DNA of 64,000 nucleotides from Shinella zoogloeoides (lineage in GTDB: Bacteria; Pseudomonadota; Alphaproteobacteria; Rhizobiales; Rhizobiaceae): assembly GCF_003574625.1 (NCBI RefSeq), contig NZ_QNUJ01000001.1:1-64000 (forward strand), in the 5' to 3' direction. A model generated the notes under the pieces. It saw only the letters and a list, made by a program, of their open reading frames with translations, was not told the origin of the DNA and did no database searches. The translations under genes and the position numbers were made by a program. This document shows, piece after piece, positions 1 through 64,000 of the stretch (positions within the stretch are counted from its first letter, which is position 1; every line of letters starts with the position of its first letter).

Positions 1-501
1 GGCGGCACCTCGGCGACCATCGGGCGCTATATCCGCTACCGCAACCTCGCCACGCGGCTCTGCGTGACGGATGTCGAGAACTCGGTGTTCTACGACGCCT
101 GGAAGAGCGGCGACATGGAGACGACCTGCACGACGCCGTCGCGCATCGAGGGGGTCGGCCGTCCTCGCGTCGAGCCGTCCTTCATCCCGACGGTCATCGA
201 TCACATGATCAAGGTGCCGGACGCCGCCTCCATCGCCGCCGCGCATGTGCTGTCCGACCGGCTGTTCCGCCGCGTCGGCGCCTCGACGGGCACGAACTTC
301 TTCGGCCTCATCTCGATTGCCGACAGCATGATGAAGGAAGGCCGCGAGGGCTCGCTCGTCACGCTGATCTGCGACAGCGGCGACCGCTATTCCGGGACGT
401 ATTTCAATGCGGACTGGCTGGCGCAGAACGGTATCGACATCGCCCCCTGGTGCAGGGCCATCGAGACGTTCCTCGATACTGGAGTTCTCCAAGCGCCCTG
501 A
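1..501 (+). CDS. PLP-dependent cysteine synthase family protein, C-terminal part
   Basis: The reading frame is open from the first base and ends at TGA 499-501, so the N-terminus with the PLP lysine lies outside the window; 166 residues are visible. They begin with GGTSATIGRYIRYR, the glycine-rich motif that holds the cofactor phosphate in the cysteine synthase / cystathionine beta-synthase fold. Near the end ICDSGDRYSGTYFNADWL matches the family's C-terminal pattern (DSG-RY-x-T...W). Enzymes of this group make or degrade cysteine through a PLP-aminoacrylate intermediate in the cytosol. Whether this one is a synthase or a Cds1-like desulfhydrase cannot be told from the C-terminus. The following Rieske gene starts 117 bp downstream. 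Confidence 0.8.
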   Translation, partial: GGTSATIGRYIRYRNLATRLCVTDVENSVFYDAWKSGDMETTCTTPSRIEGVGRPRVEPSFIPTVIDHMIKVPDAASIAAAHVLSDRLFRRVGASTGTNFFGLISIADSMMKEGREGSLVTLICDSGDRYSGTYFNADWLAQNGIDIAPWCRAIETFLDTGVLQAP

Positions 502-617
502 GGTGGGCAGGCCGCGTGATCGAACTTGTCGATTAATCGTGGCCTTCCCGCCATCTTGCCGGACTGAGGGCACCCCGGAATACTGGTTTACCGAACAGCC
601 TGATAGGGTCGACCAGT

Positions 618-1847
618 ATGGGACACATTGCCGAAGCCGTCATCGACGTCAACGCCGACCGCATCGATCGCCTCGTTGCGGAGCACCGGCCGGGGCACGG
701 GCTCGCCCGCCCGTTCTACCATGACGCGGAGATCTACCAGCGCGACATGGAGCGGGTGTTCCGCCGCCACTGGCACTGCATCGCCCACGAGAGCGTGATC
801 CCGAACGTCAACGATTTCGAGGTCTTCCGCATCGACAGCGAGCAGGTGATCGTCGCCCGCGCGGCCGACGGCTCCGTCCATGCCATGCTCAATGTCTGTC
901 GCCATCGCGGCGCGGAGGTCTGCACGAAGCAGAAGGGCAATGCCCGGGTCTTCGTCTGTCCCTACCATGCCTGGACCTACGGCAACGACGGCAGCCTCAA
1001 GGCCGCGCGCCTGATGCCGAAGGAATTCGACCGCGGCGAGCATGGCCTGCGCAAGATTCATGTCCGCGTCGTCGAGGGACTGATCTTCATCTGTTTCGCC
1101 GAGACGCCGCTCGATTTCTCCGAGGTCGAGAACCTGCTGCATGCCACCTGCGGCCAGTATGGCTGGGCGAGCGCCCGCGTCGCCCACCGCGAGAGCTATC
1201 CTGTCGCCGCCAACTGGAAGCTGGCGGTCGAGAACTATGTCGAATGCTATCATTGCGGCCCCGCGCATCCGGAATATTCCCAGACCCACGCGCTGGAGCA
1301 GCCGCTCCACATGATCGAGGCGCTGAACGAGGCGATGGAGGCGCGCACCTGCGCGCTCGGCATCGAGGTCGGCTCGGGCAACCACTGGCAGACCTCGCGC
1401 GAGGGCCGCGAGGCGATCCACGCCTTCCGCTATGCGCTCTATGACGGGGTGCAGAGCGGCAGCGAGGACGGCAAGGCGGTGGCGCCGTTGATGGGCCGCT
1501 TCAGCGACTTCGACGGGGGCGTGACCTCCATCCATCTCGGCGGCACGACCTTCCTCGTCTGCTATCCCGACCACGGCATGATCTACCGCTTCATCCCGAA
1601 ATCGGCGGAGAGCTGCGAGATGGAGCTGATCTGGCTCGTCGACGGCAAGGCGGAGGCGGGCAGGGACTACGACCTCGCCAAGCTCACCTGGCTGTGGAAG
1701 GTGACGACCGAGGAGGACAAGACGATCATCGAGCACACGGCGCGCGGCGTGCGTTCGCACTATTTCGTGCCCGGCCCCATCGCGCCGATGGAGCATAACG
1801 AGCTGCGCTATATCGGCTGGTATCTCGACGAGATCAGCCGGGCCTGA
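618..1847 (+). CDS. Rieske 2Fe-2S oxygenase alpha subunit (GbcA/stachydrine demethylase-like)
   Basis: A 409-residue ring-hydroxylating-oxygenase-type alpha subunit. The Rieske cluster ligands are C94, H96, C114 and H117 (CRHRG ... CPYHAWTY). The mononuclear iron site is in ENYVECYHCGPAH, with H212 and H217. Length and motif spacing fit the alphaproteobacterial subgroup that contains glycine betaine and proline betaine (stachydrine) demethylases, which release a methyl group as formaldehyde. No reductase partner lies next to it. The next gene downstream resembles methylenetetrahydrofolate reductase, and a DMGDH-like enzyme sits at 38.1-40.7 kb, which supports an N-demethylation role by inference. 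The substrate itself is not shown by sequence. The ATG has only a weak upstream purine stretch (AGGGT). Confidence 0.85.
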   Translation: MGHIAEAVIDVNADRIDRLVAEHRPGHGLARPFYHDAEIYQRDMERVFRRHWHCIAHESVIPNVNDFEVFRIDSEQVIVARAADGSVHAMLNVCRHRGAEVCTKQKGNARVFVCPYHAWTYGNDGSLKAARLMPKEFDRGEHGLRKIHVRVVEGLIFICFAETPLDFSEVENLLHATCGQYGWASARVAHRESYPVAANWKLAVENYVECYHCGPAHPEYSQTHALEQPLHMIEALNEAMEARTCALGIEVGSGNHWQTSREGREAIHAFRYALYDGVQSGSEDGKAVAPLMGRFSDFDGGVTSIHLGGTTFLVCYPDHGMIYRFIPKSAESCEMELIWLVDGKAEAGRDYDLAKLTWLWKVTTEEDKTIIEHTARGVRSHYFVPGPIAPMEHNELRYIGWYLDEISRA

Positions 1848-1871
1848 AAAGCTGCGCCTTCTTGACGCGAC

Positions 1872-1900
1872 AAGGCCCCGCCTCTTCGGCGGGGCTTGCC
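1872..1900 (+). terminator. Hairpin after the Rieske gene
   Basis: GCCCCGCC (1875-1882) pairs with GGCGGGGC (1888-1895) around a five-base loop, 27 bp after the stop codon. The downstream stretch is only weakly T-rich, so it may be a leaky terminator. Confidence 0.55.
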
Positions 1901-2007
1901 GTTTCGCCCTTCCACGATACTTTTGCGCAAGCCGTCAAGCGTATGACGCGTTGGATGCTGCGCCTTGCGGAAAAGGGCGTCATAGCAGGCCATTACTTTC
2001 AACGGGC

Positions 2008-2874
2008 ATGAGCGTGAGAATGATCGGACAGGTGCGAACGGAAACGGGACGGCTTCCAGCCTCGATGGAAGCCCTGCCGAAACAGGTCCCGCCGGTCGCG
2101 GACCTCGTCACGCTGCTGCCGCGGGGCGTGCGGGTCTACCTGACGGATATCGGCGCGCCGGAGACCGAGGCGGAAACGCTGGCCGCCGCCCGCCGACTGC
2201 ATGAGGCCGGCTGCGTGCCGGTACCGCATCTCGCCGCCCGGCGGATCGCCTCGCGGGATGCGCTGGAACGGCGCGTCGGTCGCCTGGCCGAAGAGGCGGG
2301 CGTCATGGACGTGCTGGTGATCGGCGGCGGCATCACGCCGCCGGCCGGGCCGTTCTCGTCCTCGCTCGACGTTCTGGAAACGGGCGTTCTCGACCGCTTC
2401 GGCATCCGCGATTTCGCCATTGCCGGCCATCCCGAGGGCAGCCCGGATTTCACCGACGTGGTCGCGCTGGAAGCCTTGCGCCGCAAGCTGGACTTCGCCG
2501 AGCGGACGGATGCCCGCCTGCGCATCGTCACGCAGTTCGGCTTCGACGCGCAGAAGGCCATCGCCTGGGCGGACGGGCTGGTGCGCGCCGGCATCGACGT
2601 TCCGATCCATCTCGGCGTCGCGGGACCGGCCAAGATCACGACGCTCATCAAATACGGAACCATGTGCGGCATCGGGAACTCCCTTTCCGTCCTGACCCGG
2701 CATGGCGGCGGGCTCATGGCGCTCGCCGCCGGCTATTCGCCGGAAACTGTCGTCGGCCCCGTCGAGGAGCGCTGGCGCACGGCGATGCCGGGCCCCATCA
2801 CGCAGATCCACGTCTTCCCCTTCGGCGGGCTGGACAAGTCGGCTGGATGGCTGCGCAAGCGCGGCTCCTGGTGA
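2008..2874 (+). CDS. Methylenetetrahydrofolate reductase-like protein
   Basis: A 288-residue protein of the MetF/MTHFR TIM-barrel family. It has the family's layout: VYLTDIG early, a beta-strand VLVIGGG, IAGHPEGSPDF, IVTQFGFDAQKAIAWADGL and PIHLGVAGPAKITTL. HPEG and the TQ..FD segment are the recognisable reductase motifs. MetF interconverts 5,10-methylene- and 5-methyl-tetrahydrofolate with FAD. This divergent type often accompanies demethylation enzymes in alphaproteobacteria and may handle methylene-THF formed there; that is inference from position behind the Rieske gene. The frame is open further upstream, but ATG 2008 (or ATG 2020) fits the homologous region best. Confidence 0.75.
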   Translation: MSVRMIGQVRTETGRLPASMEALPKQVPPVADLVTLLPRGVRVYLTDIGAPETEAETLAAARRLHEAGCVPVPHLAARRIASRDALERRVGRLAEEAGVMDVLVIGGGITPPAGPFSSSLDVLETGVLDRFGIRDFAIAGHPEGSPDFTDVVALEALRRKLDFAERTDARLRIVTQFGFDAQKAIAWADGLVRAGIDVPIHLGVAGPAKITTLIKYGTMCGIGNSLSVLTRHGGGLMALAAGYSPETVVGPVEERWRTAMPGPITQIHVFPFGGLDKSAGWLRKRGSW

Positions 2875-3002
2875 CGTTTCGCGCCAGGCAAAGGCACCGG
2901 TCGTGCGTGCCGGCCACAAGTCGATGGCGGTGAATGTGGAGGCGATTGCCGGGGACCCGCTCGCTGGTGCGCAATGAAACCGTGGAAAATCCACCATAGC
3001 CG

Positions 3003-3033
3003 TTGACGCATTTTTTACCTCGTCTACTATATC
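3003..3033 (+). promoter_or_regulatory. Sigma-70-type promoter for the nrd leader
   Basis: TTGACG (3003-3008) and CTATAT (3027-3032) are separated by 18 bp. The predicted start lies about 7 bases downstream, right at the 5' base-paired arm of the cobalamin riboswitch. Confidence 0.6.
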
Positions 3034-3039
3034 TTGTGT

Positions 3040-3230
3040 TCGAGGTTCCTTCGATTCGAAAGGATGGAAGGCTAAGACGGGAATCCAGGGCGGCCATGAT
3101 GGCCGCGTCAATCCGGAGCTGCCCCCGCAACTGTAAGCGGCGAGCATTCGTTCGATGAGCCACTGGGGCGTAAATGCCTTGGGAAGGCGGACGGATGCCG
3201 CGACCCGCAAGCCAGGAGACCTGCCTCGAG
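3040..3230 (+). ncRNA. Cobalamin riboswitch upstream of nrdHIEF
   Basis: All the classical B12-element blocks appear in order: GGTTCC, GCTAAGACGGGAATCC, GGAGCTGCCCCCGCAACTG, GTAAGCGGCGAGC, GCCACTGGGG, TGGGAAGGCGG and the B12 box GCAAGCCAGGAGACCTGCC (3207-3225). The closing stem P1 pairs TCGAGG (3040-3045) with CCTCGA (3224-3229). This RNA class binds adenosylcobalamin and usually switches the downstream genes off. Here it precedes a B12-independent ribonucleotide reductase, which fits the known logic that such isozymes are repressed when B12 is available for a class II enzyme. Confidence 0.95.
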
Positions 3231-3334
3231 CATGAACGTCCACGGGCGGGGTGTCCGGATGGCGAGCGTTGGGTTGTGCAGGATGCCGCCCGCCGTCTCC
3301 CCTGATCCCCCGCGAAATGCCTCGGGGTGAAGTC

Positions 3335-3404
3335 ATGTCGATCGTGTTGCCAGTCCATCCGCGCGAGTAGGCGGCGCCCCGCGTCCGGCCGTCCGTAGAC
3401 GGCC
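3335..3404 (+). other. nrd leader after the riboswitch: mini-ORF and hairpin
   Basis: About 255 bases separate the riboswitch from nrdH. They contain an 11-codon open frame (ATG 3335 to TAG 3370, MSIVLPVHPRE) preceded by CGGGGTGAAGTC, and a perfect hairpin with GGCCGTC (3387-3393) pairing GACGGCC (3398-3404) around CGTA. The hairpin is followed by only a few T residues. Either could belong to the expression platform; neither is proven to act. Confidence 0.35.
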
Positions 3405-3487
3405 GCCCTTATCACCGAGAATTCATCGAACGGCCATCGGCGGATGGCCGGGCGATATCCCATGCCTGATCGAAAACGAGGAAAGCC

Positions 3488-3709
3488 ATGTCCATTACCG
3501 TCTACTCCAAGCCCGCCTGCGTCCAGTGCACCGCGACCACCCGCGCGCTCGACCGCCAGGGCATCGACTATCATGTCGTCGACATTTCCGAGGATGCCGA
3601 TGCCTATGCGCTCGTGCAGGGTCTCGGCTACCGCCAGGTCCCGGTCGTCATCGCCGGCGAGCAGCATTGGGCCGGCTTCCGCCCGGACATGATCAGCGCG
3701 CTCGCCTGA
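3488..3709 (+). CDS. nrdH: Glutaredoxin-like protein NrdH
   Basis: A 73-residue thioredoxin-fold protein that reduces class Ib ribonucleotide reductase. The redox motif CVQC stands at residues 12-15 ([11 protein letters not shown]), followed by VDISEDADA and the family's conserved GYRQVPVV and W-x-GFRPD signatures of NrdH. ATG 3488 is preceded by GAGGAAAGCC, a good ribosome site. It is the first gene of the nrdHIEF operon; nrdI starts 10 bp after its stop codon. Confidence 0.95.
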
Positions 3710-3719
3710 GGAGAAGGCG

Positions 3720-4118
3720 GTGGGGGGCCTCGTCTATTTTTCCAGCCGGTCGGAGAACACCCGGCGCTTCGTGGAAAAGCTCGGGGTCGAGGCCCTGCGC
3801 CTGCCGCTCGACGCAGCCGGTGAAGCCCCGCAGGCCGACCGGCCCTTCGTCCTGGTTTCGCCGACTTATGGCGGGGGCGGGGAGAAGGGGGCGGTGCCCA
3901 AGCCCGTCATCCGCTTCCTCAACAATCCGCGCAACCGCAGCCTGATCCGCGGCGTCATCGCGGCGGGCAACACCAATTTCGGCGCCGGATATGCCGTCGC
4001 GGGAAACATCATCTCCGCGAAATGCGCGGTGCCGTTCCTCTACCGTTTCGAGCTGCTCGGCACGGTAGAGGACGTCGACAATGTCAGACAGGGACTGGAA
4101 CGATTTTGGACACGATGA
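3720..4118 (+). CDS. nrdI: Class Ib RNR flavodoxin NrdI
   Basis: A 132-residue flavodoxin-like protein needed to load the dimanganese-tyrosyl cofactor of NrdF. It shows the NrdI pattern [18 protein letters not shown] at the start, SPTYGGGG in the FMN-binding loop and [15 protein letters not shown] near the middle. It starts with GTG 3720, preceded by GAGGAGAAGG. Its TGA (4116-4118) overlaps the ATG of nrdE in an ATGA junction, indicating translational coupling. Confidence 0.95.
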
Positions 4119-6319
4119 ACGCTTCGACGCCGCGGGATGCGAGCGAAAAACCGCCTCACGCTTTTTCTCATCCCGCGGGAGATAAGCCGGCGAAGGCCCC
4201 GGAGATCACCGCGCTGGATTACCACGCGCTGAACGCCATGCTGAACCTCTACGACGAGGAGGGGAAGATCCAGCTCGACAAGGACCGGCAGGCGGCCAAG
4301 CAGTATTTCCTCCAGCACGTCAACCAGAACACCGTCTTCTTCCATAATCTCAGGGAGAAGCTCGATTACCTCGTGACCGAGGGCTATTACGAGCAGGAGG
4401 TGCTGGACCAGTATTCCTTCAACTTCGTGCGCGACCTCTTCGACCACGCCTATGACAAGAAGTTCCGCTTCCCGACCTTCCTCGGCGCGTTCAAGTACTA
4501 CACGTCCTATACGCTGAAGACCTTCGACGGAAAGCGCTATCTCGAACGCTACGAGGACCGCGTCTGCATGGTGGCGCTCGCTTTGGCGCGCGGCAACGAG
4601 CAGCTTGCCCGCGACCTCGTCGACGAGATCATCTCCGGCCGCTTCCAGCCGGCGACCCCCACCTTCCTCAATGCCGGCAAGAAGCAGCGCGGCGAACTCG
4701 TCTCCTGCTTCCTGCTGCGCGTCGAGGACAACATGGAGAGCATCGGCCGCTCGATCAATTCGGCCCTGCAGCTTTCCAAGCGCGGCGGCGGCGTCGCGCT
4801 GTCGCTGACGAACCTTCGCGAGATGGGCGCCCCAATCAAGCAGATCGAGAACCAGTCGTCGGGCGTCATCCCCGTGATGAAGCTGCTGGAGGATTCGTTC
4901 TCCTACGCCAACCAGCTCGGTGCGCGGCAGGGAGCGGGGGCGGTCTACCTGCACGCCCACCACCCGGATATCATGCGCTTCCTCGACACCAAGCGCGAGA
5001 ATGCCGACGAGAAGATCCGCATCAAGACGCTCTCGCTCGGCGTCGTCATCCCGGACATCACCTTCGAGCTCGCGAGGAACAATGAGGACATGTACCTCTT
5101 CTCGCCGCATGACGTGGAGCGCGTCTACGGCGTGCCTTTCACCGAGATCTCAGTGAGCGAGAAGTATCGCGAGATGGTGGAGGACGGCCGCATCAAGAAG
5201 AAGAAGATCAAGGCGCGCGATTTCTTCCAGATCATCGCCGAGATCCAGTTCGAGTCCGGCTATCCCTACATCATGTTCGAGGACACGGTGAACCGGGCGA
5301 ACCCGATCGCCGGCCGCATCACCATGAGCAATCTCTGCTCGGAAATCCTCCAGGTGAGCGAGGCGAGCGAATTCAACGACGACCTCTCCTATGCCAAGAT
5401 GGGCAAGGACATTTCCTGCAATCTCGGCTCGCTCAACATCGCCGCCGCGATGGACAGCTCCGATTTCGGCCGGACCATCGAGACCTCGATCCGTGCGCTG
5501 ACCGCCGTTTCCGAGATGAGCCACATCTCCTCGGTTCCCTCGGTCGAGAAGGGCAATGACGACAGCCACGCCATCGGCCTCGGCCAGATGAACCTGCATG
5601 GCTATCTCGCCCGCGAGCGCATCTTCTACGGTTCGGAAGAGGGCGTCGATTTTACCAATATCTATTTCTACACCGTGACCTACCACGCCATCCGCGCCTC
5701 CAACCGGCTGGCGGTGGAAAAGGGCGTCAGCTTCAAGGGCTTCGAGAATTCGAAATACGCTTCCGGCGAATACTTCGACAAATATACCGAGGCCGAATGG
5801 CTGCCGGCGACGGAAAAGGTGAGGGCGATCTTCGAGGAGGCCGGCATCCATATTCCGACGCAGGAAGACTGGCTGGAGCTGAAGACGGCCGTCATGGAAG
5901 GCGGGCTCTACAACCAGAACCTCCAGGCCGTGCCGCCGACCGGCTCGATCTCCTACATCAACCACTCGACCTCCTCGATCCACCCGATCGTCTCGAAGAT
6001 CGAGATCCGGAAAGAGGGCAAGATCGGTCGCGTCTACTATCCGGCCGCCTTCATGACCAACGACAATCTCGACTACTACCAGGACGCCTACGAGATCGGA
6101 CCGGAGAAGATCATCGACACCTATGCGGCGGCGACCCAGCATGTCGACCAGGGCCTGTCGCTGACGCTGTTCTTCCGCGACACCGCGACGACGCGCGACA
6201 TCAACCGGGCGCAGATCTACGCCTGGAAGAAGGGCATCAAGACCATCTACTACATCCGCCTTCGCCAGATGGCGCTGTCCGGCACGGAAGTGCAGGGCTG
6301 CGTCTCCTGCGCCCTCTGA
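4115..6319 (+). CDS. nrdE: Class Ib ribonucleoside-diphosphate reductase alpha subunit
   Basis: The 734-residue catalytic subunit that reduces NDPs to dNDPs. Visible family features are [16 protein letters not shown] around the first active-site cysteine, NLCSEILQ with the thiyl-radical cysteine region, [29 protein letters not shown] in the barrel and a C-terminal GCVSCAL tail with the CxxC pair that NrdH reduces. The start is ATG 4115 inside the nrdI stop; the longer open frame upstream overlaps nrdI and is not conserved-looking. nrdF follows after 15 bp. Confidence 0.97.
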
Positions 6320-7324
<1,005 letters not shown>

Positions 7325-7353
7325 GCCTTCCGGGAGCCTCTTCCCGCGCGATC

Positions 7354-7391
7354 GAAACGGCCTCGCCTTTGCGGGGCCGTTTCCGTTTTCG
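7354..7391 (+). terminator. Rho-independent terminator of nrdHIEF
   Basis: GAAACGGCC (7354-7362) pairs with GGCCGTTTC (7375-7383), followed by CGTTTTC. It is 29 bp after the nrdF stop codon. Confidence 0.85.
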
Positions 7392-7650
7392 GGACATTGA
7401 AGCCGCCGCGGCGGCGTGTCGTTGCGGACACCGCTTATGTCGTATTCCCGAGCGTCATTTCGCCTGCCAAGTGGTTTGCTGCATGTGTTCAAGGTGCCGT
7501 CCCGCCCATGCCGGGGCCGATCGTCGGAAATCCCGCACCCGCCTTGAAGCGTGAGGCCCGGCCGATGGCCCGGCTGCGCGGCGTCCAGAGCACATCCTGC
7601 CCGCGGAGGAGCGGGCCGGTACCGGCGTTTAACGAAAAGGAGGAGATGAT
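7392..7650 (+). other. Intergenic region upstream of fdhA
   Basis: No convincing gene. A short open frame on the plus strand here lacks a ribosome site and typical codon pattern. Near 7415-7432 there is a short dyad GTGTC-gttgcg-GACAC that could be an operator. The last bases before fdhA are a strong ribosome site, AAAAGGAGGAG. Confidence 0.4.
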
Positions 7651-8841
7651 ATGAGCAGGAACAGAGGCGTCGTCTACATGCGCCCCGGCAAGGTCGAGGT
7701 CCGCGACATCGACGATCCCAAGCTGGAGGCCCCGGATGGCCGCCGCATCGAGCACGGCGTGATCCTCAAGGTGATTTCCACGAATATCTGCGGCTCCGAC
7801 CAGCACATGGTGCGCGGCCGCACGACGGCGATGCCGGGACTCGTCCTCGGCCACGAGATCACCGGCGAGGTCATCGAGAAGGGCATCGACGTCGAGATGC
7901 TGCAGATCGGCGATATCGTCTCCGTGCCCTTCAACGTCGCCTGTGGCCGCTGCCGCTGCTGCAAGTCGCAGGATACCGGCGTCTGCCTCACGGTGAACCC
8001 GTCGCGCGCCGGCGGTGCCTACGGCTATGTCGACATGGGCGGCTGGATCGGCGGGCAGGCACGCTACGTCACGATCCCCTATGCCGACTTCAATCTCCTG
8101 AAGTTCCCCGACCGCGACAAGGCGATGTCGAAGATTCGCGACCTCACCATGCTCTCCGACATCCTGCCGACCGGCTTCCACGGCGCGGTGCGCGCGGGCG
8201 TCGGCGTCGGCTCGACGGTCTATGTGGCAGGCGCCGGTCCGGTCGGCCTTGCGGCCGCCGCTTCCGCGCGCATCCTCGGCGCGGCCGTGGTGATGATCGG
8301 CGACTTCAACAAGGATCGCCTGGCGCATGCCGCCAGGGTCGGCTTCGAGCCCATCGACCTTTCCAAGAGCGACAGGCTCGGCGACATGATCGCCGAGGTC
8401 GTCGGCACCAACGAGGTGGACAGCGCCATCGACGCCGTCGGCTTCGAGGCGCGCGGCCATTCGGGCGGCGAGCAGCCGGCCATCGTGCTCAACCAGATGA
8501 TGGAGATCACCCGCGCCGCCGGCTCGATCGGCATTCCGGGCCTCTACGTCACCGAGGATCCGGGTGCTGTGGACAATGCCGCCAAGCAGGGCAGCCTGTC
8601 GCTGCGCTTCGGCCTCGGCTGGGCGAAGGCGCAGTCCTTCCACACGGGCCAGACGCCGGTGCTGAAGTACAACCGCCAGCTCATGCAGGCCATCCTGCAT
8701 GACCGCCTGCCCATCGCCGACATCGTCAATGCCAAGATCATCGCGCTCGATGACGCCGTCCAGGGCTACGAGAGCTTCGACCAGGGCGCGGCGACCAAGT
8801 TCGTCCTCGACCCGCATGGCGACCTCCTGAAGGCCGCCTGA
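7651..8841 (+). CDS. fdhA: Glutathione-independent formaldehyde dehydrogenase
   Basis: A 396-residue zinc-dependent medium-chain dehydrogenase of the Pseudomonas FdhA type, which oxidises formaldehyde to formate with tightly bound NAD and no glutathione. Catalytic-zinc residues are in ISTNICGSDQHM and LVLGHEITGEV; the structural-zinc cysteines are in VACGRCRCCKSQDTGVC. The nucleotide-binding loop is VAGAGPVGLAAA. The long insertion before the Rossmann fold (residues about 125-165) and the total length separate it from ordinary alcohol dehydrogenases. It sits alone between two hairpins. It would detoxify formaldehyde from the demethylases seen elsewhere in the window. Confidence 0.92.
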   Translation: MSRNRGVVYMRPGKVEVRDIDDPKLEAPDGRRIEHGVILKVISTNICGSDQHMVRGRTTAMPGLVLGHEITGEVIEKGIDVEMLQIGDIVSVPFNVACGRCRCCKSQDTGVCLTVNPSRAGGAYGYVDMGGWIGGQARYVTIPYADFNLLKFPDRDKAMSKIRDLTMLSDILPTGFHGAVRAGVGVGSTVYVAGAGPVGLAAAASARILGAAVVMIGDFNKDRLAHAARVGFEPIDLSKSDRLGDMIAEVVGTNEVDSAIDAVGFEARGHSGGEQPAIVLNQMMEITRAAGSIGIPGLYVTEDPGAVDNAAKQGSLSLRFGLGWAKAQSFHTGQTPVLKYNRQLMQAILHDRLPIADIVNAKIIALDDAVQGYESFDQGAATKFVLDPHGDLLKAA

Positions 8842-8853
8842 GGCAGGGCCCTC

Positions 8854-8878
8854 GCGCCGGCCGGCTTCCGGCCGGCGC
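8854..8878. terminator. Shared hairpin between fdhA and the convergent phosphatase-like gene
   Basis: A perfect 11-bp stem, GCGCCGGCCGG (8854-8864) with CCGGCCGGCGC (8868-8878), around CTT. It lies between two convergent genes and could stop transcription from both sides, although neither flank has a long T run. Confidence 0.6.
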
Positions 8879-8887
8879 AAAGCGGCA

Positions 8888-9511
8888 TCATGAATCGCCT
8901 TCCGGCCCTGCGGGCGAGCCGAAGAACCGCAACGCCCAGCGCCGGCCGTCGCTGGTGAGCGTCAGCATGCCGAGCGGCTCGACATCCGCCCGCCAGACGG
9001 CGGAGAGCGGCGCCCCGAGGACATGGGCGAGAACGATCTTGAGAATGAGGGCGTGGGTGACGGCGAGGCGATGCCCGCCCGCGCCGTGCTGTTCCTCGAG
9101 CCATGCCGCGCAGCGCGCCCGTGCCTCCTCGATGCTTTCCCCGCCATGCGGCTTTGCGGCCGGATCGGCCATCCAGTGCTGGAGCCCGGGCGGGTCCTCG
9201 CCCGCGATATCCTCGAGGCTGCGGCCGCGCCATTGCCCGTGATCGATATCGCGCAGCGCCTCGCAGGGAACCGTCCTGGCGGAAAAGAGCGCGGCCGTTT
9301 CGCGGGCCGCGATCTCGGGCGCGTGGAGCACCGCCGCATAGGCGGGCAGCCGCCGGGCGAGGCGCCCGGCCTTCCCGGCTTCCTTCGGCAGCAGCGGCTC
9401 GTCGGCGGAGAACCGGGCGAGGCGGTTGGCGGCGGTCGCGCCCCGGCAGAGCAGCGTGATACGGCTTGCCCGCACGCGCCGGATGTCGACCTCTTCCGTT
9501 CCCTCGCTCAC
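8888..9511 (-). CDS. Histidine-phosphatase-family protein with altered RHG motif
   Basis: A 207-residue protein of the phosphoglycerate-mutase/CobC superfamily by its later motifs: LRDIDHGQWRGRSLEDI, PHGGESIEEARAR and the second catalytic His in LAVTHALILK. At the N-terminus, where active members have R-H-G-x-T, this protein reads LLCRGAT: the catalytic His that becomes phosphorylated is replaced by Arg and the preceding Arg by Cys. The start is taken as GTG 9511, with AAAGGA nine bases upstream. It is divergent from the B12-controlled cbtBA genes, so a cobalt- or cobamide-linked role is possible, but a phosphatase activity is doubtful. Confidence 0.8.
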   Translation of the reverse strand: MSEGTEEVDIRRVRASRITLLCRGATAANRLARFSADEPLLPKEAGKAGRLARRLPAYAAVLHAPEIAARETAALFSARTVPCEALRDIDHGQWRGRSLEDIAGEDPPGLQHWMADPAAKPHGGESIEEARARCAAWLEEQHGAGGHRLAVTHALILKIVLAHVLGAPLSAVWRADVEPLGMLTLTSDGRRWALRFFGSPAGPEGDS

Positions 9512-9560
9512 GATCGCTGTTCCTTTCGGCAAGAATGAAGCCCAGCGGGGCGGAACTTCG

Positions 9561-9590
9561 TTGACTCCCGCGAAACGCCCCTGATAGAAT
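9561..9590 (+). promoter_or_regulatory. Promoter of the cbtBA transcript
   Basis: TTGACT (9561-9566) and TAGAAT (9585-9590) are spaced by 18 bp, immediately upstream of the second cobalamin riboswitch. Confidence 0.6.
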
Positions 9591-9593
9591 CCT

Positions 9594-9676
9594 ATACCAC
9601 CTTGGGAAGCCAGTGAAATTCTGGCGCGGTCGCGCCACTGTAATCGCCCCGGCGAAAGCCAGACCTCGAGGTGTAT
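9594..9676 (+). ncRNA. Compact cobalamin riboswitch upstream of cbtBA
   Basis: The core reads GGGAAGCCAGTGAAATTCTG, then GCGGTCGCGCCACTGTAATC and GGCGAAAGCCAGACC, which match the conserved B12-element core but lack most of the peripheral domain present in the nrd copy. P1 is supplied by ATAC(C)ACCT (9594-9602) pairing AGGTGTAT (9669-9676). The span is about 83 bases. Cobalamin elements upstream of cbtB-cbtA cobalt transporter genes are a known pattern in alphaproteobacteria. Confidence 0.85.
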
Positions 9677-9718
9677 CCAGTTCTTGCCCACAAGCGAACG
9701 CGTATTCAGAGAGGGACC

Positions 9719-9928
9719 ATGTCTGACATCACCTTGAGCGGCGGCACGGCCGTCACCCCCATTCCCGCAAGCCAGCTGTTTCCATGGGCGCTTTTCGGCG
9801 GCCTGCTGATGCTGCTCGCGCTCTACTTCGTCAGCACCGAGGAAGGCGCGGCCCGTCTTCTGTCCGGCCTTGAGGTCCACGAATTCGTGCATGACGGGCG
9901 CCATCTGCTCGGCTTCCCCTGCCATTGA
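9719..9928 (+). CDS. cbtB: Cobalt transporter subunit CbtB
   Basis: A 69-residue protein with one transmembrane segment (about residues 20-40, FPWALFGGLLMLLALYFV) and a C-terminal metal-binding-like tail HEFVHDGRHLLGFPCH. That His-rich end is the hallmark of CbtB, the small partner of CbtA in predicted cobalt uptake. ATG 9719 follows AGAGAGGGACC. The gene directly follows a cobalamin riboswitch, so expression should rise when B12 is low. cbtA starts 9 bp after the stop codon. Confidence 0.93.
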   Translation: MSDITLSGGTAVTPIPASQLFPWALFGGLLMLLALYFVSTEEGAARLLSGLEVHEFVHDGRHLLGFPCH

Positions 9929-9937
9929 GGTGTTGAA

Positions 9938-10690
9938 ATGACTGGTCATCTTTTGCTGCGAGGCATGATCGCCGGCCTCGTCGCCGGTCTTGTCGCGTTC
10001 GGTTTTGCCCGGATCTACGGTGAACCCCAGGTCGATCGCGCCATCGCGTTCGAGGAACTGATGGCGGCGGCGGAAGCGCCGGCGGATGGCGCTGCCGAGG
10101 AACCCGAAGCCGTGAGCCGCGAGACGCAGGCCGGCCTCGGCCTCTTCACCGGCGTCGTCACCTACAGCGTGGCGATGGGCGGGATCTTCTCGCTGGTCTT
10201 CGCCGGCCTCTATGGCCGCGTCGGCCGCCTGAGCCCGCGTTCGCTGGCGCTGCTGCTCGGCTTTGCCGCCTTCGTCGCGCTCGTGGTCGTTCCCGACCTC
10301 AAATATCCGCCGAACCCGCCGGCCGTCGGCGATCCCGAAACAATCGGCGTCAGGACCGGGCTGTTCTTCGTCACGCTCGCCGCCTCGATCTTCGCGCTGG
10401 CGCTGGCCGTCGCCTTTGCCCGCCGGCTCGGCGAGCATCTGGGCCGCTGGAACGGCGCGATCGTCGCGGGCATCGCCTATGTGGTGTTCCTGGCCATCGT
10501 CTTCCGCCTGCTTCCGGCGATCAACGAGGTTCCGGAGAACTTCCCGGCAACGGCGCTCTACGACTTCCGCCTGGCGACGATCTGCCTGCAGGTCACGCTC
10601 TGGACGGTCCTGTCGCTGGTCTTCGGCTATCTCGCCGAGAAGAGCCTCGTGCGCTCGGGCAATTACCGCGCGGTTCCGGCCGGCCTTTGA
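9938..10690 (+). CDS. cbtA: Cobalt transporter subunit CbtA
   Basis: A 250-residue integral membrane protein. About six hydrophobic segments can be seen, beginning LLLRGMIAGLVAGLVAFGFA, then GVVTYSVAMGGIFSLVFAGL, LALLLGFAAFVALVVV, FFVTLAASIFALALAVAFA, GAIVAGIAYVVFLAIVF and VTLWTVLSLVFGYLAE. LKYPPNPPAVGDPETI is a conserved CbtA loop. CbtA is thought to form the membrane channel for cobalt import; transport has been predicted mainly from B12 regulon context. It is translated from ATG 9938 behind cbtB in one transcript. Confidence 0.93.
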   Translation: MTGHLLLRGMIAGLVAGLVAFGFARIYGEPQVDRAIAFEELMAAAEAPADGAAEEPEAVSRETQAGLGLFTGVVTYSVAMGGIFSLVFAGLYGRVGRLSPRSLALLLGFAAFVALVVVPDLKYPPNPPAVGDPETIGVRTGLFFVTLAASIFALALAVAFARRLGEHLGRWNGAIVAGIAYVVFLAIVFRLLPAINEVPENFPATALYDFRLATICLQVTLWTVLSLVFGYLAEKSLVRSGNYRAVPAGL

Positions 10691-10704
10691 TCGTTTGAAC
10701 ACGG

Positions 10705-10729
10705 GAATGCCGCGGCCTCCGCGGCATTC
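10705..10729 (+). terminator. Intercistronic hairpin after cbtA
   Basis: A perfect 11-bp stem, GAATGCCGCGG (10705-10715) with CCGCGGCATTC (10719-10729), loop CCT. There is no T run after it, so it may attenuate or protect RNA rather than fully terminate before the next gene. Confidence 0.55.
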
Positions 10730-10754
10730 TCCAAGACGAGGGGAGGCCACCGCC

Positions 10755-11339
10755 TTGCGCCCGCTCCTTCTCCTGCTGTTCCTGGCTGTCCTCGGCGCGG
10801 AGGCGCATGCCCATGGCCGGCGCGCATCCTCTTCCGATATCACCGGCCTTGCCATTCCGAGCATGTCTCATGGCGCCCTGCTGGTGCTGGAGAATCATTT
10901 CGGCGCGATCCTCGCCCTCTCGGACCGGGCGAAGGAATCCGATCCCGTCTTCCGCAAGCTGAAGAACTATACCCGCATCCAGAACTACTATTGTCTCTGG
11001 GGAATGGCGCCCCGGGCGGTGGCGGACGAGGAGAGCCCGTTCAACGAGTGCTCCCACGCCTATCTGTCGGGCGCGCGGATGCTGCTTCTCCACATGCGCG
11101 ACATGCCGAGCGTTTCCACGCCGGCGGGCGAACTGGTCTCCCGCATCGATGCCGAAATGGTTGAGCGCGGCAGCGCCCTTGTCCAATGCGCCTATTCGGA
11201 CGAGCCGTTTTATACCGGTGACTTCATCACGCCGCATTGGGAGAACGTGGCCGGGCATCGCCCGACCCTGTTCGCGGCCCTGTCGCCCGTCCTCGCGGTG
11301 CTGGGTCTTGTCGCCGGGCGGCGGGTCATTCGCCGCTGA
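10755..11339 (+). CDS. Exported protein of unknown function in the cobalt cluster
   Basis: A 194-residue protein read from TTG 10755, which follows GAGGGGAGG. It starts with a signal peptide (RPLLLLLFLAVLGAEAHA), continues with a soluble region containing paired cysteines (YYCLWGM, NECSHAYL, LVQCAYSDE) and ends with a hydrophobic segment LFAALSPVLAVLGLVAG plus arginines. This suggests a periplasmic domain tethered at the C-terminus. I do not recognise the family. It follows cbtBA by 64 bp on the same strand and may share the B12-controlled transcript. Its 3' end overlaps the convergent methyltransferase gene by 14 bp. Confidence 0.75.
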   Translation: MRPLLLLLFLAVLGAEAHAHGRRASSSDITGLAIPSMSHGALLVLENHFGAILALSDRAKESDPVFRKLKNYTRIQNYYCLWGMAPRAVADEESPFNECSHAYLSGARMLLLHMRDMPSVSTPAGELVSRIDAEMVERGSALVQCAYSDEPFYTGDFITPHWENVAGHRPTLFAALSPVLAVLGLVAGRRVIRR

Positions 11340-12249
11340 CGCCCAGCGCCTCGGCGGAAATCCAGAAGACGGCATCCTGGGATTCGGCCGTTTCCAGCCA
11401 GACGAAATCGAGATGCGGGAACTCCTCCTCGAGGATTTCCCGGCCCGAGCCGATCTCGCAGATCATGCCGCCCTCGGGGTTGAGGTAATCGGGCGCGTCC
11501 ACGAGGATGCGGCGGACGAGGTCGAGCCCGTCCTCGCCGCCGTCATGCGCCATCTCCGGTTCGGCGCGGAATTCCGGCGGATAGCCGTCCAGCGCCTCAT
11601 GGTCGACATAGGGCGGATTGGTGATGATAAGGTCGTAGCGGCGGCCGGCGAGCGGCGCGAAAAGGTCGCCCTCGAAGAGGTTCACCTGCCCGGCGACATC
11701 GTGTTCGGCCACATTCAGTTCGGCGACCTCCAGCGCATCGGCCGAAAGGTCCACCGCATCCACCTCGGCCTGCGGGAAGAATTTTGCGGCAAGGACGGCA
11801 AGGCAGCCGGAGCCGGTGCAGATATCGACGACGCTTGCGACGGCCATCGGGTCCGGCAGGAAGGACGAGCCGTGTTCGCCGAGATATTCGCTGAACAGGA
11901 TTTCGCCGATATGCGAGCGCGGCACGATGACCCGCTCGTCGACATGGAAGCGAACGCCCTGGATATAGGCGCGGCCCGTGAGATAGGATGACGGCTTGCG
12001 GGTGGTGACACGCGCCTCGATGCGCTCGGCGAGAAGCCGGCGCTCGGCCGGCAGCAGGCGGGCGTCGAGGAAGGGATCGAGTGCGTCGATCGGCAGGTCG
12101 AGCGAATCCAGGAGCAGGAAGGCCGCATCGTCGCCGGCCGTCGTCGTGCCATGGCCGTAGCTGAGGTCGGCGGCGTTGAAACGGGAGATCGCATAGCGCC
12201 AGTAATCGCGCAGCGTCACGAGTTCGTGGGTAATGTCGTCCTTTGTCAA
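11326..12249 (-). CDS. prmB: PrmB-type ribosomal protein L3 N5-glutamine methyltransferase
   Basis: A 307-residue SAM-dependent methyltransferase of the HemK/PrmB family. The SAM loop is VVDICTGSGCLAVLAA and the catalytic, glutamine-binding motif is NPPYV (IITNPPYVDHEALDGYPPEF). The N-terminal helical domain begins with the typical LVTLRDYWRYAISRFN and includes PSSYLTGRAYIQGVRFHV, typical of PrmB rather than PrmC. PrmB methylates the glutamine of ribosomal protein L3. The likely start is TTG 12249; no ATG stands nearby in frame. It is divergent from the pseudouridine synthase gene, with an 88-bp shared promoter gap. Confidence 0.88.
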   Translation of the reverse strand: MTKDDITHELVTLRDYWRYAISRFNAADLSYGHGTTTAGDDAAFLLLDSLDLPIDALDPFLDARLLPAERRLLAERIEARVTTRKPSSYLTGRAYIQGVRFHVDERVIVPRSHIGEILFSEYLGEHGSSFLPDPMAVASVVDICTGSGCLAVLAAKFFPQAEVDAVDLSADALEVAELNVAEHDVAGQVNLFEGDLFAPLAGRRYDLIITNPPYVDHEALDGYPPEFRAEPEMAHDGGEDGLDLVRRILVDAPDYLNPEGGMICEIGSGREILEEEFPHLDFVWLETAESQDAVFWISAEALGVSGE

Positions 12250-12337
12250 CGGCGTCTCACTTCGGGCTTTGCGGATTTGGCTGGACGACCCCGGCTTTAG
12301 AATGGCAAGGGCCTTTGGGTCAACCAAGGACGGCGAG

Positions 12338-13147
12338 ATGAAGGGCATACGCAAGGCGCAGAAACCGAAAACGGGCCGTGAAGGCGGCCAGCCCGCGGGC
12401 GGTAAGCGGGTGACGTTGCCGCGCGCCCTCTCCAAACTCGGCTTCTGCTCGCGCACGCAGGCCGAAGTGCTGGTCCGCGAGGGACGGGTGACGGTCGGCG
12501 GCCGCGTGACGACTGATACCGAGACCTGGGTCGACCTTTCCGAAGCGGTGATCGCGGTGGACGGCAAGCGCGTCGCCGCCGAGGAGCGCGTCTACCTGAT
12601 GCTGAACAAGCCGCGCGGCCTCGTCACCACGCGGCATGACCCGGAGGGCCGGCCGACGGTCTTCGATTGCCTGAAGCATCTCGACCACGCCCATCTTTCC
12701 CCCGTCGGCCGCCTCGACAAGGCGAGCGAGGGGCTTTTGCTTTTCACCAATGACACGGAATTCGCCCAGGCGCTGCTCGACCCTGAAACCCATGTCGCCA
12801 AGACCTATCACGTCCAGATGGACCGCAAGGCCGACCGAGAGATGCTCGACGTCATGATGCGCGGCGTCAGCCATGACGGTGACCTGCTGCGTGCCACGAA
12901 GGTGCGGACCGTGCGCGAAGGCGAGAGAAATTCCTGGATCGAGGTGGTGCTCGACGAGGGCAAGAACCGCCAGATCCGCCGCATGCTGGAGGCGCTGGGC
13001 ATCGAATGCCTGCGGCTCCTGCGCGTCTCCATCGGCGATCTTGCGCTCGGCGATCTGGAGAAGGGGGCGGTGCGGATGCTGACGGAGGAGGAGGTGGCAA
13101 GCCTTCGCCGGCGCATCGCGGCAAGGCGGGCCGGCAGGTCCGGATAA
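12338..13147 (+). CDS. RsuA/RluB/E/F-family pseudouridine synthase
   Basis: A 269-residue rRNA pseudouridine synthase. The N-terminal S4 RNA-binding domain is LPRALSKLGFCSRTQAEVLVREGRVTVGG (residues about 28-56, given in part). The catalytic motif GRLDKASEGLLLFTND carries the active Asp, and RQIRRMLEALG closes the catalytic domain. Substrate choice between 16S and 23S rRNA sites cannot be set from sequence alone. ATG 12338 follows AAGGACGGCGAG. Confidence 0.88.
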   Translation: MKGIRKAQKPKTGREGGQPAGGKRVTLPRALSKLGFCSRTQAEVLVREGRVTVGGRVTTDTETWVDLSEAVIAVDGKRVAAEERVYLMLNKPRGLVTTRHDPEGRPTVFDCLKHLDHAHLSPVGRLDKASEGLLLFTNDTEFAQALLDPETHVAKTYHVQMDRKADREMLDVMMRGVSHDGDLLRATKVRTVREGERNSWIEVVLDEGKNRQIRRMLEALGIECLRLLRVSIGDLALGDLEKGAVRMLTEEEVASLRRRIAARRAGRSG

Positions 13148-13176
13148 CATGAGCCTTTCGGCGAACATTACGGAAA

Positions 13177-13182
13177 TATAAT
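13177..13182 (+). promoter_or_regulatory. Perfect -10 box upstream of macAB
   Basis: TATAAT stands 95 bp before the macA start codon. The -35 region at the right distance (CTTTCG type) is poor, which would suit an activated promoter. Confidence 0.45.
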
Positions 13183-13216
13183 GATCCCAAGGGCTTCTCC
13201 TCGGGGCTTTCCGGTG

Positions 13217-13263
13217 CCACATGTCGATGAAAGGGACATAAGAGGCATGGCCTCGACATGTGG
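13217..13263 (+). promoter_or_regulatory. 11-bp inverted repeat flanking the macA ribosome site
   Basis: CCACATGTCGA (13217-13227) and TCGACATGTGG (13253-13263) are perfect inverted complements separated by 25 bases. The right arm ends inside GTGGGA, the only purine stretch before ATG 13272. In RNA, the stem would cover part of the ribosome site; in DNA it could be an operator. Confidence 0.55.
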
Positions 13264-13271
13264 GAATGCCG

Positions 13272-14549
13272 ATGACCAAGACCGCACGACCGAAGACGGA
13301 TGAGAAGGCCGCCGACGAGGGCGGCCGCACGAATGTCACCTTCATGCCGGGCGCGACCCCGCCCGCGCGCCGCAAGCGCCGCTCGCGCGCCTGGGTCTGG
13401 CTGCCGGTCATCGCCATTCTCGCCGGTGCCGGCTATTACGGCTGGAAGGCCTATGCGCCCGCCGAGACGACGACCGCGATCATCACCCAGCCCGTCGTGC
13501 GCGGCGATATCGAGAATGCGGTGACGGCGGTCGGCACGCTGGAGGCGGTGAAGTCCGTCGATGCCGGCGCGCAGGTCTCCGGCCAGCTCAAGGCCCTGCA
13601 TGTCGCCATCGGCGATGCCGTGACGAAGGACCAGCTTCTCGCCGAGATCGACCCGGCGACCATCGAGAACCGCATGGAGATCAACCGCGCGGAACTCGTC
13701 AATCTGCAGGCGCAGCTCGTTTCCAAGAAGGCGCAGCTCGAATTCAAGCAGGCCAATATCGCCCGCCAGCAAAGCCTTGTGGCCGGCAATGCCGCCGCAA
13801 GGCAGGCGCTCGACCAGGCCGTGGCCGACCTTGCTGCGGCGGAGGCGGACGTCAACGCCACCGAGGCGCAGATCCGCAAGCAGCAGGCGACGCTGGCCGG
13901 CGACGAGGTCGATCTCGGCTACACCAAGATCTACGCGCCGATGGCGGGCACCGTCATCGCCAATCCGGTCAAGGAAGGCCAGACGCTGAACTCGGTCCAG
14001 ACCGCACCCACCATCGTCACCATCGCCGACCTTTCCACCATGACCGTGCGCGCCGAGGTTTCCGAGGCCGATGTCGGCCGCCTCAGAGTGGGCATGGAGG
14101 CCTATTTCACGCTGCTCGGCCAGCCGGGCAAGCGTTTTACCGGCAAGCTCCGCCAGATCGAGCCGTCCCCGACCGTCGAGAACAATGTCGTGCTCTACAA
14201 CGCCCTGTTCGACGTGCCGAACCCGGAGGGCGAGTTGATGATGTCGATGAGCGCGCAGGTCTTCTTCGTACAGGCCGCGGCGCGCGACGTGCTGGTCGTG
14301 CCGGCCGGTGCGGTGTCGATGAAGCGCCCCGAGGGCGGCGGCAAGCCGAAGGCGGAGGTGACGGTCGTCACGGCCTCCGGCAGGCAGGAGGTGCGTGAAG
14401 TCGAGACCGGCATCCGCAATCGCGTCAGCGTCGAGGTGAAGAGCGGCCTTGCCGAGGGCGACAAGGTGGTTGTCAGCGCGGGCGGCGGCAATGCCTCGGG
14501 CGGCGACCGGAACTCGCGGCGCGGCATGCGCATGCCGCCGATGTTCTGA
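13272..14549 (+). CDS. macA: MacA-like periplasmic adaptor of an ABC efflux pump
   Basis: A 425-residue membrane-fusion protein. A single transmembrane anchor lies near residues 40-58 (WVWLPVIAILAGAGYYGW), followed by the lipoyl half-motif VGTLEAVKSVDAGAQVSGQL, a coiled-coil hairpin rich in Gln/Ala/Glu (about residues 130-215), the second lipoyl half IYAPMAGTVIANPVKEGQTL and beta-barrel domains. It would bridge MacB to an outer membrane channel and export macrolides, peptides or lipids; the substrate is unknown. In-frame starts at GTG 13260, ATG 13266 and ATG 13272 are possible; the last has the best spaced GGGA. macB follows after 9 bp. Confidence 0.9.
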   Translation: MTKTARPKTDEKAADEGGRTNVTFMPGATPPARRKRRSRAWVWLPVIAILAGAGYYGWKAYAPAETTTAIITQPVVRGDIENAVTAVGTLEAVKSVDAGAQVSGQLKALHVAIGDAVTKDQLLAEIDPATIENRMEINRAELVNLQAQLVSKKAQLEFKQANIARQQSLVAGNAAARQALDQAVADLAAAEADVNATEAQIRKQQATLAGDEVDLGYTKIYAPMAGTVIANPVKEGQTLNSVQTAPTIVTIADLSTMTVRAEVSEADVGRLRVGMEAYFTLLGQPGKRFTGKLRQIEPSPTVENNVVLYNALFDVPNPEGELMMSMSAQVFFVQAAARDVLVVPAGAVSMKRPEGGGKPKAEVTVVTASGRQEVREVETGIRNRVSVEVKSGLAEGDKVVVSAGGGNASGGDRNSRRGMRMPPMF

Positions 14550-14558
14550 GGTGCGGCC

Positions 14559-16502
14559 ATGACGGCGCTCATCTCGCTTAGGGACGTCACCAAGACCTTT
14601 CACAACGGCGACTTCGCCGTTGAGGTCCTGCACGGCATCACGCTCGATATCGAGGCGGGGGAGTTCGTGGCGATCATCGGCCAGTCCGGCTCGGGCAAGT
14701 CGACGCTGATGAACATCCTCGGGTGTCTCGACCAGCCGACCTCCGGCGATTACCTGATCGACGGCGAGCCCGTCGCGGGCTTCGAGAGCGACGAGCTTGC
14801 GGCGCTGCGCCGCCGCACCTTCGGCTTCGTCTTCCAGAGCTACAACCTCATCCCGACGGCCAGCGCCCGCGAGAATGTCGAGGTGCCGGCGATCTATGCC
14901 GGCCTTCCGGCGCGCGACCGGCAGGAGCGGGCCGAAGCGCTGCTCGGCTCTCTGAAGCTCGCCGACCGGCTCGATCATCGGCCGAACCAGCTTTCCGGCG
15001 GCCAGCAGCAGCGCGTCTCCATCGCCCGCGCGCTGATGAACGGCGGCCGCGTCATCCTCGCCGACGAGCCGACCGGCGCGCTCGACAGCCAGAGCGGCGA
15101 GGAGGTGATGGCGCTGCTGCGCCGGATGCACGAGGACGGCCACACGATCATCCTCATCACCCATTCGCGCGAGGTGGCGGAGGCCGCCGACCGCCTGATC
15201 GAGATCCGCGACGGCGAGATCATCTCCGACCGCGCCCGCAAGCCCCGTCCTTCCACCGAAGCCGCTGCCAGCCGGCAGAAGGCGATGAAGGAAGGCTCGG
15301 CCGCCATCGCCGACATTTCGGAGGCGATCAAGATGGCCTTCCGGGCGCTGCACGCCAATCTCTTCCGCACGGTGCTGACGCTGCTCGGCATCGTCATCGG
15401 CGTCGGCTCGGTGGTCGCGATGCTGGCCATCGGCACGGGCGCGCAGAACTCCGTGCTGGACCGCATTTCCGCAATGGGCTCCGACCTCCTGCTGGTGCGC
15501 CCCAGCATGGCGAGTTTCCGCGGCGGCAGCGGTAGCTTCCCCGTCACCCTCGTGCCGTCGGATGCCGATGCGATCCTCGAACTGCCGAATGTCGCCTTCG
15601 CCGTGCCGGAAATGACGAGCTCCGTCACGGTGCGCTACGGCAATATCGACTACCAGACGACAGCCAACGGCACGGTGCCGGCCTTCCCGCGCGCGAAATC
15701 CTGGACCGTCGCCTCCGGCGAGTTCATCAACCAGGACGACATGGACACCTATGCGCCGGTCGTCGTGCTCGGCCAGACGGTGGCGAAGACGCTGTTTCCG
15801 ACCGGCGGCAATCCGCTCGGCCAGTATGTGCTGGTCAACAAGATCCCCTTCCAGGTGATCGGCGTGATGGCCGAGATGGGCGCGAGCGCCGGGGGCAACG
15901 ACCAGGACGACGTGATGCTCGTACCGCTTTCCACCGGCAGCATGCGGCTCTTCGGCCAGCGCAACGTGCGCACCATCACCGTTCAGGTCGAGGACGCCTC
16001 GGCCATCGACCTCACGCAGGATGCCATTCAGACCCTGCTGAACGAGCGGCACAAGGCCGAGGATACGCAGATCACCAACATGTCCTCGGTGCGCGAGGCC
16101 TTCACCGAGACGTCGAACACGATGAAGCTCTTCCTCGGCTCCGTCGCGGCCATCTCGCTGCTCGTCGGCGGCATCGGGGTGATGAACATCATGCTGGTGA
16201 GCGTGCGCGAGCGCACCCGCGAGATCGGCGTGCGCATGGCGACCGGCGCGAGGCGGCGCGATATCCTCCTGCAATTCCTCATCGAGGCGCTCGTCGTCTC
16301 GGCCATCGGCGGGGCCATCGGCGTCGTGCTGGGGCTCTCCATCGGCGGGCTCGCCAAGGCCTTCGGCATGCCCGTCAGCTTCACGGCAGGACCCGTGACG
16401 CTCGCCTTCGCTTGCTCCTTCCTGACCGGCCTCGTCTTCGGCTACCTGCCGGCGCGCAACGCCTCGCATCTCCAGCCGGCCGTCGCGCTCAGCGCCGATT
16501 GA
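14559..16502 (+). CDS. macB: MacB-like ABC transporter, fused ATPase and permease
   Basis: A 647-residue protein. The ATPase domain (about residues 1-230) has Walker [10 protein letters not shown], the signature [15 protein letters not shown] and Walker [15 protein letters not shown] transmembrane helix near residue 270 ([20 protein letters not shown]) leads into a large periplasmic domain, and three more helices near the end complete the FtsX-like MacB fold, with [18 protein letters not shown] between them. MacB is a mechanotransmission ABC pump working from the inner membrane with MacA. The gene ends 3 bp from the convergent rhaK. Confidence 0.93.
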
Positions 16503-16505
16503 GGC

Positions 16506-17873
16506 TTAGCCGATCGCCGCAAGCCAGGCCGCGCGATAGGCCTCCAGCCCCGGCATGGTCGAAGGCTCGACCCGCGTCTCCTGCGTTGCAACCGGCGCGA
16601 TGCCGGTGAGCAGCGAAGCGCCCTGGCTGGTGCCGGTGGAGCCCGGCACGGCGATGGCCGGGCGGGCGGTCAATGCGGCAAGCAGGGTGAGGTAGAGCCG
16701 GTTCGCCGCAAATGGTCCCTCGACGATCGTCGGTCCTTTTGCCCCGATCAGGCCGAGGCAGGCCTCGTTCATCAGCGCGAGGTAGAGGCAGGCGGCCGCA
16801 TGCCGCTCGGCGGGGCTGGCGCCCTCCGCATTCAGCCATCGCCTTTGATGGCCGGGGAAGGGGCCGGAGCCCGGCGCGACATTCGGCGTGAGCATCAGCT
16901 TCTTTTCGATCACCGCGGGCAAAGTCGCGAGGATAGCTTCATCCGCCACGCTGCCGATTTCTGCCGACAGGATTTCGTACTCCCGCCCGCCCATGAAGCG
17001 GGAGGAGGGCACGGCGCGACCATAGGCATCGACATTGGCGAGCGTGTCGCGCGCCGGATCGAGATGTTCGAGATCGCCGCCGACGGCGAAGTTGATCACC
17101 CACGTGCCGGTCGAGGCGACCGAGAAAGGCGCCGCGCGCGCCACCAGATGCGGCAGCAGCGAGGCATTGGAATCGTGGATGCCGCAATAGACGGGGACCG
17201 AGACGTCGATGACTTCGGCAATCTCCGGCAGGAGGGGACCGAGGGCATCGAAGGCCGGCCGGATCGGCGCCATCAGCGGACGAATGCCGAGCGTGTCGAC
17301 CAGCGAGGAATAGTCGCCCGTCTGTGGGTTCCAGAGATCGGTGTGGCAGCCGAGCGAGGTCACCTCGTTCGCCGCGATGCCGGTCAGCCGCGCCGCCCAG
17401 TATTGCGGGTAGGTGACGATGGCCGTTACTCTCGCGAATGCCTCGGGAAACATGGTCTTCTGGTAATGAAGTTGCGCCCCGACATTGAGGCCCATCGACA
17501 GGCGCGGCGAGCGTGTTTCCGCAAAGGACGGGCGAAGCGTGTCATAGGCGTCGCGGATCGCCTGCGGGTATTCGTGCTCGTAGTCGAGCACCGGCATGGC
17601 GAGCCGGCCATCGGCGTCGAGCAGGGCGGCGGAGGCGCCGTGCGTCGTGATGGAGATCGCGTCGAAGCCGGGTTCCTTCGCAAAGCGTCGGAAGGCGTCC
17701 AGTGTGAAGGCCCAGAGGGCTTCGACGTCGTAATGCGGATAGGGGCCATCCTTCAGAACGGTGTTGGCCATTCGCGCGGCTGCGATCTCCGCGCCGGTTA
17801 CAGCGTCGAGGACGACGACCTTGGCGTTGGTCTTGCCGATATCGAGGACGGCGATGCGGCGATAAGCGGTCAT
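16506..17873 (-). CDS. rhaK: Rhamnose/rhamnulose kinase RhaK, FGGY family
   Basis: A 455-residue sugar kinase of the FGGY family. It opens with the phosphate-1 motif [19 protein letters not shown], contains [12 protein letters not shown] and [13 protein letters not shown], and has the adenosine-loop region [13 protein letters not shown] near the end. In Rhizobium leguminosarum RhaK phosphorylates the sugar and is also needed for activity of the RhaSTPQ transporter. It is the last gene of the minus-strand rhaRSTPQUK order. ATG 17873 overlaps the rhaU stop codon by ATGA. Confidence 0.9.
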
Positions 17874-18184
17874 GGCATGTGGAAGACGGGAACGAGGTCG
17901 CTCTGGACGGGGGAATTGTCCGGGTTGGTCTCCATGATATCGGCCATGTGCGCCCACCAGCGCTTCATCACGGGATGGTCGGGCAGAGCCGCCATCGTGT
18001 GGTCCCCCGGCCGGGTGAGGATGCCGAAGAGGATGTTGGTCTCCGGGTCGAGATAAATGGAGTAATCGGACGCACCGGCCTCGCGCAACAGGGCGACCAG
18101 TTCGGGCCAGATCTCGTCGTGGCGCTTCCTGTATTCCGCCTCCATGCCGGGATGGAGCTTCATCTTGAAGGCGTGCCGTTCCAT
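17870..18184 (-). CDS. rhaU: L-rhamnose mutarotase
   Basis: A 104-residue RhaM/RhaU-type mutarotase that interconverts alpha and beta anomers of L-rhamnose. The small dimeric alpha/beta barrel is recognisable from [20 protein letters not shown] (with the substrate His in [10 protein letters not shown]), [15 protein letters not shown] and the closing [13 protein letters not shown]. Both ends overlap its neighbours by ATGA junctions, so rhaQ, rhaU and rhaK are translated in tight coupling. Confidence 0.95.
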
Positions 18185-19188
18185 CAGGCTCTCCTCGCAT
18201 GCTGGACCCGGCGTGCGACGATCGGCAGGGCGATGGTGACGATCAGCAGCAGGCCGATGAAGATGGACATGACGATGCCGGGCACGTTGAGGAGGCCGAG
18301 GCCGAAGGTGACGAGACCCATCACGAAGGCGGCGATGACGACGCCGGCAATGGTGCCGGCCCCGCCGAGGATCGAGACCCCGCCGAGCACCACCATGGTC
18401 ACGATCTCCAGCTCCCAGCCTTGCGCGATGGAGGGGCGGGTGGAGCCGAGGCGCGAGGTGAGGCACACGGCGGCGATGCCGCTCATCAGGCCGGTCAAAA
18501 GGAAGAGGATGAACTTCACCCGGTCGACCGGGATGCCCGAGAAACGGGCGGCCATGGCGTTGTTGCCGATGACATAGACGTGGCGGCCGAAATTCGTCCG
18601 GTGCAGCAGCACGCCGAAGACCACGGCCATGGCGAGGAAGAGCACGAATTCGAAGGAGAAGACCCAGACGACGTAGCCCTGGCCGAACCAGGCGAAATCG
18701 GCGGGATACTTGCCATAGGCCTGATCGCCGAGCACGATATAGGAGATGCCGCGGAAGAGGCTCATCGTGCCGATGGTGACGACGATGGAGGGCAGCTTGA
18801 GGCCGGCGACGAGCAGGCCGTTGAACGCGCCGCAGGCAAGGCCGGTGCCGATGCCGATCAGCACGAGGCCCGGCGTGCCGACGCCCATTTGCACCGCCGC
18901 GCCCATGGCGGTGGAGGCGAGCGCGATGATCGCGGCGACGGAAAGGTCGATTTCGCCTGCGATGATCAGCAGCGCCATGGCGAAGGCGACCAGCGCCTTT
19001 TCCGTGAAGTTGAACGTCGCGTCCGAAAGGTTCCAGGCATCGAGGAAATAGGGCGAGGCCAGCGAATTGGCGATGAAGATGAGGACGGCCACGCAGAAGA
19101 GCAGCACTTCCCAGCTTGCCAGCAGCCGCTTCATCGGCGTGCCGAGCCGGTCGGGGATCTGGCGGCGGATTGCAGTCTCGGTATTCAT
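18184..19188 (-). CDS. rhaQ: Rhamnose ABC transporter permease RhaQ
   Basis: A 334-residue inner membrane permease of the ribose/sugar (BPD_transp_2) type with about ten hydrophobic segments, starting [20 protein letters not shown]. The motif [15 protein letters not shown] and the ATPase-contact region [20 protein letters not shown] are characteristic. It pairs with RhaP as a heterodimeric channel. ATG 19188 overlaps the rhaP stop codon. Confidence 0.93.
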
Positions 19189-20180
19189 GCCAGCTTCTCC
19201 TTGGCGGCGCGGTCGCGCAGGATGATGCGGCCCTTCTTCTTCTCGGCGCGGGCGTTGAAGACGACGGCGAGGATGATGACGACGCCCGAGATCGCCATCT
19301 GTGCGAAGGGCGAGATGCCGATGACGGGCAGCGCGTTCTTGATGACACCGAGGAAGAGTGCCCCGAGCACCGTGCCGATCACGCTGCCGATGCCGCCGGC
19401 AATGGAAATGCCGCCGATGACGCAGGCCGCCACGCTGTCCAGCTCGAAACCGGCGGCGATGTCGACATAGGCCACCGCATAGCGAGAGACCCAGAGATAG
19501 CCGGAAAGGCCGGCGAGCGCGCCGGACAGCACGAAGGCGAGGAAGCGCGAGCGGCCGACATCGATGCCGGCATAGACGGCGGCCGTGGGGTTGCCGCCCG
19601 AGGCATAGGCGGCGCGGCCGAAGGGCGTGCGCGTCAGCACGAACCACATCATGAGCACGATGGCGATGGCGAGCCAGGAAAGGATCGGCAGGCCGAGGAC
19701 GGGAAAGCGCGGCAGGTTGAGGAAATCGGGCGTCATCTGGTGGGCATTCACCCAGCCGCCCCCCGAGAGCACGAAGGCCATGCCGCGATAGATGGTGAGC
19801 GTGCCGAGCGTCACGACGATGGGCGGGATCTGCAGCAGCCAGACGAGGAAGCCGTTGATCGCGCCGAGCGCCGCACCGATGCCGACGGCGAGCACGATGA
19901 GCAGCGCCAGCGGCAGGCCGGGATAGGCGGCATCCAGCATGGCGACGGCCATGCCCGTGAAGGCAAGGTTCGCGGCGACCGAAAGGTCGATGGATTTGGT
20001 CAGGATCACCGTCATCTGGCCGAGGGCGAGGATGATCAGGATCGACGTATCATTGAAGATATTGGCGAGATTGGCGGGAGAGGCGAAGCCGGCCGCGCGC
20101 GTCGCGAAGCCCGCGATCATCACGAGGATGATCAGGGCCAGCAGGAGTTCACGGTTCTTGAGAAGACGCTGCATGCTCAT
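19185..20180 (-). CDS. rhaP: Rhamnose ABC transporter permease RhaP
   Basis: A 331-residue sugar permease, paralogous to RhaQ. It has about ten membrane segments, the motif [15 protein letters not shown] and the coupling loop [20 protein letters not shown]. The start is ATG 20180, with a second ATG two codons later. It follows rhaT by 6 bp and overlaps rhaQ by 4 bp. Confidence 0.93.
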
Positions 20181-20186
20181 CCGTCC

Positions 20187-21722
20187 CTATGCATTGCCGG
20201 TCGCCGCGCGCACCAGCGTTTCCGCCGTCAGCCCGTCGCGGTCGTACAGGCCGGCCATCAGCCCCTCGCGCATCACCATCACACGGTCCGACATGCCGAG
20301 GATTTCCGGCAGCTCGGAGGAGATCATGACGATGGAAAGGCCTTCGCCGGCAAGTTCCGAGATGAAGGCATGCACGGCGGCCTTGGAGCCGATGTCGATG
20401 CCCTTGGTCGGCTCGTCGAGAATGATGACCTTCGGCTTCGTGGCGAGCCATTTGCCGATCACCACCTTCTGCTGGTTGCCGCCCGAAAGCGTGCCGACCG
20501 GCACGGAGAGCGCGGCGGCGCGAAGGTCCAGCCGCTCTGCATATTTGCGCGCCAGCGAAAACTCGTTGATCGCTTTCAGGAAGCCGCGTGCCGAGGTGCG
20601 GGCGAGCGAGGGCAGCGACATGTTCTGGTAGATCGGCATTTCCAGCGCGAGGCCGTGGCGGCCGCGCTCCTCAGGCACGTATACGATGCCGGCGGCAATG
20701 GCGTCGGCGGAGGAGCGGATGGCGATCTCGCGCCCGTCGAGGAAGGTCTTTCCCGAGGCCGGAACGGTCATGCCGAACAGCGACTGGCAGAGTTCCGAGC
20801 GCCCCGCGCCGATGAGGCCGTAGACACCGAGGATCTCGCCGCGCCGGAGATCGAAGGAGATGTCGCGGAATTCCGTGTCGTGACAGTAGCCCTCGACCCT
20901 GAACACGGTCTCGCCGATGGCGACCTTGCTCTTGGGGAAGGCGTCATGCACGTCGCGGCCGACCATGAGCCGCACGATCTCCTCCTGCGGCGTTTCCTTC
21001 AGCCGGCCTGCGCCCACCATGCGCCCGTCGCGGAAGACGGCGTAACTGTCGGCGATCTCGTAAAGCTCGTCGAACTTGTGGCTGATGAAGAGGATGGCCT
21101 TGCCCTGTTTCTTCAGGTTTTCGACGATGCGGAAGAGATCGTCGATCTCCTTGCGGGAAAGGGCGGCCGTCGGCTCGTCCATGATGACGATGCGCGCCTC
21201 GACGGAAAGCGCCCGGGCGATCGCCACCAGATGCCGCTGGGCGATGGAGAGGTCCTTCAGCTTGATCGTCGGGTCGATATTGCTTTCGAGCTGGTGCATC
21301 AGCGCGCGGGCGCGCTCGTTGATGGTCTTCCAGTCGATGAGGCCGAAGCGCGTGCGCGGCGCGTGGCCGAGGAAGATGTTCTCAGCGACCGTCAATTCGT
21401 CGAAAAGCACGGTCTCCTGATGGATCGCCGTCACGCCCGCATCGATGGCGGCCTGCGCATTGGCGAAAGTCACGGGCTGGCCGTCCATGACGATCTCGCC
21501 CTCGTTGGGGCGGTAGATGCCAGTGAGGATCTTCACCAGAGTCGATTTGCCAGCGCCGTTCTCGCCGATCAGCGCCGTCACCTCGCCGGGATAGAGCGCG
21601 ATATCGACGCCGTCGAGCGCCTTCACGCCGGGGAAGATCTGCGAGATGCCGCGCATCTCCAGAATGGGCGTTCCCGCCGCCTCGGCCCTCGCGACCGGAA
21701 TGGAAGCTGCTGCGCTCGTCAT
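20187..21722 (-). CDS. rhaT: Rhamnose ABC transporter ATP-binding protein RhaT
   Basis: A 511-residue tandem-cassette sugar ATPase (RbsA/XylG type). The first cassette has Walker A GENGAGKST and Walker B IVIMDEPTAALS; the second has the usual degenerate Walker A GLIGAGRSE and signature TLSGGNQQKV followed by IILDEPTKGID. The start is ATG 21722; the frame stays open further upstream without a better start. It energises uptake through RhaPQ. Confidence 0.95.
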   Translation of the reverse strand: MTSAAASIPVARAEAAGTPILEMRGISQIFPGVKALDGVDIALYPGEVTALIGENGAGKSTLVKILTGIYRPNEGEIVMDGQPVTFANAQAAIDAGVTAIHQETVLFDELTVAENIFLGHAPRTRFGLIDWKTINERARALMHQLESNIDPTIKLKDLSIAQRHLVAIARALSVEARIVIMDEPTAALSRKEIDDLFRIVENLKKQGKAILFISHKFDELYEIADSYAVFRDGRMVGAGRLKETPQEEIVRLMVGRDVHDAFPKSKVAIGETVFRVEGYCHDTEFRDISFDLRRGEILGVYGLIGAGRSELCQSLFGMTVPASGKTFLDGREIAIRSSADAIAAGIVYVPEERGRHGLALEMPIYQNMSLPSLARTSARGFLKAINEFSLARKYAERLDLRAAALSVPVGTLSGGNQQKVVIGKWLATKPKVIILDEPTKGIDIGSKAAVHAFISELAGEGLSIVMISSELPEILGMSDRVMVMREGLMAGLYDRDGLTAETLVRAATGNA

Positions 21723-21786
21723 CGACTGTACCGGAAAAGGAAAGGAAACCCGGCGGCCGGAGCCGCCGGGAGGCTGGTTCGAAGGA

Positions 21787-22782
21787 TCAGAAGATCTTCG
21801 AGAACTGGTCGATGTTCGAGGCGTCGTAGACGAAGGGATCGGCCATGGCGGCTTCGCCATTGTCGCCGACCTTGATCTTGCCCATGCGGCCGGCTTCGAT
21901 TTCCGAGCCCGGCGCGCCGTCCGTGTCACCCTTGACGAGGTGATAGGCGATCTGGGTGGCGGAATAGCCGAGGTCGATCGGGTTCCAGATGGCGAATTCC
22001 TTGGTCGCGCCCGACTTGATGGCGCCGGCCATCTCGGAGGGCAGGCCGAGGCCCGTCACGTAGACCTCGCCGATCTTGCCGGCATCCTTGACGGCCTGCG
22101 AGGCGGCAAGCACACCCACCGTCGTCGGCGCGACGATGACCTTGACGTTCGGCTGCGAGGTCAGGAGGCCGTTGGCTTCGCGGTAGGACTTGTCGGCCAG
22201 GTCGTCGCCATAGACGGTCGTGACGAGGTTGAGGCCCGGGAAGTCCTTGATCTGCTTCTTCATCTCCTCGATCCAGGTGTTCTGGTTGGTCGAGGTCGTC
22301 GTTGCCGAGAGGATCGCGAAGTCACCCTTGCCGTCCGGCAGGTGGTCCTTGGCGAGCTGCAGGCACATCTTGCCGATCAGCTCGTTGGAAGACGGGTTGA
22401 GGTGCATGATGCGGCCTTCCGGCGCCACGCCCGAATCCCAGGAGATGACCTTGATACCACGCTGCTGCGCCTTCTTCAGCGCCGGGACGACGGCGTCCGG
22501 GTCGTTGGCGGAGATCGCGATGGCATCGACGCCCTGGGCGATCAGCGAGTTGATGACTTCGATCTGGCCTTCGGCCGTTGTCGTGGTCGGGCCGGTATAG
22601 ATGATCTCGACGCCGCCGAGTTCCTTGGCGGCTTCCTCCGCGCCCTTGTTGGCGGCCTCGAAGAAGCCGTTGCCGAGCGACTTGACGAGAAGGGCGATCT
22701 TCATGTCCGCGGCATTGGCCGTGGACACCATGGCGGCAAGCGCGAGCGCCGCGCCGGCGAGCAGTTTGGTGGTCAGTTTCAT
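21787..22782 (-). CDS. rhaS: Rhamnose-binding periplasmic protein RhaS
   Basis: A 331-residue substrate-binding protein of the pentose/hexose (Peripla_BP_4) family. A clear signal peptide ends at ALAAMVSTANA. The mature protein starts with DMKIALLVKSLGNGFFEAAN and contains AISANDPDAVVPALKKA and ISWDSGVAPEGR, which line the sugar site in this family. It begins 50 bp after rhaR on the same strand. Confidence 0.95.
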   Translation of the reverse strand: MKLTTKLLAGAALALAAMVSTANAADMKIALLVKSLGNGFFEAANKGAEEAAKELGGVEIIYTGPTTTTAEGQIEVINSLIAQGVDAIAISANDPDAVVPALKKAQQRGIKVISWDSGVAPEGRIMHLNPSSNELIGKMCLQLAKDHLPDGKGDFAILSATTTSTNQNTWIEEMKKQIKDFPGLNLVTTVYGDDLADKSYREANGLLTSQPNVKVIVAPTTVGVLAASQAVKDAGKIGEVYVTGLGLPSEMAGAIKSGATKEFAIWNPIDLGYSATQIAYHLVKGDTDGAPGSEIEAGRMGKIKVGDNGEAAMADPFVYDASNIDQFSKIF

Positions 22783-22832
22783 GGTTTTCCTCCCAGTGTT
22801 GAAACGTTCGATCCTCCCGGCCGCCCGCCTTG

Positions 22833-23645
22833 TCAGGCCGCCGAGGTGGAATCCTCCTTCTCGGTCGAAGCCATGGGCTTCACCGTGATGAGCCTTATGC
22901 CGGCATGAGCGACCATGGCGGCCGCCTCGTCCGAAATCCTGTCGTCGGTGATGATCGTGGTCACGTTTTCCAGCGGGCACAGAATGAGGCTGGAGCGCCG
23001 CTCGAACTTGCTGGAATCGACCATCACGATCAGCTCTTCCGCCTGCCGCATCAGCTTCTGCTCGCTCTGGATGACCAGCGCGTCCGCCTCCATGATGCCC
23101 AGCGCATTGACGCCCTGTGCGCCGATGAACATGCGCCGCGCATAGAAATTGCGGATCGCGTCATTGTCGAAGGGCGAGAGGATGAGGCTCTGGTCGCGAT
23201 AGATCGCGCCGCCCGGAACGCTCACCGTGCATTTCGAATGCTTCACCAGATGCTCGGCGATGGCGAAGGAATTGGTCATCACCTGCAGGCGGCGGGCCGA
23301 CATGAAATGCACCATCTGGAACGTCGTGGTGCCGCCGTTGATGATGATCGAGTCGCCTTCCTCGCAGAGCTCTACCGCGCGGCGGGCGATTGCGCGCTTG
23401 CGATCGATATTGATCGATTCGGACACCTTGAACGGACGCGCCGCCAGATTGCCGAGCTGCGGCGGGTGCACGGCCTCGGCGCCGCCGCGCACGCGGCGCA
23501 GCTTGCCTTGAACATGCAAGGCGGCGATGTCGCGGCGGATCGTGGCTTCGGATGCCTCGGTCAGTTCGGCGATATCCTGCACCGTCACGACGGGCTTTTC
23601 CTGGATCGCGCTCAAAATGATGCGATGGCGTTCGCGTTCGTGCAT
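22833..23645 (-). CDS. rhaR: DeoR-family transcriptional regulator RhaR
   Basis: A 270-residue repressor-type regulator. The N-terminal winged helix-turn-helix is ERHRIILSAIQEKPVVTVQD followed by TEASEATIRRDIAALHVQGK, the DeoR signature. The C-terminal sugar-phosphate-sensing domain includes INGGTTTFQMVHFM and VIQSEQKLMRQAEELIVMVD. It heads the rhaRSTPQUK operon and reads away from rhaD, so it probably binds the shared intergenic region. ATG 23645 follows GAGGAGGAG. Confidence 0.93.
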   Translation of the reverse strand: MHERERHRIILSAIQEKPVVTVQDIAELTEASEATIRRDIAALHVQGKLRRVRGGAEAVHPPQLGNLAARPFKVSESINIDRKRAIARRAVELCEEGDSIIINGGTTTFQMVHFMSARRLQVMTNSFAIAEHLVKHSKCTVSVPGGAIYRDQSLILSPFDNDAIRNFYARRMFIGAQGVNALGIMEADALVIQSEQKLMRQAEELIVMVDSSKFERRSSLILCPLENVTTIITDDRISDEAAAMVAHAGIRLITVKPMASTEKEDSTSAA

Positions 23646-23663
23646 GGGGCTCCTCCTCAGTAT

Positions 23664-23783
23664 GATTTATTCGCATTCAATTTATCTTGTCAATCAGAAA
23701 CGATCAAAAAAGAGCATATTGCACTGCACAATGATCTTTAATGATCAAAAATGATTGACATTGCGAGGTGAGGTGCGCCATAG
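23664..23783. promoter_or_regulatory. Divergent rhaR/rhaD promoter region with phased repeats
   Basis: TGTCAATCA (23688-23696) and TGATTGACA (23752-23760) are perfect inverted complements and place TTGACA boxes for both directions (23693-23688 for rhaR; 23755-23760 for rhaD). The rhaR -10 is near 23664-23670 (ATAAAT type, minus strand) and the rhaD -10 near 23778-23783 (CCATAG). Three direct repeats with exactly 10-bp pitch, ATGATC/ATGATC/ATGATT at 23731, 23741 and 23751, run into the rhaD -35 box. They are the best candidates for RhaR operators. Confidence 0.65.
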
Positions 23784-23847
23784 CTCTGACAAAGGAGACG
23801 GGAGGCCGCGCCGGCATCCCGTGATTGGACAGACCAGGGAGGATGTC

Positions 23848-25944
23848 ATGACGGGCCAGCCCCGCCTTCTCGAAAACCGTTGGGACGACGCCTATGCCGC
23901 GAGGCTCGACGAGCCCGGCAAGCTGCTCTACCGCTCCAATCTCCTCGGCGCCGACAAGCGCATCACCAACTATGGCGGCGGGAATACCTCGGCCAAGGTG
24001 GAGGAAACCGATCCGCTGACGGGCGAGAAGGTCCGCGTCCTGTGGGTGAAGGGCTCCGGCGGCGACGTCGGCACGATCAAGCTCGACGGTTTCGCCACGC
24101 TCTACATGGAGAAGCTGGAAGCGCTGAAGGGCATCTACAGGGGTGTGGAGGACGAGGACCGCATGGTCGGCTTCCTGCCGCACTGCACCTTCAACCTCAA
24201 CCCGCGCGCCGCCTCCATCGACACGCCCCTGCACGGCTTCGTGCCCCATGTGCATGTCGACCACATGCACCCGGACGCGATCATCGCCATCGCCGCCTCG
24301 AAGAATTCGAAGGCGCTGACGGCGCGGATCTTCGGCGAGGAGATCGGCTGGCTGCCCTGGCGCCGCCCCGGCTTCCAGCTCGGCCTCGACCTCGAAGCCT
24401 TCGTCAAGGCGAATCCGAAGGCCAAGGGCGTCGTGCTCGAAAGCCACGGCCTCTTCACCTGGGCGGACGACGCCAAGGATTGCTACCTGCTGACGCTCGA
24501 CATCATCAACCGGGCGATCGAATGGTTCGCCGGGGAGACGGAAGGCAAGACGATCTTCGGCGGCGCCGTCGCCACGAGCCTCGACGAAGCCGGGCGCCGT
24601 GCCGTCGCCGCGAAGCTGATGCCGGAAATCCGCGGCCGCATCGGCAAGGGCGAGCGCAAGCTCGGCCATTTCGACGACCAGGCCGCCGTGCTGGAATTCG
24701 TCAATTCGAAGGACCTGAAGCCGCTCGGCGCGCTCGGCACTTCCTGCCCGGACCATTTCCTGCGCACCAAGATTCGCCCGCTGATCGTCGATTTCGATCC
24801 GGCAAAGCCCGACGTGGACGCTGTGATCGCCGGTCTCGACAAGGCGCTGGAAGACTACCGCGCCGACTACACGCGCTACTATGAAGCCTGCAAGCGCGGC
24901 AATTCACCGGCCATGCGCGATCCGAACCCGGTCATTTTCCTCGTTCCCGGTGTCGGCATGCTCTCCTTCGCCAAGGACAAGGCGACGGCGCGCATCGCCG
25001 GTGAATTCTACGTCAACGCCATCAACGTGATGCGCGGCGCCTCCACCGTCTCCGAATATCAGGGCCTGCCCGAGCAGGAGGCCTTCGACATCGAATACTG
25101 GCTGTTGGAGGAGGCAAAGCTCCAGCGCATGCCGAAGCCGAAGAGCCTTGCCGGCCGTGTCGCCTTCGTGACGGGCGGCGCCGGCGGCATCGGCCGCGCG
25201 ACGGCAGAACGGCTGGCGGGCGAGGGTGCCTGCGTGGTGCTCGCCGATATCGATGGCAATGCGCTGGCGGAAGTCGGTGCGGATTTCGCGAAGAAGTATA
25301 GCGGCGATGTCGTGCGCACCGTTACGCTCAACGTGACGGACGAGGCGGGCGTCATTTCTTCCTTCGCGGAGGCCTGCGTCGAATTCGGCGGCGTCGATAT
25401 CCTCGTCTCCAATGCGGGCATCGCCTCTTCCGCGCCGGTCGAAAGCACGGAGCTTTCGATGTGGAACAAGAATATCGATATCCTCGCGACCGGCTATTTC
25501 CTCGTCTCGCGCGAGGCGTTCCGCCTCTTCCGCCGCCAGAACATCGGCGGTAACGTGGTCTTCGTCGCCTCCAAGAACGGCCTTGCCTCCTCGCCCAACG
25601 CCTCGGCCTATTGCACGGCCAAGGCCGCCGAGATCCATCTTGCGCGCTGCCTTGCGCTGGAAGGCGCGGAAGCGGGCATCCGCGTCAACACGGTCAACCC
25701 GGACGCGGTGCTGCGCGGCTCGAAGATCTGGGGCGGCGAGTGGCGCGAACAGCGCGCCGCCTCCTCGAAGATCGAGGTGAGCGAGTTGGAGGAGCATTAC
25801 CGCAAGCGCTCGATGCTGAAGCTCAACGTCTTCCCGGAGGACATCGCCGAGGCGATCTATTTCCTCGCATCGGACCTTTCGGCAAAGTCGACGGGCAACA
25901 TCATCAACGTGGATGCCGGCAACGCGCAGAGTTTCCCGCGCTAG
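23848..25944 (+). CDS. rhaD: Bifunctional rhamnulose-1-phosphate aldolase / short-chain dehydrogenase
   Basis: A 698-residue two-domain enzyme. The N-terminal class II aldolase/adducin domain contains NYGGGNTSAKVEE and the metal-site run VPHVHVDHMHPDAIIA, plus VLESHGLFTW. The C-terminal SDR domain (from about residue 430) has the cofactor loop VTGGAGGIGRATAERL, SNAGIASS and the active-site YCTAKAAE. It cleaves L-rhamnulose-1-phosphate and oxidises lactaldehyde. ATG 23848 is preceded by AGGGAGGATGTC. rhaI follows after 24 bp. Confidence 0.95.
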   Translation: MTGQPRLLENRWDDAYAARLDEPGKLLYRSNLLGADKRITNYGGGNTSAKVEETDPLTGEKVRVLWVKGSGGDVGTIKLDGFATLYMEKLEALKGIYRGVEDEDRMVGFLPHCTFNLNPRAASIDTPLHGFVPHVHVDHMHPDAIIAIAASKNSKALTARIFGEEIGWLPWRRPGFQLGLDLEAFVKANPKAKGVVLESHGLFTWADDAKDCYLLTLDIINRAIEWFAGETEGKTIFGGAVATSLDEAGRRAVAAKLMPEIRGRIGKGERKLGHFDDQAAVLEFVNSKDLKPLGALGTSCPDHFLRTKIRPLIVDFDPAKPDVDAVIAGLDKALEDYRADYTRYYEACKRGNSPAMRDPNPVIFLVPGVGMLSFAKDKATARIAGEFYVNAINVMRGASTVSEYQGLPEQEAFDIEYWLLEEAKLQRMPKPKSLAGRVAFVTGGAGGIGRATAERLAGEGACVVLADIDGNALAEVGADFAKKYSGDVVRTVTLNVTDEAGVISSFAEACVEFGGVDILVSNAGIASSAPVESTELSMWNKNIDILATGYFLVSREAFRLFRRQNIGGNVVFVASKNGLASSPNASAYCTAKAAEIHLARCLALEGAEAGIRVNTVNPDAVLRGSKIWGGEWREQRAASSKIEVSELEEHYRKRSMLKLNVFPEDIAEAIYFLASDLSAKSTGNIINVDAGNAQSFPR

Positions 25945-25968
25945 TCCGCGTGGATCAGGGAGGATGGA

Positions 25969-27261
25969 ATGGCTGAATTCAGGATCGCGCAGGATGTCGT
26001 CGCGCGGGAAAACGACAGGCGCGCCTCGGCGCTGAAGGAAGACTACGAGGCGCTCGGCGCGAATCTCGCCCGCCGTGGCATCGACATCGAGGCCGTCACG
26101 GGCAAGGTCGAAAAGTTCTTCGTCGCCGTCCCCTCCTGGGGCGTCGGCACGGGCGGCACGCGCTTTGCGCGCTTTCCCGGCACCGGCGAACCGCGCGGCA
26201 TCTTCGACAAGCTGGACGACTGCGCCGTCATCCAGCAGCTAACGCGCGCCACGCCCAATGTCTCGCTGCATATTCCGTGGGACAAGGCCGATCCGAAGGA
26301 GCTGAAGGCCAGGGGCGACGCCCTCGGCCTCGGCTTCGACGCTATGAACTCCAACACCTTCTCCGATGCGCCCGGCCAGGCGCATTCCTACAAATACGGC
26401 TCGCTCAGCCACACGGATGCGGCAACGCGCGCCCAGGCGGTCGAGCACAATCTGGAATGCATCGAGATCGGCAAGGCCATCGGCTCCAAGGCGCTGACGG
26501 TCTGGGTCGGCGACGGCTCCAACTTCCCCGGCCAGAGCAATTTCACCAGGGCCTTCGAGCGCTACCTCGCGGCCATGGCCGAGATCTACAAGGGCCTGCC
26601 TGACGACTGGAAGCTGTTCTCCGAGCACAAGATGTACGAGCCGGCCTTCTATTCGACGGTTGTGCAGGACTGGGGCACGAATTATCTCATCGCCCAGACG
26701 CTCGGCCCCAAGGCCCAGTGCCTCGTCGACCTCGGCCATCACGCGCCGAACACCAATATCGAGATGATCGTCGCCCGCCTCATCCAGTTCGGCAAGCTCG
26801 GCGGCTTCCACTTCAACGATTCCAAATATGGTGACGACGACCTCGATGCCGGCGCCATCGAGCCCTACCGGCTCTTCCTCGTCTTCAACGAGCTGGTGGA
26901 TGCGGAGGCACGCGGCGTCGAAGGCTTCCATCCGGCCCACATGATCGACCAGTCGCACAACGTCACCGACCCGATCGAGAGCCTGATCAACAGCGCGAAC
27001 GAAATCCGCCGCGCCTATGCGCAGGCCCTCCTTGTCGATCGCACGGCGCTTTCCGGCTACCAGGAGGACAACGACGCCCTGATGGCGACGGAAACGCTCA
27101 AGCGCGCCTACCGCACCGATGTAGAGCCGATCCTCGCCGAGGCCCGCCGCCGCACGGGCGGCGCCGTCGACCCCGTCGCGACCTATCGGGCCAGCGGCTA
27201 CCGCGCCAGGGTCGCCACCGAGCGCCCCGCCTCCGTCGCCGGTGGCGGCGGCATCATCTGA
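25969..27261 (+). CDS. rhaI: L-rhamnose isomerase, RhaI type
   Basis: A 430-residue TIM-barrel isomerase of the RhaI family found in rhizobia and Pseudomonas, distinct from E. coli RhaA. Metal- and substrate-binding segments visible are NVSLHIPWDK, WVGDGSNFPGQSNF, LFSEHKMYEPAFYST, CLVDLGHHAPNTNIE and GGFHFNDSKYGDDDLDAG. It converts L-rhamnose to L-rhamnulose. It shares the rhaDI transcript and is followed by a terminator. Confidence 0.95.
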   Translation: MAEFRIAQDVVARENDRRASALKEDYEALGANLARRGIDIEAVTGKVEKFFVAVPSWGVGTGGTRFARFPGTGEPRGIFDKLDDCAVIQQLTRATPNVSLHIPWDKADPKELKARGDALGLGFDAMNSNTFSDAPGQAHSYKYGSLSHTDAATRAQAVEHNLECIEIGKAIGSKALTVWVGDGSNFPGQSNFTRAFERYLAAMAEIYKGLPDDWKLFSEHKMYEPAFYSTVVQDWGTNYLIAQTLGPKAQCLVDLGHHAPNTNIEMIVARLIQFGKLGGFHFNDSKYGDDDLDAGAIEPYRLFLVFNELVDAEARGVEGFHPAHMIDQSHNVTDPIESLINSANEIRRAYAQALLVDRTALSGYQEDNDALMATETLKRAYRTDVEPILAEARRRTGGAVDPVATYRASGYRARVATERPASVAGGGGII

Positions 27262-27291
27262 GTCTATCGGGCTTCCCCCAAATCCTCTCGA

Positions 27292-27325
27292 CCCCGGCGA
27301 ATGTGGTTTTCGCCGGGGCTTTTTT
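27292..27325 (+). terminator. Rho-independent terminator after rhaDI
   Basis: CCCCGGCGAA (27292-27301) pairs with TTCGCCGGGG (27309-27318), followed by CTTTTTT. Confidence 0.93.
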
Positions 27326-27428
27326 GCGCGCGGAATTCCGTCGTCTGTACGCTTTCGCACAAAGTTCAGATGGCCCGGAACTTCCGGTGACGTTGCGTGT
27401 TCGATTCCTGCCGTGAAGGGAGGGCGAA

Positions 27429-27638
27429 ATGAACGAACAGACCGATATCCAATTGCATTTCGACGTTCTCAGTTGCCGTGCGCTGGTGTGCTGCGAGGGC
27501 AAGGACTATGTGCTGCCGGATGCCTATCCGACCCGCGAGGCGGCCGAGGCGGCGGCGAAGAAATTCGCCTGGGAAAAGCTTGGCGCGCAGAAGCGTCGCG
27601 GCCGCAAGCCGTCCGACCTTGCCATCTGGCTGCGGTAG
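27429..27638 (+). CDS. Small conserved-looking protein of unknown function
   Basis: A 69-residue protein: an N-terminal beta-like part (MNEQTDIQLHFDVLSCRALV), a central PTREAAEAAAKKFAWEKLGA helix and a basic end (QKRRGRKPSDLAIWLR) that could touch nucleic acid. The ribosome site GAAGGGAGGGCGAA before ATG 27429 is strong and codon use is typical of neighbours. No function can be assigned. It stands alone between the rhaDI terminator and the Gre-family gene. Confidence 0.75.
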   Translation: MNEQTDIQLHFDVLSCRALVCCEGKDYVLPDAYPTREAAEAAAKKFAWEKLGAQKRRGRKPSDLAIWLR

Positions 27639-27739
27639 CTTTCGCGCGCGAATGTCCGTAAGGATAGGCTTTTGAGCAATTCCGGCAGCCGCCAGGCAAT
27701 TTGGCGGCCCGGATTGCGTGTTCATAACGGAGTTCGCGC

Positions 27740-28222
27740 GTGAGCGTTGCATTCGTCAAGGAAGAGAGCGCGGAGACGGCGGCGGAAACCCAGCTGCCGG
27801 ACCGTCCCGTTTCGCCGCATCCCAATCTCGTGACGGAGACGGGCCTGAAGGTGCTCGAGCGCCAGCTTCAGGAGGCGAAGGAGGCCTATGAGGCCGCCAA
27901 TGCGATCGAGGACATCAATGAGCGCCGCCGCCAGCTGGCCGGCCCCGTGCGGGATTTGCGCTACCTTGCCGAGCGGCTGCGCACCGCCCAGCTCGTTCCG
28001 GCTCCCGCGACGAACGACGCCGTAGCCTTCGGCAGCACCGTCACCTTCAACCGGGACGACGGCCGCGTGCAGACCTACCGCATCGTCGGCGAGGACGAGG
28101 CCGATCCCAAGGCGGGGTCGATTTCCTATGTCTCCCCCGTCGCGCGCCTCCTCATGGGCAAGGCGGTCGGCGATGTGGTGACGATGGGCGGGCAGGAACT
28201 GGAGATCGAGAAGATCGCCTGA
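27740..28222 (+). CDS. GreA/GreB-family transcription elongation factor
   Basis: A 160-residue protein. The N-terminal half forms an acidic coiled coil (VTETGLKVLERQLQEAKEAY), and the C-terminal half is the FKBP-like domain with FGSTVTF, TYRIVGEDEADPKAGSISYV and SPVARLLMGKAVGDVV, the Gre signature. Gre factors enter the secondary channel of RNA polymerase and stimulate transcript cleavage. It differs from the housekeeping GreA, so it is probably a paralogue. The start is GTG 27740. Confidence 0.85.
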   Translation: MSVAFVKEESAETAAETQLPDRPVSPHPNLVTETGLKVLERQLQEAKEAYEAANAIEDINERRRQLAGPVRDLRYLAERLRTAQLVPAPATNDAVAFGSTVTFNRDDGRVQTYRIVGEDEADPKAGSISYVSPVARLLMGKAVGDVVTMGGQELEIEKIA

Positions 28223-28241
28223 TTGGCGATAGCCGTCATGA

Positions 28242-28275
28242 GAAAGGCCGGCATTACGCCGGCCTTTCCGTTTTG
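28242..28275. terminator. Terminator between the Gre-family gene and the polyamine genes
   Basis: GAAAGGCCGGC (28242-28252) pairs with GCCGGCCTTTC (28258-28268) around ATTAC, followed by CGTTTT. It lies between convergent transcripts and may serve both. Confidence 0.88.
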
Positions 28276-28314
28276 GCAGCCTTGCCCATGCCGTCCACGG
28301 CATGGGCATCGAGC

Positions 28315-29553
28315 TTAGAAGCTGACGGCGCGGTCGCCGTCCTCGTCCTGGATACGGGTCGGCAGGCCGATCCGGTTCAGGAGGTTGATGAAAGGCTTCG
28401 GCGGCAGTTCTTCCACGTTTGCCATCTTCTTCACGTCCCATTCGCCGGTGGCGACCAGCATCGCGGCGGCGACCGGCGGCACGCCGGCGGTGTAGGAGAT
28501 GCCCTGCGAGCCGACTTCTTCATAGGCTTCCTTGTGGTCGGCCACGTTGTAGATGAAGACGGTCTTTTCCTTGCCGTCCTTCAGACCCTTCACGTAGTCG
28601 CCGATGCAGGTCTTGCCCTCGTAGCCGGGGGCGAGCGATGCCGGATCGGGCAGCACGGCCTTGACGACCTTGAGCGGCACGACTTCCTGGCCTTCGGCCG
28701 TCTTGACCGGCTGCTCGGAGAGCAGGCCGAGGTTCTTCAGGACGGTAAAGACGTTGATGTAGTGATCGCCGAAGCCCATCCAGAAGCGCACATTCGCGCC
28801 GTCCATGTTCTTGGCGAGCGAATGCACCTCGTCATGGCCGCACAGATAGGCGCGGCGCGTGCCGACGACCGGCAGGTCGTAGTCCTTGCCGATCTCGAAC
28901 ATCTTGTTGGTCTGCCACTCACCGTTCTGCCAGGAATAGACGACGCCGGTGAATTCGCGGAAGTTGATTTCCGGGTCGAAGTTCGTGGCGAAGTACTTGC
29001 CGTGGCTGCCGGCATTGATGTCGACGATGTCGACATCCGTGACCTTGTCGAGATATTCGTCCTTGGCGAGCTTGGCATAGGCGTTGACGACGCCCGGGTC
29101 GAAGCCGGCACCGAGAATGGCGGTGATGCCCTTCTCCGCGCATTCGGCGGCGCGCTTCCACTCGTAGTTACCGTACCACGGCGGGGTCTCGCAGATCTTG
29201 CCCGGCTCTTCGTGGATCGCGGTGTCGATATAGGCAACGCCCGTATCCATGCAGGCGCGCAGCACCGACATGTTGAGGAAGGCGGTGCCGACATTGATGA
29301 CGATCTCGGACTTCGTCGACGTGATGAGCGCCTTGGTGGCCTCGATGTCGAGCGCGTCGAGGGCATGGCCTTCGAGTACGCCCGGCTGCTTCATCGCCTT
29401 CTTCTCATGAACGGACGCGATGATCTTGTCGCACTTCGCCTTGGTGCGCGAAGCGATGTGGATGTCGCCGAGCACGTCGTTGTTCTGGGCGCACTTATGC
29501 GCAACGACCTGTGCAACGCCGCCGGCGCCGATGATGAGCACGTTCTTCTTCAT
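28315..29553 (-). CDS. Carboxy(nor)spermidine synthase, saccharopine dehydrogenase family
   Basis: A 412-residue NADPH-dependent enzyme. The N-terminal Rossmann motif is KKNVLIIGAGGVAQVVAHKC; INVGTAFLNMSVLRACMDTG and GITAILGAGFDPGVVNAYA are typical of the saccharopine-dehydrogenase-like carboxyspermidine dehydrogenases. It condenses a diamine with aspartate semialdehyde, and the product is decarboxylated by the neighbouring NspC, giving spermidine-type polyamines without S-adenosylmethionine decarboxylase. ATG 29553 follows AGGAGCTATTCCGGGAA. It lies 37 bp downstream of nspC in the same operon. Confidence 0.92.
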   Translation of the reverse strand: MKKNVLIIGAGGVAQVVAHKCAQNNDVLGDIHIASRTKAKCDKIIASVHEKKAMKQPGVLEGHALDALDIEATKALITSTKSEIVINVGTAFLNMSVLRACMDTGVAYIDTAIHEEPGKICETPPWYGNYEWKRAAECAEKGITAILGAGFDPGVVNAYAKLAKDEYLDKVTDVDIVDINAGSHGKYFATNFDPEINFREFTGVVYSWQNGEWQTNKMFEIGKDYDLPVVGTRRAYLCGHDEVHSLAKNMDGANVRFWMGFGDHYINVFTVLKNLGLLSEQPVKTAEGQEVVPLKVVKAVLPDPASLAPGYEGKTCIGDYVKGLKDGKEKTVFIYNVADHKEAYEEVGSQGISYTAGVPPVAAAMLVATGEWDVKKMANVEELPPKPFINLLNRIGLPTRIQDEDGDRAVSF

Positions 29554-29590
29554 TTCCCGGAATAGCTCCTTCTGGGGTTGATGAGGGGGA

Positions 29591-30691
29591 TTAGGAAAGG
29601 CTTGCTTCGTAGTCCGCGTAATCGAATTCGCGGACGGTGCGGATGCTGCCATCGAGTTCACGGATGGCGATCGCCGGCATTTTCACGCCGTTGAACCAGT
29701 TCTTCTTGACCATGGTGTAGCCGGCGGCATCCTGGACCGAAATGCGGTCGCCGACCTTCAGTTCCTGCTCGAAATTGAACTCGCCGAAGATGTCACCGGC
29801 AAGGCAGGACTTGCCGCAGACCATGTAGCGGTGCGGCCCGGTATTCGGGGAAAGCTTTGCGCTCTCGCGGTAGATCAGCAGGTCCAGCATGTGCGCCTCG
29901 ATGGAACTATCCACGATGGCGAGGTCCTTGCCGTTGTTGAGCGTGTCGAGCACGGTCACCTCAAGCGAGGTGGACTTGGTGATCGAGGCTTCGCCCGGCT
30001 CCAGATAGACCTGCACGCCGTATTCGCCGGCAAAGCGCTTCAGCCGCTCGGCGAATTTTTCCAGCGGGTAGTCCGCGCCGGTGAAGTGGATGCCGCCACC
30101 CAGACTCACCCATTCCGCCTTCTTCAGGAGCGGCGCGAACTTTTCCTCGATGGTGCCGAGTATGCGGTCGAAGAGGTCGAAATCGCCGTTCTCGCAGTTG
30201 TTGTGGATCATGAAGCCCGACACGCGGTCCATGACCGGCTCGACCTTCTTCACATCCCATTCGCCGAGGCGCGAGAAGGGGCGGGCGGGGTCGGCAAGGT
30301 CGAAGCTCGACGAGGAGATGCCCGGATTGAGGCGCAGGCCCCGGACGATGCCGGAAGCCTTGTCGGAAAAGCGGTCGAGCTGTCCGATGGAGTTGAAGAT
30401 GATCTTGTCGGCGTGGCTGATGACCTCGTCGATCTCGTAATCGGCATAGGCGACGGAATAGGCGTGCGTTTCCTTGCCGAAGCGCTCGTGGCCGAGGCGC
30501 ACCTCGTTCAGCGACGAGGAGGTGGTGCCGTCCATGTAGTCCCGCATGAAATCGAAGACCGACCAGGTGGCGAAGCACTTCAGCGCCAGCAGCGCCTTGG
30601 CGCCGGAAATCTCGCGCAGCAGCGCGATCTTTTCCATGTTGGCGAGAAGCTTCGACTTGTCGATCAGATAGTAGGGCGTGTTCAGGGACAT
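29591..30691 (-). CDS. nspC: Carboxynorspermidine decarboxylase
   Basis: A 366-residue PLP enzyme of the alanine-racemase-fold decarboxylases. The cofactor lysine lies in AKALLALKCFATWSVFDFM. SLGGGIHFTGADYPLEKFA, YLEPGEASITKSTSLEVTVL and CGKSCLAGDIFGEF, with the partner-subunit cysteine, match NspC. It removes the carboxyl group from carboxyspermidine or carboxynorspermidine. It is the first gene of a two-gene operon with the dehydrogenase. Confidence 0.94.
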   Translation of the reverse strand: MSLNTPYYLIDKSKLLANMEKIALLREISGAKALLALKCFATWSVFDFMRDYMDGTTSSSLNEVRLGHERFGKETHAYSVAYADYEIDEVISHADKIIFNSIGQLDRFSDKASGIVRGLRLNPGISSSSFDLADPARPFSRLGEWDVKKVEPVMDRVSGFMIHNNCENGDFDLFDRILGTIEEKFAPLLKKAEWVSLGGGIHFTGADYPLEKFAERLKRFAGEYGVQVYLEPGEASITKSTSLEVTVLDTLNNGKDLAIVDSSIEAHMLDLLIYRESAKLSPNTGPHRYMVCGKSCLAGDIFGEFNFEQELKVGDRISVQDAAGYTMVKKNWFNGVKMPAIAIRELDGSIRTVREFDYADYEASLS

Positions 30692-30797
30692 GGAGGGCCT
30701 GTCTTCTTGCTGTGGATCGCGCGCCGGAACGCGAGGAATCGCGGCAGAAGAGGCGTCAGCCTCCCGCTCCGCGTGGGCTCAGGGAAGGAACCGTCTG

Positions 30798-31037
30798 TTA
30801 CGGTATCGTCGTCCGGACACGGCGATGTGACAGCGCCCTGGCGCTGTTCGCACGGTCAAGGTATCGGGTGAAATGGAGGACGGGCAGGCGCGGTGTCTTC
30901 GCCGGCCGCACGGAGGCGTCAGGCGTAACGGCGTCTAAGCCAGACCGTGCCGCGATGGCACGCATCGTAAAGCGTTCTTCCGTTCGGGGGGCATCTACCG
31001 AGCCCATCCCCGATTGGAAGAGGGCGTCGCAAGACAT
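30798..31037 (-). CDS. Possible small protein or leader ORF upstream of nspC
   Basis: A 79-codon frame on the same strand as nspC, ending 106 bp before it. It begins at ATG 31037 behind a strong ribosome site (GGGGAGGACGCC). The product is Arg-rich and has no recognisable domain, and the codon pattern is not clearly coding. It may be a small protein, a translated leader of the polyamine operon or chance. Confidence 0.35.
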   Translation of the reverse strand: MSCDALFQSGMGSVDAPRTEERFTMRAIAARSGLDAVTPDASVRPAKTPRLPVLHFTRYLDRANSARALSHRRVRTTIP

Positions 31038-31148
31038 GGCGTCCTCCCCAACCAGCAGATGAAACCTGCAATAAGTGGGCGCTCTCTAGCACAGGCCGGC
31101 CGCAGAATTCAATGCGGTACTTTGGCCGATTTTTTTCGAAATCGGCTC

Positions 31149-31179
31149 TTGCACCTCTAGTCGCTAGAGGTCGTAGAAC
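31149..31179 (+). promoter_or_regulatory. MerR-type promoter with 19-bp spacer and dyad
   Basis: TTGCAC (31149-31154) and TAGAAC (31174-31179) are separated by 19 bp, the overlong spacing typical of MerR-controlled metal promoters. Between them lies a perfect dyad, ACCTCTAG-TCG-CTAGAGGT (31153-31171). The MerR gene at 34148-34564 is the obvious candidate regulator. Confidence 0.85.
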
Positions 31180-31208
31180 ATCCTCAACAGACTGAAGAGG
31201 ATTATGCG

Positions 31209-33481
<2,273 letters not shown>

Positions 33482-33485
<4 letters not shown>

Positions 33486-34048
33486 GGCGTAGGACATTCT
33501 CCGGCCTTTTCATCGGGGCCGCGATCGTCGGAGCGACGGCCGCCGCCCTCATGTCGCGTGCCGACCGGCCGAAACAACGCGCCTTCACCCTGCAGACGGT
33601 CGACGGCGATCCCTTCCGCTCGGCCGATCTTGCCGGCAAGCCCTATCTCGTCTTCTTCGGCTTCACTCATTGCCCGGATGTCTGCCCGACCGCGCTCTTC
33701 GAGCTGTCGGCGCTCCTGAAGGATATCGGCCCGGCGGCCGATCGCATCACGCCGCTCTTCGTCTCCATCGATCCCGAGCGGGACACGGCGGATTTGCTGA
33801 AACTCTACATGACATCCTTCGCCCCGAGGATCGTCGCACTCCGCGGCGATGCCGCGCAGACGAAGGCGGCGGCGGATGCGTTCTCGGCCTTTTACCGGAA
33901 GGTCCCGACGGCGTCAGGCAGCTATACGATGGAGCATACGGCGGGGCTTTTCCTCATCCGCGCCGACGGCCGCCTGCAAGGCATGCTCGACATGCACGAG
34001 CCGCGTGAAAACCAGCTGCAGAAACTGAAGCTGCTGGCCGCGTCCTAG
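33482..34048 (+). CDS. SCO1/SenC family copper chaperone-like protein
   Basis: A 188-residue membrane-anchored thioredoxin-fold protein. An N-terminal hydrophobic anchor (FSGLFIGAAIVGATAAALM) precedes the domain. The copper site is C64-P-D-V-C68 (THCPDVCPT) together with H152 in MEHTAGLFLIR. SCO proteins deliver copper to cytochrome oxidase CuA or reduce its cysteines. It is translationally coupled to the P-type ATPase gene. The TAG stop codon lies inside the terminal repeat of the intergenic element that follows. Confidence 0.92.
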
Positions 34049-34151
34049 AGCATTTCCAGCCGAAGCGAAATCGCTTCGGCGTCGGATAATGCGATAAAAA
34101 CAAGAATCTAGAACACGTTCGGAGAACCGGAGTTCACCGGACGTGCTCTAG
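34045..34151. repeat. Palindromic intergenic repeat, copy 1
   Basis: A 107-bp element bounded by perfect 8-bp inverted ends, CTAGAGCA (34045-34052) and TGCTCTAG (34144-34151). Inside are a hairpin (CCGAAGCG-AAAT-CGCTTCGG) and GCGATAAAAACAAG. A related copy lies at 61888-61980, sharing the layout AGCA-TTCCAGC ... GCGTC-GGA-TTGCG-AAAA-C ... TAGA-C ... TGCTCT. It supplies stop codons of both flanking convergent genes. Confidence 0.75.
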
Positions 34152-34564
34152 TCGTGGTCGTCGGTGCAGAGGTCGTGGTTGGCCAGCGCCCGGATGACGT
34201 AGCAATCGCTGATCTGATCGGAGTGGCAATGGCTGGTGATGCGCTCCAGCTCCGCCTCCAGCTTGCGCAGCCGGTCGATCTTGCGCCGCACGGTCGCAAG
34301 CTGCTCGGCGGCGATGCGGTCCGCGTCGTGGCAGGGGCGTTCGGGGTGCTGGCTGAGGTCGATCAGCTCACGGATCGCATCGATGGTGAGGCCGAGGTCG
34401 CGGGCATGGCGGATGAAGGCGAGCCGGTCGCGCTCCTCGCTGGAATAGCGCCGCTGGTTGCCCTCGGAACGTTCGGCATGGGAGAGCAGGCCCATCTGCT
34501 CGTAGTAGCGGATGGTCGGAACCTTGACGCCCGTTTCCCTGGAAAGATCGCCGATCGTCAGCAT
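34148..34564 (-). CDS. MerR-family metal-responsive regulator (CadR/ZntR-like)
   Basis: A 138-residue regulator. The winged helix starts MLTIGDLSRETGVKVPTIRY and continues YYEQMGLL ... NQRRYS. A long dimer helix follows, then a metal-binding end with C78 (ERPCHDADR), C113 (SHCHSD), C121 (SDCYVI) and C133 (HDLCTDDHD). This cysteine set fits Zn/Cd/Pb sensors. ATG 34564 is preferred because the MerR domain begins there. It is convergent with the ATPase-SCO operon whose promoter dyad it probably recognises. Its TAG stop lies within the adjoining repeat. Confidence 0.88.
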   Translation of the reverse strand: MLTIGDLSRETGVKVPTIRYYEQMGLLSHAERSEGNQRRYSSEERDRLAFIRHARDLGLTIDAIRELIDLSQHPERPCHDADRIAAEQLATVRRKIDRLRKLEAELERITSHCHSDQISDCYVIRALANHDLCTDDHD

Positions 34565-34916
34565 TGCATTCGCCTCTTCAATGAACCCACCAAGAGATGT
34601 GGCGGGCACCGTCGCAAATCAAGTTTTCTCTCGGTAGAGCGGCCCGGCGCAAGCGTCTGACGATATTGTGTTCGTGCCGTGATGTCAGGTCGAAAGAAAG
34701 CCGCAAAGCTGGGGTTGAAGCTCAAGGGGCTTGAGGATTTAAGCTCCAGCCGAACTGCAGCCCCGGATTTGGGGCGAAAACTGAGGCATGACGCCGCGCG
34801 AGGGCCGATGAAGGCCGTAAGATTAACGAAGTTCTAAGCAATCGCTTGGACTCTGAACCGAGACGCGCCGCGGGGACTGCGGCGCACCACGGACCCCGAA
34901 AAACCGAAAACGACCC
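34565..34916. other. Intergenic region upstream of the L,D-transpeptidase genes
   Basis: About 350 bp without a convincing gene on either strand. It contains short G- and C-tract complementarities (for example GCCCCGG / TTGGGGC near 34760-34780) but no clear promoter or known RNA that I recognise. Confidence 0.4.
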
Positions 34917-35960
34917 ATGTTTGCGCTTCGCCACCGTCTTTCTCTTGAAACTGCCCGCCTGCGTCTCCCGCTTCTCGCGCGTCTTGCCGCTGCGACCGTC
35001 GCCGGCGGCCTGCTTGCCGGCTGCATGGCCATGGACGTCGCTTCGCTCGCCGAGGCGCCGAAGCTTTCCAACAAGGTGAAAGCCGAGATGTCGAAGAAGA
35101 AGATGCGCCCGGAGAGCCCCGTGCTCGTGCGCATCTTCAAGCAGGAAAGCGAGCTGGAAGTCTGGAAGGTCGATACGAGCGGCAAATATGCGCTCTTCAA
35201 GACCTATCCGATGTGCCGCTGGTCCGGAAAGCTCGGGCCGAAGACGAAGAGTGGCGACCGCCAGGCGCCGGAAGGCTTCTACCATGTCTCCGCCGGCATG
35301 CTGAACCCGAATTCGCAATACTATGTCTCGTTCAACCTCGGCTATCCGAACAGGCTGGAATCGGCGCTCGGCTATTCGGGCGAGGCGCTGATGGTGCATG
35401 GCGCCTGTTCGTCCTCGGGCTGCTACGCCATGACGGACCAGGGCGTCGGCGAGATCTACGCCATCGTCCAGAAGGCGCTGGAGAGCGGGCAGGACCGCTT
35501 CCAGGTGCAGGCCTATCCCTTCCGCATGACCACGGAGAACATGGCCAAGCACAAGGGCGACCCGAACATGCCCTTCTGGCGCACCCTGAAAGAGGGCTAC
35601 GACGCTTTCGCCTTCACCAAGCGCCAGCCGAAAGTCTCCGTCTGCGGCGGCCGCTACGTCTTCAACAAGGAATTCGCGACCGGCGAGCCGAGCGATCCGC
35701 TGGCGCAGTGCCCGGCCACCGTCGACGGCGCCGACAATGAACTGATGGCGAAGATCGGTGCGGAACAAAAGAAGCTGGATGCGGCTTTTGCAGGCGCCGC
35801 GCCGGTTTCCAGTTTCTCCTATTCGGATGGCGGCATGCATCCGAGCTTCCGCTCGCTGCTCAAGCAGGAGGGAGCAAAGGGCATGGCCGCGCGCATCTCG
35901 CGGACGAAGTACCCGGTCAGCCGGCCCGAAGCCGCTCTTGCCGATCCCTATGACGATTGA
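34917..35960 (+). CDS. L,D-transpeptidase-family lipoprotein (YafK/DpaA-like)
   Basis: A 347-residue protein with an N-terminal signal and lipobox (GGLLAGC, Cys about residue 36). The YkuD catalytic motif is MVHGACSSSGCYAMTD, whose HG-x-C-x-S-x-GCYAM layout is that of YafK/DpaA, an E. coli enzyme that cuts lipoprotein from peptidoglycan, rather than of cross-linking L,D-transpeptidases. Function here is inferred from that resemblance. It would act in the periplasm. A second L,D-transpeptidase follows after 16 bp. Confidence 0.85.
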   Translation: MFALRHRLSLETARLRLPLLARLAAATVAGGLLAGCMAMDVASLAEAPKLSNKVKAEMSKKKMRPESPVLVRIFKQESELEVWKVDTSGKYALFKTYPMCRWSGKLGPKTKSGDRQAPEGFYHVSAGMLNPNSQYYVSFNLGYPNRLESALGYSGEALMVHGACSSSGCYAMTDQGVGEIYAIVQKALESGQDRFQVQAYPFRMTTENMAKHKGDPNMPFWRTLKEGYDAFAFTKRQPKVSVCGGRYVFNKEFATGEPSDPLAQCPATVDGADNELMAKIGAEQKKLDAAFAGAAPVSSFSYSDGGMHPSFRSLLKQEGAKGMAARISRTKYPVSRPEAALADPYDD

Positions 35961-35976
35961 TGTGTGAGGACATGTA

Positions 35977-36684
35977 TTGACTGGTGAAAGCGTAACCCGC
36001 CGGTCCTTCCTGCTCGGCAGCGCAGGATTGGCAACCACCGTTCTGGCCGGCTGCACCTCGGTGCCCGTGCGAGAAAGGGTGGCCGTCGAGCCCGAGCCGG
36101 TTGATACCAGCATCTACGCCGCCATGTACGGGCCGAAGCCGGACGAGCAGTTCCCGCTGCCGGCCATCCCCTACCAGAAGATCGATCCGCGCTTCTATCG
36201 CCAGATGGTGCCGAACCCCACCGGCGAGCGCCCCGGCGTGATCGTCGTCGATACCGCGAGCCATTTCCTCTACCTCACCTATGAGGATGGGCAAGCCATG
36301 CGCTATGGCGTCGGCCTTGGCCGCGCCGGTTTCGAATGGGCCGGCCGCGGCGTCATCCAGTACAAGCGCGAATGGCCGCGCTGGACGCCGCCGGACGAGA
36401 TGATCGGCCGCCAGCCGGAGCTGGAGCCTTACAGCTCCCGCAACGGCGGCATGGAGCCCGGCCTCAAGAACCCGCTCGGCGCCCGTGCGCTCTATATCTT
36501 CCGCGACGGCGAGGATACGCTCTACCGCATTCACGGCTCGCCGGAATGGTGGACCATCGGCAAGTCCGTCTCGTCCGGCTGCGTGCGCATGATGAACCAG
36601 GACGTCATCGATCTCTATAATCGCGTGCAGAACGGCACGCCCATCGTGGTGCTCGGTTCGCCGGCCGTTGCCGCGGCCTATTGA
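35977..36684 (+). CDS. L,D-transpeptidase ErfK/YbiS family, Tat-type lipoprotein
   Basis: A 235-residue protein starting at TTG 35977 behind TGAGGA. The signal sequence carries both a twin-arginine motif (TRRSFLLG) and a lipobox (LAGCTS), so it appears to be a Tat-exported lipoprotein. The catalytic YkuD motif is HGSPEWWTIGKSVSSGCVRM with the essential Cys. Such enzymes form 3-3 peptidoglycan cross-links or attach outer membrane proteins to peptidoglycan, the latter being established in some alphaproteobacteria. It is likely co-transcribed with the preceding YafK-like gene. Confidence 0.9.
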   Translation: MTGESVTRRSFLLGSAGLATTVLAGCTSVPVRERVAVEPEPVDTSIYAAMYGPKPDEQFPLPAIPYQKIDPRFYRQMVPNPTGERPGVIVVDTASHFLYLTYEDGQAMRYGVGLGRAGFEWAGRGVIQYKREWPRWTPPDEMIGRQPELEPYSSRNGGMEPGLKNPLGARALYIFRDGEDTLYRIHGSPEWWTIGKSVSSGCVRMMNQDVIDLYNRVQNGTPIVVLGSPAVAAAY

Positions 36685-36768
36685 CTGTATACGATTTTCG
36701 CGTCTAATTGTGTGCGATATGGTTTGCTCTCATCGGGCAGGCCCGGTCGCGCATGATGGAGACGCGAG

Positions 36769-37962
36769 ATGACGGAAACTCTTTTCACCAATGCGAAGCT
36801 GGCCGATGGCTCGCTGAAGGATATCGGCGTCGTGCACGGACGCGTCGTCTCGATCGCGCCGGCCGGCACGACATCGGATGCGGCGCGGAGGATCGACATT
36901 GCCGGTGCGCTGCTGGTGCCGGCCTTCGTCGAGGGTCATATCCACCTCGACACGAGCTTCTACGGCGACAAGTGGATCCCGCACAAACCCTGCACGAATG
37001 GTTTCGATGTGCATGAGCGCGTCGCCTTCCAGGCGCAGAACATGGCGCAGGCCGCGCCGATGGACGAGCGCGCCCGCAACCAGCTCGAGCTTTGCGTCGC
37101 CAATGGCTCCCTCCAGATGCGCAGCCATGTCATGGTCGACGGTTCCGTCGGGCTGAAGTCGCTGGAGACGATCCTGAAGGTCCGCGAGGAATATCGCGGC
37201 ATCATCGATATCCAGCTCGTCGCCTTCCCGCAGAGCGGCATCCTGAAAAGCCCTGGCACGCCGGAGCTTCTGGACGAGGCTATCGCCATGGGCGCCGATC
37301 TCGTCGGCGGCCTCGATCCGGCGAGCTTCGACCGCGATCTTCAGGGCCATCTCGACGTCGTCTTTGGCGTCGCGGAAAAGCATGGCGTCGGGGTCGACAT
37401 CCATCTCCATGATTTCGGTACGCTCGGCGCCTTCACGGTGGAGGAGATCTGCGCCCGCACGGTGGCGCTCGGCATGCAGCACAAGGTCGCGATCAGCCAC
37501 GCCTACGGTCTCGGCAATCTCGACCGGGATGCCGCCCGCCGCATAGGTGCGAAGATCGCCGCCGCCGGCGTCTCCATCATGACCAACGCGCCCGGAGACC
37601 ATGCCTTCCCGCCGGTCGCGCTCCTGCGCGCCGAGGGTGTCAACGTCTTCGCCGGCAACGACAATATCCGCGATTCCTGGTGGCCTTACGGCGATGGCGA
37701 CATGCTCGGCCGCGCCATGATGATCGGCTACCGCTCCGGCTTCTACACGGACGAAGACCTCGCCGCCGCCTTCGATATCGTCACCGCGGCCGGTGCCAAG
37801 GCTCTCGGCCTCGAAGGCTACGGCATCGCGCTTGGCGCCAAGGCCGACTTCGTGACGCTCGCCGCCGAACATGTGCCGGAGGCGGTTGTCGCGGTTCCGA
37901 AAGGCCGGCGGGTCTTCAAGGAGGGCCGACTGGTCGCGGAGAACGGCGCGGTGGTGCGATAA
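36769..37962 (+). CDS. Cytosine-deaminase-like amidohydrolase
   Basis: A 397-residue metal-dependent hydrolase of the CodA subgroup. The metal ligands H57 and H59 are in VEGHIHLDTSFYGDKW; further motifs are DIHLHDFGT, AISHAYGLG and GNDNIRDSWWPYGDGDML, with the catalytic Asp in the last. E. coli CodA deaminates cytosine to uracil, but close relatives act on isoguanine, ammelide or other ring compounds, so the substrate is open. No permease or regulator flanks it. ATG 36769 follows GGAGACGCGAG. Confidence 0.82.
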   Translation: MTETLFTNAKLADGSLKDIGVVHGRVVSIAPAGTTSDAARRIDIAGALLVPAFVEGHIHLDTSFYGDKWIPHKPCTNGFDVHERVAFQAQNMAQAAPMDERARNQLELCVANGSLQMRSHVMVDGSVGLKSLETILKVREEYRGIIDIQLVAFPQSGILKSPGTPELLDEAIAMGADLVGGLDPASFDRDLQGHLDVVFGVAEKHGVGVDIHLHDFGTLGAFTVEEICARTVALGMQHKVAISHAYGLGNLDRDAARRIGAKIAAAGVSIMTNAPGDHAFPPVALLRAEGVNVFAGNDNIRDSWWPYGDGDMLGRAMMIGYRSGFYTDEDLAAAFDIVTAAGAKALGLEGYGIALGAKADFVTLAAEHVPEAVVAVPKGRRVFKEGRLVAENGAVVR

Positions 37963-38000
37963 TCTCTCCGCCGTCACCTCTCGTCGAACAACCTCTCCTT

Positions 38001-38031
38001 CGTCATGGTCGGGCTTGATCCGAGGGTAACG
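38001..38031. repeat. Rhizobial-type short repeat CGTCATG-TCGGGCTTGA, copy 1
   Basis: CGTCATGGTCGGGCTTGATC continuing into CGAGGG. It shares CGTCATG-TCGGGCTTGA-CCGAG with the better palindrome at 44876-44910. Confidence 0.6.
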
Positions 38032-38082
38032 AAAGAGAGGGCGTGCTTGAAGTGAATGGACGGTCAAAGTCTTCGCAAACCA

Positions 38083-38117
38083 AAAAGGCGTGCCGGCTTT
38101 CCACCGACACGCCTTTT
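38083..38117. terminator. Bidirectional terminator
   Basis: AAAAGGCGTG-C-CGG (38083-38096) pairs with CCG-A-CACGCCTTTT (38104-38117). The A and T tracts on both sides fit termination of the convergent amidohydrolase and flavoenzyme genes. Confidence 0.85.
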
Positions 38118-38135
38118 CGTTTGATGTGAAGCCGC

Positions 38136-40697
38136 TTACGTGCGCGGCTTCAGGTTCTCGGGATCGTAAAGCGGCTTGTAGCCGATGCTGACCACCTCGA
38201 CCGGGTAGCTCTCGTCGAAATATTCGATGTTGAGCTTGCGGCCCTCCTGGCAATAGGCATGCGGCAGGTAGGCAAGCGCGATGTTCTTGCCGATGGTCGG
38301 GCCGAAGGCGATGGAGGTCGTGTAGGAGCGGCGGCCGAGGTCGTCGATCAGGATTTCGCCGGTGGCCGGGTCCACGACCGGCAGGTTGCCGAGCGGGTAG
38401 CGCTTGACGCCGTTCCTGTCCGTATTCTCCGTCATGACGAGCGTGCAGAGCATGGCGGGCTGGTGGTCGCGCGCCTTGTATTCCAGATGCTTCGCCTTGC
38501 CGCGGAAGTCGGCTTCCTTGACCTTCGGGCGGGCAAGGTCGGCCTCGATGAGGTTGTACTGGGTAAGAAGGTCGGCGTTCTGGAGGCGCAGGCTCTTTTC
38601 CATGCGGCGCGAGTTGGCATAGGTCTCGACGCCGACAGCCATGACGCCGGTCGAACGCAGTGCATCCCAGACGGCAAGGCCGTCCTCGTATTTCATATGC
38701 AGTTCCCAGCCCTGCTCGCCGACATAGGAGATGCGGAAGGCGGTGACGTTCTTGCCGGCGATCTCGATCTGCCTGATCGCGGCGAAGGGGAAGTTCTCGA
38801 CGTTCAGGCCATCGGGATCGGCCACCACCTTCTTCAGGTTCTCGCGGGCGTTCGGACCCCAGATGCCGATGGTGATGAACTTCTCCGACGTGTCGGTGAT
38901 GGTAACGTCGAGGCCGCGATCCTCGGCGACGCGCTTCATGTAGTGGAAGTCGCGCGGGCCGGCATCGGCGCCGTTGACGAGGCGGCAGCGGTCGGCCATG
39001 CGGAAGACGGTGAAGTCGGCGCGCACCATGCCCTCGTCGTCGAGGAAGTGGGTATAGACGCCCTTGCCGATATTGCCGTCGCCGCCGATTTTCGCCGCGC
39101 AGAGCCATTCCAAGAGCTCGACATGGTCGGGACCTTCGATATCGACCATATGGAAGTGCGAGAGGTTGATGATGCCGCAGTCCTCGCTCAGCGCCAGGTG
39201 CTCGGCATTGGAGACGCGCCAGAAGTGGCGGCTGTCCCATTCGTTCTCGCGCACCGGCACGCGGTCACCGTACTTTTCCAGAAGGTGCTCGTTGGCCTTG
39301 TAGCCATGCGCACGCTCCCAGCCGCCGAGTTCCATGAAGTATCCACCGAGCTCCACCTCGCGCTCGTAGAAGGGCGAGCGCTTGACGCCGCGGCCCGAGG
39401 CATAGGGCTCGCGGTTGTGCACGGCCGGGAAGTAGATCTTCTGGGCGGCCTCGTAGGTGCGGCCCTCGATGAACTTCTCTTCCAGCTGGTGCGGGTAGAA
39501 GCGCGAATAGTCGATCGAGTTGTGGTCGATCTCGGTGCGGCCGTCCGTCATCCAGTCGGCGATCAGCTTACCGTAGCCGGGACCATCCTTGACCCAGATG
39601 GCGACGCAGTACCAGAGGCCGCGCACCTTCTGGCTCTCGCCGCAGGACGCGCCGCCGCCGGCGGAAACCTGCAGCAGGCCGTTGAAGGAATGGCCTTCGT
39701 TGTAGCCGAGTTCGCCGAGGATCGGCGTCAGCTCCATGGCCTTTTCGAGCGGCTCGAGGATCTGTTCCATGTCGAGGTCGCGCTGCGAGGGCGACAGGCG
39801 CGCCTCGTGCTTTTCAAGAATGTCGCGCGGATGGCAGAGACGCGGATTGGTGGTCTCGTAATAACCCCATTCGATCTGGCCGCCCTCGGTGGTCTTCGGG
39901 TCGCCCGTGTCGCGCATATAGGCCGAATTGCCCTGGTCGCGCAGCAGCGGGAAGCCGATTTCCTTGCCGGTGCCTTCGAATTCGTTGTACGGGCCGAAGA
40001 AGGTCAGCGGATGGTCGACGGGCATGACCGGCAGGTCCTCGCCCACCATCTCGGCGATCAGGCGGCCCCAGATGCCGGCGCAGACGATGACGTGGTCGGC
40101 CATGATCGTGCCGCGATGGGTAACGACGCCCTTGATGCCGCCCTTCTCGACGATGAGCGCGGTGGCCGGCGTGTTGCCGTAGACCTGCAGCTTGCCGGAC
40201 TTCTCGGCGGCATCGACCAGCTTGCCCGCGACGGTCTGCGAACGCGGGATGACGAGGCCGGCATCGGGATCGAACAGGCCGCCCTGCACCTGGTCTTCCT
40301 CGATCAGCGGGAACATTTCCTTGATCTCGGACGGCGAGACCGAGCGGGCGCGCGTGCCGAAGGCGCGGGCGGAGGAAAGCTTGCGCTTGATCTCCTCCAT
40401 CCAGGCGTCATCGCCCGTGCGGGCGACTTCGAGGCCGCCGATGCGGGCGTAGTGGCCCATCTTCTCGTAGAAATCGATGGAATACTGGGTCGTCCAGACC
40501 GAGAGATAGTCGTGGCTGGTCGTGTAGCAGAAGTCCGAGGCATGCGCCGTCGAACCGATATCGGTCGGGATGCCCGACTTGTCGATGCCCACGATATCGT
40601 CCCAGCCGCGCTCGATGAGATGGTGGGCGATGGACGCGCCCACGATGCCACCCAAACCGATGATGACGACCTTCGCCTTTTGCGGAAACTCTGCCAT
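38136..40697 (-). CDS. Dimethylglycine/sarcosine dehydrogenase-like flavoenzyme with GcvT domain
   Basis: An 853-residue two-part protein. The N-terminal FAD domain begins VVIIGLGGIVGASIAHHLIE and carries the DAGLVIPRSQTVAGKL segment of the DAO family. From about residue 480 there is an FAO_M linker and a GcvT-like tetrahydrofolate-binding domain (SYVGEQGWELHMKYEDGLAV; GVETYANSRRMEKSLRL). Such enzymes oxidatively demethylate dimethylglycine or sarcosine and pass the C1 unit to tetrahydrofolate. The N-terminus is shorter than in mammalian DMGDH. It stands alone. A link with the Rieske demethylase candidate near the start of the window is plausible but not shown. Confidence 0.87.
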   Translation of the reverse strand: MAEFPQKAKVVIIGLGGIVGASIAHHLIERGWDDIVGIDKSGIPTDIGSTAHASDFCYTTSHDYLSVWTTQYSIDFYEKMGHYARIGGLEVARTGDDAWMEEIKRKLSSARAFGTRARSVSPSEIKEMFPLIEEDQVQGGLFDPDAGLVIPRSQTVAGKLVDAAEKSGKLQVYGNTPATALIVEKGGIKGVVTHRGTIMADHVIVCAGIWGRLIAEMVGEDLPVMPVDHPLTFFGPYNEFEGTGKEIGFPLLRDQGNSAYMRDTGDPKTTEGGQIEWGYYETTNPRLCHPRDILEKHEARLSPSQRDLDMEQILEPLEKAMELTPILGELGYNEGHSFNGLLQVSAGGGASCGESQKVRGLWYCVAIWVKDGPGYGKLIADWMTDGRTEIDHNSIDYSRFYPHQLEEKFIEGRTYEAAQKIYFPAVHNREPYASGRGVKRSPFYEREVELGGYFMELGGWERAHGYKANEHLLEKYGDRVPVRENEWDSRHFWRVSNAEHLALSEDCGIINLSHFHMVDIEGPDHVELLEWLCAAKIGGDGNIGKGVYTHFLDDEGMVRADFTVFRMADRCRLVNGADAGPRDFHYMKRVAEDRGLDVTITDTSEKFITIGIWGPNARENLKKVVADPDGLNVENFPFAAIRQIEIAGKNVTAFRISYVGEQGWELHMKYEDGLAVWDALRSTGVMAVGVETYANSRRMEKSLRLQNADLLTQYNLIEADLARPKVKEADFRGKAKHLEYKARDHQPAMLCTLVMTENTDRNGVKRYPLGNLPVVDPATGEILIDDLGRRSYTTSIAFGPTIGKNIALAYLPHAYCQEGRKLNIEYFDESYPVEVVSIGYKPLYDPENLKPRT

Positions 40698-40952
40698 GCT
40701 GATAGACCCCGATGAGAAATTGCGCCCGATTTTAGGGCCTCGCTCGACGCCAGTGCAGCCTGTCTGCGACTCGTCCGCGACCAGTTCCGACAGTCCCTGA
40801 AAGCGGTGCCCCCGGCCGGTGGTGCGACCCTAGCCGAATGCCAGTCCGGCGCCACCTCTTTTTTGAAATGGCGAAGGTGGGGAGCGGCTGTCGAATCCGT
40901 GTCATAAGAAGAGGCCATGTAGCGGGCCGGTTCGACGGGGAGAGGACATTCG

Positions 40953-42353
40953 ATGGATGAGGCAATGACCGCGCCTGCAAATTCGGACGCGCTGCAGGGC
41001 CACGGCGTTTCCTTCGGCGAGGCGCTGCGCGTGTGGGCGCGGGTCGCGGCGCTCAGCTTCGGCGGGCCGGCGGGGCAGATCGCGGTCATGCACCGCATCG
41101 TCGTCGACGAGAAGCGCTGGATCGGCGAGAGCCGTTTTCTCCATGCGCTCAACTATTGCATGCTGCTGCCGGGGCCGGAGGCGCAGCAGCTTGCCGTCTA
41201 CATCGGCTGGCTGATGCACCGCACCTGGGGCGGGCTGGCCGCCGGCCTTCTCTTCATCCTGCCGGGATTTCTTTCCATCCTCGCCCTCAGCTATGTCTAT
41301 GTGATCTTCGGCGATGCCGGCGTCGTCGAAGGGCTGTTCGTCGGCCTCAAGGCGGCGGTGCTGGCCGTGGTGGTGCAGGCGGTGTTCCGCATCGGCAGCC
41401 GGGCGCTGGTCAATCCGGCGATGATCGCCATTGCTGCCGGCGCCTTCATCGCCATCTTCGCCTTCAAGGTGCCGTTCCCGCTCATCATCCTCGTTGCCGC
41501 CATCGTCGGCTATGCCGGGTCGCGGTCGGGATCGCGCCTGTTCCGCACCGCCTCCGGCCACGCGGCCGCGCACGGAGCCGTGCTGCAGGATCGCGATTCG
41601 CTTCTCGGCGAAGGGACGCCGGCCCATGCCCGCCCCGATCTCCTCTGGTCGCTGAAGATATCGGCGGTGCTTCTCGGCCTCTGGCTCGGGCCGGTCGCGC
41701 TCATCGCGGTCTTCGCCGGCGGCGGCAATGTCTTCACCGAGATCGGCATCTTCTTCAGCAAGATGGCGGTCGTCACCTTCGGCGGGGCCTATGCGGCGCT
41801 TGCCTATGTCGCGCAGGAGGCCGTGCAGCACTACGGCTGGCTGAGGCCGGGCGAGATGCTCGACGGGCTCGGCATGGCGGAAACGACGCCGGGGCCGCTG
41901 ATCATGGTGCTGCAATTCGTTGGCTTTCTCGGAGCCTATCGCGATCCCGGCAGCCTCGATCCGATGGTGGCCGCGACGTTTGCCGCGATCCTCACCACAT
42001 GGGTCACCTTCGTTCCCTGTTTCCTGTGGATTTTCCTCGGCGCGCCCTTCATCGAGAAGCTACGCGGGAATGCCGCCCTTTCCGGCGCCCTGTCGGCGAT
42101 CACCGCCGCGGTGGTCGGCGTCATTCTCAACCTTGCCGTCTGGTTCGCCATTCACACGCTGTTCGGCCGGGTGACTGTGCTGGCCGCCGGCCCGTTCCAT
42201 ATCGAACTGCCCGTCCTTGCGACGATCGTCCTGCCCTCGGCGCTGCTGGCGGCCGCGGCCGCCTTCGCGCTTTTCCGGCTGAAGGCGTCTGTGCTGCTGA
42301 CGCTCGGCCTTGCGGCGCTGGCCGGCATCGGCTGGCGGCTGCTGGCCGGTTGA
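40953..42353 (+). CDS. chrA: Chromate efflux transporter ChrA
   Basis: A 466-residue long-chain CHR protein made of two homologous membrane halves. The first half starts VAALSFGGPAGQIAVMHR and includes LNYCMLLPGPEAQQLAVYIG; the second repeats the pattern with MAVVTFGGAYAALAYVAQEA and GLGMAETTPGPLIMVLQFVG. ChrA exports chromate from the cytoplasm by an antiport mechanism. Starts at ATG 40953 or ATG 40965 are possible; GGGGAGAGGACATTCG favours the first. No chrB regulator is next to it. Confidence 0.93.
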   Translation: MDEAMTAPANSDALQGHGVSFGEALRVWARVAALSFGGPAGQIAVMHRIVVDEKRWIGESRFLHALNYCMLLPGPEAQQLAVYIGWLMHRTWGGLAAGLLFILPGFLSILALSYVYVIFGDAGVVEGLFVGLKAAVLAVVVQAVFRIGSRALVNPAMIAIAAGAFIAIFAFKVPFPLIILVAAIVGYAGSRSGSRLFRTASGHAAAHGAVLQDRDSLLGEGTPAHARPDLLWSLKISAVLLGLWLGPVALIAVFAGGGNVFTEIGIFFSKMAVVTFGGAYAALAYVAQEAVQHYGWLRPGEMLDGLGMAETTPGPLIMVLQFVGFLGAYRDPGSLDPMVAATFAAILTTWVTFVPCFLWIFLGAPFIEKLRGNAALSGALSAITAAVVGVILNLAVWFAIHTLFGRVTVLAAGPFHIELPVLATIVLPSALLAAAAAFALFRLKASVLLTLGLAALAGIGWRLLAG

Positions 42354-42356
42354 CGG

Positions 42357-42914
42357 TCAGGCGATGACGTTGCGCACGAAACGCACGGGCACGTCGCCGG
42401 GATTGGCATAGGCATAGGCCCGGTCGGTGCCGTAGACGGCAAAGCTGCCCGCCGGATAATCCTTCACCGTACCCGAAAGTTCGAGCCGTAGCGTGCCTTC
42501 CGTCACCAGCACCATCTCGTGCCAGCCGGCCGGGTCCGGCTCCGCCTCGTAGCGCTCGCCGGGGCCGAGCGACCAGAGCCACATCTGTGCCTCCACCGTT
42601 GCCGGCGCGGAGCCGAGCAGGACGGCGGTGCTTTCGGCATGCTTTCCCCGCCACGTCACCTCGTTGATCTCGGCGGATGGCGCCCGGGCGGGATCGCGCA
42701 CGAGATCGACGAAGCCGACGCCCATCGCCGCGGCAAGCTTGTCGAGGCTCGAGAGGCTGATATTGGCGTCGCCTCCCTCGAGCGCCACGATCATGCGGCG
42801 GCTGATGCCGGAGGCTTCCGCCAGTGCCGCCTGGCTGAGACCCGCCGCCTGCCTGAGGCGGCGCAGGTTGCCCGAGACATGGGCGAGGACGTCGCTGCGT
42901 TCTTGACTGTGCAA
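42357..42914 (-). CDS. XRE-family regulator with cupin domain
   Basis: A 185-residue regulator: helix-turn-helix at residues about 12-66 (LRRLRQAAGLSQAALAEASG ... ISLSSLDKLAAAMGV), then a cupin fold (EMVLVTEGTLRLEL, YPAGSFAVYGTD). It reads divergently from the aminotransferase gene with a 71-bp gap, so it probably controls that gene and itself in response to a small ligand. The best available start is TTG 42914; a ribosome site is weak. It converges with chrA, 3 bp apart. Confidence 0.85.
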   Translation of the reverse strand: MHSQERSDVLAHVSGNLRRLRQAAGLSQAALAEASGISRRMIVALEGGDANISLSSLDKLAAAMGVGFVDLVRDPARAPSAEINEVTWRGKHAESTAVLLGSAPATVEAQMWLWSLGPGERYEAEPDPAGWHEMVLVTEGTLRLELSGTVKDYPAGSFAVYGTDRAYAYANPGDVPVRFVRNVIA

Positions 42915-42985
42915 TATACTGCTCTATCGTTCGTGTCGAAGGGCTGCTGCCCGCTTTTCGCTTTCTAACCCGAAAGGACCCCGCC

Positions 42986-44122
42986 ATGAAGATACGTGAT
43001 TTCGGCGTCGAGATCTGGATGAACCGCTATGAGAACCATTGCGAGCTCAATCTCGCGGAAACCTGCGTCGAATCGCTGACGGTCGCCGAGCTGCTCGACA
43101 TGGCCGGCAAGCGCGACGACATCCTGTCCGAGCTGCTGCCGATGAAGCTTACCTACGGTGCGATCGAGGGCAGCGATCGGCTGCGCGGGCAGATCGCCGG
43201 CCTTTACGAGAAGCAGGCGATCGAGAATGTCGTCGTCACCCATGGCGCGATCGGCGCCAATGCGCTGGTGCACGAGACGCTGGTGGAGCCCGGCGACCGC
43301 GTCGTCTCGGTCCTGCCCACCTACCAGCAGCACTATTCGATCCCCGAAAGCTTCGGGGCGGATGTCGGCATTCTCAAGCTGACGCCCGAGCACGGCTTCC
43401 TGCCGGATCTTGCCGAGCTGCGCCGCCTTGCCACGCCCGGCACGAAGCTCATCTGCCTCAACAACCCCAACAATCCGACCGGTTCGCTGATGGATCGCGA
43501 CTTCCTCTCGCAGGTCGTCGAGATCGCGCGTGGCTGCGGCGCCTGGATCCTCTGCGACGAGGTCTATCGCGGCACGGACCAGGAGGGCGAGGGCATGACG
43601 GCCTCCATCGCCGATCTTTATGAAAAGGGCATCAGCACCGGCAGCATGTCGAAGACCTATTCGCTGGCGGGCCTCCGCCTCGGCTGGATCGTCGGGCCGA
43701 AGGCGCTGCTTCACAAGGTTTCCATCCATCGCGATTACAACACGATCAGCGTCGGCATGCTGGACGACCATTTCGCGGCCATCGCGCTGGAAATCCGCGA
43801 CAAGATCCTTGCGCGCAGCCATGAGATCACCCGGCGCAACCTTGCCATCCTCGCCGAATGGGTGGAGGGCGAGCCGCTGATTTCCTGGGTGAAGCCGAAA
43901 TCCGGCACGACCGCGCTCCTGAAATACGACCTCTCGCTCACTTCCGAGGCCTTCTGCACCAGGCTGCTGGAGCGCACCGGCGTCATGCTGACACCCGGCA
44001 GCGCCATGGACATGGAAGGCTATCTTCGCATCGGCTACGCCAATGGCGAAGCGATCCTGCGCGAGGGCCTGAAGCGCTTCACCACCTTCCTTCGCGAGGA
44101 GCAGGCCGCGCGCGCCGCATAG
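42986..44122 (+). CDS. Class I/II PLP-dependent aminotransferase
   Basis: A 378-residue fold-type I aminotransferase. The motifs NNPNNPTGSLM, WILCDEVYRG and the PLP-lysine region GSMSKTYSLAGLRLGWIVG are clear. The beginning (NLAETCVESLTVAELLDMAG) resembles the capreomycidine-synthase-like group, but the substrate is not deducible. ATG 42986 follows CGAAAGGACCCCGCC. Its divergent neighbour is an XRE-cupin regulator. Confidence 0.9.
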   Translation: MKIRDFGVEIWMNRYENHCELNLAETCVESLTVAELLDMAGKRDDILSELLPMKLTYGAIEGSDRLRGQIAGLYEKQAIENVVVTHGAIGANALVHETLVEPGDRVVSVLPTYQQHYSIPESFGADVGILKLTPEHGFLPDLAELRRLATPGTKLICLNNPNNPTGSLMDRDFLSQVVEIARGCGAWILCDEVYRGTDQEGEGMTASIADLYEKGISTGSMSKTYSLAGLRLGWIVGPKALLHKVSIHRDYNTISVGMLDDHFAAIALEIRDKILARSHEITRRNLAILAEWVEGEPLISWVKPKSGTTALLKYDLSLTSEAFCTRLLERTGVMLTPGSAMDMEGYLRIGYANGEAILREGLKRFTTFLREEQAARAA

Positions 44123-44146
44123 CTGCTTCGTTAATGAAACCTTACT

Positions 44147-44171
44147 CACCCATGCATCCACTGCATGGGTG
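44147..44171. other. Perfect hairpin between the aminotransferase and the DUF1127 gene
   Basis: CACCCATGCA (44147-44156) pairs with TGCATGGGTG (44162-44171) around TCCAC. No T tract follows. It may be a weak terminator or part of the DUF1127 leader. Confidence 0.5.
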
Positions 44172-44284
44172 ACGTGCCAGCTTCGCGCTTTTCCGCAGCG
44201 CAGCATGACGGTACAAGGCGGCCATCGAAAGACGCGGCGCCACGGACCGGTGCCGAACAGAGAGCCCTACGAAAGGGGATCATC

Positions 44285-44431
44285 ATGAACATGGCACGTT
44301 CCTTCAACAATTGGCGCAAGTACCGTCAGACCGTCAACGAACTCGACCGCATGTCCGCTCGCGAACTGCGCGACCTCGGCATCGAGCGTTCGGAAATCAA
44401 GGCTGTCGCCCGCGCCGCCGTCGGCTTCTGA
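44285..44431 (+). CDS. DUF1127 small protein
   Basis: A 48-residue basic protein, MNMARSFNNWRKYRQTVNEL then DRMSARELRDLGIERSEIKA, the complete DUF1127 signature (W-R ... L-x-x-MS-x-RELRDLGI-R-x-I). DUF1127 proteins in alphaproteobacteria are small, stress-linked and reported to bind RNA or affect phosphate and carbon metabolism; in Rhodobacter one (CcaF1) is co-transcribed with CCUCCUCCC-loop sRNAs. The same arrangement occurs here. ATG 44285 follows GAAAGGGGATC. Confidence 0.95.
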   Translation: MNMARSFNNWRKYRQTVNELDRMSARELRDLGIERSEIKAVARAAVGF

Positions 44432-44454
44432 CCGACGCCGCAAGGCAAGATTTC

Positions 44455-44485
44455 AAAAACGCCCGCCTTCCGGCGGGCGTTTTTG
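44455..44485 (+). terminator. Rho-independent terminator after the DUF1127 gene
   Basis: AAAAACGCCCGCC (44455-44467) pairs with GGCGGGCGTTTTT (44472-44484), ending in a T run 24 bp after the stop codon. The sRNA array begins 130 bp further on. Confidence 0.93.
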
Positions 44486-44614
44486 CATGTGCGAACGAAT
44501 CACCTCGGCGAGACTTAATTCAACGGAATTGAGATATACGTTACGCGCATAACGCATAGCTGCATTGCAAAACGGTGCCTATGAAATAATCAGGAATCGG
44601 ATATAGTCACACTT

Positions 44615-44772
44615 ATCGAAGCAACGTACCTCCTCCCACGAAGCTTCGATGGATGCAGAAGGCCTACTCCTCCTCCTCCCAGGGCCGACTGCGGGAATGA
44701 CGACACTCCTCCTCCCAGTCGTCATTCGGTTCTATCGGAAAGCCTGCCGCACCTCCTCCCGCGGCAGGCTTT
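44615..44772 (+). ncRNA. Cuckoo-type sRNA array: four hairpins with CCTCCTCCC loops
   Basis: Four consecutive stem-loops each expose CCUCCUCCC. (1) ATCGAAGC 44615-44622 / GCTTCGAT 44643-44650, inner CGT/ACG, loop ACCTCCTCCC. (2) GCAG 44655-44658 and GGCC 44661-44664 / GGCC 44683-44686 and CTGC 44689-44692, loop with CCTCCTCCTCCC. (3) GAATGACGAC 44695-44704 / GTCGTCATTC 44718-44727. (4) AAAGCCTGCCGC 44739-44750 / GCGGCAGGCTTT 44761-44772. Stems differ in sequence while loops are constant. This matches the 'cuckoo' RNA family (CcsR1-4 of Rhodobacter), whose loops carry an anti-Shine-Dalgarno-like motif and which are often beside DUF1127 genes. Confidence 0.93.
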
Positions 44773-44875
44773 TCCGCTTCTGGACCTGAATTTTCTCAAA
44801 AGAACAGTTCGAACGCTGGCGGGCCGGGCTTGGCGGATGTGCCCCTGCTCTCCGTCATTATGCCTATATCTCCGT

Positions 44876-44910
44876 CGTCATGCTCGGGCTTGACCCGAGC
44901 ATCCATCCTG
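44876..44910. repeat. Rhizobial-type short palindromic repeat, copy 2
   Basis: CGTCATGCTCGGGCTTGACC with an internal perfect palindrome GCTCGGG (44882-44888) / CCCGAGC (44894-44900). A degenerate copy is at 38001-38031. It lies between the sRNA array and the end of the ParA-like gene. Confidence 0.65.
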
Positions 44911-44967
44911 TCGGTAGAGGCAGGTGCAGGAGCGTGGAAGGCGGGGACGCCGGAAAGAAGCGGTGCC

Positions 44968-45672
44968 TCAGGCGACGTTGCGAAGGCCCGGAATGCCGGC
45001 CTGTCGCGCGGCGGGAATCTGCTGCAGCACTTCCAGCGCCAGCGCGCGGGCATTCTCCTGGGCCTTGTCCAGATTGCTGACGCGGCGCGCATCCATCGAA
45101 TAGAGCGTGCCGCCGCAGCCGAACATGTCGCGGAAAGCGGAGCGTTCGATGATCGGCGTTTCGAGAAGGTGTACGCGCCGGGCGGCGAGCAGGCCCTTGA
45201 CGGCGTTCATTGCGCGGGTCGTCACCATCGAGTTGACGCGCGTCAGCACGACGGAATGGCGGATGCGGATATCGGCCTTGTCCTCGAGATATTGCAGGAG
45301 CTCGATAACATTGGCGCCGCCCTGGGCGTCCATGGCCGACCCCTGCACGGGGATCAGCACATAGTCGGCATGGCCGACCGCCTTGGCGAGCAGCGAGGAG
45401 CGCGAGCCCGGCAGGTCGATCAGCACGAAATCGGCGCGCGCCTTCTCCTCGGCGAGCTGCCGGTCGATCGAGTTCATGGTGACGTAGGGCACCACGGTCA
45501 GCTTGCCGAGCGCGCTTTGCGACGTCTCGTACCAGCGGGTGATCCAGTGCTGCGGATCGGCGTCGAGCACCGAGACGCGGAAGCCGAGGCGGGCAAGCTC
45601 GGTGGCGAGCAGCAGCACCGCCGTCGTCTTGCCGGCGCCGCCCTTGGTATTGGCGAAGGTGATGACGGGCAT
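44968..45672 (-). CDS. ParA/MinD-family ATPase
   Basis: A 234-residue P-loop ATPase. The deviant Walker A is VITFANTKGGAGKTTAVLLL, with SVLDADPQHW (A' region) and FVLIDLPGSRSSL (Walker B region) behind it. No ParB partner or parS site is visible, so it is probably an orphan ParA. Such proteins position chemotaxis arrays, chromosomes or other cargos; it lies just after the che operon on the same strand with a 106-bp gap, which makes a role in placing the chemosensory cluster conceivable (inference). Its stop is 58 bp from a short palindromic repeat. Confidence 0.85.
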   Translation of the reverse strand: MPVITFANTKGGAGKTTAVLLLATELARLGFRVSVLDADPQHWITRWYETSQSALGKLTVVPYVTMNSIDRQLAEEKARADFVLIDLPGSRSSLLAKAVGHADYVLIPVQGSAMDAQGGANVIELLQYLEDKADIRIRHSVVLTRVNSMVTTRAMNAVKGLLAARRVHLLETPIIERSAFRDMFGCGGTLYSMDARRVSNLDKAQENARALALEVLQQIPAARQAGIPGLRNVA

Positions 45673-45778
45673 GGGCTTCTACGGATCGGTTCGTCGAGCC
45701 GGTCATCGCTCGGGCAGGCACCTTCGCATGGTGCTTCGCCACTTTCGCCCATCATGGTTAATGGTGGATGAAAATGCC

Positions 45779-46867
45779 CTATCTGCGCCGGTCCGCCGCG
45801 AGGATTTCGCGGGCGATCTGGTCGAGCGGCAGGATCCTGTCGACCCCGCCATGGGCGATGGCCTCCTTCGGCATGCCGAAGACGATGGAGGACGCCTCGT
45901 CCTGCGCCACCGTATAGGCGCCAGCCTGGTGCATCTCGGCCATGCCGCGCGCGCCGTCGTCGCCCATTCCGGTCATGATGACGCCCATGGCGTTGGCGCC
46001 CGCGGCGCGGGCCGCCGAGCGGAAGAGCACGTCAACGGATGGCCGGTGGCGGGAGACGAGAGGCCCCTCGCGCACCGCGACATGGTAGCGCGCGCCCTGC
46101 CGCTCCAGCATCAAGTGCCGGTCGCCGGGGGCGATCAGCACATGGCCGCGCAGCACGGGGTCGCCGTGCGCCGCTTCCTTGACCTCCACCTCGCAAAGGC
46201 TGTTCAGCCGCTTGGCGAAGGCGGCGGTGAATTTTTCCGGCATGTGCTGGACGATGACGATGCCCGGCGAATTGGCCGGCAACTGTTCGAGCAGCACGCG
46301 CAGCGCTTCCGTGCCGCCCGTCGAAGCGCCGATGCAGGCCACCATTTCTGTCGTCTTGGCCATGGCCCGACCGGAGGGGGGCGGCAGCACGGCATCGGCG
46401 GTGAGCTTGGCCGTGGGCCCGCTTGCCGCAGCGCTGCGCCGGTTCGCGCCGAGCCGGGCGACAGCCGCGCCCTTGACCGCCTCGCGGATGCGCGTGCCGG
46501 ATTCGGCAAGATGGTCGGCTGCGCCGATCTTCGGCTTGAGGATGATGTCGACGGCGCCGGCTTCCAGCGCCTGCATCAGCGTCTCGGAGCCCTCTTCCGT
46601 CAGCGAGGAGCACATGACGACGGGGATCGGCCGCTGCGACATGATCTTGCGCAGGAAGGTGATGCCGTCCATGCGCGGCATTTCCACGTCGAGCGTGATG
46701 ACGTCGGGCAGCTCCTCCTGGATCTTCTTTGCCGCCATGAAGGGATCGGAGGCCGCGCCCATCACCTCGATCTCGGGGTCCTCTTCCAGCACATGGGTCA
46801 GCGCCTGGCGCACGCTCGCCGAGTCGTCGATGATGAGAACGCGGATTTTCTTGGCCGGAAGGGGCAT
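45779..46867 (-). CDS. cheB: Chemotaxis methylesterase/deamidase CheB
   Basis: A 362-residue response regulator enzyme. The receiver domain starts [20 protein letters not shown] with phospho-acceptor D60 ([13 protein letters not shown]). A linker leads to the esterase domain with the catalytic triad in [10 protein letters not shown] (Ser), [11 protein letters not shown] (His) and [14 protein letters not shown] (Asp). It removes methyl groups from receptors when phosphorylated by CheA. ATG 46867 overlaps the cheR stop. It is the last gene of the operon. Confidence 0.95.
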
Positions 46868-47718
46868 CAGATCTTCTTGAAAACCGTGTTGGCGACCTGG
46901 CGCACCGGCAGGGGAATGCCGGTGACCGTTTCGGAATGGCCCACATAGAGGAAACCGCCGGGGACAAGGCAATCGCAGAGCCGTGTCAGCACCTTCGCCT
47001 GTGTCGGCTTGTCGAAATAGATCAGCACGTTGCGGCAGAAGATCATGTGCATCGGCTCGCCTACCTTGTAGGCGCCGTCCATGAGGTTCATGCGGGCAAA
47101 GCCGATGGTCGAGCGAAGGCGGGGATGGATGCGCACCTCGCCGCGCGCGGCATCGCGCGAGATCATCACGTGGCGCCGCTGGAGTTCGGCCGGCACGGGC
47201 TGGACCATGTCGCGCGGATAGACGCCGCGGCGGGCGGCGGCCAGCACATCGGTCGAAAGGTCCGTCGCGAGAATCCGGTAGTCGATGCCGGATGTGGCAT
47301 CGGCGAAATCCTGCATGACCATCGCCATCGTATAGGGCTCGGCGCCGATCGAGCAGGCGGCGCTCCACAGGCGCAGCCGCTTGTGCCCGGCCGCGACCAG
47401 TTCCGGCAGGCCGGTCCGCTCCATGAAGTCGAAATGCTTCGGCTCGCGGAAGAAGTCCGTCTTGTTGGTCGTCACCGCGTCGATCAGGAAGATCGCTTCC
47501 TTCTCGATGCCGTCATGCTTGAAGAGATAGTCGCAATAGGCGTTGAAGCTGGGGATGCCGGTGGCCCGCAGGCGTCGCCGCAGGCGGCCCTCCAGCATGG
47601 TCAGCTTGGTGATCGGCATCTTGATGCCGCTATAGTCGTAGATATATCGCGACAGGGCCTCGAAATTCCGGCTGCTCAAGCCGTCTTCGCCCGCCTGCGC
47701 CCGCAATGCTGCTCCCAC
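46867..47718 (-). CDS. cheR: Chemotaxis methyltransferase CheR
   Basis: A 283-residue SAM-dependent receptor methylase. The N-terminal helical domain has [20 protein letters not shown]; the catalytic domain includes [51 protein letters not shown] and [12 protein letters not shown]. It starts with GTG 47718 behind GAGGAGACGGGT. Neither chemoreceptor here ends with the NWETF-like pentapeptide to which some CheR proteins tether. Confidence 0.95.
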
Positions 47719-47734
47719 ACCCGTCTCCTCGAGA

Positions 47735-48229
47735 TTACGCCGTCGCGGCGAGGCGGTTCGCCGTTCCCATCATCGCCACTTCCGCGCTGGAGAAGAGGCG
47801 GGCGAGATCGACGATGACGACGAAGCCGCCATCGCGGCGCACGACACCGGCAATGTAGTCGGAGGGCCAGCGCACGCCGATGTCCGGCGCACCCTCGATC
47901 TCCTCCGCGCGGAAGGGAATGACCTCGTAGACGCGGTCGGCGACGAGGCCGAGCGTCAGGGTCTTCTCGCCGATCGGCACGTCGAGCACGAGCGCGCGCG
48001 TGTGCGGCGTCCTCTCCGTCTTCGTCATGCCGAGACGGAGACGCAGATCGATGACCGGCACGCCCTGGCCGCGCACGTCCCGGAGCCCGAGCAGATAGTC
48101 CGGCCCATGCGGGATCCTGAAGGCTTCCTCATGATCGAGGATTTCCCGGACCACCGAGACGGGGACCGCGAAGACCTCATTGTCGAGGGAGAAGGTGACG
48201 TACTGGGATTCGGAGGACGTGCCGGCCAT
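47735..48229 (-). CDS. cheW: Chemotaxis coupling protein CheW (first copy)
   Basis: A 164-residue SH3-like scaffold protein linking receptors to CheA. It begins SSESQYVTFSLDNEVFAVPV and contains YLLGLRDVRGQGVPVIDLRL and GLVADRVYEVIPF. ATG 48229 lies 2 bp after the stop codon of the first receptor gene; TTG 48235 is an alternative start. A second, divergent CheW is encoded at 51934-52452. Confidence 0.93.
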   Translation of the reverse strand: MAGTSSESQYVTFSLDNEVFAVPVSVVREILDHEEAFRIPHGPDYLLGLRDVRGQGVPVIDLRLRLGMTKTERTPHTRALVLDVPIGEKTLTLGLVADRVYEVIPFRAEEIEGAPDIGVRWPSDYIAGVVRRDGGFVVIVDLARLFSSAEVAMMGTANRLAATA

Positions 48230-48231
48230 GA

Positions 48232-50037
48232 TCAAGCGCTTTCCCTGAAATCTGCGTCGTCGGCATCCGGGCCGCCCATCGACATGTCGAGGGCAAAACC
48301 GCGGGCGCGGGCCTGCTGGGCATTGACGCTGTTGTCGGACTTGCGGGTGGGAGTGGCCGCGGTCTTGGCGGCCGGGCGTGCCGCTGCCGGCGCCGGGCGG
48401 CGCTGGGCGGAAGCCGGGACGCCCGCCGCGCGGTCGACGCGGAAGAAGGCGATGGAGGTCTGCAGCTCTTCGGCCTGGGCGGCGAGCTCCTCCGAAGTGC
48501 CGGACATCTCTTCCGACGCACCGGCATTCTGCTGCGTCACCTTGTCGAGCTGCTGGATCGCCTCGTTGATCTGCGAGGCGCCGATATCCTGCTCGCGGCA
48601 GGCGGCGGAGATCTCGGAGACCAGTTCGGCGGTCTTGCGGATATCGGGCACCAGCCGGTTCAGCATGTCGCCGGCTTCCGTTGCGACGGAGACGGTCTGG
48701 CCGGAGAGCGTGCTGATCTCGGCGGCGGCCGCCTGGCTGCGTTCGGCGAGCTTGCGCACTTCCGAGGCGACGACGGCAAAGCCCTTGCCGTGCTCGCCGG
48801 CACGGGCGGCTTCCACCGCGGCGTTGAGGGCGAGAAGGTCCGTCTGGCGGGCGATTTCCTGCACGATGGAGATCTTTTCCGCGATGGTGCGCATGGCGCC
48901 GACGGCGCGACCGACCGCTTCGCCGGAAGCTTCCGCGTCCTTGGCGGACTGGCGGGCGATCTTCTCGGTCTGGGCGGCGTTGTCGGCGTTCTGCTTGATG
49001 TTCGCGGCCATCTCCTCCATCGAGGCGGAGGCCTCTTCGGCGGAGGAGGCCTGCTCGGTCGCGCCCTGCGAGAGCTGCTCGGAGCTGGCCGAAAGCTCCT
49101 GGCTGCCCGAGGAGACGTTGTTGGCTGCCGAAAGGGCATCGGCGACGACGCCGCGCAGGCGCTCCACCATGCTTTCCAGCGAAATGCCCAGCGTATCCTT
49201 GTCGGAGAGGGCTTTCGGCGTCACGGTCAGGTCACCATTGGCGATCTGGTCGGCGATGGTGGCCGTGTTGCGCAGGTTGCCGGTCATCACGTTGATCGTG
49301 TCGACAAGGTCCTTGATCTCGTCATTGGTCCTGATCTCGACATTCTGGTCGAGGTCGCCGACCGCGACGGCTTCCGCGACGCTCCGGATCTTGCGCAGGC
49401 CGGTATTGATGCCGAGCGCGATCCAGAGGGCAGCGCCGACGGAAAGGACGAGGGCGGAGAGGGTCAGGATGACGAGCGTGTAGAACGCCGTCTCGTAGCC
49501 GGCATCGGCGACCGTGTCGGAATCCTTGATCGCCTGTTCGGTCAGGTTGGCGAGAGCGGCCGTCATGCCGTCCAGCTTGTCGGCGGCGACGGCGCCTTCC
49601 GTCTGATTGATCTCGAGCGCCATGTCGCGCTGGCCGGAGGCCATCAGCGAGACGATCCTGTCGTTGATGGCGAGATAGTCGTCCCAGAAGTCGCGGATTT
49701 CCTGCCACTTGGCCTTGAATTCGCCGGTCGCGTCGTTCTGGCCGTCGTTCAGCGCTTTTTCGAAGGCCTCCCGTTCGGCCGCGATGGTGGCTTTCGCCTT
49801 GTTCGTCCGATCGAGCGTCGTCGCGAGCAGAAGGTCGGCCTCGGCAAGGCCCAGTCCGTCGAAGGCGGCCGCGAGGTCGTTGGAATAGTCGTCCTGCTGA
49901 ATCGGGCCTTCGATGAGGTCGTTGCGCAGGGTGTTCATTTCGCTGAGGCTGCGGATACCGATGCCGGCCGAAATACAAAGAAGGGCGATGAGGAAGCCGA
50001 AGGCGAGGCCCAGCTTCAGCTTGATGGTAAGGCGCAT
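48232..50037 (-). CDS. Methyl-accepting chemotaxis protein (receptor A)
   Basis: A 601-residue transmembrane chemoreceptor: TM1 near residues 10-30, a helical periplasmic domain of about 155 residues, TM2 near 187-212, HAMP ([20 protein letters not shown]), methylation helices and the hairpin tip with [20 protein letters not shown]. The C-terminal tail is long, Ala/Pro-rich and ends [11 protein letters not shown]. Its signalling domain is almost identical, also at DNA level, to that of the next receptor, while the sensing halves differ. Confidence 0.95.
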
Positions 50038-50221
50038 CCTGTTCTCCTTGCAGATGCCTGTTGAGGGCGGAGCGGCCGCAAAGCGGCGCTCCCATGCGTG
50101 AAGACCGATACACTCACCCTTCCGCGGGCCGCCGGGGCAGCCCTTTCGCCGGCGCTGACATGCGCCGATGTCGATTGCACGGCGCGCCCGTTGCCGGGCG
50201 CGCCGCCATCATTGGTTCCGA
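50038..50221 (-). other. Gap between the two chemoreceptor genes
   Basis: 184 bp inside the che operon with no gene. It holds a C/G-rich stretch (GCCGGCG and CGGGCGCGCC segments) but no clear terminator. A ribosome site CAAGGAGAA precedes receptor A. Confidence 0.5.
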
Positions 50222-51916
50222 TCAGGCGCTTTCCCTGAAATCCGCGTCGTCGGCATCCGGGCCGCCCATCGACATGTCGAGGGAAAAGCCGTTGCCGCGC
50301 GCCGCTTTGGCGCTCGCCGGCGCGGGGCGATGGGCAGGGCTCGCGGCCGGTCGCTTGGCGGCGGGAGCAGCCATCTTCGCAGCGGTCGCCCGCAGCCGGT
50401 CGGCATGGTTCGGTTCCTTGCGGGCACCGTCGACGCGGAAGAAGGCGATGGAGGTCTGCAGCTCTTCAGCCTGGGCGGCGAGCTCTTCCGAGGTGCCGGA
50501 CATCTCTTCCGATGCGCCGGCATTCTGCTGCGTCACCTTGTCGAGCTGCTGGATCGCCTCATTGATCTGCGAGGCGCCGATATCCTGCTCGCGGCAGGCG
50601 GCGGAGATCTCGGAGACCAACTCGGCGGTCTTGCGGATATCGGGCACCAGCCGGTTCAGCATGTCGCCGGCTTCCGTCGCGACGGAGACGGTCTGGCCGG
50701 ACAGCGTGCTGATCTCGGCGGCGGCCGCCTGGCTGCGTTCGGCGAGCTTGCGCACTTCCGAGGCGACGACGGCAAAGCCCTTGCCGTGCTCGCCGGCACG
50801 GGCGGCTTCCACCGCGGCGTTGAGGGCGAGAAGGTCCGTCTGGCGGGCGATTTCCTGCACGATGGAGATCTTTTCCGCGATGGTGCGCATGGCGCCGACG
50901 GCGCGACCGACCGCTTCGCCGGAAGCTTCCGCGTCCTTGGCGGACTGGCGGGCGATCTTCTCGGTCTGGGCGGCGTTGTCGGCGTTCTGCTTGATGTTCG
51001 CGGCCATTTCTTCCATCGAGGCCGAGGCCTCTTCGGCGGAGGAGGCCTGCTCGGTCGCGCCCTGCGAGAGCTGTTCGGAGCTGGAGGAGAGTTCCTGGCT
51101 GCCGGACGAGACGTTCTCGGAGGCGGAAAGCGCGTCTGCGACGACGCCGCGCAGGCGTTCGATCATCGTGTTGACATGGCCGAGCATGTCGCCGATCTCG
51201 TCCTTCGTGGTGATGTCGGCAAAGCGGGTGAGGTCGCCATCGGCGACGGCCTGCACGGCGCTCGCAGCGCGGCCGAGGCCGCGGTTGATCGACAGGACGA
51301 TCCAGGTGGCTGCAAGCGCTGCGATCAGAACCGCGATGGCGGCGGCTGCGATCATGACCGTCCGCGTGCTTTCATATTGCGCCTGGGCGCCGAGTTCGGC
51401 TTCGTCCAGGCGGCTTTCCTCGAGCTTGACGACTTCGCCGAGCAGCTTGTCGATCTCGTTGGTCACGGCGCGCGCATCGGTGTTCGAGATGCGGGTCGCG
51501 CCGTCCATGTCGCCGGCGAGCGCCAGCGCCCGGATGCGATCGTCGTTGCGGCGGAAATCGGTGGTGAAGGCGGAGAGCTTGTCCCACATCACCTTGCCCT
51601 GTTCCGTCGCCTTGGCGAGGATCTGCCCGAAGGTCGCGTCGAATTCCTTGCGCGCCTCGTCGCTGAGACCGATATAGCGGTTCGTCTCGGTGGTGCTTGC
51701 GGAAGACAGCATGTTCTTCTGCTGGCGAATCTGCTGGAGTTGCAGGTTGTTCAGCGTCTGGGTGAGCTTCAGGCGCTCGGCCGGGCCGTTCAGCACGTCG
51801 CTGAGCGTCGTGTTGAGACCGCCGAGGCTCATGATGCCATAGCCCGCGGTGCCGAGAAGCACCGCGATCATGAAGCCGAATGTCAGGAACAGCTTGAGTT
51901 TTATGGTAAAGCGCAT
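50222..51916 (-). CDS. Methyl-accepting chemotaxis protein (receptor B)
   Basis: A 564-residue chemoreceptor paralogous to receptor A. TM1 is [20 protein letters not shown]. The periplasmic part resembles a four-helix bundle ([20 protein letters not shown]). TM2 near 190-210 is [20 protein letters not shown], followed by HAMP ([20 protein letters not shown]) and a signalling domain with the same hairpin tip as receptor A. The tail again ends [14 protein letters not shown]. Ligand unknown. Confidence 0.95.
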
Positions 51917-51933
51917 GGGTCTCTCCTGAGTGC

Positions 51934-52452
51934 CTAGTTCGGCGCTTGCGCGTTGCCGGTGCGTTCCTTCCGGGAGGAAAAGATCGCGTGCAGATTCGGG
52001 ACGATGATGAATTCGCCGCCCCGCTTGACGAGGCAGTTGATGTAGTCGGCGCGCCAGCGCATGCCGACGCTCGGCGGCGGCTCGCTGGCGACCTTCGGAA
52101 GGGTCGTGACTTCGTTGACCTTGTCGGTGCGGATGCCGACCAGCGTCGGTTCGTCGTCGAGGTCGAGTTCGATGACGACGATGCGGCTGTCTATGGTGGT
52201 TTCCGTCGCGTCCATGCCGAAGGCGAGGCGGATGTCGGCGAGCGGGATCACCTTGCCGCGGAAGTTGATGACGCTGGACACGAAGGGCTTGCTGCCGGGA
52301 ACGTGGGTCTCCGGCAGAAGGTCGAGGATTTCCTGCACGACGGTCGCCTCGATGGCGAAGGTCTCGCCGTTGAGGTTGAAGGTGAGGACGGAAAGGTCCT
52401 CCTCAACGCCCCAGATCGTGTCGTGGTCGAGTTTCCGTGCTGCTTCGCTCAT
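51934..52452 (-). CDS. cheW: Chemotaxis coupling protein CheW (second copy)
   Basis: A 172-residue CheW. It begins [20 protein letters not shown] and contains [20 protein letters not shown] and [18 protein letters not shown] 52452 overlaps the cheA stop by ATGA, so it is coupled to CheA, whereas the other copy is coupled to receptor A. Sequence divergence between the two suggests different partners in the array. Confidence 0.93.
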
Positions 52453-54449
52453 CCTGCCGCCCGCATTTGCGCCTCCTGATGCTGTCCGGCCGCGACCAGA
52501 TGGGTGACGTCGAGGATCAGCGCGACGCTGCCGTCCCCGAGGATGGTCGCGCCCGAGAAGGTGGCGACGTCATGGTGCAGCTTGGACATGGATTTGATGA
52601 CCGTCTGGTGGTCGCCGATGATCTGGTCGACGACGAGGCCGACACGCTCGGAACCCGTCGAGATGACGACGACCTTCTGGTGCGGATCGGGCTGGGTGCC
52701 GGTGCGGAAGAGCTCGCGCAGGCGCAGGAACGGCACGAGGCTGTCGCGCAGCGAGATGAAGGAGCGCCCGCGCGAGCGCAGGTCGTCTTCGAGCGAGAGC
52801 TCCAGGCATTCCTCGACCGCCGAGAGCGGGATGACATAGCAGCCCTCTCCGACGCGTACCAGCAGGCCGTCGATGATGGCGAGCGTCAGCGGGATGCGCA
52901 GCGAGACTTCCGAGCCGTCGCCCGGCTTGCTGGTGATGTCGATCGCCCCGCGCAGCGCTTCCACCGTCTTCTTCACCACGTCCATGCCGACGCCGCGGCC
53001 GGAAAGGTTGGTGACTTGCTGGGCGGTGGAGAAGCCCGGCTGGAAGATGAGCTGCAGCAGTTCCGGGTCGGAGAGTGGCTGGCCCGGCTGGATCAGGCCG
53101 GAGGCCTCGGCCTTGGCGCGCACGCGCTCGCGGTTGATGCCGCGGCCGTCGTCCTTGATGGTGATGATGACCTCGCCGCCCGTCTGGTGGGCCGAGAGGA
53201 GGACCTTGCCCTTCGCGTCCTTGCCGGCGGCGATGCGCTCCTCGGGCTTTTCGAGGCCGTGGTCGATGGAGTTGCGCACGAGATGGACGAGCGGATCGGC
53301 GAGCCGGTCGATGACCGTCTTGTCGACCTCGGTGCTCTCGCCCTCGGTGATGAGCTCGATTTCCTTGCCGGTCTCGCGCGACAGGTCGTGCACGAGACGG
53401 CGGAAGCGGCTGAAGAGGCTGGCGACCGGCATCATGCGCAGCACCATCATCGTGTCGCGCAATTCGCCGGAAAGGCGCTCGATCTCTTCCGAGACGGACC
53501 GCAGGCCAAGGTCGGCCGCCGCGCCCGCAAGCTGGGTGAGGCGGGACTGGGCGATGACCAGCTCGCCGACACGGTCCATCATCTCGTCGAGCCGCTCGGC
53601 GGGAACGCGGACGTTCTCGGCGGCGGACTTCGCCTGCCTGGAATCGTTGGCAGCCTGCACGGCCGGCGCTTCGCGCTCCGTCACCACCACCGCCTTCGGC
53701 AGGGGGGCGGGCTCGGGTGTTGCGGCCGGAGGCTCGATGGCGATCTCGGTGATCTCCAGCTCCATATCGTCCATGACGAAGATGAAGACGTCCTCGATGT
53801 CGCTGCGCGGCTTCTCGGTCTTCAGCGTCACGTCCCAGGAAAGGTGGATGTCGCGCGGGTCGAGCTCGGCAAGCTCGGGCACCTTCGCCGCATCGGCGAC
53901 GATCCGGCATTCGCCGAGGTCGCGCATCTCGTCGAGCAGGCCGAGCGGATTGGTGCCGTTCGCCATGGCGTTGACGGGCAGGCTGAAGCGGATGCGCCAT
54001 TCGCGCATGCCGCCGGACGCTTCGGCCACCGGCGGAGTCGCGACGGTAACGCTTGCCGCGGGGGCGGGCGAGCCCGCGCCGTTGACGGCGCGGTGCAGGT
54101 TGTCGAGGAGGCTCGCGCTCATCACGTCATGGTCGCCGTTCGGCGTTTCGAGCAGGGCGCGCATGTGGTCCTGCGCGGAAAGGACCGCCGAGACCAGCTC
54201 GTGCGTTGCCGGCACGTCGCCCTTGCGCACGCGGTCGAAGGCGGTCTCGCAATGATGCGTGAAGGCGGCCAGCGCCTCGAAGCCGAACATCGCGCCCGAC
54301 CCCTTCAATGTGTGCAGGCCCCGGAAGACCGCGTCGATCTGGTCGCGGTCGTCGAGGCTGCGGGTCAGGTCCAGAAGGCCGGACTCGATCTGTTCCAGCA
54401 GTTCGGCCGCTTCTGTCCGGAAGACTGAGATCGGGTCCGGGTTGCTCAT
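52449..54449 (-). CDS. cheA: Chemotaxis histidine kinase CheA
   Basis: A 666-residue CheA. Domains in order: HPt with phospho-His H46 (FRGLHTLKGSGAMFGF), a second-messenger/CheY-binding region, dimerisation helices (VPAERLDEMMDRVGELVIAQ), the ATPase core (VHLVRNSIDHGLEKPEERIA; IKDDGRGINRERV; GRGVGMDVV) and a C-terminal CheW-like domain. It is the central kinase feeding CheY and CheB. It overlaps both neighbours by 4 bp. Confidence 0.96.
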   Translation of the reverse strand: MSNPDPISVFRTEAAELLEQIESGLLDLTRSLDDRDQIDAVFRGLHTLKGSGAMFGFEALAAFTHHCETAFDRVRKGDVPATHELVSAVLSAQDHMRALLETPNGDHDVMSASLLDNLHRAVNGAGSPAPAASVTVATPPVAEASGGMREWRIRFSLPVNAMANGTNPLGLLDEMRDLGECRIVADAAKVPELAELDPRDIHLSWDVTLKTEKPRSDIEDVFIFVMDDMELEITEIAIEPPAATPEPAPLPKAVVVTEREAPAVQAANDSRQAKSAAENVRVPAERLDEMMDRVGELVIAQSRLTQLAGAAADLGLRSVSEEIERLSGELRDTMMVLRMMPVASLFSRFRRLVHDLSRETGKEIELITEGESTEVDKTVIDRLADPLVHLVRNSIDHGLEKPEERIAAGKDAKGKVLLSAHQTGGEVIITIKDDGRGINRERVRAKAEASGLIQPGQPLSDPELLQLIFQPGFSTAQQVTNLSGRGVGMDVVKKTVEALRGAIDITSKPGDGSEVSLRIPLTLAIIDGLLVRVGEGCYVIPLSAVEECLELSLEDDLRSRGRSFISLRDSLVPFLRLRELFRTGTQPDPHQKVVVISTGSERVGLVVDQIIGDHQTVIKSMSKLHHDVATFSGATILGDGSVALILDVTHLVAAGQHQEAQMRAAG

Positions 54450-54814
54450 TTTCCGAGGACCTTCCGAGCTATCTTGACGAGGCTTTCCGGATCGAACGGC
54501 TTGGTGAGCCAGCCGGTGGCGCCGGCGGCTTTGGCCTGCGCCTTCAGTTCGCCGTCGGATTCGGTGGTGAGGAAGATGACCGGCACGCCGGTATGCGCGG
54601 GCAGCTTGCGCAGCTCGCGGATCATCGTCAGGCCGTCCATGTTCGGCATGTTGAGGTCGGTGACCACGAGGTCGTATTCACCTTCCTTCAGCTTGTTGAG
54701 GCCGTCGAGCCCGTCGACCGCCTCGGTCACGGCATAGCCGGCATTGCTGAGGGTGACGCGTGTCGTCAGCCGGATGCTGGCGGAATCGTCCACGGTCAAG
54801 ATTTTCGCGGTCAT
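54446..54814 (-). CDS. cheY: Chemotaxis response regulator CheY
   Basis: A 122-residue single receiver domain. It begins TAKILTVDDSASIRLTTRVT, has phospho-acceptor D53 (VVTDLNMPNMDG), the switch Thr region VIFLTTES and the conserved Lys in GATGWLTKPFDPE. ATG 54814 overlaps the upstream STAS-protein stop; a TTG one codon earlier is less likely. It would bind the flagellar motor, or act as a phosphate sink if other CheY copies exist. Confidence 0.94.
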   Translation of the reverse strand: MTAKILTVDDSASIRLTTRVTLSNAGYAVTEAVDGLDGLNKLKEGEYDLVVTDLNMPNMDGLTMIRELRKLPAHTGVPVIFLTTESDGELKAQAKAAGATGWLTKPFDPESLVKIARKVLGK

Positions 54815-55140
54815 CAATTCTTCTCCTGATGCAGCCAGAAATGCGCGGCGTCCGACGTCATCTCGTCGAGAAAGCCGCCGCGCTTCAGCACGTCGTAAAG
54901 GTCCCCCGCCGCCGGCCGCGCAAGTAGAAGCCGGCCCGCACGGGACTCGGCATGCTTGCGCGCCGCCGTGACGAGCTGGACGAAGCTGAGGTCGACCTGC
55001 GCCTCCTCGTCGATATCAAGTATCGCCGCCGGATTATTGTTCAGATGGTCCAGGATAAGCTCCTGAACTGCCAATATGTTCTTGATGGTAAGCGTCGTCG
55101 GCAAGGTTAACGGCGCGTCACCGGGCAGGGTGGAGGACAT
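54814..55140 (-). CDS. STAS-domain protein at the head of the che operon
   Basis: A 108-residue STAS (anti-sigma-antagonist-like) protein: LTLPTTLTIKNILAVQELIL, then ILDIDEEAQVDLSFVQLVTA and a helix ESRAGRLLLARPAAG. In this kind of che operon a STAS protein often comes first. The position equivalent to the phosphorylated Ser of SpoIIAA reads VDLSFVQ, so a serine is present. It is the first gene of the nine-gene minus-strand operon. Confidence 0.85.
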   Translation of the reverse strand: MSSTLPGDAPLTLPTTLTIKNILAVQELILDHLNNNPAAILDIDEEAQVDLSFVQLVTAARKHAESRAGRLLLARPAAGDLYDVLKRGGFLDEMTSDAAHFWLHQEKN

Positions 55141-55504
55141 GGAGGCCCCGATAAACGTTTCTGAAGGGAGTATTTCCCGCGCCAGAATTCCCAGATACGC
55201 TTAATGAACCGTAAAGCGCGGTTGCCAAATTCATCTAATGGTAGTCGAAAAGGGAAAAATACGCCGGCTCACCCTAAGGTAGTTTAGTGGTATAACTTGT
55301 TGAAAAATATAACGCATAAATATAATTAGACATTAGTGATATTATTTATAAATCCCTAATTCTTGGGATGGGTGCAGCCTCGGGTAGTGGCGCGAAAAAC
55401 GGGCTTTTGGAGGCCGATTCTACTCCATGAGGATATGCGAATTTACTGCGCGTTACCTTGTTCGCCCTAGGGTCGGGCCAGATTTCTTGAAAGTGGGGTA
55501 TGGC
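55141..55504. promoter_or_regulatory. AT-rich divergent promoter region of the che operon
   Basis: About 364 bp without a gene, much more A/T-rich than its surroundings between 55260 and 55370 (for example TATAACGCATAAATATAATT and GATATTATTTATAAATCCC). It separates the che operon from the plus-strand MCP-like gene and must contain both promoters. I could not fix individual -35/-10 pairs with confidence. Confidence 0.6.
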
Positions 55505-57229
55505 GTGTCAGGAACAGCGAGCGCAGTCCGCATTGAGCGGCAGACGGCCGAGGCGGAACTCGTCTTCCGTCTCGAGGGGGCCCGTTCCCGCATTGAACAG
55601 CGCTTCCTCGACGGGGGCGTCGTGCTGCTCGCCGTCCTCGACGTGCTCAACCGCCTGGTGGCGTCGCTGGAGAACCTGTCGCAATCGCTCGACGACGAGG
55701 CCGCCGAGGCGACGATCGGCCGGCTGGTCGCGACGGTCGACCAGCTCACCGCCCTACCGGCCATCGAGGAGACCCGTCAACAGCGCCTTGCCGGCGTCGC
55801 GGTGACGGAGAAGTCGCTCGGCACCCATATCGCGGACATGCAGGAGACGCTGCGTTACCTGCGCACCTTCGCCACCACCGCCAAGATCACCGGCGCCGCC
55901 ATCCCGGACTTTTCGGGCTTCGCGGAAGAGATCCTCGAGCGCATCCATTTCGGCACGGGCGAGGTCAATGCGCTCGGCGCCCGGATCGGCACGCTCGGCG
56001 GCGTGATCGATGCCGCGTCCGCCGGGGGCGGGGAGGCGTTGGAGCGCTTCCGCCGCAGCGTGCCGGACATTGCCGGCAACCTCTCGCGCAACGCGGCGGA
56101 CCTCACCGCCCAGCGCCGCCATCTCTCGCAGCTTGCTGGCAAGGTCGGTAGCTCCGCGCGCCTCGTGCAGACGAAGGTCGCGACAACGCTCTCCTCCATG
56201 CAGATCGGCGACATCACCCGCCAGCGCATCGAGCATTGCCAGTCCGCCTTCACCTTCCTGGAGGAATATCTCGCTTCCGCGGCGCTGGACGGCGAGGCGG
56301 CCAGCCGGCTCACGGCGCTGGTGCGTCACCTGGTGCGCGATCAGCTCGTCGAGATCGCCCGCGACTTCGAGCGCGAATGCCGGACCGTCGTCGGCACGAT
56401 CCGCAGCTTCGGCGCGGATATCGATGCCCTGATGGCGCTCTACGGCGACATGGATGCCGGCGACGGCCATTCCGCCGACCGGGCCATGCGCATGCTGGAA
56501 GCCGATATCGATGCCGCGCGCGCCGTGGTGCGCGATATCGAGCAGGCGGCCGGCAAGGCCAATGCGCTCGGTTCGAGCACGGTCGAGACCGTTCGGGAAC
56601 TGCTGAAGGGCGTGAGGACCATCCAGCTCGTTCGCACCGATATCCATTACATGGCGCTCAACACCAATCTGCGCTGCAGCAAGCTCGGCGAGGAGGGGCG
56701 CGCGATCAACGTGGTGACGGCGGAGCTGCGCAGCTTTTCCGCCCAGCTCGACGAGACCGCCGAGCGCATCCTCGCCGCCCTGCAATCGCTGGAGGACGAT
56801 GCCGGCAAGCTCGGGGCGGCCGGCAATGCCGCCGATGGCTCCCTCGATGCCCGGCTTGAGGAAGTGCTGGACCATATCCGCCGCGCGGGCGACCGCATGG
56901 AGGAGGACATGTCGGCCCTGCGCGATTGCAGCGCCGACATCTCCGCCAAGGCCGGCCGCACCATCGCCGATCTCGACTTCAACGCCGAACTCGGCGACGT
57001 GCTCGCCGACTGCGCCGCGAGCATCGGCGACCTGATCGGCCCCGTCCTGCCGGACACCGCCGGCCTCGAGGAGGCGCTCGCCGACCTCGGCGGCCGGATC
57101 GCGCGGACCTACACGATGGTTTCCGAACGCGAGGTCCACGCCCGGGTCTTCGGCACGGTGGTGGAGATGCCCGCCGCACCCGCCGCCGCCCGGAGCGACG
57201 AGGACCTCTTCGACGACGCGCTGTTCTGA
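55505..57229 (+). CDS. Soluble MCP-like protein next to the che operon
   Basis: A 574-residue helical protein without transmembrane segments. Near residues 370-410 it has the pattern RTDIHYMALNTNLRCSKLGE then EGRAINVVTAELRSFSAQLD, which looks like a degenerate version of the chemoreceptor hairpin tip ([30 protein letters not shown]). An earlier region QIGDITRQRIEHCQSAFTFL is unlike standard receptors. The start is taken as GTG 55505 after GTGGGG; GTG 55493 or ATG 55427 are possible. It reads divergently from the che operon, suggesting a cytosolic signalling or scaffold role. Confidence 0.75.
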   Translation: MSGTASAVRIERQTAEAELVFRLEGARSRIEQRFLDGGVVLLAVLDVLNRLVASLENLSQSLDDEAAEATIGRLVATVDQLTALPAIEETRQQRLAGVAVTEKSLGTHIADMQETLRYLRTFATTAKITGAAIPDFSGFAEEILERIHFGTGEVNALGARIGTLGGVIDAASAGGGEALERFRRSVPDIAGNLSRNAADLTAQRRHLSQLAGKVGSSARLVQTKVATTLSSMQIGDITRQRIEHCQSAFTFLEEYLASAALDGEAASRLTALVRHLVRDQLVEIARDFERECRTVVGTIRSFGADIDALMALYGDMDAGDGHSADRAMRMLEADIDAARAVVRDIEQAAGKANALGSSTVETVRELLKGVRTIQLVRTDIHYMALNTNLRCSKLGEEGRAINVVTAELRSFSAQLDETAERILAALQSLEDDAGKLGAAGNAADGSLDARLEEVLDHIRRAGDRMEEDMSALRDCSADISAKAGRTIADLDFNAELGDVLADCAASIGDLIGPVLPDTAGLEEALADLGGRIARTYTMVSEREVHARVFGTVVEMPAAPAAARSDEDLFDDALF

Positions 57230-57316
57230 GCCCCTCGTTTCCGCATTATCGATACCCTGCGATCGGCCGGTCATTCCGGCCGTTTTGCCATAGGTTATTT
57301 CACTGTATTTTTGAAA

Positions 57317-57367
57317 ATATAGCGCTGGCCAAGCCGGAAACATCGATATATCCAAGGGGATATGACG
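57317..57367 (+). promoter_or_regulatory. ModE-type operator upstream of modA
   Basis: CGATATAT (57344-57351) and ATATGACG (57360-57367) flank an 8-bp centre, the same 8-8-8 layout as the E. coli modA operator. A further half site, ATATAGCG, lies at 57317-57324. Repression by molybdate-bound ModE is expected. Confidence 0.75.
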
Positions 57368-57399
57368 TTGCCGCAAGGGCAGGAAAAGGGAGAACAGGA

Positions 57400-58173
57400 A
57401 TGAACCGTCGTCTGCTTCTGAAACTGGTCGTCGCCGCCTTCGCGGCCATGCCGCTCGCCCTGCCGGCCGCCGCCGCGGAGAAGGTCACCGTCTTCGCCGC
57501 CGCCAGCCTCAAGAACGCGCTCGATGCCGCCAATGCCGCCTGGCAGAAGGAAACCGGCAACGAGACGGCCGTCTCCTATGCCGCAAGCTCGGCGCTCGCC
57601 AAGCAGATCGAGGCGGCCGCGCCCGCCGATCTCTTCATCTCGGCAGACCTTGCCTGGATGGACTACGTCGCCGAGAAGAAGCTTATCAAGGACGACACCC
57701 GTTCCAACCTTCTCGGCAACCGTATCGTGCTCGTCGCGCCGAAGGACAATGCCTCGACCGTCGAGATCAAGGAAGGCTTCGACCTCGCCGGCCTCGTCGG
57801 CGACGGCAAGCTCGCCATGGGCGCGGTGGACAGCGTGCCGGCCGGCAAATACGGCAAGGCGGCGCTCGAAAAGCTCGGCGTCTGGTCCTCCGTCGAAGGC
57901 AAGGTGGCGGGCGCGGAAAGCGTGCGCGCCGCGCTCGCGCTCGTCTCGCGCGGCGAAGCGCCCTACGGCATCGTCTACGAGACGGATGCCGCCGCCGATC
58001 CGGGCGTCGCTGTCGTCGGCACCTTCCCGGAAGACAGCCATCCGCCGATCATCTATCCGGTCGCCATCCTCTCGGAATCGCAGAGCCCGGCCGCCGGCGC
58101 CTATCTCGATTTCCTGAAGTCCGACAAGGCCGCCCCCTTCTTCACCGAGCAGGGCTTCACCATCCTGAAATAG
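57400..58173 (+). CDS. modA: Molybdate ABC transporter substrate-binding protein
   Basis: A 257-residue periplasmic binding protein with a signal peptide (KLVVAAFAAMPLALPAAAA). The mature part begins EKVTVFAAASLKNALDAANA, the ModA signature, and SYAASSALAKQIEAAAPADL supplies the oxyanion-binding Ser. VDSVPAGKYGKAAL and YETDAAADPGV complete the family pattern. ATG 57400 follows AGGAAAAGGGAGAACAGGA. It is the first gene of modABC. Confidence 0.96.
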   Translation: MNRRLLLKLVVAAFAAMPLALPAAAAEKVTVFAAASLKNALDAANAAWQKETGNETAVSYAASSALAKQIEAAAPADLFISADLAWMDYVAEKKLIKDDTRSNLLGNRIVLVAPKDNASTVEIKEGFDLAGLVGDGKLAMGAVDSVPAGKYGKAALEKLGVWSSVEGKVAGAESVRAALALVSRGEAPYGIVYETDAAADPGVAVVGTFPEDSHPPIIYPVAILSESQSPAAGAYLDFLKSDKAAPFFTEQGFTILK

Positions 58174-58189
58174 GACGAGTCTCAGGAAA

Positions 58190-58212
58190 GCCCCGGATGC
58201 CATGTCCGGGGC
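58190..58212 (+). other. Stable hairpin after modA
   Basis: GCCCCGGA (58190-58197) pairs perfectly with TCCGGGGC (58205-58212) around TGCCATG. There is no T run, so it more likely protects the modA 3' end than terminates the operon. Confidence 0.7.
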
Positions 58213-58250
58213 AGTTGTATTCGACGGGGAAAAGTTTTCCCGTGAAGATG

Positions 58251-58313
58251 CCCCTCACCCTAACCCTCTCCCCGCAAGCGGGGAGAAGGTGGCCGGCAGG
58301 CCGGATGAGGGCA
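58251..58313. repeat. Repetitive palindromic element between modA and modB
   Basis: CCCCTCACCCTAACCCTCTC followed by CCCGCAAGCGGGGAGAAGG and GGCCGGCAGGCCGGATGAGG. The central hairpin CTCCCC (58268-58273) / GGGGAG (58280-58285) with a GCAAGC loop is the core of a short repeat I recognise as widespread in rhizobial and related genomes. It lies inside the modABC operon. Confidence 0.75.
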
Positions 58314-58341
58314 CACTACCCGGACGGCAATAGGAGACGGC

Positions 58342-59043
58342 GTGGACTGGTTTGCCTTGAGTGCCGAGGAATGGACGGCGATCCGGCTGAGCATCAGGGT
58401 CTCGACCGTCGCGGTCCTGGTCAGCCTGCCGCTCGGCATTCTCGTCGCGCTGGCGCTGGCGCGCGGCCGTTTCTGGGGCAAGTCGCTTCTGAACGGCGTC
58501 GTCCATCTGCCGCTGATCCTGCCGCCGGTCGTCACCGGCTTCATCCTGCTCATCCTGTTCGGCCGGCGCGGGCCCATCGGCTCGGTGCTCGCCGAATGGT
58601 TCGGCATCGTGCTCTCCTTCCGCTGGACCGGTGCGGCGCTTGCCTGCGGCGTCATGGGCTTTCCGCTCATGGTGCGCTCCATCCGCCTTTCCATCGAAGC
58701 GGTCGACCGCAAGCTGGAGGAGGCGGCCGGCACGCTCGGCGCCAGCCCCGCCTGGGTCTTCCTCACGGTGACCCTGCCGCTCATCCTGCCCGGCGTCATC
58801 GCCGGCATGATCCTCGCCTTCGCAAAGGCCATGGGCGAGTTCGGCGCGACCATCACCTTCGTATCCAACATTCCCGGCGAGACACAGACGCTCTCGGCCG
58901 CCATCTACACCTTCACCCAGGTGCCGGGCGGCGATGCCGGCGCCATGCGCCTCACCGTCGTCGCCATCGCCATTTCCATGGTCGCGCTACTCGCTTCTGA
59001 AATCCTCGCCCAGCGCCTCGGCCGCAAGGTAAACCTCGAATGA
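58342..59043 (+). CDS. modB: Molybdate ABC transporter permease
   Basis: A 233-residue inner membrane permease with about five helices. The EAA-type coupling motif is [20 protein letters not shown] followed by [20 protein letters not shown], and [20 protein letters not shown] is specific to ModB. It starts with GTG 58342 after GGAGACGGC. Its stop overlaps the modC start codon. Confidence 0.95.
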
Positions 59044-60113
59044 GCCTCGTCGTCGAAGCACGCCACCGGCTCGGCACCTTCGCCCTCGACGCCGCCTTCA
59101 CCTCCGATGGCGGGGTCACGGCGCTCTTCGGCCGTTCCGGCTCGGGCAAGACCTCGCTCATCCGCATCATCGCCGGCCTGACGCGCCCGGCGGAAGGCGT
59201 CGTGCGCCTCGACGACGACGTGCTGGTCGATACGGCGCGCGGCGTCTTCGTGCCGCCCCATCGCCGCCGCTTCGGCTATGTCTTCCAAGAGGCGCGGCTC
59301 TTCCCGCACCTGACCGTCCGGCAGAACCTCAATTACGGCCGCTGGTTCTCGCCGAAGGGCACGCGCCCGGAAAGCCCGGATCGTGTCGTCGGCCTGCTCG
59401 GCATCGGCGACCTCCTCGACCGCCAGCCGGCCAACCTTTCAGGTGGCGAGAAGCAGCGCGTCGCCATCGGCCGCGCGCTGCTCGCTTCCCCGCGCCTCCT
59501 GCTGATGGACGAGCCGCTCGCCGCGCTCGACGAGGAGCGCAAGGCGGAGATCCTGCCCTATCTGGAGCGCCTGCGCGACGAGGCAGGCATTCCCATCGTC
59601 TATGTCAGCCATTCCGTCGCCGAGGTCGCGCGGCTTGCCGACCGGGTCGTGCTGATGACGGGCGGCCGTGTCGAGGCGGTCGGGCCGGCCTCCGACGTGC
59701 TCGGCGGCCCCCGCCTTGCCTCCGCCGCCGACCGCCGCGAGGCGGGCAGCGTGCTGTCCGGACATGTCGAGGCGCGCGATGCGGCGCATGGCCTTGCCAC
59801 CATCCGCCTCGACGGCGGTGCGGCGATCCTTGTGCCCGGCGCTGCCGTTTCGCCCGGCGAGGCGGTGCGCCTGCGCATCCCGGCGCGCGACGTCATGGTG
59901 GCGACGGTGCGGCCGGAGGGCCTCTCCGCGCTCAACATTCTCGAAGGCACGGTGGAGACCATCGAGCCGGACGGCGAGGGCATGGCGAGCCTGCGCATCG
60001 CCTGCGGCGGCGATCACGTCCGCGCCCGCATCACGACGTTCTCCGTCGAACGGCTCGGCCTTGCGCCCGGCCTGCCGGTGCACGCCGTCATCAAGACGGT
60101 GGCGCTGGAATAG
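59040..60113 (+). CDS. modC: Molybdate ABC transporter ATP-binding protein
   Basis: A 357-residue ATPase. Walker A is [18 protein letters not shown], the signature [16 protein letters not shown], Walker [17 protein letters not shown] and the switch His in VSHSVAEV. The C-terminal third is a molybdate-binding TOBE domain ([20 protein letters not shown]), which gives feedback inhibition in ModC. It is the last gene of modABC and ends 2 bp from the convergent modE. Confidence 0.95.
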
Positions 60114-60115
60114 GA

Positions 60116-60475
60116 TCAGTCCGCAAGGTTCGCGACCAGCCAGCCGATCTCCTCGGCAAGTGCCAAGCGCGCCTTTTCCTCCATGGCATGGTAATGCGCG
60201 ATCAGCGCCTCGCCGAAGGGCGTCAGCACCGCGCCGCCGCCCTGCTTGCCGCCGCGTTGCGATTCCACCACCGGCTGGCGGAACAGCCGGTTCATCTCGT
60301 CGACCAGCAGCCAGGCCCGGCGATAGGACATGTCCATCGCCCGCCCGCCCGCCGAGATCGAGCCCGTTTCCCTTATGTGCGAGAGAAGCTCGATCTTGCC
60401 GCGGCCGATGCGCCCTTCCGGCTCGAGCTGGATCCGGAAGATGATCTTCGGTTCGGTCTTGGCGGCTGCTGACAT
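60116..60475 (-). CDS. modE: ModE-like molybdate-responsive regulator, DNA-binding part only
   Basis: A 119-residue LysR-type winged helix protein: GRGKIELLSHIRETGSISAG, DMSYRRAWLLVDEMNRLFRQ and GAVLTPFGEALIAHY are the ModE N-terminal domain. The C-terminal molybdate-binding domains of E. coli ModE are missing, as in many alphaproteobacterial homologues. How it senses molybdate is therefore unclear; the TOBE domain of ModC or a separate small protein may help. It is convergent with modC and probably acts at the operator before modA. Confidence 0.88.
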   Translation of the reverse strand: MSAAAKTEPKIIFRIQLEPEGRIGRGKIELLSHIRETGSISAGGRAMDMSYRRAWLLVDEMNRLFRQPVVESQRGGKQGGGAVLTPFGEALIAHYHAMEEKARLALAEEIGWLVANLAD

Positions 60476-60532
60476 GAAACTGGCCCGTATGGATACGGGC
60501 CAGTTATAACAGCGTTTTCCGCGGATTAAAGC

Positions 60533-61870
60533 TCAGGCTGCCCGCTTGAGGGCATCGCCGAGGATCGAGACGATGTCTTCGAAATGCTTCTTCTCGGCGA
60601 TCAGCGGCGGCGAGAAGGCGATGATGTCGCCGGTGACGCGGATCAGCAGGCCCTTCTCGAAGCAGTCGACGAAGACGTCATAGGCGCGCGCGCCTGGTGC
60701 GCCGTCGCGAGGTGCCAGCTCGATGCCGGCGATGAGGCCGATGGTGCGGATGTCGATGACGTGCGGCAGGCCCTTCAGCGAATGCATCGCCGCATGCCAC
60801 GCGTCCTGCAGCTCGGCACCGCGGGTGAAGAGGCCCTCGTCGCGGTAGATGTCGAGCGTCGCGATGCCCGCCGCGCAGGCCGCCGGATGGCCGGAATAGG
60901 TGTAGCCGTGGAAAAGCTCGATGGCGTTTTCCGGCCCATGCATCAGCGCGTCGTGCACCTTGCGGCTGGCGAAGACCGCGCCCATCGGGATCGCGCCGTT
61001 GGTAAGGCCCTTGGCGGTCGTCACGAGGTCCGGCGTCACGCCGAAATAGTCGGTGGCGAAGGCGGCGCCCAGGCGGCCGAAGCCGGTGATAACCTCGTCG
61101 AAGATCAAGAGGATGCCGTGCCTGTCGCAGATCGCGCGCAGCTTTTCGAGATAGCCCTTCGGCGGGATGAGGACGCCCGTGGAGCCGGCGACGGGCTCGA
61201 CGATGCAGGCGGCGATGGTTTCCGCGCCGTGCAGGGCGACGAGCCGTTCGAGATCGTCAGCCAGTTCCGCGCCATGCTCCGGCTGGCCCTTCACATAGGC
61301 GTTCTTGGAGAGGTCATGCGTGTGGCGCAGGTGATCCGAGCCGGCAAGCTGCGGGAAGACGCGGCGATTGTTGACGATGCCGCCGACCGAGATGCCGCCG
61401 AAGCCGACGCCGTGATAGCCGCGCTCGCGGCCGATGAGGCGCGTGCGCGTGCCCTGGCCGATGGCGCGCTGGTAGGCGATGGCGATCTTCAGGGCCGTGT
61501 CGACCGATTCGGAGCCGGAGCCCGTGTAGAACACGCGGTCGAGCTTGGCGCCCTCGGGGCCGGGCGCGATTTCTGCGAGCCGCTCGGCGAAGTCGAAGGC
61601 GATCGGATGGCCCATCTGGAAGGACGGCGCGAAATCCATTTGCGTCAACTGGCGCTCGACGGCGGCGGCGATCTGCCGGCGGCCATGGCCGGCGTTGCAG
61701 CACCACAGGCCCGCGGTGCCGTCGAGGACCGTGCGGCCGTCGGTGCTGGTGTAATACATGCCCTCGGCGCTCGCGAGCAGGCGCGGCGCGGCCTTGAACT
61801 GGCGATTGGCGGTAAACGGCATCCAGTAGCTGTCGAGCACCGGTGCGTTGGGTTTGTTGTGAACGTTCAT
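60533..61870 (-). CDS. Class III omega-aminotransferase (beta-alanine/putrescine-pyruvate type)
   Basis: A 445-residue PLP aminotransferase. The beginning SYWMPFTANRQFKAAPRLLA is typical of omega-amino acid:pyruvate aminotransferases. FYTGSGSESVDTALKIAIAY and GYHGVGFGGISVGG precede IACIVEPVAGSTGVLIPPKG and the acidic/Lys motifs IFDEVITGFGRLG and TTAKGLTNGAIPMGAV (PLP Lys). It moves amino groups from beta-alanine or diamines to pyruvate. ATG 61870 follows GGGAGGAGATCTGCC. A PuuR-like regulator is divergent from it. Confidence 0.92.
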   Translation of the reverse strand: MNVHNKPNAPVLDSYWMPFTANRQFKAAPRLLASAEGMYYTSTDGRTVLDGTAGLWCCNAGHGRRQIAAAVERQLTQMDFAPSFQMGHPIAFDFAERLAEIAPGPEGAKLDRVFYTGSGSESVDTALKIAIAYQRAIGQGTRTRLIGRERGYHGVGFGGISVGGIVNNRRVFPQLAGSDHLRHTHDLSKNAYVKGQPEHGAELADDLERLVALHGAETIAACIVEPVAGSTGVLIPPKGYLEKLRAICDRHGILLIFDEVITGFGRLGAAFATDYFGVTPDLVTTAKGLTNGAIPMGAVFASRKVHDALMHGPENAIELFHGYTYSGHPAACAAGIATLDIYRDEGLFTRGAELQDAWHAAMHSLKGLPHVIDIRTIGLIAGIELAPRDGAPGARAYDVFVDCFEKGLLIRVTGDIIAFSPPLIAEKKHFEDIVSILGDALKRAA

Positions 61871-61887
61871 GGCAGATCTCCTCCCAA

Positions 61888-61980
61888 AGCAATTCCAGCA
61901 AAAGTGCGTAGCGGTTCTGCGTCCGGAATTGCGAAAAACGAAAAGGGTAGAGCGTTTTCGCGAGAAAGCGGAAATGCTCT
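61888..61980. repeat. Palindromic intergenic repeat, copy 2
   Basis: Starts AGCAATTCCAGCAAAAGTGC and ends AAATGCTCT, with GTCCGGAATTGCGAAAAAC in the middle and a hairpin AGCGTTTTCGCGAGAAAGCG. It matches the layout of the element at 34045-34151. It lies between the omega-aminotransferase and its divergent regulator, so it is part of their control region. Confidence 0.75.
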
Positions 61981-62109
61981 GGCTGAGGGATTGACGCCAT
62001 GATTTGCCATGCCGAACAAGTCCTTTTCTGGTTGACGTCAAGCGCTTGAAATTAAAAGATGGAGGAGCATCGGTTTTCGCTATTTCGAACATCTGAAACA
62101 GGAAGTGCC

Positions 62110-62658
62110 ATGTCGGTCGATATCGGAGGCAGGCTGCGCCATCTGCGCATGGCCCACAATCTCTCCCAGCGGGAGCTCGCCAAGCGCGCCGGCGTCACCA
62201 ATTCGACGATCTCGCTGATCGAATCGAATGCCTCGAACCCATCGGTCGGCGCCCTCAAGCGCATCCTCGACGGCATCCCGATCGGCCTTGCGGAATTCTT
62301 CGCCTTCGAGCCAGATCGCCCGCGAAAGGCGTTCTACCGGGCGGACGAGCTGACGGAGATCGGCAAGGGCGGCATTTCCTACCGCCAGATCGGCGACAAC
62401 CTCTTCGGCCGCAGCCTGCAGATATTGAAGGAGTGCTACCAGTCCGGCGCCGATACCGGAAAGGTGCCATTGGTGCATGAGGGGGAGGAGGGCGGCATCG
62501 TGCTGTCCGGTCGCCTCGAAGTGACCGTCGACGACGAGCGCCGCATCCTCGGCCCGGGCGATGCCTACTATTTCGAAAGCCGCCGTCCGCACCGCTTCCG
62601 CTGCGTCGGCCCGGTGCCCTGCGAGGTCATCAGCGCCTGCACCCCGCCGACCTTCTGA
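62110..62658 (+). CDS. XRE-family cupin regulator, PuuR-like
   Basis: A 182-residue regulator: helix-turn-helix LRHLRMAHNLSQRELAKRAG and NSTISLIESNASNPSVGALK, then a linker and a cupin (GEEGGIVLSGRLEVTVDDER; GDAYYFESRRPHRFRCVG). Length and domain order match PuuR, which represses putrescine use. ATG 62110 follows AGGAAGTGCC. It is divergent from the omega-aminotransferase, its likely target. Confidence 0.88.
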   Translation: MSVDIGGRLRHLRMAHNLSQRELAKRAGVTNSTISLIESNASNPSVGALKRILDGIPIGLAEFFAFEPDRPRKAFYRADELTEIGKGGISYRQIGDNLFGRSLQILKECYQSGADTGKVPLVHEGEEGGIVLSGRLEVTVDDERRILGPGDAYYFESRRPHRFRCVGPVPCEVISACTPPTF

Positions 62659-62663
62659 AAGAA

Positions 62664-62688
62664 GAAAGCCCGCCGGAGGCGGGCTTTC
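62664..62688. terminator. Terminator between the PuuR-like gene and yegP
   Basis: GAAAGCCCGCC (62664-62674) pairs with GGCGGGCTTTC (62678-62688), loop GGA. It lies between convergent genes. Confidence 0.8.
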
Positions 62689-62703
62689 GGGAAATGCGGC
62701 GGA

Positions 62704-62886
62704 TCAGGCCTGAGTGTTGTCCTCGACCGGCGCATCGGGGCCGTTCTTCTTGATCGAATCGATGGCGTTCTGCGCGCTGGCCTTGCTGGAATAGCCTTCC
62801 GTCGAGAACATGATCTCGCTGTTGTACTTGAAGCGAACGCGGAATTCGCCGGCCTTGTCCTTGTAGATTTCAAACTTGTGCGCCAT
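62704..62886 (-). CDS. yegP: YegP-family (DUF1508) small protein
   Basis: A 60-residue protein: KFEIYKDKAGEFRVRFKYNS, then EGYSSKASAQNAIDSIKKNG, one complete UPF0339/DUF1508 unit (E. coli YegP has two). The fold is a small beta-sheet with a helix; the biochemical role is unknown, with stress links reported. ATG 62886 follows AAAAGGGAAGCCC. Confidence 0.93.
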   Translation of the reverse strand: MAHKFEIYKDKAGEFRVRFKYNSEIMFSTEGYSSKASAQNAIDSIKKNGPDAPVEDNTQA

Positions 62887-63024
62887 GGGCTTCCCTTTTC
62901 CCGGAATGTGAATCAGACGCGCTGAACGTGCCAGCGGCAACGGGCACTGACAAGAGCGCTGGTTGAAAAGTCCGCAGCAAATTGAAAGCGCCGGTTGGCG
63001 GGGCAGGCACGCTATTGACGAGTA

Positions 63025-63726
63025 TCAGGGCCTGTGCGCCGGCTCGTCGTCCGCCGGGTGCCCGCCCATTCCAAGGCCGCCGCCCATGCCGCCTCCACCT
63101 CCCATACCCATGCCGCCGCCGCCACCGCCACCGCCGCTGCGCGCGCCTTCCTTGCCGCGCTCCGCCTTGCCCCGGCTGCTGCCGCCAGACGGGCGGGCCG
63201 GGCCTTGCCTCGGGATGGCAAGGTCCGCGGGAACCGGATCGAGATCGAGGGCGCCGCGAATGAAGGCGCGAAGGGAGACGACGAGATCATGGGTGTGCAC
63301 CGGCCGGCCGGCGACCAGCTCCCGCACCGCCTTTTCCGCGAGCCGGACCTGCTCCTCGGTGCCGAGCAGCATGATGTCGGAAAGCGCCGCCTCCACATCG
63401 TCCCGGATGCGGCGGCTGCGCTCGGAGCTGGCAGAAAGATCGACGTCGCCTTCGACCGTTGCCTGCGGCTCCGCCCTCTGGCGCAGGTCGCGCAAATGGG
63501 TGGGATCGACCGCGAGATTGCCGGTGAAGGAGCCGCCGAGCGTCTTGTAGGCCGCGATCAGGGTGCGCAGGCGCTCGTTGATCTGCCGGTTCGCGCGCTC
63601 CCGCCGCTGCTGGATCGTCACCATCATGACAAGGCGGATGCCGATGCTGATGAGCGTGAACAGCGCCAGGCCGATCAGCGTGACGAGAAGGCTGTGCCAG
63701 GAAGTGAAATCGAGATTGCGCAGCAC
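63025..63726 (-). CDS. Membrane protein of unknown function with glycine/methionine-rich tail
   Basis: A 233-residue protein. One N-terminal transmembrane helix (LLVTLIGLALFTLISIGIRL) is followed by a basic helix (QQRRERANRQINERLRTLIA) and an acidic helical domain (about residues 90-165). The last 40 residues are low-complexity: eight glycines in a row, then GMGMGGGGGMGGGLGMGG and HPADDEPAHRP. The soluble part has no fold I recognise. It stands alone on the minus strand. Confidence 0.78.
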   Translation of the reverse strand: MLRNLDFTSWHSLLVTLIGLALFTLISIGIRLVMMVTIQQRRERANRQINERLRTLIAAYKTLGGSFTGNLAVDPTHLRDLRQRAEPQATVEGDVDLSASSERSRRIRDDVEAALSDIMLLGTEEQVRLAEKAVRELVAGRPVHTHDLVVSLRAFIRGALDLDPVPADLAIPRQGPARPSGGSSRGKAERGKEGARSGGGGGGGGMGMGGGGGMGGGLGMGGHPADDEPAHRP

Positions 63727-64000
63727 GTTGCAGGAATCCTTGAAATGGGGACGGACGGGCCGAATCTGTCCTGCCGCCGAGGATTGCGCAATGCCGGCAT
63801 CGAAAATACCGTCGCCGGGCGCTTCGCATGGTCTGGCGCAAGGCCGCCGGGTAGGTCATGTTTCAACCTTGTCCGAAAAGGGCGATGAGGTGAAAGATGG
63901 TGGACGGGTCACTCGCACCTGGGCGGCCGGGGATAGCGGCGCGCTGGACATCAAGCGCCAAGAGCGGTGTCGGAACCGCGCTCTCGTTCCGCAGCCCGCT
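63727..64000. other. Right edge of the window, no gene seen
   Basis: 274 bp without a convincing reading frame, RNA gene or terminator. It contains the promoter side of the preceding membrane-protein gene. Confidence 0.4.

What the first reader, a model, noticed from the sequence alone, without database searches (positions are those of the whole stretch)
44615..44772. Four-hairpin CCUCCUCCC ('cuckoo') sRNA array downstream of a DUF1127 gene
The sequence shows four adjacent stem-loops with unrelated stems but the same CCTCCTCCC in every loop, which implies selection on the loop. Cuckoo RNAs (CcsR1-4 in Rhodobacter) have this layout and sit beside a DUF1127 gene; there they were reported to respond to stress and affect C1 metabolism. 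A locus with the same plan in a Rhizobiaceae-like genome carrying several C1 genes nearby invites comparison. The loop is complementary to GGGAGGAGG, so ribosome sites are natural targets. In this window the omega-aminotransferase site (GGGAGGAG) and the rhaR site (GAGGAGGAG) are near-complementary.
Basis: partly seen in the sequence, partly recalled or inferred. Interest (0 to 1): 0.85.

Follow-up and report, generated by a model that had tools for sequence, protein, structure and literature searches.

The report
Four-hairpin anti-ribosome-site RNA beside DUF1127
This stretch encodes a small regulatory RNA of a known rhizobial family, with four hairpins that each expose the same ribosome-site-blocking loop, next to a tiny DUF1127 protein gene; it looks real and well conserved but is of a known kind, and both genes carry what looks like the same switch for the regulator LsrB/VtlR.

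Summary
Four stem-loops with unrelated stems and one shared CCTCCTCCC loop lie at 44613-44776, downstream of a 48-aa DUF1127 gene. Hairpins 2-4 are an Rfam alphar14 sRNA (94.1 bits, cut-off 58.8). All four loops occur in 20 of 20 same-genus genomes searched (Shinella, inferred), and the stems covary (25 of 47 pairs change on both sides; 0 of 500 shuffles as high). Three- and four-hairpin relatives (NfeR1, SmelA099) are published: a new member of a known kind. Best mechanism: a trans-acting RNA whose loops mimic the anti-Shine-Dalgarno sequence and block ribosome sites, probably of transport and metabolism genes. The comparison with Rhodobacter CcsR holds for loops and neighbour, not for wiring: an intrinsic terminator separates DUF1127 from the array in 20 of 20 genomes, and no RpoH-like promoter stood out. 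Instead both units carry the published LsrB/VtlR box (DUF1127 20 of 20, array 19 of 20), 48-49 nt before a TATA-like element; 3 of 4 AbcR copies here carry it too. Boldest reading: LsrB/VtlR co-activates both as two units, and the DUF1127 protein is a candidate partner of this RNA. No expression data were available.

The parts
44147..44171 (.). Perfect inverted repeat CACCCATGCA-N5-TGCATGGGTG upstream of the DUF1127 gene; contains TGCA-N6-GCAT, the form of the LsrB site reported in the NfeR1 promoter
   Evidence: sequence; TGCR-N6-GCAT at the same place in 20 of 20 same-genus genomes; published motif from PMC10746234 (passages)
44163..44175 (+). LsrB/VtlR-type box GCAT-N3-TG-N3-T of the DUF1127 promoter (GCATGGGTGACGT)
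   Evidence: 20 of 20 same-genus genomes; TATA-like element 49 nt downstream in 19 of 20; consensus from PMC7486931 and PMC8844928 (passages)
44285..44431 (+). DUF1127 small protein gene (48 aa, stop included in coordinates)
   Evidence: PF06568 E 1.1e-16; the gene is found in 20 of 20 orthologous loci
44455..44484 (+). Intrinsic terminator of the DUF1127 gene (stem + T run)
   Evidence: fold -22.9 kcal/mol; a counterpart in 20 of 20 same-genus genomes
44554..44566 (+). LsrB/VtlR-type box of the array promoter (GCATAGCTGCATT)
   Evidence: 19 of 20 same-genus genomes, always 75 nt before the first loop; TATA-like element 48 nt downstream in 19 of 19
44602..44607 (+). Putative -10 element (TATAGT) of the array; start of RNA inferred at about 44613-44615
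   Evidence: conserved in the alignment; inference, no transcript data; -35/-10 consensus match no better than shuffles
44613..44652 (+). Hairpin 1 (loop CCTCCTCCC 44629-44637), outside the Rfam alphar14 match
   Evidence: fold; helix 1: 94.0% of cells paired, 8 of 13 pairs with two-sided changes
44655..44692 (+). Hairpin 2 (loop CCTCCTCCC 44672-44680)
   Evidence: helix 2: 90.2% paired, 7 of 9 pairs with two-sided changes; not more stable than shuffles by itself
44695..44727 (+). Hairpin 3 (loop CCTCCTCCC 44708-44716)
   Evidence: helix 3: 97.2% paired, 7 of 10 pairs with two-sided changes
44736..44776 (+). Hairpin 4 (loop CCTCCTCCC 44752-44760), G+C-rich, with TTTT in its 3' arm after the G+C stem: also the likely terminator
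   Evidence: helix 4: 94.5% paired, 3 of 15 pairs with two-sided changes; terminator role inferred (the scan did not list it, its loop being longer than 8)
44651..44776 (+). Match to Rfam RF02344 alphar14 (hairpins 2-4), model 1-123 of 123
   Evidence: 94.1 bits, gathering score 58.8, E 6.3e-16

Best explanation
The array is a stand-alone, trans-acting small RNA of about 165 nt: a four-hairpin member of the alphar14/cuckoo family (the SmelA099 type). Each loop presents CCUCCUCCC, a copy of the anti-Shine-Dalgarno sequence, and pairs with strong ribosome-binding sites to block translation of several mRNAs, mainly for uptake and catabolism. The four loops work as redundant or additive copies. 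The RNA has its own promoter and is activated by the LysR regulator LsrB/VtlR bound upstream of the -10 element; the upstream DUF1127 gene is a separate unit under the same regulator. Shown here by sequence: family membership, conservation, covarying stems, a separate terminator, conserved boxes at fixed spacing, a LysR-type gene at an AbcR locus. Inferred: transcription start, identity of that LysR gene as lsrB (by position), LsrB binding, target repression.
For: Rfam alphar14 match. Four loops in 20 of 20 same-genus genomes. On plasmids of Rhizobium, Sinorhizobium, Agrobacterium and a few others 546 records match and 425 cover at least 80% of the query; 10 of the 11 that I fetched have four exact loop cores. 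Covariation: 25 of 47 pairs with two-sided changes, 134 such cells against 43.6 in shuffles, 0 of 500 shuffles reach any of the five measures. Among 107 over-cut-off alphar14 copies in 37 genomes, 32 score as having a fourth 5' loop; 78 have a DUF1127 gene within 1 kb, all 78 on the same strand. The LsrB/VtlR box starts 71-82 nt before the first loop in 48 of 107 (29 of 87 without the 20 orthologs of this locus); 200 permuted motifs give a mean of 0.035 and a maximum of 3 of 107. Positive control: in this genome 3 of 4 AbcR (alphar15) copies carry the box starting 61 nt before the matched RNA start, and a LysR-type ORF lies beside two of the copies; the published LsrB box of S. meliloti abcR1 is at -61 to -49 (PMC8844928, passage). 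Perfect 9-nt sites before an ATG: 17 in the genome, against 5 for the reversed pattern. The 10 ORFs behind such sites that I scanned (of 17) all have a Pfam family; 5 are ABC-transporter parts, in line with the published NfeR1 target class (PMC10746234, PMC7143759, passages).
Against: No expression data. Core promoter hexamers are not better than shuffles and the sigma-70 scan found no site. 59 of the 107 alphar14 copies lack an exact box at that place, and one congeneric array (L122) lacks it. The LysR ORF at the AbcR locus reached no NCBIfam cut-off among the 25 matches shown, so its name rests on position. Complementarity to strong Shine-Dalgarno sites is generic, so target lists are weak. 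Congeneric sequences are closely related, so k-of-20 counts are not independent, and 20 of the 39 aligned arrays are congeneric. In S. meliloti only one of six NfeR1-type copies was reliably detected by Northern blot (PMC7143759), so this copy could be silent.
Confidence: 0.82

Rival explanations
1. CcsR-like operon: the array is the 3' part of one DUF1127 transcript and is cut by RNase E into four separate sRNAs with help of the DUF1127 protein.
For: Same strand and neighbour; this is how CcsR1-4 work (PMC10253847, passages). In other genomes the array follows a DUF1127 match by less than 150 nt (10 of 107 copies), with 0 of 10 having a box between gene and array.
Against: Here 20 of 20 loci have an intrinsic terminator after DUF1127, and the gap of about 180 nt holds a conserved box and TATA-like element.
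Confidence: 0.08
2. A silent or decaying alphar14 copy: family member by descent, with little or no function, the C3 copies doing the work.
For: Three copies over the cut-off in this genome; in S. meliloti one of six copies was reliably detected (PMC7143759, passage).
Against: Four loops, stems and promoter box conserved in the genus, with compensatory changes across 39 arrays.
Confidence: 0.07
3. A small protein or other non-RNA feature (the 46-aa ORF 44649-44789, or a chain of terminators).
For: An ORF is open there.
Against: Spacings between loops differ by single bases between orthologs (36/37), which breaks the frame, and changes are compensatory in stems. Only hairpin 4 has a T run (sequence).
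Confidence: 0.01

Closest known systems
alphar14 family (Rfam RF02344), founding member NfeR1 of Sinorhizobium meliloti
   Same: CCUCCUCCC in every loop, variable stems, LsrB-type promoter motif, over the Rfam cut-off, predicted targets in ABC transport
   Different: NfeR1 has three hairpins and about 123 nt; this array has a fourth 5' hairpin outside the Rfam match and a DUF1127 gene upstream
SmelA099 (four-hairpin sRNA of S. meliloti, 160 nt)
   Same: four hairpins with similar loop motif (PMC3927594 passages), nearly the same length (160 nt in a table of PMC2873474)
   Different: I did not align the SmelA099 sequence itself; a four-hairpin relative on a S. meliloti pSymA plasmid (L181) is 74.5% identical, and no DUF1127 match was found in the 1.2 kb fetched on each side
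Cuckoo RNAs / CIN1 locus with CcsR1-4 and CcaF1 (Rhodobacter sphaeroides)
   Different: there one RpoH-driven operon processed by RNase E; here a terminator between the two and LsrB/VtlR-type boxes before each
AbcR1/AbcR2 (alphar15)
   Same: anti-Shine-Dalgarno RNA, LsrB/VtlR box at similar distance (AbcR1), transport targets
   Different: different RNA family, binds Hfq, two distinct motifs (PMC8844928, passages); AbcR genes are separate loci in this genome

Membership tests
alphar14 (RF02344) | covariance-model score over the gathering score | tested here: met
   94.1 against 58.8 bits
alphar14 (RF02344) | three hairpins, identical CCUCCUCCC unpaired in each loop, divergent stems | tested here: met
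   with one more hairpin upstream
alphar14 (RF02344) | promoter with LsrB-type LysR motif | tested here: met
   box GCAT-N3-TG-N3-T at 44554, the abcR1/VtlR form rather than the TGCA-N6-GCAT form given for NfeR1; binding itself not tested
alphar14 (RF02344) | Hfq-independent transcript that silences mRNAs at the ribosome site (as for NfeR1) | not testable with these tools
   needs RNA and reporter assays
Cuckoo RNA family / CIN1 locus | consecutive hairpins with the shared loop motif, linked to a DUF1127 gene | tested here: met
   the defining paper (Reinkensmeier and Giegerich 2015) is not held, definition taken from passages of PMC10253847 and PMC3927594
CcsR1-4 operon type | co-transcription with the DUF1127 gene | tested here: not met
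   intrinsic terminator between them in 20 of 20 loci; sequence evidence only
CcsR1-4 operon type | RpoHI/RpoHII promoter | tested here: not met
   best RpoH-like match 7 of 13 (array) and 8 of 13 (DUF1127), not above shuffles; a consensus scan only
CcsR1-4 operon type | RNase E processing into four sRNAs with CcaF1 | not testable with these tools
   needs Northern blots in mutants
SmelA099 four-hairpin subtype | four hairpins with the loop motif, about 160 nt | tested here: met
   length inferred (about 165 nt)

The most novel reading that the evidence does not exclude
The locus is a two-promoter LsrB/VtlR module: one regulator switches on a DUF1127 small protein and a four-loop anti-Shine-Dalgarno RNA side by side, and the protein is the missing RNA partner (chaperone or maturation factor) of alphar14 RNAs, whose founder NfeR1 is Hfq-independent. 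It would derive from a single DUF1127-array operon, an arrangement still seen in other genera, by gain of a terminator and a second LsrB promoter.
Probability: 0.25. Interest if true: 0.6.

Novelty: new member of a known kind. Interest (0 to 1): 0.36.

Why it matters
It ties together three published threads that the passages I could read treat apart: LsrB/VtlR activates DUF1127 genes, LsrB activates NfeR1 and AbcR1, and DUF1127 genes sit beside cuckoo RNAs. If the same regulator drives both neighbours, the open question of which chaperone, if any, serves the Hfq-independent NfeR1 kind becomes testable with a simple deletion of the neighbouring gene. It also shows that the Rhodobacter operon model should not be carried over to Rhizobiaceae without checking.

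Tried and rejected
CcsR-like single operon: weakened by the terminator and the separate box. RpoH heat-shock promoter: no site above shuffles; but SmelA075, a three-hairpin relative, was strongly detected after a heat shift (PMC2873474, passage), so heat induction is not excluded. Sigma-70 scan: 0 promoter-like sites in 44130-44960, and the RpoD-type consensus was not above shuffles. Coding ORF across the array: rejected. My first motif guess ([CT]GCA-N5-GCAT) was only partly conserved in the array promoter. The published form GCAT-N3-TG-N3-T was adopted after reading, with the 20 Shinella loci in view, so the 19-of-20 and 20-of-20 counts are not blind. The test on 107 copies includes those 20; without them the count is 29 of 87. 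The AbcR control came afterwards. The test upstream of DUF1127 genes (42 of 75 forward, 19 of 75 reverse) has a noisier control: mean 0.52 but maximum 15 among up to 300 permuted motifs. C1 neighbourhood: one clear gene in 27 frames scanned. I did not run structure prediction or the large protein-homology search, as the question is about RNA.

Papers: the key cuckoo paper and the CcaF1 RNA-binding paper are not held; of the 12 papers that I opened I saw passages only. Search for LsrB, DUF1127, VtlR and cuckoo (10 papers hold at least two terms) lists no paper that holds cuckoo, DUF1127 and LsrB or VtlR at once; (cuckoo, sRNA, Rhizobiales, DUF1127) listed 4 papers. Both cover open-licence papers only, so this is no proof that the joint reading is unpublished.

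Full report
What is there. On the + strand of the window lie a 48-aa DUF1127 gene (44285-44431; PF06568), an intrinsic terminator (44455-44484) and, about 130 nt further on, four stem-loops (44613-44776) that each carry CCTCCTCCC in the loop. The motif occurs 6 times in the window on both strands against 1.11 expected, and 4 of the 6 are these loops. The fold energy of the 176-nt stretch has z = -6.08. Hairpins 2-4 match Rfam alphar14 over its full length (94.1 bits, cut-off 58.8); hairpin 1 is outside that match.

Conservation. The window lies in a Shinella-like genome. One same-genus genome (G017) has a contig as long as a record named Sinorhizobium sp. RAC02, so names are not uniform. All 20 same-genus genomes searched, own included, have the same order: DUF1127, terminator, four loops. 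Across 39 four-hairpin arrays, 20 of them from this genus at this locus, the four helices keep 94.1% of cells paired. 25 of 47 pairs show changes on both sides, 134 such cells against 43.6 in shuffles, and 0 of 500 shuffles reach any measure. Sliding the partners drops pairing to 27-49%. Left out of this alignment were L177 (first loop degenerate), L175 (the same locus in a very near species), and L208 and L223 (two of the 32 copies scored as four-hairpin; in L223 the fourth loop may belong to a neighbouring copy).

Family. alphar14 copies over the cut-off were found in 37 of 61 genomes searched. I examined all 107 such copies: 32 score as having a fourth 5' loop; 78 have a DUF1127 gene within 1 kb, all on the same strand. 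Some flanks were shorter than 1 kb, so 78 is a lower bound. On plasmids, 546 records match the array and 425 cover at least 80% of it. Of 11 plasmid loci that I fetched, 10 have four exact loop cores, 6 have a DUF1127 match in the flank and 10 have the promoter box. Published relatives: alphar14/NfeR1 with three loops, Hfq-independent (PMC10746234, passages); SmelA075 and SmelA099 with three and four hairpins (PMC3927594, passages); CcsR1-4 with the DUF1127 protein CcaF1, the CIN1 locus (PMC10253847, passages). The object is therefore a new member of a known kind.

Wiring. Rhodobacter CcsR RNAs are cut from one RpoH-driven transcript with ccaF1. Here the evidence points to two units. A terminator follows DUF1127 in 20 of 20 loci. 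The published LsrB/VtlR box GCAT-N3-TG-N3-T (PMC7486931 and PMC8844928, passages) occurs in the window exactly twice on the + strand and never on the - strand: once upstream of DUF1127 (44163) and once upstream of the array (44554). It is conserved in 20 of 20 and 19 of 20 loci, 49 and 48 nt before a TATA-like element (19 of 20 and 19 of 19). Over all 107 alphar14 copies the box starts 71-82 nt before the first loop in 48, or 29 of the 87 that are not orthologs of this locus; 200 permuted motifs average 0.035 of 107, maximum 3. As a positive control, 3 of the 4 AbcR copies of this genome have the box beginning 61 nt before the matched RNA start, and a LysR-type ORF (PF00126, PF03466) lies beside two of the copies, where lsrB/vtlR lies in other genomes. 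It reached no NCBIfam cut-off among the 25 best of 55 matches shown. In S. meliloti abcR1 the box is at -61 to -49. The -35/-10 hexamers themselves do not stand out from shuffles.

Arrangements across relatives. Of the 107 copies, 10 follow a DUF1127 match by less than 150 nt and none of these has a box between gene and array; 26 follow at 150-400 nt (23 four-hairpin, 21 with box); 42 have DUF1127 downstream (18 with box); 29 have none within 1 kb (10 with box). For 9 of the 10 close copies I looked upstream of the DUF1127 gene: 5 have a box there, 1 in the forward and 4 in the reverse direction. This suggests, but does not prove, a shift from one LsrB-driven operon to two LsrB-driven units.

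Mechanism. The loop CCUCCUCCC contains CCUCCU, the anti-Shine-Dalgarno core (established knowledge). For NfeR1 the loops silence ntrB and two transporter mRNAs, redundantly (PMC10746234, passages). In this genome 17 sites GGGAGGAGG lie 3-10 nt before an ATG, against 5 for the reversed pattern. Of the 17, I scanned the 10 with the most credible ORFs and left out 7: five reading frames under 60 aa and two long ones of doubtful frame. All 10 had a Pfam family: 5 ABC-transporter parts, an aldehyde dehydrogenase, XdhC, a urate oxidase family protein, CoxG and a xylose-isomerase-like protein. In the window, the aminotransferase and rhamnose-region sites pair with the loop at -18.1 and -13.4 kcal/mol. 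Any strong ribosome site would do so; specificity is unknown, and I tested no enrichment of transporter genes against the genome.

What is new. The passages that I could read link LsrB/VtlR to DUF1127 genes (PMC12595884, PMC7486931), LsrB to NfeR1 and AbcR1 (PMC10746234), and DUF1127 to cuckoo RNAs (PMC10253847), each separately; none of the 10 papers listed holds all three terms. The joint reading, one LysR regulator acting on both neighbours, with the DUF1127 protein a candidate RNA partner, is my inference. CcaF1 binds RNA, whereas no RNA binding was found for Salmonella YjiS, and the Agrobacterium DUF1127 proteins act on the kinase PhoR (PMC12501420, passages), so the partner part is uncertain.

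Noticed in passing
window 3026-3242 (+), with 4022-7324 (+): A cobalamin riboswitch (RF00174, 122.3 bits) lies upstream of ribonucleotide reductase large and small chain genes; it presumably switches this enzyme by B12 supply.
   Followed up: partly
L137 (own genome C3:118300-121300): Two alphar14 copies in tandem are followed by two DUF1127 genes on the same strand; LsrB-type boxes precede the second RNA and the first DUF1127 gene.
   Followed up: partly
window 44667-44680: The loop of hairpin 2 in the window is three bases longer (one extra CTC) than in the 19 congeneric orthologs.
   Followed up: no
L176, L178, L179, L184: On four plasmids, one of them a Ti plasmid, a gene annotated as 3'-5' exonuclease precedes the DUF1127 gene and the four-hairpin array, as if the three travel together.
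   Followed up: no
L147, L150-L154, L223, L225, L228: In other genera the alphar14 match begins 3-148 nt after a DUF1127 match, as in a CcsR-type operon, without a box in between.
   Followed up: partly
own genome C23, C12, C24 (L229-L232): The genome holds four AbcR (alphar15) copies over the cut-off, two of them in tandem beside a LysR-type gene.
   Followed up: partly
L058 (Nostoc sp. XA010 contig, 10.4 kb): A contig labelled Nostoc encodes a protein 82% identical to the window's Rhizobiaceae aminotransferase; probably contamination.
   Followed up: no
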